From NCBI GenBank assembly GCA_903871765.1, contig CAIQIC010000530.1, forward strand, positions 1-32,255: a DNA stretch of 32,255 nt, written 5' to 3'. A program made the translations under genes and the position numbers. The DNA is from an uncultured Lentisphaerota bacterium (GTDB taxonomy: Bacteria > Verrucomicrobiota > Kiritimatiellia > CAIQIC01). This document shows, one piece after another, positions 1 through 32,255 of the stretch. The notes beneath the pieces were generated by a model that made no database searches, was not told the origin of the DNA, and saw only the letters and a list, made by a program, of their open reading frames with translations. Each line of letters begins with the position of its first letter. The stretch's first letter is position 1.

Positions 1-207
1 AACCGCCAAGCCGCCAAGGCCGCCAAGATGGTCGTGACAGAGCACGACCCTCCGGAATCTCCCGACATCCGCGTAATCCGTGGAATCTGTGGATAAAACT
101 CCGTTCTTCTACTTTCGCTTCTTCCGTGTAAATCTGTGTTGATCCGTGGCAAAATTCTGCCTTATTTCATCTTTCCAAGCTTGGCGATCTTGGCGCCTTG
201 GCGGTTT
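1..207. repeat. Inverted-repeat-bounded extragenic element (left arm cut by window edge)
   Basis: The first 27 bases and bases 180-207 are imperfect inverted copies of a GCCAAG-rich motif; each arm contains several CGCCAAG or CTTGGCG words. The interior holds two related AATCTGTG-type words near 82 and 132, each close to a CCGTGG word. No convincing reading frame crosses it; the small open frame starting at 146 has no recognisable content. It looks like a dispersed, possibly miniature non-coding element downstream of the PHP gene. The left arm may extend beyond the window. Confidence 0.45.
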
Positions 208-293
208 CAATCTGGTTCGGTTGCGGCTAGGCCGCGCTAGGCTCCTTCACGGCCATTCTGCAAACACGGCGCCCTCAAAACATTTTCTCCTCA

Positions 294-1624
294 TCACCCG
301 CCGGCGGCCTCCAGAACCTGCGCCGGTGCGGCGTCCGGCGGCAGTGCGGCCAGCGCGCCTTCCCGCGCGGGCGTCAGCGCCTTGCCCACCTGTTCGAAAA
401 ACGCGTTGCGGTCGGCGGCGCGGGGATAATTCTGCACGGCCCAGGGGCTGAGGTAGCCCCGGCCGCCCTCGCGCTGGAGCGCGGCGTGAGCGCAGGCGAC
501 GTGCGCGCCCCGGAGAAACACCGGCGTCAGCGGCTTGAGTTCCGCGGTCTCGAACGCGTCCACGAACTTGTTGCCCGGGCTGTTCATCTCCGTGCCGATG
601 GTGATCGGCAGGTGCAACTGCTGCGCCAGGTCCACGACGTGAGAGAGGTTTTTCAGCTTCTGGTCCTGCACGCCGGGCTTGTAGTTGCGGTCGGGGATGA
701 TGGTGAGCGCGGCGTTGCCGGCGGCCATCGCCACGCGCAGCAGCTCCTCGATCCGCTGCTCGCCGTCGCTGGTGCCATCGAGCCAGCACAGCGCCGGCAG
801 GGCGCCGCAGGACTGGACGAATAGGTTGAAATCCGCCAGCGCCGGGAACGCCTCGGGGCCGGGCTGAACGTAACCCACGCCGCCTTTTTTCATCGTCTTG
901 GCGCGGATCAGATTCTGGATCCTGGCGCCTTCGGGAAAATCCAGGCCCCGGGCTTCCGCGCCCAGCTTGTCACCCAGAACTTTTCCAGCGCCTCCGGCGC
1001 CGGGTACTGTCGGGCCGCCTTGCGGGCGTAGGCGAGGCAAATATGACGTTCCGTCGCATTGCCCGCCGGCGTCAGGGGCAGCAGGTCATGGGCATACTCC
1101 ACCACCACCGGCTGCAGGCAGGCATTGACGCGGCCGAGCAGGTCGCGGTTGCGCTGCTCGGCGGTCTGGCGTAGGCCGGCTAGGAATTGCTCGGCGGCGG
1201 CGGGGATGCTGCGGCGGGCGAAGCCGAGACCCATGGTGTAGGCGATGCCCGGCTCGCCCGGCGAGTTGATCACCCGTGCGGCAAACTCCGGCACGAAGAC
1301 GCGCGTTTCCAGGCCCACGCAGCCCTTGAGGCCGAGCAACCCGCGCGCGGCCCAGAACTCCTCCAGCCCGTCGAGCACGTCGAAGTCCACGATCCCCGCC
1401 GCGGCCAGTCCCGCCCGGCGCGCCTGCCAGGCAAAACGGCTCGGCGAATAGCCATAGGCGTTGTAGCTGAAAAACGTGTGCGCATGCAGGTTGTGCGCCA
1501 CGCCCGGCGGCGGCAGCGCCAGCTTGCCCGCCTGCACCAGCTCCGCCAGTGCGTGCAGCGCCTCGCGCCGGTGCGCCGGGTTGAAATTGTCCAGTTTCTG
1601 CTCAAGTTGCTCGATGTTTTTCAT
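294..1624 (-). pseudogene. PHP-domain (metal-dependent phosphoesterase-like) protein gene, frameshifted
   Basis: Two overlapping minus-strand frames, about 908-1624 and 294-1040, together encode one protein of roughly 440 residues. The N-terminal part carries the PHP-type segment NLHAHTFFSYNAYGYS followed by GIVDFDVLDGLEEF and GLETRVFVPEF. PHP domains are metal-dependent phosphoesterase or hydrolase folds. The C-terminal part continues in the other frame with a segment containing TEMNSPGNKFVDAF. One missing base around 968-983 (near the codons for EKFWV and DKLGAE) accounts for the break; restoring it gives a smooth reading. The start at 1624 is preferred because GAAGG lies 7 bases upstream; an ATG at 1639 overlaps the stop of the kinase gene. 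The gene follows rhamnulokinase by a few bases, so the two were co-transcribed and the protein probably serves deoxysugar metabolism. The substrate is unknown. A sequencing or assembly error is as likely as a true lesion. Confidence 0.8.
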
Positions 1625-1631
1625 ATGGCCT

Positions 1632-3110
1632 TCAATCATTCCCTTGAATCTTCAGGAACCGCCCGTAGGCGGCGGCCCAGGCGGCGGCGTGCTGCGGCCG
1701 GTAGGTTTCCGTCGGGAACGAAGCGCGAACGATCGCCCGCCCCTCGGCCAGCGAGCGGATTTTTTTCGTCGCCAGCATCTGCATCAGGATGTTGCCGGCC
1801 GCGGTGGCCTCGATGGGGCCCGTGATGACCGGCCGGCCGACGGCGCTGGCCGCGAGCTGGTTGAGCAGCTTGTTCTGTGTGCCGCCGCCGACGATGTGCA
1901 GCACCTCAGCCTGCTGCCCGGTAAGTTCCTCCAGCCGTTCAAGCACCCAGCGGTATTTCATCGCCAGGCTTTCCAGCGCGGTGCGGACGATCGCGCCCCG
2001 GGTCTGCGGCGCCGGCTGACCGGTACGCCGGCAGAATTTCTGAATGCGCGCGGGCATGTCGCCGGCACTGAGAAAATCCGCGTGATTGGGATCCACGAAG
2101 GCGGCGAGCGACGGCGCCTGGGCGGCCTGCCGGGTGATTTCGCCGTAGTCGAGCGCCGCGCCGCCCGCGGCCCAGGTGCGGCGGCATTCCTGCACCAGCC
2201 ACAGGCCGCTGATGTTCTTGAGGAAGCGGATCGTGTTGCACACACCGCCCTCGTTGGTGAAATTGTATTGCAAGCTCGCGTCCGTCACCACCGGCCGGTC
2301 CAGCTCCATGCCCATCAGCGACCACGTGCCGGAGCTGAGGTAGGCATAGTGCGGCGTGGCGGCCGGCACGGCGGCCACGGCGCAGGCCGTGTCGTGTCCG
2401 CCCGGCGTGACCACCTTGAGTCCCCGCGCACCGGTTTCTTCGGCCACGGATTTGGACAGCATTCCGATCACCGTGCCCGGCTCGACGATGGCGCCGAGGA
2501 TCCGGGTCGGAATGCCGAGCTGCTTCAGCATAGCCCCCGCCCAGCGGCCCGTGCGCGGGTTGAGGCACTGGCTCGTGCTGGCGATGGTGCGTTCGATCAC
2601 GCCGCGGCCGGTGAACCAGTAGTTGAACAGGTCCGGCATGAACAGCAGCCGGTCCGCCGCCGCAAGCTGCGGCGAACGGGCCACGGCGAGCGCCAGGAGC
2701 TGGAAAACCGTGTTGAGCTGCATGAACTGGATGCCCGTCGCCCGGTACATTGCCGCGCGGGGCACGCGGCGGAAGGCCTCGTCCAGCATGCCGTCGGTCC
2801 GGCTATCGCGGTAATTGACCGGGTTGCCCAGCAGCTCGCCCTTTTTGTCCAGCAGTCCGAAATCCACGCCCCAGGTGTCAATGCCAAGGCTGGCCAGCCC
2901 GCCGGTGGCCGCCTGCGCCTTCTGCACGCCGGTCTTCATCTCGGCGAACAGCCGCAGCGCATCCCAGTGCAGCCGGCCGTTGACGTTCACCGGCCCGTTG
3001 GGGAAACGGTGGATTTCCTTCAGCGCCAGCTTTTTCCCGTCAAAGGTCCCGACGATCGCCCGTCCGCTTTCCGCCCCCAGGTCCAGGGCCAGATAATTCA
3101 CCGTTGCCAT
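1632..3110 (-). CDS. rhaB: Rhamnulokinase (FGGY carbohydrate kinase family)
   Basis: This 492-residue protein is the usual length for RhaB, which phosphorylates L-rhamnulose at O1 with ATP in the cytoplasm. The N-terminal FGGY lobe starts with LALDLGAESGR, followed by GIDTWGVDFGLLD (around 80-92). The C-terminal lobe shows YLSSGTWSLMG and the adenosine-binding segment HIVGGGTQNKLLNQ. These are typical of rhamnulokinase rather than xylulokinase or glycerol kinase, although fuculokinase or another deoxyketose kinase cannot be fully excluded. The start at 3110 is supported by a perfect AGGAGG 4 bases upstream; the frame is open much further upstream, but that extension runs antisense through tlyA and is not credible. 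The gene is transcribed divergently from tlyA and is followed immediately by the frameshifted PHP gene. A distant GH29 fucosidase in the same window fits a plant or algal deoxysugar diet. Confidence 0.93.
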   Translation of the reverse strand: MATVNYLALDLGAESGRAIVGTFDGKKLALKEIHRFPNGPVNVNGRLHWDALRLFAEMKTGVQKAQAATGGLASLGIDTWGVDFGLLDKKGELLGNPVNYRDSRTDGMLDEAFRRVPRAAMYRATGIQFMQLNTVFQLLALAVARSPQLAAADRLLFMPDLFNYWFTGRGVIERTIASTSQCLNPRTGRWAGAMLKQLGIPTRILGAIVEPGTVIGMLSKSVAEETGARGLKVVTPGGHDTACAVAAVPAATPHYAYLSSGTWSLMGMELDRPVVTDASLQYNFTNEGGVCNTIRFLKNISGLWLVQECRRTWAAGGAALDYGEITRQAAQAPSLAAFVDPNHADFLSAGDMPARIQKFCRRTGQPAPQTRGAIVRTALESLAMKYRWVLERLEELTGQQAEVLHIVGGGTQNKLLNQLAASAVGRPVITGPIEATAAGNILMQMLATKKIRSLAEGRAIVRASFPTETYRPQHAAAWAAAYGRFLKIQGND

Positions 3111-3138
3111 GGCGCCTCCTTGTATTGAGCTTTCCGCC

Positions 3139-3167
3139 ATTATAGAATCGCCCCACGCCGGTGCAAG
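3139..3167 (-). promoter_or_regulatory. Probable promoter of the rhaB-PHP operon
   Basis: Reading the minus strand, a perfect TATAAT lies at 3144-3139, about 28 bases ahead of the rhaB start codon. A weak -35-like CTTGCA lies 17 bases further upstream at 3167-3162. The expected leader would be about 22 bases and contains the AGGAGG site. The same AT-rich spot reads TATAGAAT on the plus strand and could also serve tlyA, so the 67-bp divergent spacer may hold both promoters. Confidence 0.5.
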
Positions 3168-3177
3168 CGGAGATCGT

Positions 3178-3909
3178 ATGAAACCGCGACTTGACGAGTT
3201 ATTGGTGCAGCGGGGCCTAGCCGAAAGCCGCGCGCAGGCGCAGCGGCTGATCTGCGCCGGCGCGGTGCGCGTCAACGGCCAACCGGCACCCAAGGCCGGC
3301 CACACCGTGCCGGCGGACGCCGTTGTGTCGGTCACCCAGCCGGAACGGTTCGTCAGCCGGGGCGGTGAGAAGCTGGAGGAAGCCTTCCGGCAGTTCGGCC
3401 TCGATGTGGCGGGCCGGGTCTGCCTGGATATCGGCGCCTCGACCGGCGGGTTTACCGACTGCCTGCTCCAACACGGCGCGGCGCGGGTGTACGCGGTGGA
3501 CGTCGGCCACGGCCAGCTCCATTGGAGGCTGCGCAACGACCCGCGCGTGGTGCTGAAGGAGGGCATCAACGCCCGCTACCTCCGGCCCGGCGACCTGCCC
3601 GAGCAGCCGGCCCTGGCCGCCGTGGACGTGTCTTTCATCTCCTTGACGAAGATTCTGCCGGCTGTTAAAGAGTTGCTGGCCATGGGCGGGGAGATTGTCG
3701 CGCTGATCAAACCGCAATTCGAGGCCGGGCGCAAGCAGGTCGGCAAGGGCGGCGTGGTGCGCGATGCCGGTGTGCAGCAACAGGTGATCGGAGACATCCG
3801 GGAGTTCGGAACGCAGCACTTGGGCCTCGAATGGTTGGGCGTCTGCGTGTCGCCGCTCAAGGGCCCCGCGGGCAACGTGGAATTTCTCGCGCATTGGAAA
3901 AGACCATGA
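3178..3909 (+). CDS. tlyA: TlyA-family rRNA 2'-O-methyltransferase (hemolysin-like)
   Basis: The 243-residue protein has the two-domain TlyA layout. An S4 RNA-binding domain comes first (about residues 3-60, RLDELLVQRGLAESRAQAQ), then a FtsJ/RrmJ-like Rossmann methyltransferase domain. The SAM-binding loop is LDIGASTGGFTD at 83-94, preceded by the family signature FVSRGGEKL at 58-66. The KPQFE segment late in the protein also matches the family. Characterised TlyA proteins methylate ribose 2'-OH groups of 16S and 23S rRNA cytidines; the haemolysin label in databases is historical. The start at 3178 is chosen for the S4 domain boundary and a GGAG upstream. The stop overlaps the nadK start as ATGA, so the two are translationally coupled, an arrangement familiar from other phyla. 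Confidence 0.92.
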   Translation: MKPRLDELLVQRGLAESRAQAQRLICAGAVRVNGQPAPKAGHTVPADAVVSVTQPERFVSRGGEKLEEAFRQFGLDVAGRVCLDIGASTGGFTDCLLQHGAARVYAVDVGHGQLHWRLRNDPRVVLKEGINARYLRPGDLPEQPALAAVDVSFISLTKILPAVKELLAMGGEIVALIKPQFEAGRKQVGKGGVVRDAGVQQQVIGDIREFGTQHLGLEWLGVCVSPLKGPAGNVEFLAHWKRP

Positions 3910-4766
3910 AAACCATTGGCGTGCTGGCGAACGTGCGGAAGCCGGAGGCAGCCGACGCCCTGCGGCGGCTGGCGGCCCAGGCGCAGCAGTTGGGCTTGAC
4001 CCTCGCCGCGAGCGGCGAAACTGCCGCGCTCCTGCCGGGCCTCGCGCCGACGCCGGAGGAGGCGCTGCCGGAGCGGATGGATGCCCTGCTGGTGCTCGGC
4101 GGCGACGGCACCCTGCTGAGCGCCGTCCGGCTCCTGCGCGGCCACGACACCCCCATCCTCGGCGTCAACATCGGCAGCCTCGGCTTCATGACCAGCGTGC
4201 CGCAGGCGGACCTCGAACGCGCCGTCGCGGCGCTGGCTGGCGGCCGCTATACGCTCGAGACGCGCCGGATGCTGGAATGCCGGCTGCGGCGCGGCGACCG
4301 CATCGAGGGACCCTGGCACGGCCTGAACGAGGTCGGCATCGGCTGGGGCGCTTCCTCCAAAATGGTCACGCTAGAGCTCGCGGTGGACGATGAACCCGTC
4401 ACCGCCTATGTCTGCGACGGCATGATTGTTTCCACGCCCACCGGCAGCACCGGCCACTCGCTGTCCGCCGGCGGACCCATCCTGCACCCCAATGCCGCCG
4501 CTTTCGTCATTGACGTGGTCTGCCCGCACACCCTCGGCACGCGGCCGCTGGTCATTGCCGATCAGGCCCGCATCGCCATCCACGTGGCCGAGTCGTCCAA
4601 ACTCCTGCTCTTCGCCGTGGACGGCCAGGAGCAGCACCCGCTGGCCCAGGGCGATCGCATCGAAATCCAGCGCAGCCCGCGCAGCGTCCGCTTTGTCCAC
4701 CTGCCGGGCTACAGCTACTTCGCCGTGCTCCGCCAGAAACTCCATTGGCGCGGCTCGAGCCTGTAG
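3906..4766 (+). CDS. nadK: NAD kinase
   Basis: The 286-residue protein is standard size for NAD kinase, which makes NADP from NAD and ATP (or polyphosphate) in the cytoplasm. The catalytic GGDGT motif is at 65-69, within LLVLGGDGTLLSAVR, followed by GVNIGSLGFM. The substrate-binding pair NE is at 141-142, and the second signature TPTGSTGHSLSAGGP spans 177-191; most family members have AY where this one has GH. The late segment LLFAVDGQEQ is also typical. The start codon at 3906 overlaps the tlyA stop by four bases (ATGA), which implies translational coupling. No terminator separates it from the next gene, whose start lies 44 bases downstream. Confidence 0.95.
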   Translation: MKTIGVLANVRKPEAADALRRLAAQAQQLGLTLAASGETAALLPGLAPTPEEALPERMDALLVLGGDGTLLSAVRLLRGHDTPILGVNIGSLGFMTSVPQADLERAVAALAGGRYTLETRRMLECRLRRGDRIEGPWHGLNEVGIGWGASSKMVTLELAVDDEPVTAYVCDGMIVSTPTGSTGHSLSAGGPILHPNAAAFVIDVVCPHTLGTRPLVIADQARIAIHVAESSKLLLFAVDGQEQHPLAQGDRIEIQRSPRSVRFVHLPGYSYFAVLRQKLHWRGSSL

Positions 4767-4810
4767 CGCCCGCCTGTTGACAAATCGCGCCGGGCGCGCC
4801 ACGCTGTGTT

Positions 4811-7399
4811 GTGCCCGATCAGCATCCAGCCACCGGTGTTTCCAGGACGCGGCCGTCGGTCAGCCGGCCGGCCGCGCCCACCGTGGAACTCCTGGCCCCC
4901 GGCGGCGACCGCGAGGCTGCGTACGCAGCACTACACTACGGCGCCGATGCCGTCTACTGCGGCCTGCAGAAATTCTCCGCCCGCGCCGAGGCGATCAATT
5001 TTTCCCCGGAGCAACTGGGCGAGCTCACGGCCCTGGCCCACGCGCTGACGCCGCGCCGCCGCGTGTTCGTCACCGTCAACACCGTCGTCCTGAACCGCGA
5101 GCGCGCGGAGCTGGTCGCGGCGCTGGCTGACGTGGACCAGGCCGGCGTGGACGCCGTGATCGTGCAGGATCTCGGCGTGGCGCGGATCGTCCGCCGCTGG
5201 TTCCCCCGGCTGGCGCTGCACGCCAGCACCCAACTGGCGGTGCACAACCTGGCCGGCCTCGAGACGCTGCGCCAGCTCGGCTTCCGCCGCGTGACGCTGG
5301 CCCGCGAGCTGACCCTGGAGGAGATCCGCGGCCTCGCCGCGCAGGCCGGTCTCGAGACCGAGGTGTTCATCCATGGCGCGCTCTGTTACGCCTACAGCGG
5401 CCTGTGCCTCTACTCCAGCCAGCTTCGCGGCCGCAGCGGCAACCGCGGCCGCTGCGCCTATCCCTGCCGTGATTTTTTCCGGAAGACCGGCGCCGCGCCC
5501 GACCGTCCGGCGGACCAGGGCGGCTACGTGTTTTCCATGAAGGATCTCGCGCTGCCGGAGCATGTCGCCGCCCTGCGTAACGCCGGCGTGGCCAGTTTCA
5601 AAATTGAGGGCCGGAAAAAGAACGCGCTGTATGTTGCCGCCACGGTCGCCTTCTACCGCCGGCTGCTCGACGGCCAGCTTTCCGCCGAAGAAAAAAACCA
5701 GGGGGCCGCCGACCTGCAGACCATCTTCAGCCGGCCGTGGACGCGGTTGTATCTCGACGGCCCCCGCCACGGCGACGTCGTGGACCGCGACGCCGTCGGC
5801 CACCGCGGCACGCCGATCGGCGCCGTGGAAACCGTCGTCTCCTACGGCCGCGGCGCGGCGCGCCTGCGGTTCCACACGCGGCGGGCGCTGGAACGGCACG
5901 ACGGCCTCCAGATTGACCTGCCCGGCGTGGGCCAGCCGTTCGGCTTTCCCGTGGATGCGCTCCGCATCGTCGGCAGCGGGAACAGCGCCAAAAACACTTT
6001 CGCCGCGCCCGTGGGCAGTCTGGTGGAGGTCGAACTGCCCCAAGAGCGGCCGAACCTGCCCGGCGGCGCGCCTATCTATTGCAGCTCGTCGCAAGCGGTC
6101 AAACGCAGCTTCCCATTCCCTCAACCCAAGCCTGGCGCGTTCCGCGCGCGCCGGCCGATGACGGTGGCGTTGACGCTGGCGGCGGAACGTTTCCGCGCCG
6201 TGGCCCGCCTGGTGTCGGAGGATGACACCGGCGGTCCGCCGCCGCCTCTGGAAGTGGCGGTGGAACAAGCCGGCCCGTTTCAACCCGCCAAGGATCCGGC
6301 CAAGCTGCCCGCCGCCGCGCGCAGCGCTTTTGACAAGCTGGGCGATACGCCCTTCCTGCTCGCCGGCTTTGAGCTGCACAATCCCGCCGGCTGTTTTATC
6401 CCCGTATCCGTCCTGAACGATGTGCGTCGCCGGCTCTGCGCCCGTCTCGAAGCCGCCGTCCAGCAGGCGGCCGCCGCACGGCTGGCCCGGCTCCAAGCGG
6501 AGGTGCAAGCCGACGCGCCGCCGGCTACGCCTGCCCTGGCCGTCCCCGACCTGCGTTGGCAGGTCCGCGTAGATCATCCCGCCGTCCTGGACACCTTCGA
6601 AGCCGACGACTGGCGGAACGTGGAAGAAGTGCTCGTCGCCGCCGATCTCGATCCGCTGCCCGACCTGCTGGCGTACTTGGAACGCCTCGCCGACCGCCTG
6701 GACCGCGACCGCATCCGGCTGGCGCTGCCGGTTATCACGCGGCGCTGGGAGGAAGAGGCTTTGATCCGCCGCCTCGGCACGCTGCGCGCCGCCGGCTGGC
6801 GGCGGTTTGCGGCGGCCAATGTATCCGCGTGGAGTTTCCTGCGGCTGAACATGGGCGGGGTTTTCAATCCCGCCCAACGGCCGGACCCCGATCTGGTGGC
6901 CGATTGGCCCTTGTACACGTTTAATGCTTCCGCCGCGGCCCAACTCGCGGAGCTGGGCGCACACCGCGTCACGCTTTCGCCGGAGGACGGGCTCGACAAC
7001 GTCCGCGAGCTGCTGAATCTGTGCGGCGCACGGGCGGTCGTCATCGTCTACCAGGATACGCCGCTATTCATCTCCGAATCCTGCCCGGCGGCGAACCTGG
7101 CGGGGCGCTGTCCCGGCCCGAACCACTGCACGTTCACGCGCCTGGACCTGGACTCCGGCGCCGGCGAGCGCCTCGCGGTGCTGAACGCCCGCTGCCGGAC
7201 GATCACGATCAACCGCCAGCCGTTCTGCGTGAGCCACCGGCTGGCCGCGCTCCGGCAGGCCGGCGCGCGGCGGCTGCGGGTGGACTTCATCCTGCGCGCC
7301 TACACGCCCGACGAGGCGCGCTGCATCTGGCGGGAGGTCCGTGCCGGCCGCGCCCTGCCCGGCACGCATCCCGGCAACTTCGACCGCGGCCTGCTGTGA
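4811..7399 (+). CDS. U32 family peptidase-like protein, long form (RlhA/TrhP superfamily)
   Basis: The protein is 862 residues, clearly longer than the roughly 450-residue TrhP and 650-residue RlhA types. The N-terminal U32 barrel begins at VELLAPGGD (25-33). It contains EVFIHGALCYAYSGLCLYSS (185 onward) and RSGNRGRCAYPCR (208-220), giving the four conserved cysteines C192, C199, C215 and C219. Characterised bacterial members take part in prephenate-dependent hydroxylation of RNA pyrimidines (tRNA U34 or 23S rRNA C2501), so an RNA-modification role is more likely than proteolysis. The middle region resembles the DUF3656-type insert seen in RlhA-like proteins. The C-terminal third adds another barrel-like segment with CPGPNHCTF and INRQPFCVSHRL, ending in GTHPGNFDRGLL. 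The start is uncertain: GTG at 4811 is used, with no clear ribosome site. A TTGACA at 4777-4782 hints at its own promoter, but the -10 partner is poor. Confidence 0.87.
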   Translation: MPDQHPATGVSRTRPSVSRPAAPTVELLAPGGDREAAYAALHYGADAVYCGLQKFSARAEAINFSPEQLGELTALAHALTPRRRVFVTVNTVVLNRERAELVAALADVDQAGVDAVIVQDLGVARIVRRWFPRLALHASTQLAVHNLAGLETLRQLGFRRVTLARELTLEEIRGLAAQAGLETEVFIHGALCYAYSGLCLYSSQLRGRSGNRGRCAYPCRDFFRKTGAAPDRPADQGGYVFSMKDLALPEHVAALRNAGVASFKIEGRKKNALYVAATVAFYRRLLDGQLSAEEKNQGAADLQTIFSRPWTRLYLDGPRHGDVVDRDAVGHRGTPIGAVETVVSYGRGAARLRFHTRRALERHDGLQIDLPGVGQPFGFPVDALRIVGSGNSAKNTFAAPVGSLVEVELPQERPNLPGGAPIYCSSSQAVKRSFPFPQPKPGAFRARRPMTVALTLAAERFRAVARLVSEDDTGGPPPPLEVAVEQAGPFQPAKDPAKLPAAARSAFDKLGDTPFLLAGFELHNPAGCFIPVSVLNDVRRRLCARLEAAVQQAAAARLARLQAEVQADAPPATPALAVPDLRWQVRVDHPAVLDTFEADDWRNVEEVLVAADLDPLPDLLAYLERLADRLDRDRIRLALPVITRRWEEEALIRRLGTLRAAGWRRFAAANVSAWSFLRLNMGGVFNPAQRPDPDLVADWPLYTFNASAAAQLAELGAHRVTLSPEDGLDNVRELLNLCGARAVVIVYQDTPLFISESCPAANLAGRCPGPNHCTFTRLDLDSGAGERLAVLNARCRTITINRQPFCVSHRLAALRQAGARRLRVDFILRAYTPDEARCIWREVRAGRALPGTHPGNFDRGLL

Positions 7400-7410
7400 G
7401 GCCGTCGGGC

Positions 7411-7440
7411 AGGGGCGTCCTCCCGCTGGAGGACACCTCT
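7411..7440 (+). terminator. Hairpin after the U32 gene, possible terminator
   Basis: The arms 7411-7423 and 7428-7440 pair with one mismatch and one G-U pair around a CGCT loop; the inner seven pairs are GTCCTCC/GGAGGAC. A T-rich but interrupted tract follows (TTTATTTT, then seven Ts near 7462). It starts 11 bases after the U32 stop. It also resembles other GCGTC-containing palindromes in the window, so it may be a dispersed repeat acting as a terminator. Confidence 0.5.
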
Positions 7441-7532
7441 ACTCATTTATTTTCTGCCGTCTTTTTTTGCTTGCGCCCGGCGTTGTTTTTCCCTATGGAA
7501 AAGCCAATCTGTATTAACGAAAGGACGCGATC

Positions 7533-8156
7533 ATGGCCAAACACGAGGAACTTTTCGATGCCATCTGCAAGGGCAATCGCAAACTGGTTGAACAAATTGT
7601 CAATCAACAGGTGGCCGCCGGCACCCCGGTCGTGGAGCTGCTCAACGACTCCATGATCCCGGCGATGCGGTCCATGGGCGACAAGTTTTCGCGCAACGAG
7701 GTGTATGTGCCCGAAATGCTGATCGCCGCCCGCGCCATGCAGGCGGGGCTGAAGATCATCGAGCCCATCCTGGCCAAGGCCGGCCACAAGCCGCTGGCGC
7801 GCGTCTGCATCGGCACGGTCAAGGGCGACTTGCACGACATCGGCAAGAACCTGGTGGCCATGATGCTCAAGGGCGCCGGCTATGAGGTGGACGACCTCGG
7901 GGTGGATTGCGACGTGGCCAAGTTCGAAGCCGGCGTCAGCCGCGGCGCCAAGGCGGTGATGTGCAGCGCGCTGCTGACCACAACCATGCCGTACATGAAG
8001 ACCCTCACGGAGGCCATGAAGGGCAAGGGCGTCAAGGTCATCATCGGCGGCGCGCCGGTGACCCAGCAGTATGCCAGTGAAATCGGCGCGGACGGCTACG
8101 GGGCGGACGCCAACGAGGCCGTCAAGATCATGGATGCCCAGTTGGGTGTCCGCTGA
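7533..8156 (+). CDS. Corrinoid (B12-binding) protein of a methyltransferase system, MtbC/MtmC-like
   Basis: The 207-residue protein has the two-domain fold of corrinoid methyl carriers. An N-terminal helical cap covers about 1-85 and ends in VYVPEMLIAARAM. The Rossmann B12-binding domain carries GDLHDIGKN at 98-106, where H101 is the expected lower axial cobalt ligand, then SALLTTTM (145-152) and GGAPVT (172-177). Such proteins shuttle a methyl group from a substrate-specific methyltransferase (methylamines, methanol, methoxy compounds, betaines) to folate or another acceptor. AAGGA lies 7 bases before the ATG. The next genes are a reductive activator and a DUF1638 protein, matching corrinoid methyltransferase clusters. 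No MttB, MtbB or MtaB-like partner lies within the window, so the methyl donor is unknown. Confidence 0.93.
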   Translation: MAKHEELFDAICKGNRKLVEQIVNQQVAAGTPVVELLNDSMIPAMRSMGDKFSRNEVYVPEMLIAARAMQAGLKIIEPILAKAGHKPLARVCIGTVKGDLHDIGKNLVAMMLKGAGYEVDDLGVDCDVAKFEAGVSRGAKAVMCSALLTTTMPYMKTLTEAMKGKGVKVIIGGAPVTQQYASEIGADGYGADANEAVKIMDAQLGVR

Positions 8157-8197
8157 ACCAAGCGCCCGTTGCCGCCGTTGGCTGGCGGCAGGAGCCA

Positions 8198-8226
8198 CGG
8201 CGTCCCGATGTTGCGTCGGGACGCCG
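8198..8226 (+). terminator. Perfect 11-bp hairpin between corrinoid protein and activator genes
   Basis: CGGCGTCCCGA at 8198-8208 pairs perfectly with TCGGGACGCCG at 8216-8226 around a 7-base loop, followed by TTTGTCTT. It sits 13 bases before the activator start codon. It could act as a partial terminator that lowers expression of the activator relative to the carrier protein, or as an RNA-stabilising element. Its GCGTCCCG core resembles other palindromes here, so a repeat origin is possible. Confidence 0.5.
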
Positions 8227-8239
8227 TTTGTCTTGAACC

Positions 8240-10153
8240 ATGGCAATGCAGATCACAACCCGCGGCCGGACGCTCCGCGTGGAGCATGCCTCCGGCACCC
8301 AATTGGCGGCGCTGCTGGAGAGCGCCGGGTTGCCGTTGAACACGCGCTGCGGCGGGCAGGGCGTCTGCCACGGCTGCCGCGTCATCCTCGGCGCCGGCAC
8401 CTATCGCGTCGGCCGGGAAACCGTGACCGTGGGCGACGGCGAAACCCGCGAGGCGCTCGCCTGCCAGACCCGCGTGCTCAGCGCCGAGGCCCGCCTCGAA
8501 ACGCCGGCCACGTCGCTGCTCGAAACCCAGGGCCAGATCGTGGATGATTTTGTGCTGCCGGCGGTGACGCCAGATGCGACCGTGCGGCAGATCACCGTCA
8601 CGGTGCCGCACCCCGAGCCCGAGGCGCCGGCCAGCGACTGGGACCGGCTGGCCGCCGAGCTGCGGCGTGCGCTGCCGGCGGAGCACGTGGCCGGCGGCCT
8701 GGAAGCTCTACGCGCCCTGCCGCCGGCGCTGAGCGCCGGCGCGCGCGTGACCGCGACGGTCGCGCGGTGTCCGGACGGCTGGCGCGTGCTCGAGGTGGCC
8801 TCGGAGGCGGCCGCCGCTCCAGGCCTGGTCGCTGCCGTGGACATCGGCACCACGACCGTGGTCGTCGCGCTGGTGGACCCCGTGCGCGGCGTCATCCTGC
8901 GCCGGGCCGCGCAGTACAACCAGCAGATCAAAAAAGCCGACGACGTGGCGGCGCGTATTTCCTGCTGCCAGCGTCCGGAAGATGTGCGGCACCTGCAGGA
9001 ACTGGTGGTGCAGCAAACCATCAACCCGCTGCTCAAACAGATCTGCGCCGCGGCTGGCGTCGCGCCGGAGCGCGTGGTGCGCCTGGCCGCGGCCGGCAAC
9101 ACGGTGATGGAACACCTGTTCCTCGGCCTCTCGCCGGAAAGCATCGGCCGGCTGCCGTTCCAGGCCGTGCGCCACATGCATCCCGTGTATCGCGCGCGCG
9201 ATCTCGGCCTGGCCATGCACCCCGCGGGGCTCGTGGACGTCCTGCCGTCCATCGCCGGGTACCTCGGCGGCGACCTCACGGCCGACATCCACGTGGCCCG
9301 ACTGCTGCAACAGCCGGAACTGGCTCTGCTCGTGGACATGGGTACCAACAGCGAAGTCGTCCTGAGCGAGGCCGGCCAGGCGATCGCCTGCGCCACCGCC
9401 GCCGGCCCGGCCTTCGAGGGCGCCGGCCTGCTGCACGGCCGCCGCGCCGCGCCGGGCGCCATCGAGCATATCGCCTTCGGACCCAAACTCGATTTTCTGT
9501 GCACGGTGATCGGCGGCGGCCGGCCCGACGGCTTGTGCGGCTCGGCCATCATCGACTTCGTGGCCGAGGGGTTCCGTTGCGGGCTGATCAGCCCGCAGGG
9601 CCGCTTCGACCTCGCCCGCCTCAAGCAGCGCGGCTGTTATGCACACATCCATCTGAAAAAAGGCGCCACCCACGGCTGTGTCCTGGTGGCCGCCGACGGC
9701 TCCGCCACCGGCCACGCGATCTCCATCACGGAGTTGGACCTGTCGCAGGTTCTCAAGGCCAAGGCCGCCACGTACGCCGGGATGAAAACACTTCTGCATC
9801 TTCACGGCCGGCGGCTCGCCGACGTCCGCCGCTTCGTCCTCTCCGGCGGCTTCGCCCGCCACATCAACCTCCGCAACGCCGTCACCCTCGGCCTGCTGCC
9901 CGATCTGCCGCTCGACCGCTTCGAGGTGATCGGCAACGGGGCGCTCGCCGGCGCGTACCTGGCCCTGCTCGATGCCGCCGCCCTGCCCGCCATGGAAGCG
10001 CTCGTCCGCCGGCCGCGCGTCATCGAGTTGAACCGCACCGCGGATTTCGAAAACAACTTCATTGACGCCCTGCTGATTCCCAACCTGAACACGGAGGAAT
10101 TTCCCTCGGTGGCAGTCAGGGATTCAGGAGCCAGCCAACCGGGGGCCGAATGA
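8240..10153 (+). CDS. RACo/RamA-type corrinoid activation protein: 2Fe-2S ferredoxin plus ASKHA ATPase domain
   Basis: The 637-residue protein starts with a plant-type ferredoxin domain. C37, C43 and C46 (in TRCGGQGVCHGCR) and C75 (LACQTRV) are spaced as 2Fe-2S ligands. After a linker domain, an ASKHA-fold (DUF4445-type) domain starts near residue 195 with AAVDIGTTTVVVALVD. It has further nucleotide-binding blocks AAAGNTVMEHLFLG, LLVDMGTNSEVVL and RFVLSGGFARHINLRNA. Proteins of this build use ATP and low-potential electrons to return inactive Co(II) corrinoid to Co(I). The gene follows the corrinoid carrier with an 83-base spacer holding a hairpin. Two ATGs (8240 and 8246) are possible starts. 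The family varies in ferredoxin type: RACo has 2Fe-2S at the N-terminus, as here, while methanogen RamA has C-terminal 4Fe-4S clusters. RACo-like is therefore the better name. Confidence 0.93.
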   Translation: MAMQITTRGRTLRVEHASGTQLAALLESAGLPLNTRCGGQGVCHGCRVILGAGTYRVGRETVTVGDGETREALACQTRVLSAEARLETPATSLLETQGQIVDDFVLPAVTPDATVRQITVTVPHPEPEAPASDWDRLAAELRRALPAEHVAGGLEALRALPPALSAGARVTATVARCPDGWRVLEVASEAAAAPGLVAAVDIGTTTVVVALVDPVRGVILRRAAQYNQQIKKADDVAARISCCQRPEDVRHLQELVVQQTINPLLKQICAAAGVAPERVVRLAAAGNTVMEHLFLGLSPESIGRLPFQAVRHMHPVYRARDLGLAMHPAGLVDVLPSIAGYLGGDLTADIHVARLLQQPELALLVDMGTNSEVVLSEAGQAIACATAAGPAFEGAGLLHGRRAAPGAIEHIAFGPKLDFLCTVIGGGRPDGLCGSAIIDFVAEGFRCGLISPQGRFDLARLKQRGCYAHIHLKKGATHGCVLVAADGSATGHAISITELDLSQVLKAKAATYAGMKTLLHLHGRRLADVRRFVLSGGFARHINLRNAVTLGLLPDLPLDRFEVIGNGALAGAYLALLDAAALPAMEALVRRPRVIELNRTADFENNFIDALLIPNLNTEEFPSVAVRDSGASQPGAE

Positions 10154-10191
10154 TTACTGAATTCTGACTTCTTTCTCCTGTATTCTCTCTC

Positions 10192-10935
10192 ATGAAACTC
10201 AAGCTGATCAGTTGCGAAATCTTCTTCCGTGAAATCTGCGCCCTGGCCGCGCGCACGCCGCACCGGCTGGACCTGGTCTTTCTGCCGAAGGGGCTGCACG
10301 ACCTCGGCGCCGCGCCCATGCGGGAGCGCGTCCAGGCCGCCGTGGACCAGGGCGGCGGCGAAACCTACGACGCCATCCTGCTCGGCTACGGCCTGTGCAA
10401 CAACGGCCTCGTCGGCCTGACCGCCCGCGCCGCGCCCCTGATCGTCCCGCGCGCCCACGACTGCCTCACCCTGTTCTTCGGCAGCCGCCGGCGCTACCAG
10501 GACTACTTCGACCGCCATCCCGGGACCTATTTTTACACCACCGGCTGGCTGGAGCGCGGCGAGGCCTCCGGCGATCTGAAGCAACTGTCCATCGGCCATC
10601 AGCTCGGCATGGACAAATCCTACGCGCAGCTCGTCGCCGAGTACGGCGAGGACAACGCCCAATATCTGTTCGACACGCTCTGCGCGCCGCCGCCCAACTA
10701 CAGCCGGTGCACGTTCATCGAGATGGGCGTCGAACCCGGCCCCCGCTTCGAGGCGGACGCCCGCGCCCGCGCCGCCGAGCGCGGCTGGACGTTCGAAAAA
10801 GTGCGCGGGGACCCGGGCCTGCTCGAACGCCTGGTCAACGGCCCGTGGGACGCCGCCGATTTTCTCACCGTCCCGCCCGGCCACCGCATCGCCGCCCGCT
10901 ACGACGACGCCATCCTCGCCGCCGAGCCGGGCTAG
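10192..10935 (+). CDS. DUF1638 domain protein, accessory of corrinoid methyl transfer
   Basis: The 247-residue soluble protein has the DUF1638 pattern: LKLISCEIFFREI at the start, LLGYGLCNNGLVGL (63-76) and VPRAHDCLTLFFGSR (85-99). Cysteines at 8, 16, 69, 91, 164 and 173 and H89 include the family's invariant positions and could bind a metal or cofactor. The biochemical role of DUF1638 is not established. Members often occur beside corrinoid proteins and MttB-type methyltransferases, and the position here directly after the activator agrees. The start at 10192 has no Shine-Dalgarno site; the 30 bases before it are pyrimidine-rich. It is separated from the activator gene by 38 bases and probably shares its transcript. 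Confidence 0.87.
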   Translation: MKLKLISCEIFFREICALAARTPHRLDLVFLPKGLHDLGAAPMRERVQAAVDQGGGETYDAILLGYGLCNNGLVGLTARAAPLIVPRAHDCLTLFFGSRRRYQDYFDRHPGTYFYTTGWLERGEASGDLKQLSIGHQLGMDKSYAQLVAEYGEDNAQYLFDTLCAPPPNYSRCTFIEMGVEPGPRFEADARARAAERGWTFEKVRGDPGLLERLVNGPWDAADFLTVPPGHRIAARYDDAILAAEPG

Positions 10936-10955
10936 CGCGGATCAGACCTTGCACT

Positions 10956-11006
10956 TTTACATCAATGTTGTAAGAAAGCATTGCATTCTTACAAGAGAGA
11001 TGTAAA
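10956..11006 (+). promoter_or_regulatory. 51-bp interrupted palindrome ahead of the AAA_14 ATPase gene
   Basis: Two nested inverted repeats share one centre at base 10981. The inner arms are TTGTAAGAA (10968-10976) and TTCTTACAA (10986-10994), with GCA/TGC pairing inside. The outer arms are TTTACATC (10956-10963) and GATGTAAA (10999-11006). The element is AT-rich in a GC-rich region and ends 9 bases before the ATG. It fits a dimer- or tetramer-binding operator, or an mRNA hairpin that hides the translation start. No good -35/-10 pair could be placed. Confidence 0.6.
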
Positions 11007-11015
11007 CTTGTCGTC

Positions 11016-12197
11016 ATGAAAATAAACCATATTCAGCGCTTGTTGACGGTGCCGGAGCGTTCCTTCTTCTTGTTCGGGCCACGGGGCACGGGCAAGAGCA
11101 CTTGGCTCCGGGAACGGCTGCCGGAGGCGCTTTATCTCGACCTCTTGGACGCCTCGCTCTTCCTGGAGCTTTCCCGCAATCCCCACGCTTTGGAGGCCAT
11201 GGCCGGCGACCGGCCGGCGGGCGCGTGGATTGTCATGGATGAGATTCAGAAGATTCCCGCCCTGCTCGACGAGGTCCACCGTCTGATGGAGTTCCGGCGC
11301 TGGAAGTTCGTACTCTGCGGATCTTCGGCGCGCAAGCTCCGCCGCAGCGGGGTGAATCTGCTGGCCGGACGCGCCCTGACGCTCAATCTGGAACCGTTTT
11401 CGTTCGCGGAACTGGGTGCGCAGTTTGATCTGAAGTTTTCCCTCCGGTGGGGACTGTTACCCTTCGTCCAACTCGACCAGGCGCATGCCGCCGGGATTCT
11501 GAGCGCCTATGTGAACACCTACCTCAAGGAGGAAATCCGCGAGGAAGGCCTGGTGCGCAACGTGCCGCCGTTTCTGCGTTTCTTGAACATCGCCGGACAA
11601 CTCAACGGGCAAACGGTCAACGGCCAGAACATCGCCCGCGAAGCCGCCGTCCCGCGCAGCAGCGTGGACACCTACTTTGCAATCCTCACCGATACCCTGC
11701 TGGGGCACTTTCTGCCAGCCTGGCAGCCACGTCTGAAAATCCGTGAGCAGGCGCATCCCAAGTTCTACTGGTTCGATTCCGGTGTGGCCCGCGCGGCCGC
11801 CGGTCTTCACAACGATCCCGCCGACCGGACCTGGCTGGGCTTCGCGCTGGAGACGCTGCTCTTCCACGAACTGCGCGTCTTCAACGAAGTCAGCGGCCGG
11901 CATCGGACCATCGCCTGCTACGGAACGGGCGCCGGGAGCGAGATAGACTTCGTCATCGAGACCCGCAAGGCGCAGGCAGGTTCGCCCCCGCAGGTGGTGT
12001 GCGTGGAAGTTAAGCTGGCCGAACGATGGGATCGCAAATGGGAGCGCGCCATGCGCGATTTGCAGGCTCGTCCAGGCGTCAAGGTGACGCGGATGTTTGG
12101 CGTCTATACCGGCCCGCGCGCCTACCACTATGACGGCCTGGAAGTCCTGCCCGTCCCGCACTTCCTACGGCGTTTGCATCAAGGCGATATATTTTGA
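11016..12197 (+). CDS. AAA_14/DUF4143 family ATPase
   Basis: The 393-residue protein has an N-terminal P-loop domain with Walker A GPRGTGKS (21-28) and Walker B WIVMDEIQ (71-78). These are followed by FVLCGSSARKLRRSGVNLLAGRA (98-120), the sensor and arginine-rich block of the AAA_14 family. The C-terminal DUF4143 domain contains a winged-helix-like stretch (about 190-235). Near the end is a PD-(D/E)XK-like core, GSEIDFVIE (308-316) then VEVK (330-333), which may bind or cut DNA. These ATPases are common, mobile, often single genes; their biology is poorly defined and toxin-antitoxin or defence roles have been proposed. It is monocistronic here, with its own palindromic leader. Its 3' end faces the next gene 10 bases away. 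Confidence 0.9.
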   Translation: MKINHIQRLLTVPERSFFLFGPRGTGKSTWLRERLPEALYLDLLDASLFLELSRNPHALEAMAGDRPAGAWIVMDEIQKIPALLDEVHRLMEFRRWKFVLCGSSARKLRRSGVNLLAGRALTLNLEPFSFAELGAQFDLKFSLRWGLLPFVQLDQAHAAGILSAYVNTYLKEEIREEGLVRNVPPFLRFLNIAGQLNGQTVNGQNIAREAAVPRSSVDTYFAILTDTLLGHFLPAWQPRLKIREQAHPKFYWFDSGVARAAAGLHNDPADRTWLGFALETLLFHELRVFNEVSGRHRTIACYGTGAGSEIDFVIETRKAQAGSPPQVVCVEVKLAERWDRKWERAMRDLQARPGVKVTRMFGVYTGPRAYHYDGLEVLPVPHFLRRLHQGDIF

Positions 12198-12207
12198 CGC
12201 CGGCCGC

Positions 12208-13152
12208 TCACGGCTCTGGCGCCGGGGCGTCGGCGGCGGGGCGCGCACCGGCGTTCAGGCATTCCTCGACCAGGACGATGGCGCGCGTCTCCGGGTACGC
12301 CAGGTCCAGGCGCAGCAGCGTATCGTCCAGACGCACCTGCACCGCCTGCGCGCAACGCGCCAGCTCCGGGTGCTTTTCCTGACCCAGTTGTGCCACGACC
12401 AGCAGGCCCTGCGCCACCGCCAGCATGTTGCTCGCCGCCTGGCCGTCCTTGGCGGTCAGGCGCGTGCGTACCGTTAATTCGCCGCCCTGCCCGGCCAGCG
12501 CCACCTGCGCCGACGCGGCCTGTTTGAGGATGGCCGCGCCCGGATTGAGGTCGCCCGCCGCCGTCACGTTGGCGCCCGCCATGAAGAGCGGCGCCGCCAG
12601 CAGCTCCGCGCCGAAGGCCTTGGCCGTGTCCAGCGCCGGCCGCTTGCCGTCCAGCACGTCCAACGCCTCTTCGAGCATCGCGCGGCCGCGGCTGATGAGC
12701 AGCGTGCCCGACGGATGCAGGCAGCCGTACTGCCGCCCCTCGGCCGGCTTCTTCTCGTCCACCCAACTGTGAATCGTGTACGCCCCGAAAGCCTGACTCT
12801 GGTAGGTGTCATTCGCCTGGAGCAGCGTGACAAGGCGGCCGCCGTCGAACGTCCCTTCGGCCAGGAAGACGCTCTGCGCCGGGTCCCGGGACTTTCCGTA
12901 CAGATCGAGCGTGCGCAGATCCTTGAGCGGATCGCAGCCGAAGATGGCCGTGAACGCCGCGAGCTTCTTGCCCGAATCCCCGCTGCCCAGCTTGTTCACC
13001 ACGAACTGGCCCAGGGGCAGGGCGCGCAGGGCAACGAGGTCGGCATGCACCACCCAGGTGGCCCCGGCCGACACCCGCGACCCGTCGAACGCCGCCGCCC
13101 ACACCTGCCCTGCCGCCAGCACGGCCAACGCCATCATGCCTGCACGTTTCAT
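12208..13152 (-). CDS. Secreted protein of unknown function
   Basis: The 314-residue product starts with a clear signal peptide (MKRAGMMALAVLAAGQVWA, likely cleaved after residue 19 or 20). No further membrane segment is seen. The mature part is alanine-rich, with blocks such as ATWVVHADLVALRALPLGQF, a DPLKDLRTLDLYG segment and YTIHSWVDEKK. It ends in a proline/alanine-rich tail (AADAPAPEP). From memory this resembles a family of uncharacterised secreted proteins in Verrucomicrobia-related bacteria, but I cannot name a domain. AGGA 8 bases upstream supports the start at 13152. A TATAGT on the minus strand at 13223-13218 could be its -10 box, without a good -35. Its 3' end converges on the AAA_14 gene. 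Confidence 0.75.
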   Translation of the reverse strand: MKRAGMMALAVLAAGQVWAAAFDGSRVSAGATWVVHADLVALRALPLGQFVVNKLGSGDSGKKLAAFTAIFGCDPLKDLRTLDLYGKSRDPAQSVFLAEGTFDGGRLVTLLQANDTYQSQAFGAYTIHSWVDEKKPAEGRQYGCLHPSGTLLISRGRAMLEEALDVLDGKRPALDTAKAFGAELLAAPLFMAGANVTAAGDLNPGAAILKQAASAQVALAGQGGELTVRTRLTAKDGQAASNMLAVAQGLLVVAQLGQEKHPELARCAQAVQVRLDDTLLRLDLAYPETRAIVLVEECLNAGARPAADAPAPEP

Positions 13153-13401
13153 ACTGCTTTCCTGTCTGATTGATCGTCTGCGGTCGCGGTTTCACGCCGT
13201 GGCCCGCCGTACACCTCACTATACGCCGACTGTGTGCGAAAGGTTACACGGAATCCGCGCTACTCTCAATCTTTCCCGCGCCACCCTTCCCGCGAGACTC
13301 CTGTCCGCTTGGTGCCAGCCGTTTGCAGTTCCCCGGGCCACCGCATGGCCATCCGCGCCGCCGCGCCGACCTGGCTCGGACCCGACCTTACACCTGCCGG
13401 C
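13153..13401. other. Intergenic stretch without a recognisable gene
   Basis: This holds the leader of the minus-strand secreted-protein gene and the upstream part of a plus-strand open frame (from 13234) whose first 56 codons have no recognisable content. The frame becomes protein-like only at about 13402, so I treat the earlier part as non-coding debris fused to a gene remnant. Confidence 0.5.
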
Positions 13402-13755
13402 CGGAACGTGAACAAGTACCTCCCGTTCTACACCAAGGGCGCCAAGCCCCGCTTTGTCGAGGGCGATCCGTTCGTAACCATCATTCCGTTGCCGGATTTC
13501 GCAGGGCCTGACGGTAGTTCGGGGGAAAAGGGCGGAGAAAGTAAGCAGAAAAGTAAGCAGAAAAACAGTGATAGCCTGCTTGCGCTGATCCTACGGGATA
13601 CGACCACAACGACGCTTGAGTTGGCGACAGCCCTTGACTTGAGTCGGGCGGGTGTTCAGAAGATAATCCGCAAACTCAAGAAGGCCGGCCGCCTCCGCCG
13701 CATCGGCCCGGACAAGGGCGGCCACTGGGAAGTCGCGGAGGATCGGAAGTCATGA
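13402..13755 (+). pseudogene. 3' remnant of an AlbA_2/Schlafen-type ATP-binding transcriptional regulator
   Basis: About 118 codons match the C-terminal end of the long AlbA_2-domain regulators often annotated as ATP-binding protein or RecG-like. The segment RNVNKYLPFYTKGAKPRFVE plus GDPFVTIIPLPDF is the usual last block of the ATPase-like part. It is followed by a lysine/glutamine-rich linker and a winged helix, LATALDLSRAGVQKIIRKLKKAGRLRRIGP. The N-terminal AlbA_2 domain and most of the protein are absent, so the gene is truncated. The frame is open upstream to an ATG at 13234, and a short HTH protein could still be made. It lies just before the restriction-like island and may mark the left junction of an insertion. 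Confidence 0.65.
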
Positions 13756-13911
13756 CGTTCGCCCCCGGAACGCTGGGATGCATCCGTGGAACGGGCTGGG
13801 TTGTGCCGCCCCGCTTCTTTCCGCAGCCGCGAACTCCGCGTGAGAAAACTCCCCAGCCCGCCCGGCCCATAAACCCGCCACAGCACCATCCTCCTGCCGC
13901 AAACTTCCCCC

Positions 13912-13941
13912 TCGACACGACGGCACTACAGGAATAATAAT
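13912..13941 (+). promoter_or_regulatory. Candidate promoter of the helicase gene
   Basis: TCGACA at 13912-13917 and AATAAT at 13936-13941 match the -35 and -10 consensus in five of six positions each, with an 18-base spacer. The TAATAATAATT run stands out in a GC-rich neighbourhood. A strong GGAGGGGG ribosome site follows at 13959-13966. Confidence 0.5.
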
Positions 13942-13975
13942 TCAGTGCGTCGCGAAATGGAGGGGGCTTGCAGGC

Positions 13976-16900
13976 ATGACCGAGCGCAAGAAAACCGACG
14001 GCGGCGACCTGTTCATCGTGGACAACTCGGATTCCGAGTGGAAGGTCCTGCAATACCTCAAGGAATGGTGCGAAATCGCTCGTGCATTTGACATTGCCAC
14101 CGGATATTTCGAGATTGGATCGCTGCTGGGCCTGGACGGGGATTGGCAGAAGCTGGAGAAGATTCGCATCCTCATGGGCGATGAGGTTTCCCGGCGCACG
14201 CAACAGGCGCTCCTCGCTGGGGTCCGGGAGATTCAAGGCATTCTGGACCAGAGCATCGAGCGGGAGAAAGAGAAGAACGATTTTCTGGCCGGTGTACCGG
14301 CCATCGTGGAGGCTCTGCGGCAGGGTAAAATCGAGTGCCGGGTGTATGCGAAAAACAAATTCCACGCCAAAGCCTATATCACCCACGCCAAGCACGCGGT
14401 CGTCGGCGCCTCGGCGCTGGTCGGGTCCAGCAACTTTACCTTCCCCGGTCTGACGGCCAATGTGGAGTTGAACGTCCAGTTGCGGCGCGAGGTCGCGCAG
14501 CTCCAGGAATGGTATGAACGGCACTGGCTGGAGGCCGAGGATGTCACGGCGGACGTCCTGCGGGTGATCGAGCGTCACATCGCGGAGTATCGTCCATTCG
14601 ATGTGTACGCGAAGGCGCTGCACGAGTTCTTCCGCGGGCACGAGTTGACGGCCGGCGAGTGGGAAACGACCCGCTCGAAGATGTATCCGGTGTTGAGCCA
14701 GTACCAGCGGCAGGGTTACCAATCCCTGATGAGGGTCGCCTCTCAATTCAACGGCGCCTTTCTCTGTGATGGTGTCGGATTGGGCAAGACCTTTGTCGGG
14801 CTGATGCTTATTGAGCGCCTGGTGATGCATGACCGGAAGCGGGTGGCTTTGTTCGTGCCGAAGGCGGCCCGCGCGGATGTATGGGAATCGCACCTGGAGC
14901 GGTACCTGCCCGACTTGAAGGGCAAGAGCTATTCCAACCTGGCGATTTTCAATCACACGGACCTGGGACGCAGCGGGGAGTTCCCGGAGGAATTTCGCCG
15001 GATTGCCGAGCTGGCGGACGTGGTGGTCGTGGACGAGGCGCACCATTTCCGCAATCCAGGGATCAAGGGCGAAGGGGAACGGCGGCCGTCGCGGTATCGC
15101 CTGTTCTTTGACCTTTTGGGCGGCGGCACGGGGCCCAAGCAATTGTTCCTGCTGACCGCCACGCCGATCAACAACAAGCTGGACGACTTCCGGCATATGG
15201 CGGAATTATTCACCCGGCAGCAAGACGACTATTTCAAGGCCCGGCTGGGCATTCATTCCCTGAGGGGGCACTTTGTGCGGATGGAGCGCGAACTCCGCAA
15301 GCAACTATTCCCGGACACGGCAACGCAACTGGAATTGCCAATCGAACTCAATGAGGCCGAGGCGGCTCTGTCGGCGGACGCGATCTTCAAGGCGCTGGTG
15401 GTGCAGCGCAGCCGGGCCTATGTGCAGGCCAGTCAGCGGCAAGAAGGCTGTGGCGAGACCATCTTCCCGAAACGGGCGCCGCCGCGGGTGGTCGGATACT
15501 CGGTCAAAAAGACCTACGGACGGCTGCTCGATTCGGTGGACCGGGCGTTCGGCAAAATTAAACCCCTGTTCATCCTGGGCATCTATTACCCGTTGGCCTA
15601 CTACAAGGGCGCCGAAAAGATTGACCCCCTGCTCGAGAACCGGCAGAAGCAACTGGTGGCCCTGATTCGGACGCAATTCCTCAAGCGTTTCGAGAGTTCC
15701 GCGCTGGCCTTCGGACTTTCCTGCGATCGGCTCCTGCTGCGGCTGTTGACGTGGGTGACGAAACATTCCGAGACCGACGCCGAGCAGCGGCGGCTGGACA
15801 TCTGGCGGCAAAAACATGCGCCGCTGATCGGCTACGTGCAGCAGCAGCAGTTGGAGTTCTGGGGCGAAGAGGACATTGCGGACGCCGACGAGGACGTGAT
15901 CACCGAGGAGATGCTGGAGGACGTGGATAAATTGTCGCGCGAAGATTTCCGGGTGGAGGACATCCTGGCGGACAGTTACGAGGACATGAACCAGGTGGTG
16001 GAGTTTCTTGAGGAAGTCCGCCGATTCGAGCCGAAACACGACGACAAGCTCAAGGCTTTGGTGCAATTGCTGAAGAAGGACACGGTACTCAAGCGGGACA
16101 AGGTTCTGATCTTTTCCGAGTTCGCCGAGACCGCCCGGTATCTGAGGAAGGAACTGCCCGGAAACGGGATCCAGGGGGTCGAAGAAATTGACAGCATGTC
16201 GAAAAAGAACCGGAGCGAAGTGATCCGCCGGTTTGCCCCCTACTACAACGATACGACCAGCGCGGGTTTGGCGGCGGACGGCGCCAGCGAGATCCGGGTG
16301 CTGATCTCCACAGATGTGCTGTCCGAAGGCCTCAACCTGCAGGACGCCACGCGGTTGATCAACTACGATCTGCACTGGAACCCGGTGCGGATCATGCAGC
16401 GCATCGGCCGCGTGGATCGCCGCCTGAACGTGGACATCGAAGCCATGATCGTGCGGGATCACCCCGAGCAAAAGGACCTCCGCGGGCACGTGGCGTATTG
16501 GAACTTCCTGCCGCCGGACGATTTGGATGCCTTGCTGAGGCTGTACACGAAGGTGTCGCACAAGACCCTGCGAATCTCCAAAACTTTCGGGATTGAGGGC
16601 AAAAAACTGCTCAAACCGGACGACGATTACGATGCCCTCAAGGATTTCAATCACGCTTACGAGGGCACGGTTTCGGCGGTGGAGCAGATGCATCTGGAAT
16701 ATCAGCAGTTGCTGGCCGATCATCCCGGTCTCATCGCGCAGCTCGAAGCCCTGCCGGGCCGGGTGTTCAGCGGCAAGGTTCATCCCCAGCCCGGCACCAG
16801 GGCGGTGTTTTTCTGCTACGCGCTGCCGGCGGTCGCGCCCACCGCGAGCCAGCAAGACGGCTGCGAGGCGACCTGGAGCACGGAACTCGGCACCGCGGCG

Positions 16901-17128
16901 TGGTATCTCGCGGATCTGGCCTCCGGCCGCATCAGCGCGGAGCCCACCGAGATCATCGGGGTCATCCGCTCCACGCCGGAGACGCCGCGGGTCACGGCCA
17001 TCGCGCCGTCAACGCTGGCGGAAATCCGCGCGACCGTGGAACGGCACATCAAGAATACGTATCTGAAACAGGTCCAAGCGCCTATCGGAGTGAAGCCGGT
17101 CCTGAAAGCGTGGATGGAGTTGGGGTGA
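13976..17128 (+). CDS. PLD-like nuclease domain fused to SNF2/DEAH-type helicase
   Basis: The protein is 1050 residues. Residues 1-200 form a phospholipase D-like domain with one HxK motif (H130, K132 in KFHAKAYITH) and GSSNFTFPG at 150-158. One copy per chain suggests a dimeric active site, as in PLD-type nucleases. The helicase follows: Walker A DGVGLGKT (265-272, usually DEVGLGKT), motif II DEAH (353-356), motif III LTATP (393-397), and a C-terminal RecA domain with FSEFAETARYL, STDVLSEGLNLQ and QRIGRVDRR (about 775-816). Such PLD-helicases occur in defence islands, often paired with methyltransferases, and probably translocate on DNA and cleave unmodified targets. GGAGGGGG upstream fixes the start. 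It precedes the XRE/ImmA/methyltransferase operon by 79 bases. DISARM was considered but its other core genes are absent. Confidence 0.9.
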   Translation: MTERKKTDGGDLFIVDNSDSEWKVLQYLKEWCEIARAFDIATGYFEIGSLLGLDGDWQKLEKIRILMGDEVSRRTQQALLAGVREIQGILDQSIEREKEKNDFLAGVPAIVEALRQGKIECRVYAKNKFHAKAYITHAKHAVVGASALVGSSNFTFPGLTANVELNVQLRREVAQLQEWYERHWLEAEDVTADVLRVIERHIAEYRPFDVYAKALHEFFRGHELTAGEWETTRSKMYPVLSQYQRQGYQSLMRVASQFNGAFLCDGVGLGKTFVGLMLIERLVMHDRKRVALFVPKAARADVWESHLERYLPDLKGKSYSNLAIFNHTDLGRSGEFPEEFRRIAELADVVVVDEAHHFRNPGIKGEGERRPSRYRLFFDLLGGGTGPKQLFLLTATPINNKLDDFRHMAELFTRQQDDYFKARLGIHSLRGHFVRMERELRKQLFPDTATQLELPIELNEAEAALSADAIFKALVVQRSRAYVQASQRQEGCGETIFPKRAPPRVVGYSVKKTYGRLLDSVDRAFGKIKPLFILGIYYPLAYYKGAEKIDPLLENRQKQLVALIRTQFLKRFESSALAFGLSCDRLLLRLLTWVTKHSETDAEQRRLDIWRQKHAPLIGYVQQQQLEFWGEEDIADADEDVITEEMLEDVDKLSREDFRVEDILADSYEDMNQVVEFLEEVRRFEPKHDDKLKALVQLLKKDTVLKRDKVLIFSEFAETARYLRKELPGNGIQGVEEIDSMSKKNRSEVIRRFAPYYNDTTSAGLAADGASEIRVLISTDVLSEGLNLQDATRLINYDLHWNPVRIMQRIGRVDRRLNVDIEAMIVRDHPEQKDLRGHVAYWNFLPPDDLDALLRLYTKVSHKTLRISKTFGIEGKKLLKPDDDYDALKDFNHAYEGTVSAVEQMHLEYQQLLADHPGLIAQLEALPGRVFSGKVHPQPGTRAVFFCYALPAVAPTASQQDGCEATWSTELGTAAWYLADLASGRISAEPTEIIGVIRSTPETPRVTAIAPSTLAEIRATVERHIKNTYLKQVQAPIGVKPVLKAWMELG

Positions 17129-17153
17129 CCTGACCGGCCGGATGAAAAAATAG

Positions 17154-17189
17154 TTGCACCTCGAAAAGTGTTATAGTATATTATAACAC
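17154..17189 (+). promoter_or_regulatory. Promoter with palindromic operator for the XRE-ImmA-methyltransferase operon
   Basis: TTGCAC (17154-17159) and TATATT (17177-17182) are separated by exactly 17 bases. A 22-bp palindrome, GTGTTATA (17168-17175) and TATAACAC (17182-17189) around GTATAT, covers the -10 box and part of the spacer. A repressor bound there would block RNA polymerase, so autoregulation by the XRE protein encoded 18 bases further on is the simple reading. GGAGGG at 17195-17200 then sets the GTG start. Confidence 0.75.
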
Positions 17190-17207
17190 CAAACGGAGGG
17201 CTGTAGC

Positions 17208-17588
17208 GTGAAAAATGCGTTCGGTGAGTTTGTTCGCGAGCTGCGGTTGGCGCGGGGTATGAGCATACGGACCTTTGCGCGCGAAGTGGGGTTGCAGCCG
17301 TCGAACTACTGCAACATGGAGAATGGTGTGCTGGCCCCGCCGCCGGCGGATGGCGTGGAGCGGATTGCCGCGGCCCTGCAAATGAAAACGGGGTCGTCAG
17401 ATTATGTGAAACTGCTCGATCTGGCGGCCAAGGTCCGCCGTGAAGTGCCGGCCGATATCGCCAAGCTGGTGCGGGAGAACGCGTTGATCCCTGCACTGCT
17501 GCGCACCGTGGAGAGCGAGCGGGTGAGCGAGGAGAAGCTGCGGGGCATTATCGAGGACCTGCGCCATGGCCGCCATCAAGGCACCTGA
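17208..17588 (+). CDS. XRE-family helix-turn-helix repressor
   Basis: The 126-residue protein has an N-terminal XRE/Cro-type HTH at about 8-57, with FVRELRLARGMSIRTFAREV and then GLQPSNYCNMENG. A helical C-terminal half may dimerise or contact the protease. The GTG start is well supported by GGAGGG 7 bases upstream. The gene overlaps the ImmA-like gene by 23 bases, the classic repressor/antirepressor-protease arrangement known from ICEBs1 ImmR/ImmA and DdrO/IrrE. By analogy the protease would cut the repressor under a stress or infection signal and release the operon that includes the methyltransferase. The palindrome over its own promoter agrees with this. The trigger is unknown. Confidence 0.9.
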   Translation: MKNAFGEFVRELRLARGMSIRTFAREVGLQPSNYCNMENGVLAPPPADGVERIAAALQMKTGSSDYVKLLDLAAKVRREVPADIAKLVRENALIPALLRTVESERVSEEKLRGIIEDLRHGRHQGT

Positions 17589-18180
17589 TTTCCGATTGTA
17601 TGAGTTGGAGCGCAAGGCCGAGGATGCCATCCGGCGCTTCCCCCAGTGTGCAACCGGGTTGCGCGTGGATATCGAGCTGCTGATCGAGCTGAACGGTGTG
17701 CGCATTGAGGCTTTTCAGGATCTTCGCCGCAAATGGGATACCTATGCCTTTCCGGACGTCACGGGGCATTTCATCTTCGTGGACGCCGGTCTGATGGATG
17801 ACCCGGGCGGGGGGAAAAAATTGCGCTTCACGCTGGCGGAGGAGTTCGCGCACATCCTTGTTCATACGCCGCTGTTCACGAAATGCCGGACACCCGAGGA
17901 CCGCTTGTCGTTGCAGCGACACCTGGGCGAGGACATCGTTGACCGACTGGAGCGGCAAGCACGGGCGCTCGCCGGGGCGCTGCTGATGCCGGCAGCAACG
18001 TTCGACCCGCGCGTCGAGGAAGTCGCCACGGCCTGCCGGAATGCGCAGGGGGAGATTGATGTCGAGAAACTCGCGCAGGCACTGGCCCACGATTTCGATG
18101 TGAACTATCGCGCCGCTCGCAAGCGGTTACGCATGCGCGGATATCACCGCGAGGAACGGTTGGGCCTGAATCTGGACTGA
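17566..18180 (+). CDS. ImmA/IrrE-family metallopeptidase-like protein
   Basis: The 204-residue protein shows the ImmA/IrrE layout. A helix-rich start with VDIELLIELNGVRIE leads to the metal-site region RFTLAEEFAHILVH (about 88-101). Further on is LERQARALAGALLMP (about 127-141), equivalent to the family motif that supplies the third ligand and precedes LLMP. In the active-site helix the usual HExxH first histidine is replaced by glutamate (EEFAH). I recall family members with EE at this spot, so the protein may still bind metal or may be a regulatory homologue. The N-terminus overlaps the repressor gene by 23 bases, so translation is coupled. It should act on the XRE protein; a stress sensor function is inferred only from the family. 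Confidence 0.88.
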   Translation: MAAIKAPDFRLYELERKAEDAIRRFPQCATGLRVDIELLIELNGVRIEAFQDLRRKWDTYAFPDVTGHFIFVDAGLMDDPGGGKKLRFTLAEEFAHILVHTPLFTKCRTPEDRLSLQRHLGEDIVDRLERQARALAGALLMPAATFDPRVEEVATACRNAQGEIDVEKLAQALAHDFDVNYRAARKRLRMRGYHREERLGLNLD

Positions 18181-18201
18181 TGGGCCGTGGATGGGGGCCG
18201 C

Positions 18202-21200
18202 ATGATCAAAGATCCCGAACGCCTGCGTGCGATCAAGTCGCTGCCACAACTGCTCGCCTACCTCCGCGACGATCTCGAATGGCCTATCGGCACCGAGAGC
18301 GTGGACGACCTCACATTCGACTATCGGCCCGACGAACTCGGTTTGAACGCCGAGGCGGCCGTCCGGATCAAGGAAATCAAGCAAATCCGCCCGCTCGCCG
18401 GCAATCAGCCGTGGGGCATCTTCTGGATCAATTTCGAGAAGAAGCGCCTGCCGGTGGTGATCATGCGCCGCATTCTGCGCGCCCTCGTCTTTAAGAAACG
18501 CGCCTCCGCCAACCAGGTAGAACGCAAAGCGTGGCAAATCAGCGACCTGCTCTTCATCTCCGCCTACGGCGAAGATACCGACCGCGCCATCACACTGGCG
18601 CACTTCGTCGAGCGCCAGGATTACGGGAACCTCGCCGAACTGCGCGTTCTCGGCTGGGACGATGACGACACCCCGCTCAAGTACGATTACATCATTCACA
18701 CGCTGGAGGACAAACTCCACTGGCGCGAAGATTTCGAGCGCGACGCCGACTTCTGGCGGCAGACCTGGCAGGCGGCCTTCACGCTCCGCCACCGGGAGGT
18801 CATCACGACCTCCAAGGAACTGGCGATGGCGATGGCCCACCTCGCCAGGCGCATCCGGGGCCGCGTCCGGTCCGTGCTCCGCTACGAAGACGGCTTTGGC
18901 GGTATCCGCAAGCTCCAGCGCGCCTTCCAGCAGGCCTTGATTCACGACCTGACCGACGACGACTTTGCCGATATGTGGGCGCAGACCATCACCTACGGCC
19001 TGTTCTCCGCCGCCGTCTCCCGCCCCGCCGGCATCCACAGCGGCAATCTTGTGGATATGGTCCCGGTGACCAATCCCTTCCTCCGCGACATGCTTGCCAC
19101 CTTCCTCAACCTCAGCGGGCGCAAGGGCCGGATTGACTTCGACGAACTCGGCATCCAGGAGGTTGTGGACCTGCTCAACAGCGACGACACCCATCTCGAC
19201 GCCGTCCTGCGCGACTTTGGCAACCGCACCCGGCAGGAAGACCCGGTTATCCACTTCTACGAAGATTTTCTCACGCAATACGACAAACAGCGCAAAATCC
19301 AGCGCGGCGTCTTCTATACCCCGCAACCCGTCGTCTCCTACATCGTCCGCAGCGTCCACGAACTGCTCCAGACCGAATTCGGCCTGGAAGACGGCCTCGC
19401 CGCCACCGTCACCTGGGGCGAAATGCTCAAACGCAACCCCGGCCTGAAGCTACCGCCGCTTACCGACGGAACCGGCGAGCAACGCACCATTGACCCCAGC
19501 GAACCCTTCGTCCTTATCCTCGACATTGCCACCGGCACCGCCACCTTCATCATTGAAGTGATTGATGTGATCCACAAGACAATGGTTGCCAAGTGGAAGA
19601 AAGCCGGTAAGACCGACACCCAGATTCACGACCTCTGGAACGATTATGTTCCTCAACACCTTCTCCCCCGCGTGTACGGTTTCGAGTTGATGATGGCCCC
19701 CTACGCGATCGCCCACATGAAAGTTGGCCTCAAACTCGCCGAGACCGGCTACAAGTTCCGCTCCAACGAACGCGCCCGCATCTACCTCACCAACACCCTC
19801 GAACCCAAAGTCCGGCAACTCCCCGCCATCGGCTTTGAAGCCCTCGCCCATGAAGCCAAAGAAGTGAACGAGGTCAAATGGTATAAGCGGTTCACGGTAG
19901 TCATCGGCAACCCACCTTACTCTAAAATCTCTGCGAACCTGTCGCCTGAAGCGCGTGCAATTATTGAACGGTATCGATTTGCCGATGGTGCAAGAATCAA
20001 AGAGCGTGGGGCGCTCCAGTTTGAGATCAATCTCCAAGATGACTACGTGAAATTTCTACGCTCATCTGAAGTATATGTGGAGAAGGCAACGACTGGTGTG
20101 TTGGGACTGATCACAAATAACGGTTACCTGAGCACGCCGACACTTCGCGGGTTGCGCGACTCCCTCCTTGAGACCTTCAGCACCATTTCCTTACTAGACT
20201 TGCACGGCCACCTTGCGAAGGGAGAACTCGGTCCGGACGGCAACGCCGAGGAGAATGTGTTCGATATTTTGCAGGGCGTCGCAATTATTCTAGGTCGGCT
20301 GAATGACGGTCGCCGTGAACATGCGTCGGTGTTTCACACCGACCTGTTTGGTTCTCGGGAGAAGAAATATTCGTATTTGAAGGAGCACACTCTTTCTACC
20401 ATGACTCAATCTCGCTTGAGTCCGCCGCCGCCATTTTACCTTTTCGTCCCACACGACGCAGACTTGGAAGCGGAGTGGATGAAATCTGCCGGCCTTACGG
20501 AACTCTTCCCAAAAAACAGTGCCGGTATCATCACCGCGAGAGATGGTCTGGTCATTGCCGAGGACAAAAGACGACTGTCCGAGCGGATGGAAAACTTCAG
20601 CATTGCTAAAGGAAGTGAGGGCTCAGTTTACGAAGAGTTCAACTTCTCAGCCAGCAAACGTTTCGATCTTCGAAAAGCGCAAGAAGAACTTAGGAAATTA
20701 ACGTCTTTCAGTACGCCAATCCGCCGACTGTTGCATCGGCCATTCGACTCACGCTACATTTTCTTTGACTCAAACGTCGTATGGAGTTTATCTCGACCAA
20801 TGGCAGACCAATTAGTTTACGGTCGCAATATTGCCTTGGTAGCGACCCGGCAAGTGACCCGCCCGCAATTTGAGCACGCTTTTGTCTCAAGGTACATGAT
20901 CGAAATCAAAGCCTGCTCGCACGACCGCAACACACAGATATTCCCTTTGTTTCTCAAGCACAAGGCGTATGGACTAAACATCGAGGCCGAGAGCACTCCA
21001 AACGTGAGTGGAAAGCTCTTCTCAAACCTCGCCAATACGTTGGGTTTACAGACGGTTACCCATTGTGAGGGTCACGGAAAGGATGCCGAACTTACACCCC
21101 TGAAACTTTTCGATTATGCCTACGCAATTCTGTATTCACCGGCATACAGGAAGCGTTACTTCGAGTTCTTGAGAAGTGATTTCCCGCGCCTGCCGTTAAC

Positions 21201-21825
21201 CCCCCGGCTCGACCTGTTCCGCGCCCTCGCGGCGCTTGGCGGCGACCTCGTCGCCCTGCACCTGCTCGAATCGCCCCAACTCGACCACCTCATCACCAAA
21301 TTCATCGGCGACCCCAAGCAGGAGATCGAGAAAATCGCCTTCACTGTAGGCCGCGTCTCCGACGCGGCGCCTTCCGTAGAAGCGACGTCCCGTCGCTTTT
21401 CCGTCACGGGGCGGGACGCCGCGTCCACGACCGCCGCGCCCGCTACCGGCACCGTCTGGATTGACAAGACGCAGACCACCGGCTTCCAGGGCGTCCCCGA
21501 CAACGTCTGGAATTTCCACATCGGCGGCTACCAAGTCTGCGAGAAATGGCTCAAAGACCGCAAGGGCCGCACCTTGTCCAAAGACGACATGGCCCACTAC
21601 CAGAAAATCGTCGTTGCTCTGACCGAAACCATCCGCCTTATGTCCGAAATTGACAAGGTGATCGAAGCCCACGGCGGTTGGCCCGGGGCGTTTGCGTCTA
21701 CGACAGCGCAATCTGAGCGTGAAAAACCTGCCGACCTGCCCATGGCGGCTGAGGGCCGTGCTAGCTACTCGACGGTGCGGGCTGAGGACTCTGGCACAAT
21801 GCGAAATCGTGATGAGGCTGATTGA
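18202..21825 (+). CDS. Type ISP-like adenine-specific DNA methyltransferase with specificity domain
   Basis: The protein is about 1207 residues. The first 390 residues match the N-terminal region of long N6-adenine methyltransferases of this class, with no helicase motifs. The catalytic domain has FYTPQPVVSYIV, motif I LDIATGTATF (around D441) and motif IV VVIGNPPYS (NPPY at 570-573). The target-recognition region follows. The end has TQTTGFQGVPDNVWNFHIGGYQVCEKWLKD, as in LlaBIII-type C-terminal domains. It should methylate adenine in a non-palindromic site, protecting host DNA from the PLD-helicase. The start at 18202 is preferred on homology (MIKDPERLRAIKSLPQLL); 18187 is the alternative. 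Base composition drops sharply between about 19921 and 21180. A palindrome array adds about 30 residues before TQTTGF, and the last 40 residues are unlike the family. Confidence 0.9.
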   Translation: MIKDPERLRAIKSLPQLLAYLRDDLEWPIGTESVDDLTFDYRPDELGLNAEAAVRIKEIKQIRPLAGNQPWGIFWINFEKKRLPVVIMRRILRALVFKKRASANQVERKAWQISDLLFISAYGEDTDRAITLAHFVERQDYGNLAELRVLGWDDDDTPLKYDYIIHTLEDKLHWREDFERDADFWRQTWQAAFTLRHREVITTSKELAMAMAHLARRIRGRVRSVLRYEDGFGGIRKLQRAFQQALIHDLTDDDFADMWAQTITYGLFSAAVSRPAGIHSGNLVDMVPVTNPFLRDMLATFLNLSGRKGRIDFDELGIQEVVDLLNSDDTHLDAVLRDFGNRTRQEDPVIHFYEDFLTQYDKQRKIQRGVFYTPQPVVSYIVRSVHELLQTEFGLEDGLAATVTWGEMLKRNPGLKLPPLTDGTGEQRTIDPSEPFVLILDIATGTATFIIEVIDVIHKTMVAKWKKAGKTDTQIHDLWNDYVPQHLLPRVYGFELMMAPYAIAHMKVGLKLAETGYKFRSNERARIYLTNTLEPKVRQLPAIGFEALAHEAKEVNEVKWYKRFTVVIGNPPYSKISANLSPEARAIIERYRFADGARIKERGALQFEINLQDDYVKFLRSSEVYVEKATTGVLGLITNNGYLSTPTLRGLRDSLLETFSTISLLDLHGHLAKGELGPDGNAEENVFDILQGVAIILGRLNDGRREHASVFHTDLFGSREKKYSYLKEHTLSTMTQSRLSPPPPFYLFVPHDADLEAEWMKSAGLTELFPKNSAGIITARDGLVIAEDKRRLSERMENFSIAKGSEGSVYEEFNFSASKRFDLRKAQEELRKLTSFSTPIRRLLHRPFDSRYIFFDSNVVWSLSRPMADQLVYGRNIALVATRQVTRPQFEHAFVSRYMIEIKACSHDRNTQIFPLFLKHKAYGLNIEAESTPNVSGKLFSNLANTLGLQTVTHCEGHGKDAELTPLKLFDYAYAILYSPAYRKRYFEFLRSDFPRLPLTPRLDLFRALAALGGDLVALHLLESPQLDHLITKFIGDPKQEIEKIAFTVGRVSDAAPSVEATSRRFSVTGRDAASTTAAPATGTVWIDKTQTTGFQGVPDNVWNFHIGGYQVCEKWLKDRKGRTLSKDDMAHYQKIVVALTETIRLMSEIDKVIEAHGGWPGAFASTTAQSEREKPADLPMAAEGRASYSTVRAEDSGTMRNRDEAD
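21345..21420. repeat. Array of three small palindromes inside the methyltransferase gene
   Basis: Three triloop hairpins follow one another: CCGCGTC/GACGCGG (21351-21367, loop TCC), AGCGACG/CGTCGCT (21381-21397, loop TCC) and GGCG/CGCC (21410-21420, loop GGA). The first two are each preceded by a GTAG word (21346 and 21376), suggesting a unit with that head. They are translated in frame as a serine/alanine/arginine-rich linker that family members appear to lack. They look like REP-type extragenic elements captured by a coding sequence. Confidence 0.65.
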
Positions 21826-21841
21826 GAGTCGAAAATCATCA

Positions 21842-22711
21842 ATGTCAGCAAGAGGTGGTCTAGTGGCTCTGGGCTCAAATAAAATCATCGCAGAAGTAAA
21901 GAGGTTGATTGCCCAAATCGGCCTGAATTCCATATCCATATCGGTCAAATATGTTTTGGCCCTTCTATTCTTTGTCGGTGTTGCCGCTATGCTTTTTCAT
22001 ATTGGCCAAGGCAAGACGTTAGTTGGTGGCGTCTTGACGGCGCTTTTCTTCTACATATTCAGTCAAATACGCAACATTTATCTTGAGGCAAAGCTCAAGG
22101 CGGCGCTGGTGCACGCAATAACGGGATTATATACGACATTTGATGATCTGCGCATTACCTTTCGAAACACGACTTCTGTGCCCATTACGATTCGTGAGAT
22201 TAGATTCCGCAAGTCGGCCAAAGCAAAAACAGGTGCCAGTTCCATAACGCGACTCCGATACATCAGCCCTACATATCACGTCATCAACAGGGATCCGGAT
22301 GAAGAAATGGGGGATTTTTTTCCGCATGATGTCGAGCTTCCATGGATAGTTCGGGCTGAGATGCATGAGATCGCTGAGGGCGAAAACCTTACGTCATTTC
22401 CTGATCCAGGGGATTTTCATGTTATTCCGCCAGAGGCTGGGGCAACCTATGCGCTCTGGTTCATGGCCTGCAAGCAATATCTAGAGGATGACATTGAGGA
22501 AATGCTCATGATCGTTGAGTATCCAACACTGCTGGGGAGACCGAGGGTAGCGTCTTTCCGTCTTTCCAAAAGACAATCGGAATTTGTGCAACGTTTTCTC
22601 CGTGAACAAATGCCGTTGATGGAAAAACAGGCAAATGAAATGTTGGAACATTTCCAGCAGACGGCCGCAAGAGGCAAAATGGAGCTGCCGGGGCCAATAA
22701 TTCGTAAATGA
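21842..22711 (+). CDS. Unrecognised membrane-anchored protein linked to the restriction-like island
   Basis: From the ATG at 21842 the protein has 289 residues; an ATG at 21812 overlapping the methyltransferase stop is an alternative. Residues around 28-71 form two closely spaced hydrophobic helices, VKYVLALLFFVGVAAMLFHI and LVGGVLTALFFYIFSQI. A soluble domain of about 210 residues follows, with a beta-rich start (LRITFRNTTSVPITIREIRF) and a helical charged end (FVQRFLREQMPLMEKQANEMLEHF). I recognise no domain. Its codon use is clearly more AT-rich than the genes on either side, which suggests transfer. Position and orientation place it at the end of the XRE-ImmA-methyltransferase operon. It could be an effector or sensor of that system or an unrelated passenger. 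Confidence 0.75.
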   Translation: MSARGGLVALGSNKIIAEVKRLIAQIGLNSISISVKYVLALLFFVGVAAMLFHIGQGKTLVGGVLTALFFYIFSQIRNIYLEAKLKAALVHAITGLYTTFDDLRITFRNTTSVPITIREIRFRKSAKAKTGASSITRLRYISPTYHVINRDPDEEMGDFFPHDVELPWIVRAEMHEIAEGENLTSFPDPGDFHVIPPEAGATYALWFMACKQYLEDDIEEMLMIVEYPTLLGRPRVASFRLSKRQSEFVQRFLREQMPLMEKQANEMLEHFQQTAARGKMELPGPIIRK

Positions 22712-22748
22712 TAAGTCGCTCGAAAGCCGCTTGAGTCAGAGCCGCTGG

Positions 22749-22783
22749 GGTCAGGTCTTTGTTAATTTAACAAATCCGTTTTT
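22749..22783. repeat. GGTCAGGTC-plus-palindrome element at the right end of the island
   Basis: A GGGGTCAGGTC word leads directly into a perfect AT-only palindrome, TTTGTTAA-T-TTAACAAA (22758-22774), then TCCGTTTTT. GGGGTCAGGTC-type words are, from memory, common beside REP-associated or IS200-type transposase repeats. No transposase gene is present. It could equally serve as a weak terminator after the membrane-protein gene. It sits where composition switches back to the chromosomal norm. Confidence 0.4.
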
Positions 22784-22850
22784 CGCTGCCTCGAGCCGCA
22801 TCCGCACTCGCTTGGCCGCAAAAACTCACCGCCACCCCCGGATACGCGCG

Positions 22851-23501
22851 CTAAGGCTTGGGCAGCATTTCAAGCATCGCCGCGCCCATGGCGTGGCCGA
22901 TGCGCGTGAACCAGATCGCGCTGCCCAGGTAGTGGTAAGCGCGGTCCCCGCCGGTCTTGTTCCACCTTTCAACGTCCTTGCTCCAGGTGGGGTACAGCGC
23001 CTCGGCCGCCTGGTCAACCAGGACGTCCGTGCGGAACGCCTTGACGTTGCCCTTGAACTCCGGCACGTCGTTCATCGCCATCTGCGCCTCGCGGATCGTC
23101 AACATCGCGCCGGCGGCCGGCTTCGAGCCGTTCTGGCCCATCGCGGCGATTACGAACGGCAGGTTCGATGCATGGAGGTCCTTGCGAATATCCTTAATGA
23201 AGTGCTGCATGTTCGATGCGTACTCGTTCTCCGCCCCGTACTGGTCGTTCCAGCCCTGGAACCAGACGAACCCGGCCAGTTCCACCGGGCGGCCCTGTAG
23301 CGCCGGGAACAGCGTCCCGACGTTGTCGCACGTCGCTTTCACCTCGGCCAGCAGGTCGCGGTACGAAGCGCCGTACGGCTGCTTGATGAAAACCTTGACC
23401 GAGCTCTTTCCGGCTGGCGCGCCATATGCCGGCCCGCCGGCGATCGCCGCGAACAGGGCCAAAATCGCCATGCTTTCGATCCACTTTATTTCAACGTTCA
23501 T
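22851..23501 (-). CDS. Sialate O-acetylesterase-like (SASA/CE6-type) protein lacking the catalytic serine block
   Basis: The 216-residue product has a signal peptide (cleavage near AYGA, residue 28). It then runs VKVFI straight into KQPYGASYRDLLAEVKATCD. In SASA-type carbohydrate esterases the VKVFI-like strand is followed by the nucleophile block GQSNM and about a hundred further residues; here that part is missing without breaking the frame. The later family blocks are intact: AGFVWFQGWND (76-86), FIKDIRKDL, LPFVIAAMG, and the D-x-x-x-H pair D186/H190 in DRAYHYLGSA. The protein probably cannot hydrolyse acetyl esters as the family does. AAAGGA upstream supports the start. It overlaps the metallopeptidase stop as ATGA, so it is the second gene of that operon. 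It could be a decaying gene or a secreted binding protein. Confidence 0.82.
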   Translation of the reverse strand: MNVEIKWIESMAILALFAAIAGGPAYGAPAGKSSVKVFIKQPYGASYRDLLAEVKATCDNVGTLFPALQGRPVELAGFVWFQGWNDQYGAENEYASNMQHFIKDIRKDLHASNLPFVIAAMGQNGSKPAAGAMLTIREAQMAMNDVPEFKGNVKAFRTDVLVDQAAEALYPTWSKDVERWNKTGGDRAYHYLGSAIWFTRIGHAMGAAMLEMLPKP

Positions 23502-24346
23502 TGGTTTCCTTTCTTTCCAGGTTGATAATTCATCAAGGGTCTGAAGATCCCGGCCAGTTCTTTGACCAGCGGCCGTTCCTCCGGGTTGACGAGTTGCTCC
23601 CATTTCTTGAAGTCGGTCTGTCCGGACGCTGACGTGGCGTTGCCGAGCATGGTCAGCGCGCCCCAGGACTTGGGGTGACGTTTGAGCACGGCTTCGATCA
23701 CCACCGCGCAAGCGTGTTGCTGGGGCCTATCGAATGCGCCTTGCTGGAGCAGGGCCGGCGCCTTTGCCCGCAACCAGGTCGTGATCTGCGCCTCGTCCGG
23801 ACTCAAATGGATTTGTTCAAGCATATTACGCAGCGTCTGGTTACGGTATTCTTTGAAATGGTGCGCCCATGATTTCCAGTTGGGAAAGGGTGGATTGTCG
23901 GCCCATTTGTCCCCCATGTCCGATAAGGCGATGAGAGACAGTGCCGTCACGGTGGACTCTATGAACCAGTTGCTGCGGTAGGGGTTCACGTAGTGATGAC
24001 CAAGTTCGTGCGCCAGTTGGTAGGTGATCCGGCAGTAGTCGCGCGAGGGCAGGCAGGTGATGTTGACGATGTACTCCTTGGGCAGTCCGTTTAGCACGGC
24101 GCGCGGCAGGTTGTCGGCGGCCTGCTGGATCACGAACGGCTTGACACCCAGCGCCGGCGGCTTCCGCATGCGGCCCGCGATGAGGCCGGCCACATCCGTG
24201 CAGACGGCCGTCACATCGCGCCGCAGGCTTTCGTCCCCGAAGTCGTGGCGCACGCGGATTTCCGCTCCCACCGGCGTTGCCGCATAGAGCAAGGCCGCCA
24301 GAAACAACCCTCCTGGACATGCTCCTGGGCCGGATCGCGGTCTCAT
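23498..24346 (-). CDS. Secreted zinc metallopeptidase-like protein (HEXXH)
   Basis: The 282-residue protein has an N-terminal signal sequence ending near residue 28 (LLYAATPVGA). A metallopeptidase helix HELGHHYVNP (H113, E114, H117) is followed 13 residues later by E130 in WFIESTVTALS, a possible third ligand as in gluzincin-type enzymes. The C-terminal third, with AVVIEAVLKRHPKSWGALTM and FKKWEQLV, is helical and may contact substrate. No named family is certain. The product is probably exported and acts on protein or glycoprotein. Its stop codon overlaps the start of the truncated esterase gene (ATGA), so the two are co-translated. GC is moderately below that of the housekeeping genes. Confidence 0.75.
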   Translation of the reverse strand: MRPRSGPGACPGGLFLAALLYAATPVGAEIRVRHDFGDESLRRDVTAVCTDVAGLIAGRMRKPPALGVKPFVIQQAADNLPRAVLNGLPKEYIVNITCLPSRDYCRITYQLAHELGHHYVNPYRSNWFIESTVTALSLIALSDMGDKWADNPPFPNWKSWAHHFKEYRNQTLRNMLEQIHLSPDEAQITTWLRAKAPALLQQGAFDRPQQHACAVVIEAVLKRHPKSWGALTMLGNATSASGQTDFKKWEQLVNPEERPLVKELAGIFRPLMNYQPGKKGNQ

Positions 24347-24428
24347 GGCTGTGCCTTGTTCCGATGCAAACGGCGGGTGGAAAGGTGAAGATGGGAGCTC
24401 CGGGGTTATTTTCCATTTACTCCCACAT

Positions 24429-24803
24429 CTATTTCTTTGCTCGATAATTCACTTTACTCAAGCCCTTGAAGTCACCGTCTTGTGTCCACACCCAGGCGTC
24501 ATGCACACGCGCAGTCGCCAGGATCAGGCTATCAGCCATGGGAAGCTTGTGGGCTACGCTCAAGCGGGCGGCCTCAATGGCCAAATCTTCGTCCACTTCG
24601 ACCACGCACCCCGTCTTCATCTGAGCCACGACTTGCAGGGCGGCATTTTCGCCCCGCTCCTGCAAAACCTTCTTGAAGACTTCGTAGATCGTAATGCTGG
24701 GTACCAAGAGGTTGCCCACGTCCTCAATCGCCTTGGCGAAGTACTCTGCATTCGGGCCACCGGTGAAGTACTCCAGCCAGGCCGACGAATCGACCGCGTT
24801 CAT
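24429..24803 (-). CDS. vapC: VapC-type PIN-domain ribonuclease toxin
   Basis: The 124-residue protein has the PIN-domain acidic set: D5 (NAVDSSAWLEYF), E41 (ITIYEVFKKV), D91 (LPMADSLILATAR) and D109/D111 (TQDGDF). PIN toxins use Mg2+ to cut RNA, often tRNA or rRNA. The start codon overlaps the antitoxin stop as ATGA, the usual coupling that keeps antitoxin in excess. The pair lies between the metallopeptidase/esterase operon and the fucosidase, all on the minus strand. Confidence 0.93.
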   Translation of the reverse strand: MNAVDSSAWLEYFTGGPNAEYFAKAIEDVGNLLVPSITIYEVFKKVLQERGENAALQVVAQMKTGCVVEVDEDLAIEAARLSVAHKLPMADSLILATARVHDAWVWTQDGDFKGLSKVNYRAKK

Positions 24804-25006
24804 AGGCGGTCAGCCTCGCGCGTCAAAGCCGTATCCATTCCGCGTAGCCAGCCCTTCATCTCGCGCATCTTCCGCAACGGGATGAGTTGCACCCGGCCGT
24901 CGTAGTTCATTACCTGGAATTTTTCTCCCGGCCGAACCCCCATGGACTTGCGCACATCCTCGGGGATCACCACCTGATACTTCGGCGATACGGTTACCGT
25001 TGTCAT
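24800..25006 (-). CDS. vapB: VapB/AbrB-type (SpoVT-AbrB fold) antitoxin
   Basis: The 68-residue protein begins with a swapped-hairpin AbrB DNA-binding domain, VTVSPKYQVVIPEDVRKSMG then VRPGEKFQVMNYDGRVQLIP. A C-terminal tail (about 48-68) should wrap the toxin. It neutralises VapC and, with it, represses the operon. A promoter with a palindrome over the -10 box lies just upstream. Overlap with vapC is four bases. Confidence 0.92.
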   Translation of the reverse strand: MTTVTVSPKYQVVIPEDVRKSMGVRPGEKFQVMNYDGRVQLIPLRKMREMKGWLRGMDTALTREADRL

Positions 25007-25026
25007 AGCATCGATCCTTTGTGCGT

Positions 25027-25058
25027 ATTACTGTACAATAATCGATAGGAAACGTCAA
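25027..25058 (-). promoter_or_regulatory. vapBC promoter and operator
   Basis: On the minus strand TTGACG (25058-25053) and TACAGT (25035-25030) are 17 bases apart. A 16-bp palindrome with one mismatch pair (25027-25042, reading ATTATTGT then ACAGTAAT) overlaps the -10 box, as expected for autorepression by the VapBC complex. The start codon follows about 23 bases downstream. Confidence 0.7.
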
Positions 25059-25072
25059 GCTGCGAGCGATGC

Positions 25073-27298
25073 TCAGGGCGGCGCCGCGGACCAGAGCAGG
25101 GGCAGCAGCCGCTGATGCGAGGACCAGCCGAAGCCGTCCCCGCCGGCATTGCCCGGCCACTCGACCACCAGGTTGAGTTTCGGTTTGCCGGCTGCGCCGA
25201 AGTAGTAGAGGACCGTCAGGGCGTGCAAACCGGATTGCAGAGGCACCTCCGCGGTCTGGGCGCTGCCGTTCGCGCCCCCGGCCCCGTCGTTCTCGATCAC
25301 CGGCCGGCCATCCAGGTACAGGCGGCAGCCGGTGTTGGCGCGGGTACGGAACGTATACACGGCGCGGGCCGGCGCGCGAAAATACCCGTCGAAGCGCATC
25401 GCGAAGTGTGCCTTGCGCTGGCGTCCCTGCGGCACCGCCGTCGCCGCCTCCAGGGGGTTGGCCGCGAGGCCCGTGGCCGCCGCCGTCACCTTGGTGGTGC
25501 GCAGATCGCTGAACAGCTCCTGGTAGGGCAGGAAACCGTTATTGGCATCCTCATAGAACGACCAGCGCAAGCCGGGCTGCAAAGCGCCCCGCTCCGGCAG
25601 CGCGGGCTGAAACTCCGCGGCGGCATAGGTCCGCTTGGTCTCCCGGTACGGCAGCGCCTGGTATAGACCGAGAAACCGCAGGGCCGGCTGGTCGCGCGCC
25701 GCGACCACACGGAAGCGGACCTTGGCCGCGGTTGTGTCGCTCAAAGGCAGCACGCGTTTGCGGCCCACCGTCCGGCCCTCCGCTACCAGCGTCCAGCGGT
25801 CTTCCTGCCAGGCGTCCAGGGCGAAGGCGGAGATCCGCTGGCCCGGCTCGAGGAATTCCTCGACCACTAGGTTGTTGAAGGTCCGCGGTTCGGGGAATTC
25901 CGCCACGCAGATCATGTTCGTGGTTCCTGCCAGCGCGAAACATGGCTGATCGCGCTCCGCGCGCAGGAGCTGCTCGGGCTGGTCGCCCGGGCGCCCGCCC
26001 GTCAGCGACAACTTAGCGCCGCGCAGCACGTTGACGCGAAAAGAACCGTCAATCCACCGCCGCCACGCGCCCAGGCGCTCGGCTTGCGGGGCGGTGAACA
26101 CGCCGCTGGGGTCCGGCGCCGGGCTGATGATCAGCACGCCGCCGGAGCCGATCGAGGCATAGTAGGCGTTCACCAGCGTCTCCAGCGAGCGCGGCTCGCC
26201 GACGCCGTCCCAGTGCCAGCCGCCGGTCAGGATGCGCGTGTCGCACTCCTGCGGGATGAAGAACAGCTCCTGCCCGCGCAACTGGGCCAGATCATCCGTG
26301 AGCACGGGCAGGTGCTTGCTGATCAACTGATCGTAGTGGAACGGCACCCAGCGCTGCTGACGGAGTTCCGGCAGCATGGGCAGCACGTTCCAATTCACCG
26401 CGTCGCCGATCGCCGACTCGTTGCCGCACCAGCGGACGCCAAAGCCGCACATGGCGACCAGGCATTTGGGCTGGTAGCGGTGCACCAGCTCGTAGATGCG
26501 GTTCCAATCCTCCGCGCCGTTGCTGCCCGCGCCGTCGAACCACAATTCGCTGATTTCGCCGTACGGCACCAGCGTTTCCCGGAGCTGCTGCTCGACGTAG
26601 GCCTGATAGGTCTGACGCTGCGCCAGCGTCATCTTCTCGGGCCCCTGCCGCGGATGGTCGCAGCGCGGATCGTGCTGGTCCCACAACGAGATGTAAAGAC
26701 CGAGCTTCAGGCCGCCGGCGCGGCACGCGTCGGCGATCTCCCGGACCATGTCGCCCCGGCCGCCGCGCCACGGCGAGCTGCGGATGTTGTAGTCGTTCAA
26801 CTGGGACGGCCACAAGGCATAGCCATCGTGGTGCTTGGCGACAAACACAATCATCCTGGCCCCGATCGCCTGGTGGAAGCGCACCCATTCGCGGGCGTCG
26901 AACTTGGCCGGATTGAAACGCCGCGGATCCTCATGGCCCGTACCCTGCTGCTGGCCGGAGGCCGTGCTCATCCCGAAGTGCGGGAAGGTGATGAGCTCCA
27001 GGTCGAGATAGGCCAGCTTTTCGGGCGTCGGTTTGACCCGCGCCGCGCGCCGCGCGACCTCCGCCAGCGTCTCGTTCGTGGAGGCCGGCCGCGAAACTTC
27101 GCGGTCATAAAAGGCCCGCATCCATTGCCAATGAGCCGCGTTGGTCACCGTGACCGGCTCGGGCGGATACTGGTAGGCGGGTATCTGGCCACCATCCACC
27201 GGCCGCGGTTCGGCCGGCAAAGCACTCGGCGGCGACACCGCCAGGAACAAAGCGGCGGCATATGCAGGAACGGAACACCGGGTGAACAGGGTTTTCAT
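25073..27298 (-). CDS. Secreted alpha-L-fucosidase, GH29, with C-terminal accessory domains
   Basis: The 741-residue protein starts with a signal peptide (to about residue 29). The GH29 barrel covers about 95-440, with VFVAKHHDGYALWPS (151-165), GGLKLGLYISLWDQHDP and ISELWFDGAG. D255 in that last segment is the likely nucleophile. The region around 460-580 resembles a discoidin-like beta-sandwich, and the last 150 residues (AHFAMRFDGYFRAPARAVYT then TGCRLYLDGRPVI) resemble a PA14-type carbohydrate-binding module. GH29 enzymes release terminal L-fucose with retention of configuration. Export suggests action on fucoidan, mucin or plant glycans in the periplasm or outside the cell. No clear ribosome site precedes the ATG at 27298. 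The stop is close to the vapBC promoter, 14 bases away. Sulfatases are not in view. Confidence 0.92.
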   Translation of the reverse strand: MKTLFTRCSVPAYAAALFLAVSPPSALPAEPRPVDGGQIPAYQYPPEPVTVTNAAHWQWMRAFYDREVSRPASTNETLAEVARRAARVKPTPEKLAYLDLELITFPHFGMSTASGQQQGTGHEDPRRFNPAKFDAREWVRFHQAIGARMIVFVAKHHDGYALWPSQLNDYNIRSSPWRGGRGDMVREIADACRAGGLKLGLYISLWDQHDPRCDHPRQGPEKMTLAQRQTYQAYVEQQLRETLVPYGEISELWFDGAGSNGAEDWNRIYELVHRYQPKCLVAMCGFGVRWCGNESAIGDAVNWNVLPMLPELRQQRWVPFHYDQLISKHLPVLTDDLAQLRGQELFFIPQECDTRILTGGWHWDGVGEPRSLETLVNAYYASIGSGGVLIISPAPDPSGVFTAPQAERLGAWRRWIDGSFRVNVLRGAKLSLTGGRPGDQPEQLLRAERDQPCFALAGTTNMICVAEFPEPRTFNNLVVEEFLEPGQRISAFALDAWQEDRWTLVAEGRTVGRKRVLPLSDTTAAKVRFRVVAARDQPALRFLGLYQALPYRETKRTYAAAEFQPALPERGALQPGLRWSFYEDANNGFLPYQELFSDLRTTKVTAAATGLAANPLEAATAVPQGRQRKAHFAMRFDGYFRAPARAVYTFRTRANTGCRLYLDGRPVIENDGAGGANGSAQTAEVPLQSGLHALTVLYYFGAAGKPKLNLVVEWPGNAGGDGFGWSSHQRLLPLLWSAAPP

Positions 27299-27346
27299 GA
27301 TGGTCGTGCTACTGGATCACATGGCAAAAAGTCCCGTGCGAGCGGC

Positions 27347-27493
27347 TCACTGCAGCAGCGGGTCCACCCAGACGGCATGGGCCGCAGCGTATGTTCCAGG
27401 ACAATCGACGAACAATTCCAGGCGGCGGACGCCCCGCACCAGCACCTTGAATGTCGGCGTATTCCCCACAGCAAGCCCTGACCATGGCGCAGG
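27347..27493 (-). pseudogene. C-terminal remnant of an NPCBM-domain protein
   Basis: A 48-codon minus-strand stretch has no start codon of its own. It contains NTPTFKVLVRGVRRLELFVD and ends HAVWVDPLLQ then stop. This matches the closing strands of NPCBM modules, where a G-V-x-x-L-x-L-x-V strand precedes D/A-H-A-x-W-x-x-x-x-L. It sits just ahead of the fucosidase gene and is cut off upstream by a stop. It is likely the tail of a lost glycoside hydrolase or sulfatase gene. The rest of 27299-27603 holds no other gene I can support. Confidence 0.55.
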
Positions 27494-27603
27494 TTAGCAA
27501 AGCAGGCCAACCGGACGCGAGTATTTCCAGCATGCGGTCGGCGACATAGCCAAACTCAGGCGGTGTTCTGCAGGGCACGTGGAGCCCGCATCCGGGACCG
27601 TCT

Positions 27604-28950
27604 TCAGGCCGGCGGAGCGGCGCGGGTGAGCAACGCGGCGAAGGCGCCGTCGGTGCCCGCGGCGCCGGGCAACAATTTTCGCGTGGCGTCCAGGCGGAAC
27701 TCCGGATGCGCCGGCAGCCAGCGCGCGATGAGCTGTTCGTTTTCCTCCGGTTCGATGCTGCACGTGCTGTACACCAGCCGGCCGCCGGGCCGCAGCAGTG
27801 CCGCCGCGCCGTGCAGGATGCGATACTGCGTCTCGGTCAGCTTGTGCAGCCGCGTCGGCGTGAACCGCCAGCGCGCGTCGGGCCGCCGGCGCAATACGCC
27901 GGTGTTGCTGCAGGGCACGTCGAGCAGGATGGCGTCGAAGCCCTCGCTTCCGCCCGCGGCAAGCAGCGCCTGCCGCGCGGGTTCCGGGCTGGCCGCGTCG
28001 CCCTGGATGACGCGGATCAGTTCGCTCCCGAACCGTTCGACGTTGGTCTTCAGCCGGCCGAGGCGGTCGGTCCGCACGTCCATGGCCACCAGCAGGCCCT
28101 GTCCGCCCAGCAGCTCGGCGATCAGCAACGCCTTGCCGCCGGGCGCGGCACAAGCGTCGAGCACGCGCTCCCCCCTCCGGGGGGCCAGCAGGTCCACGGC
28201 CAGCGTCGTCGCCGGATCCTGCACGACAAACCAGCCCTCGCGGTAGCCGGGGACCGCGCTGACGCGCACGCCGCGCGGCAGCACCAAGAAGTCCCGGCCC
28301 AGCGCCTGCAACGGCTGCGTCACCATACCCGCCGCCGCCAGTTGCCGGCGGAACTCGTCCGACGCCACGCACGCCGTGTTAAGCCGCAGGACGGTTTCCG
28401 CCCGCTGGTTGTCCCACGCGCAGATGCCCAGCGCCGCCTCCGCGCCGAAATTCTTTTGCCAGCGTTGCAGCAACGCGTCGGGATGGGAGAGCCGGACACC
28501 CGCCGGCTGGCGCTCCAACTCCGCCAGCAGGTCCGCGCGCTCGCGGCTGGCGCGGCGCAGCACGGCATTGACGAAATCCGCGGCATGCCGGCTGGCGACG
28601 GCTTTGGCCGCCTCGACGGTCTCGTTCACCGCGGCGTACGGCTCGACGTCGTCCATCCACAGCAACTGATACAACCCGACCAGCAGCAGCGCGCGCACGG
28701 GCCGGTCCGGCGGGCGCGGCGCGAGTTTCCGGAGCAGCCACTCCAGCGCGCGGCGCCAGCGGACGACGCCCAGCACCATCTCCATCACGAACGCGTGGTC
28801 CGTAGCCACGGCGTCCAGTTGCCGGTCGGGGAAATCGCCACGCACCAGCCATTCCGCCAGAATCCGGGCCGCCGTGCCGCGGGTGTTATGGGACGACGGC
28901 GCTGGTGCCGGAACAGTCTCGGGAGCAACGTTTTCAGGTGAATCGGTCAT
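27604..28950 (-). CDS. rsmB: 16S rRNA m5C967 methyltransferase RsmB
   Basis: The 448-residue protein has an N-terminal NusB-like RNA-binding domain (about 22-150, with VLGVVRWRRALEWLL and DFVNAVLRRASRE). A Rossmann methyltransferase domain follows: SAM loop LDACAAPGGK (264-273), motif IV DVPCSNTG with C347, motif VI YSTCSIEPEENE with the catalytic C397, and VLRRRPDARWR between. RsmB methylates C967 of 16S rRNA in the cytoplasm. The N-terminal 22 residues are a proline-rich extension. There is no strong ribosome site before the ATG at 28950; a TACACT about 17 bases upstream might be a -10 box. It is divergent from hicB, with a 146-base spacer. Confidence 0.94.
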   Translation of the reverse strand: MTDSPENVAPETVPAPAPSSHNTRGTAARILAEWLVRGDFPDRQLDAVATDHAFVMEMVLGVVRWRRALEWLLRKLAPRPPDRPVRALLLVGLYQLLWMDDVEPYAAVNETVEAAKAVASRHAADFVNAVLRRASRERADLLAELERQPAGVRLSHPDALLQRWQKNFGAEAALGICAWDNQRAETVLRLNTACVASDEFRRQLAAAGMVTQPLQALGRDFLVLPRGVRVSAVPGYREGWFVVQDPATTLAVDLLAPRRGERVLDACAAPGGKALLIAELLGGQGLLVAMDVRTDRLGRLKTNVERFGSELIRVIQGDAASPEPARQALLAAGGSEGFDAILLDVPCSNTGVLRRRPDARWRFTPTRLHKLTETQYRILHGAAALLRPGGRLVYSTCSIEPEENEQLIARWLPAHPEFRLDATRKLLPGAAGTDGAFAALLTRAAPPA

Positions 28951-29096
28951 GTACGGGGCAGTGTAGCGGGTTTTGCCGAGATTGACGAGGTCGAGCAGTG
29001 TACGCGCTCAGGTTAATTTCAGCATCTGCTCAGCCGATGCCAAGTTGCTTGAAGACGCTGATAGCCACGGGCCAGCGCCTGTGGTACTGTAAAGAC

Positions 29097-29303
29097 ATGA
29101 AAGCATTCACGGCAGTCGTAGAACGGTGCCCCGAGACGAAACTGTACGTGGGCTACGTGCCCGGTTTTCCGGGTGCGCATTCCCAGGGCTCCACCCTTGA
29201 AGAACTGCGCGAGAATCTCCGCGAAGTGATCCAAATGCTACTGGAGGATGGAGAGCCTGTACTGGAAGCGGAGTTTATTGGCACACAAGCTGTTACGGTG
29301 TAG
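29097..29303 (+). CDS. hicB: HicB-type antitoxin (short form)
   Basis: The 68-residue protein is a minimal HicB fold: a strand-rich start (MKAFTAVVERCPETKLYVGY), the signature VPGFPGAHSQGSTLEELREN, and a helix LREVIQMLLEDGE. There is no C-terminal DNA-binding domain, as in short HicB proteins. The ATG at 29097 is chosen from the family start; the frame is open further upstream without content. It neutralises the toxin encoded six bases downstream. The antitoxin-first order is the reverse of E. coli hicAB but common elsewhere. Confidence 0.9.
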   Translation: MKAFTAVVERCPETKLYVGYVPGFPGAHSQGSTLEELRENLREVIQMLLEDGEPVLEAEFIGTQAVTV

Positions 29304-29309
29304 CCCGCC

Positions 29310-29534
29310 ATGGGATCCTTGCCTGTCCTGAAACCTAGAGAAGCCATCCGTGCCCTCGAACGGCTCGGCTTCGTGCAGGTTCGTCAGCGAGGCTCGCACC
29401 GTCAGTTCCGACATCCCGATGGTCGCCAGACAACAGTACCGGACCACGGCTCACGCGATCTTTCGCCCATTCTTCTCCGACAGATCATCAAGGACATCGG
29501 CTTGACAGCGAACGAGTTCATGGACCAGCGCTGA
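29310..29534 (+). CDS. hicA: HicA-type mRNA interferase toxin
   Basis: The 74-residue protein is a typical HicA dsRBD-like fold, with LKPREAIRALERLGFVQVRQ, the active-site histidine H30 in RGSHRQFRHPDG, then VPDHGSRDLSPILLRQIIKD. HicA toxins cleave mRNA in a translation-independent way. The gene is complete and has all expected blocks. It follows hicB by six bases and is the second chromosomal toxin-antitoxin pair in this window. Confidence 0.93.
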   Translation: MGSLPVLKPREAIRALERLGFVQVRQRGSHRQFRHPDGRQTTVPDHGSRDLSPILLRQIIKDIGLTANEFMDQR

Positions 29535-29580
29535 AGATGTCCGCACAAAGCGTTGGAACACTTCGCCGCGAAGCGCGATC

Positions 29581-30072
29581 ATGAAAGCGACTTCCTGGTT
29601 GCGGTTGGGGCTGCTGCTGTTGTTCCTGAGCGGCGCGGGGTGTGCCGTCCGCGATCTGCGGTGGACGCCGCCCGCGCCCGCCAACGATCCGCGCTGGCGC
29701 AACTACACCATGCTCACCACCGGCTACTGTCCCTGCGGGCAATGCTGCAACTGGCGGCATTCGTGGTGGTTCGGACGGCCGGTGATTGCGACGGGACCCG
29801 ACCGGGGCCGCCGCAAGGCGGTGGGCGTCACCGCCAGCGGCCGGCCGGCGCGGCCCGGTACCGTGGCGGCGGACGAGAAGCTGCTGACGTTCGGCACGCG
29901 CGTGTATGTGCCCGGCTACGGGTATGGCATCGTCGAGGATCGCGGCGGCGACATCAAGGGCCACCGGCTGGATCTGTTCTTCAAGACGCACGTGGAAGCG
30001 CAGGCCTGGGGCCGGCGCCAGCTCGTGGTCCGCGTGCTGGTGCCCGACCGCGGCGCCCGGCCGCCGCGGTGA
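29581..30072 (+). CDS. 3D-domain lipoprotein (putative cell-wall enzyme)
   Basis: The 163-residue protein has a hydrophobic N-terminus and a possible lipobox ending at C21 (LSGAGC), so it is probably an envelope lipoprotein. A cysteine cluster YCPCGQCC lies at 49-56. The 3D domain follows: GVTASG (82-87), GTVAAD, LLTFGTRVYVPGYGYGIVED (101-120), then RGGDIKGHRLDLFF. The three acidic residues D98, D120 and D131 define the family. 3D domains, shared with MltA and Rpf-like proteins, are linked to peptidoglycan lysis. No clear Shine-Dalgarno site precedes the ATG. It is likely cytoplasmic-membrane or outer-membrane anchored, acting in the periplasm. Confidence 0.85.
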   Translation: MKATSWLRLGLLLLFLSGAGCAVRDLRWTPPAPANDPRWRNYTMLTTGYCPCGQCCNWRHSWWFGRPVIATGPDRGRRKAVGVTASGRPARPGTVAADEKLLTFGTRVYVPGYGYGIVEDRGGDIKGHRLDLFFKTHVEAQAWGRRQLVVRVLVPDRGARPPR

Positions 30073-30261
30073 TTCCGTAGGACGTCCGCTAACAGCTCGC
30101 CTCCGCCGGTTCAGCCGGAAAGGGATATTATCCACAGATTTACTGGATTTGTGCAGATTTCATGGCGAGAAGAAGAGAACCGCCCATTCCTTCCTGGTTT
30201 CCTCATTTCCTAATAATCCTACGCTATGCCGACGATCAGCGTGGAGGCTACAGAATAAAAT

Positions 30262-30386
30262 TTGCCTGCGAAACACGCTAAGCGGCGCGAATGCGGAGAG
30301 ACGAAGATAAGAATCATGCGACGTTGATGGGGTAATTCTCCGTTCTGTATCGTTCCTTTTCGCGTTCATTCGTGTTTCGCGGGCAA
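30262..30386. repeat. Extragenic element bounded by 16-bp inverted repeats
   Basis: TTGCCTGCGAAACACG at 30262-30277 is repeated in inverted form at 30371-30386 with one mismatch, with 93 bases between. The surrounding non-coding stretch 30073-30433 also contains TCCACAGATT-type words like those near the window start. No gene is visible between the 3D-domain gene and the rdgC stop. It is a candidate miniature or dispersed non-coding element. Confidence 0.45.
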
Positions 30387-30433
30387 CTTCTTTCTTCTTG
30401 CCGACGCGTGAATTGAGCCTGAATGCCGCAGGG

Positions 30434-31531
30434 CTATCGCCGCGTGGCGCGGCCGGCAACCCAGCGCCGGATCTCCGCGAGCGTTTTCTGCCAGCGCGCG
30501 GCATCGTTGCGCTCGGCCAGGAACTGATCGTAGATGCCGAGGAAAGCGTCCTGAAACAATGCGAGCAGGCGCACGCGGTCCTGGAACCGGCTGACCGCGT
30601 CCACCTGTTCCGTCGGCGGCAGGCGCAGGCCGCGGAAGACGAAGTTTTCGGCGTCCAACGTGCACACCCAGGACTGGTCGCCGCGGGCGAGGGTGACGCG
30701 GGCGCGCTTGAGCTTCTTGCCGCCCAGCAGGGCGGCCTTGGCCTCGGCGCTGAGCCGCGGTTCGCCCTTGCGGAGCAGCACCTCGTGCGCGCCGCCGCCC
30801 TCCATGATGAACGTCAGCGGACCCTCCAGCAGCAGGCCGAACGACCCGAGCTCGGGCACGGTCATCATCCCGCCGCGCGCTTCGGAGACAAACCAGAACC
30901 AAGTGAGGAAATCGTGGCCGACGCGGTCGCTGACCGGTTCGCCCTCGGCCTCGGCCGAAAAGCAACTGACGTCCCATTGGCGGATATCCACCTGCCGGCG
31001 CGCGGCGGCGGCTTCGGGCGTGAGCGGAATCGGGCTGACACCGGTCGCCTGATGGAAATGCAAGATGAAATCATCCACCTGCCGGTCCGCCAGCGCGGTC
31101 GCCCACAGGCGCCGGCCGTCCGGCTCGCTGACGCAGGCGACGGCTTTGAGCTGCGGGGGCATCTGCGGGAGCAGGCGCGCGGTCACCTGCTGGCGAATGT
31201 CGCTGCGCACGCGCGCGCTCAGCCGGTCCTGGCCGCTGGCCGCGAGTTGGGCCAGTTCCTCCAGCCGGCATTCGGCGCGGAACAGCGCGGCGGGGATCTT
31301 GCGCTCCGCGGCGACCAGCGTCAGGCGGAGGCAGCCGCCGTAGTACGCGTTGTCGTCCGTCAGGTTGCGATCCAGCAGATGCCGGCCGCTGACCCAGCCG
31401 GTGACCTTGCCCGCGCCGAGCGTATCCAGCGGCGGCAGGGCGTGCCGGGCGAAGCGCGCCACGACCCGCTCCGGCAGCGGTTGCGGCAGGTGCAACAGGC
31501 GAAAACTGATCGAACCGCTTTCGAAACCCAT
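30434..31531 (-). CDS. rdgC: Recombination-associated protein RdgC, divergent form
   Basis: The 365-residue protein carries blocks I associate with the RdgC-type family outside Gammaproteobacteria. These are [15 protein letters not shown] at the start, [20 protein letters not shown] (44-63), a long helical middle, and the signature [14 protein letters not shown] near residue 207. It ends with [20 protein letters not shown]. RdgC forms a ring-shaped dimer on double-stranded DNA and modulates RecA. GGGAG six bases upstream supports the start at 31531. It follows rho on the same strand with a 48-base spacer that contains a hairpin. Compared with E. coli RdgC (about 300 residues) this form is longer, and the identification rests on motif memory, so the function is inferred. 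Confidence 0.78.
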
Positions 31532-31548
31532 GCGATGCTCCCGGGAAA

Positions 31549-31573
31549 GCCGGCGTGCGGGGGCACGCCCGGC
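31549..31573 (-). terminator. GC-rich hairpin between rho and rdgC
   Basis: GCCGGCGTGC (31549-31558) pairs with GCACGCCCGGC (31563-31573) with one bulged base and a four-base loop. Read on the minus strand it follows the rho stop by 6 bases and is trailed by only three Ts. It may reduce read-through into rdgC but is weak as an intrinsic terminator. Confidence 0.4.
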
Positions 31574-31579
31574 ACGTGG

Positions 31580-32255
<676 letters not shown>

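What the first reader, a model, noticed from the sequence alone, without database searches (positions are those of the whole stretch)
19921..21180. Methyltransferase gene is a mosaic: specificity region has a different base composition
Codons are GC-rich with C or G in third position up to the NPPY motif (19909-19920) and again from about 21181. Between them the sequence shifts to many A/T-ending codons. The borders coincide with the end of the catalytic core and the start of the conserved C-terminal domain. This suggests that the target-recognition part was swapped by recombination, a way to change methylation specificity.
Basis: partly seen in the sequence, partly recalled or inferred. Interest (0 to 1): 0.62.

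Follow-up and report, generated by a model that had tools for sequence, protein, structure and literature searches.

The report
Swapped target-recognition cassette in DNA methyltransferase
A bacterial DNA-methylating defence enzyme carries a middle part (the part that chooses which DNA sequence to mark) with a different ancestry from the rest of the gene, so this enzyme family seems to change its target by exchanging that part like a cassette; the trick is known from other restriction enzymes, but the two-gene system that uses it here looks little described.

Summary
Third-position GC is 0.81 before the NPPY motif, 0.56 between 19921 and 21180, and 0.83 after it. The shift exceeds 300 shuffles and seven other genes of the window.

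The nearest relative of the flanks (L062) is 77% identical in the N part and 23% in the recognition core; another relative (L012) is 63% and 60%. A three-sequence breakpoint test, independent of composition, puts the junctions at 19882-19926 and 21175-21213. Trees of the N part and the middle reject each other's groupings. The four closest backbone pairs all carry dissimilar cassettes.

Two corrections. The GC3 dip occurs in 28 of 28 sampled homologues, so it does not date or prove a swap here. The right border lies inside the Pfam Type_ISP_C domain, near the core/guide boundary of the recognition domain.

The gene is not a complete Type ISP enzyme. It is the methyltransferase of a two-gene system with a PLD(HKD)-SNF2 helicase directly upstream in all 12 loci, and it has an N-terminal domain unknown to Pfam, PADLOC and the PDB. 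Target exchange is known in restriction-modification; this carrier is a variant.

The parts
18187..21825 (+). DNA N6-adenine methyltransferase with Type ISP-like recognition domain, 1212 aa (alternative start ATG 18202)
   Evidence: Pfam N6_Mtase, Eco57I and Type_ISP_C; best structure matches DrdV, LlaBIII, LlaGI
18205..18783 (+). N1 domain (residues 7-199): shared with other methyltransferases that accompany the same helicase; proposed helicase docking part (inferred)
   Evidence: no Pfam, PADLOC or PDB-fold match
18787..19908 (+). Backbone: helical region and SAM-binding half of the methyltransferase; nearest relative over most of it is L062
19909..19920 (+). NPPY, methyltransferase motif IV; left anchor of the cassette (triplet breakpoint interval 19882-19926)
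19921..21180 (+). Exchanged cassette: rest of the methyltransferase domain plus TRD core, GC3 0.555, nearest relative L012
21178..21201 (+). DFPRLPLT, conserved right anchor (triplet breakpoint interval 21175-21213)
21202..21690 (+). Conserved C-terminal part, corresponding to the guide subdomain of Type ISP TRDs, GC3 about 0.83
   Evidence: mapping with PMC4872093 (inference)
21345..21399 (+). In-frame insert made of two dispersed palindromic repeats (21345-21368 and 21377-21399), absent from the homologues aligned
   Evidence: low model confidence there
13976..17128 (+). PLD(HKD)-SNF2 helicase, 1050 aa, presumed restriction subunit
   Evidence: motifs HAK, GSSN, GVGLGKT, DEAH; upstream of the methyltransferase in all 12 loci
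17208..18180 (+). HTH regulator (17208-17588) and M78 (ImmA/IrrE-like) peptidase (17566-18180), probable regulatory pair; an accessory, not in most related loci

Best explanation
The gene is the modification and target-recognition subunit of a two-gene, ATP-dependent restriction-modification-like defence system whose presumed restriction subunit is the PLD-SNF2 helicase upstream. Recombination between related alleles at two conserved anchors, NPPY on the left and DFPRLPLT on the right, replaced the roughly 420-codon stretch between them. The replaced stretch carries the specificity loops, while the SAM-binding and catalytic motifs and the N-terminal part were kept. Shown: mosaic ancestry, position of the junctions, recurrence in the family, conserved pairing with the helicase. 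Inferred: that the exchange changed the methylated motif, that the helicase restricts DNA lacking that mark, and that homologous recombination was the route.
For: GC3 step. Identity N/TRD/C: L062 77/23/71%, L012 63/60/65%. Discordant trees with AU tests. Triplet breakpoints 19882-19926 and 21175-21213, LR 164 against a maximum of 27 in 1000 permutations. Nearest-relative scan. The four closest backbone pairs (L064/L101, L014/L109, window/L062, L012/L066) all have 23-25% identical cores, whereas window/L012 and L063/L100 share cores at 60% and 53%. Anchors map to the loop-bearing part of LlaBIII/LlaGI (PMC4872093). Helicase next to the methyltransferase in all 12 loci and in the same five of 346 genomes.
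Against: No recent event was caught: the best cassette relative is 60% identical, so donor and date are unknown. The C-segment tree is unresolved and weakly favours window+L012 over window+L062 (p 0.058), so the exchange might run further right. The N part and the helicase are themselves mosaic, so a single clean swap is a simplification. Methylation and restriction were not measured.
Confidence: 0.85

Rival explanations
1. No exchange: the recognition domain evolves very fast in place under diversifying selection, and lower codon selection there gives low GC3.
For: The dip is present in 28 of 28 relatives and correlates with the backbone GC3 (r 0.84), as an intrinsic cause would give. The recognition part is the least conserved part everywhere.
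Against: Core identity does not follow backbone identity: 23% at 77% backbone (L062) but 60% at 63% (L012). AU tests reject congruence both ways. Identity changes abruptly at the anchors. Variable sites in the backbone show no drop in GC3.
Confidence: 0.07
2. The composition dip and the swap are separate things: exchange happens, but low GC3 is an intrinsic, selected or structural property of recognition regions and not a trace of the donors.
For: All 28 members are lower, whatever their cassette, and GC3 of the two parts correlates. Donors drawn at random would sometimes be higher in GC.
Against: No mechanism is known to me; the drop is larger and starts earlier (at NPPY) in the subfamily with cassette exchange. 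A donor pool of generally lower GC would also explain it.
Confidence: 0.4
3. Assembly chimera: two strains' alleles were joined inside the gene in this metagenome-assembled genome.
For: The genome is fragmentary (573 contigs, 82% complete).
Against: The reading frame is open through both junctions. Independent assemblies show the same composition step, with the left edge near NPPY in most. The cassette aligns without a break to L012, an independent record.
Confidence: 0.03

Closest known systems
Type ISP restriction-modification enzymes (LlaGI, LlaBIII)
   Same: Gamma-class N6 methyltransferase order (SAM motif, NPPY, then C-terminal TRD), Type_ISP_C domain, fold match; high variability in the second half of the methyltransferase domain and the TRD is also reported for them (PMC4872093)
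   Different: No nuclease or helicase matched in this chain; a separate PLD-SNF2 helicase gene is upstream, and the chain starts with the N1 domain
Type IIG enzymes (DrdV, TaqII/TaqIII)
   Same: PADLOC's best models are Type IIG; DrdV is the top fold match; TaqII and TaqIII are also similar outside the TRD and differ in it (PMC5587805)
   Different: No nuclease domain recognised in the chain; linked helicase gene
TRD exchange and domain movement in restriction-modification genes (HsdS and others in Helicobacter pylori)
   Same: Conserved flanks, exchanged recognition part, expected change of specificity (PMC3983042, PMC3077401)
   Different: Here the unit starts inside the catalytic domain right after NPPY, and the evidence comes from distant genomes rather than strains of one species
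DUF499-centred BREX-related systems, Type 2 (PMC12839542)
   Same: HKD nuclease-SNF2 helicase fusion plus an N6 methyltransferase
   Different: No DUF499 ATPase or DUF3780 found among the neighbours scanned; the TRD is C-terminal here, while BR methyltransferases have DUF1156 and a nested TRD
DISARM (DrmD, DrmC, DrmMI)
   Same: Helicase part resembles DrmD, PLD part weakly DrmC
   Different: PLD and SNF2 are one chain far below the NCBIfam cut-offs; no DrmA or DrmB gene recognised next to it

Membership tests
Type ISP R-M enzyme | Nuclease, SF2 helicase-like ATPase, coupler, methyltransferase and TRD in one chain | tested here: not met
   No nuclease or helicase family in the chain; residues 1-331 match nothing in Pfam
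Type ISP R-M enzyme | Type ISP C-terminal specificity domain | tested here: met
   PF18135 E 1.3e-71, above cut-off; fold match LlaBIII/LlaGI E about 1e-34
Type IIG R-M enzyme | Nuclease domain fused to the methyltransferase | tested here: inconclusive
   N1 model is of medium confidence (pLDDT 72) and has no PDB match below E 0.09; a very divergent nuclease is not excluded
TRD exchange in R-M genes | Recognition part with an ancestry discordant with both catalytic and terminal parts | tested here: met
   Discordant with the N part; the C part is unresolved by tree, but identity and GC3 agree with the backbone
TRD exchange in R-M genes | Changed methylation motif after the exchange | not testable with these tools
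   Needs methylome data
DUF499-centred BREX-related Type 2 | DUF499 ATPase and DUF3780 in the locus | tested here: not met
   Not among the window genes scanned nor the neighbours scanned in L062, L063, L064, L066, L101; not every small ORF was scanned
DISARM | DrmA, DrmB and DrmC core next to a methyltransferase | tested here: not met
   No such genes among the window proteins scanned with PADLOC; DrmD/DrmC matches are partial and far below cut-off
Two-gene PLD-SNF2 plus N1-methyltransferase system (proposed here) | Adjacent helicase and N1-bearing methyltransferase on one strand | tested here: met
   12 loci; same five of 346 genomes; N1 with other methyltransferase types in L067 and L068

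The most novel reading that the evidence does not exclude
A so far undescribed family of two-gene defence systems (PLD-SNF2 helicase plus N1-domain methyltransferase) varies its target at two levels: by exchanging a cassette that starts right after the catalytic NPPY motif, drawn repeatedly from a pool with lower GC than the recipients, and by exchanging the whole methyltransferase (Type ISP-like, TaqI_C-like or PglX-like) behind a common N1 docking domain.
Probability: 0.35. Interest if true: 0.7.

Novelty: new variant of a known kind. Interest (0 to 1): 0.5.

Why it matters
It gives natural, sharply bounded junctions for exchanging DNA specificity in Type ISP-like methyltransferases, a class of enzymes in which engineering new specificity is described as unaccomplished (PMC4872093). 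It also shows that a low-GC recognition part is a property of the whole sampled family (28 of 28), so a composition dip over a recognition domain should not by itself be read as a recent transfer. Why it is always lower is an open question that larger samples can test.

Tried and rejected
Composition as sole evidence: rejected, because all homologues share the dip. Conservation or amino-acid content as cause of the dip: rejected. A hot spot of synonymous-site conservation at the right anchor, suspected from the codon view: the scan found the excess spread over several conserved backbone stretches (for example residues 361-385, 1009-1040, 1129-1150), not peaked at the junctions. Donor search in plasmids: no cassette relative above about 36% identity among the listed hits. 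Viral contigs: only distant relatives of the N part (35-38%). Paralogue in the same genome as donor: only a 31% match. The N1 domain by fold: no PDB match below E 0.09.

Full report
WHAT WAS CHECKED. The gene at 18187-21825 encodes a 1212-residue protein with Pfam N6_Mtase, Eco57I and Type_ISP_C domains. Its third-codon-position GC falls from 0.81 to 0.555 between 19921 and 21180 and returns to 0.83. The statistic on a comparable grid is 81 against a maximum of 24 in 300 shuffles, and at most 27 for seven other genes of the window. At fourfold sites the three values are 0.91, 0.55 and 0.89. Within the N part, variable and conserved sites do not differ.

RELATIVES. Full-length relatives came from genome contigs (L012-L014) and from the window's own order, class and phylum. 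Ten complete members were aligned. The closest backbone relative of the window, L062 (genome G004, same family), is 77% identical over residues 9-575, 23% over 701-960 and 71% over 999-1165. L012 is 63%, 60% and 65%. L012's own closest backbone relative is L066 (75%), with a 25% core. The pairs L064/L101 (83% in N) and L014/L109 (80%) also have cores at 23-24%. A second shared core is L063/L100 (53%, N 68%).

TESTS OF MOSAICISM. Trees: the N part rejects window+L012 (p-AU 2.4e-4). The middle rejects window+L062 (3.6e-6) and L012+L066 (4.7e-5) and supports window+L012 at 100/98. For two other pairs (L064+L101, L014+L109) the middle tree does not reject the backbone grouping (p 0.2 and 0.1), because their cores are too divergent to place. 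The C part is unresolved. Using only sites where the window matches exactly one of L062 and L012, the best breakpoints lie at 19882-19926 and 21175-21213; 76%, 10% and 62% of the sites match L062 in the three parts, LR 164 against a maximum of 27 in 1000 permutations. The choice of this triplet was made after seeing the identities, so the p-value is optimistic, but the margin is large. The test does not use composition and lands on the same borders. A nearest-relative scan shows L062 nearest over most of the N part, L012 from about residue 569 to 930, and others afterwards.

WHERE THE BORDERS LIE. The left border is in or just after NPPY, the methyltransferase motif IV; the right border is at DFPRLPLT. 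By the alignments, NPPY is LlaBIII 1018-1021 and the right anchor is LlaBIII 1432-1437 (positions counted by hand along the printed alignment). PMC4872093 gives recognition loops I (1017-1027), II and III in the methyltransferase domain, IV-VI (between 1223 and 1374) in the TRD, and the core/guide border at 1440-1448. The cassette therefore holds loops II-VI and most of loop I, and leaves out the guide. This mapping is an inference from alignment.

THE DIP IS GENERAL. In 28 of 28 relatives the recognition part has lower GC3 than the N part, and the two values correlate (r 0.84; values). The drop is larger in the window's subfamily (0.24) than in the rest (0.15). In the subfamily it usually begins near NPPY, while in much of the wider family it begins near residue 700. 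The dip is thus not evidence of a recent event in this gene. Repeated import from a lower-GC pool would explain it; so might an unknown constraint on this region. I cannot decide between these.

THE SYSTEM. A PLD-SNF2 helicase gene (13976-17128; HAK, GSSN, Walker A and DEAH motifs) lies upstream of the methyltransferase on the same strand in all 12 loci with enough flank, sometimes with small genes between. In the class, the same five of 346 genomes hold both the helicase (E below 1e-100) and the N1 domain (a sixth N1 match is a short, weak fragment). One of these five, G161 (L067), and G240 (L068) have the helicase with a TaqI_C-type or PglX-like methyltransferase that shares only the N1 domain (residues 7-199) with the window protein. 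N1 has no Pfam, PADLOC or PDB-fold match. I infer that N1 docks the methyltransferase to the helicase. The helicase tree differs from the N-part tree, so recombination affects the whole locus, not the cassette alone.

MODEL. AlphaFold2 gives pLDDT 80 overall and mostly 80-95 in the methyltransferase and TRD. The best PDB matches are DrdV, LlaBIII and LlaGI. The in-frame repeat insert has the lowest confidence.

MECHANISM. The most likely picture: relatives of the gene meet by horizontal transfer; the conserved stretches around NPPY and DFPRLPLT allow recombination; the exchanged stretch brings a whole set of recognition loops at once; and because the helicase gets its target from the methyltransferase chain, modification and restriction would change together, so that the cell does not cut its own DNA. 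The last step is inference, by analogy with Type ISP enzymes where one TRD serves both activities (PMC4872093).

VERDICT. A real mosaic, correctly read in its main point. The phenomenon is known in restriction-modification (PMC3983042, PMC3077401, PMC5587805; PMC4872093 for variability in Type ISP). The carrier is a variant not matched as a whole by any library used here: not Type ISP in full, not DUF499-BREX-related, not DISARM. I found no description of this gene pair in the papers searched, which covers only the open-access library.

Noticed in passing
21345-21399: Two dispersed palindromic repeats inserted in frame in the methyltransferase: TGTAGGCCGCGTCTCCGACGCGGC (30 near copies in the genome, none of the reversed control) and TAGAAGCGACGTCCCGTCGCTTT (4 copies). 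The aligned homologues lack the roughly 33-residue insert. Resembles in-frame palindromic elements such as those of Rickettsia (from memory, not tested).
   Followed up: partly
17168-17189: Perfectly adjacent 11-nt inverted repeat GTGTTATAGTA/TATTATAACAC in an AT-rich gap upstream of the HTH gene: probable operator of the HTH-M78 pair.
   Followed up: partly
18205-18783; L067:6998-7600; L068:6302-6900: N1 domain shared by three different methyltransferase types next to the same helicase; unknown to Pfam, PADLOC and PDB folds.
   Followed up: partly
about 18900-19090 (residues 239-300): A second, smaller tract inside the N part where L012 and L066 are nearer to the window than L062, without a GC3 change.
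   Followed up: no
L062 and L066, methyltransferase C-terminal part: 86-90% DNA identity after residue 1001 against about 60-75% in the N part: another recombination trace.
   Followed up: no
L014:7983-11837: The methyltransferase of this relative carries an extra C-terminal Peptidase_S24-like domain (LexA-like).
   Followed up: no
L065 (G177:C232): This copy of the methyltransferase is interrupted at about residue 506 (two open frames of 580 and 636 residues): a decayed copy or an assembly error.
   Followed up: no
21863-22711: Low-GC (about 0.48) open frame downstream with no family match.
   Followed up: no
11016-12197: AAA_14/DUF4143 ATPase, matching the PADLOC candidate family PDC-S01.
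   Followed up: no
L067:5394-6998; L068:4127-5320: Between helicase and methyltransferase: a Schlafen AlbA_2 protein in one locus and a YhcG-type PDDEXK nuclease in the other.
   Followed up: no
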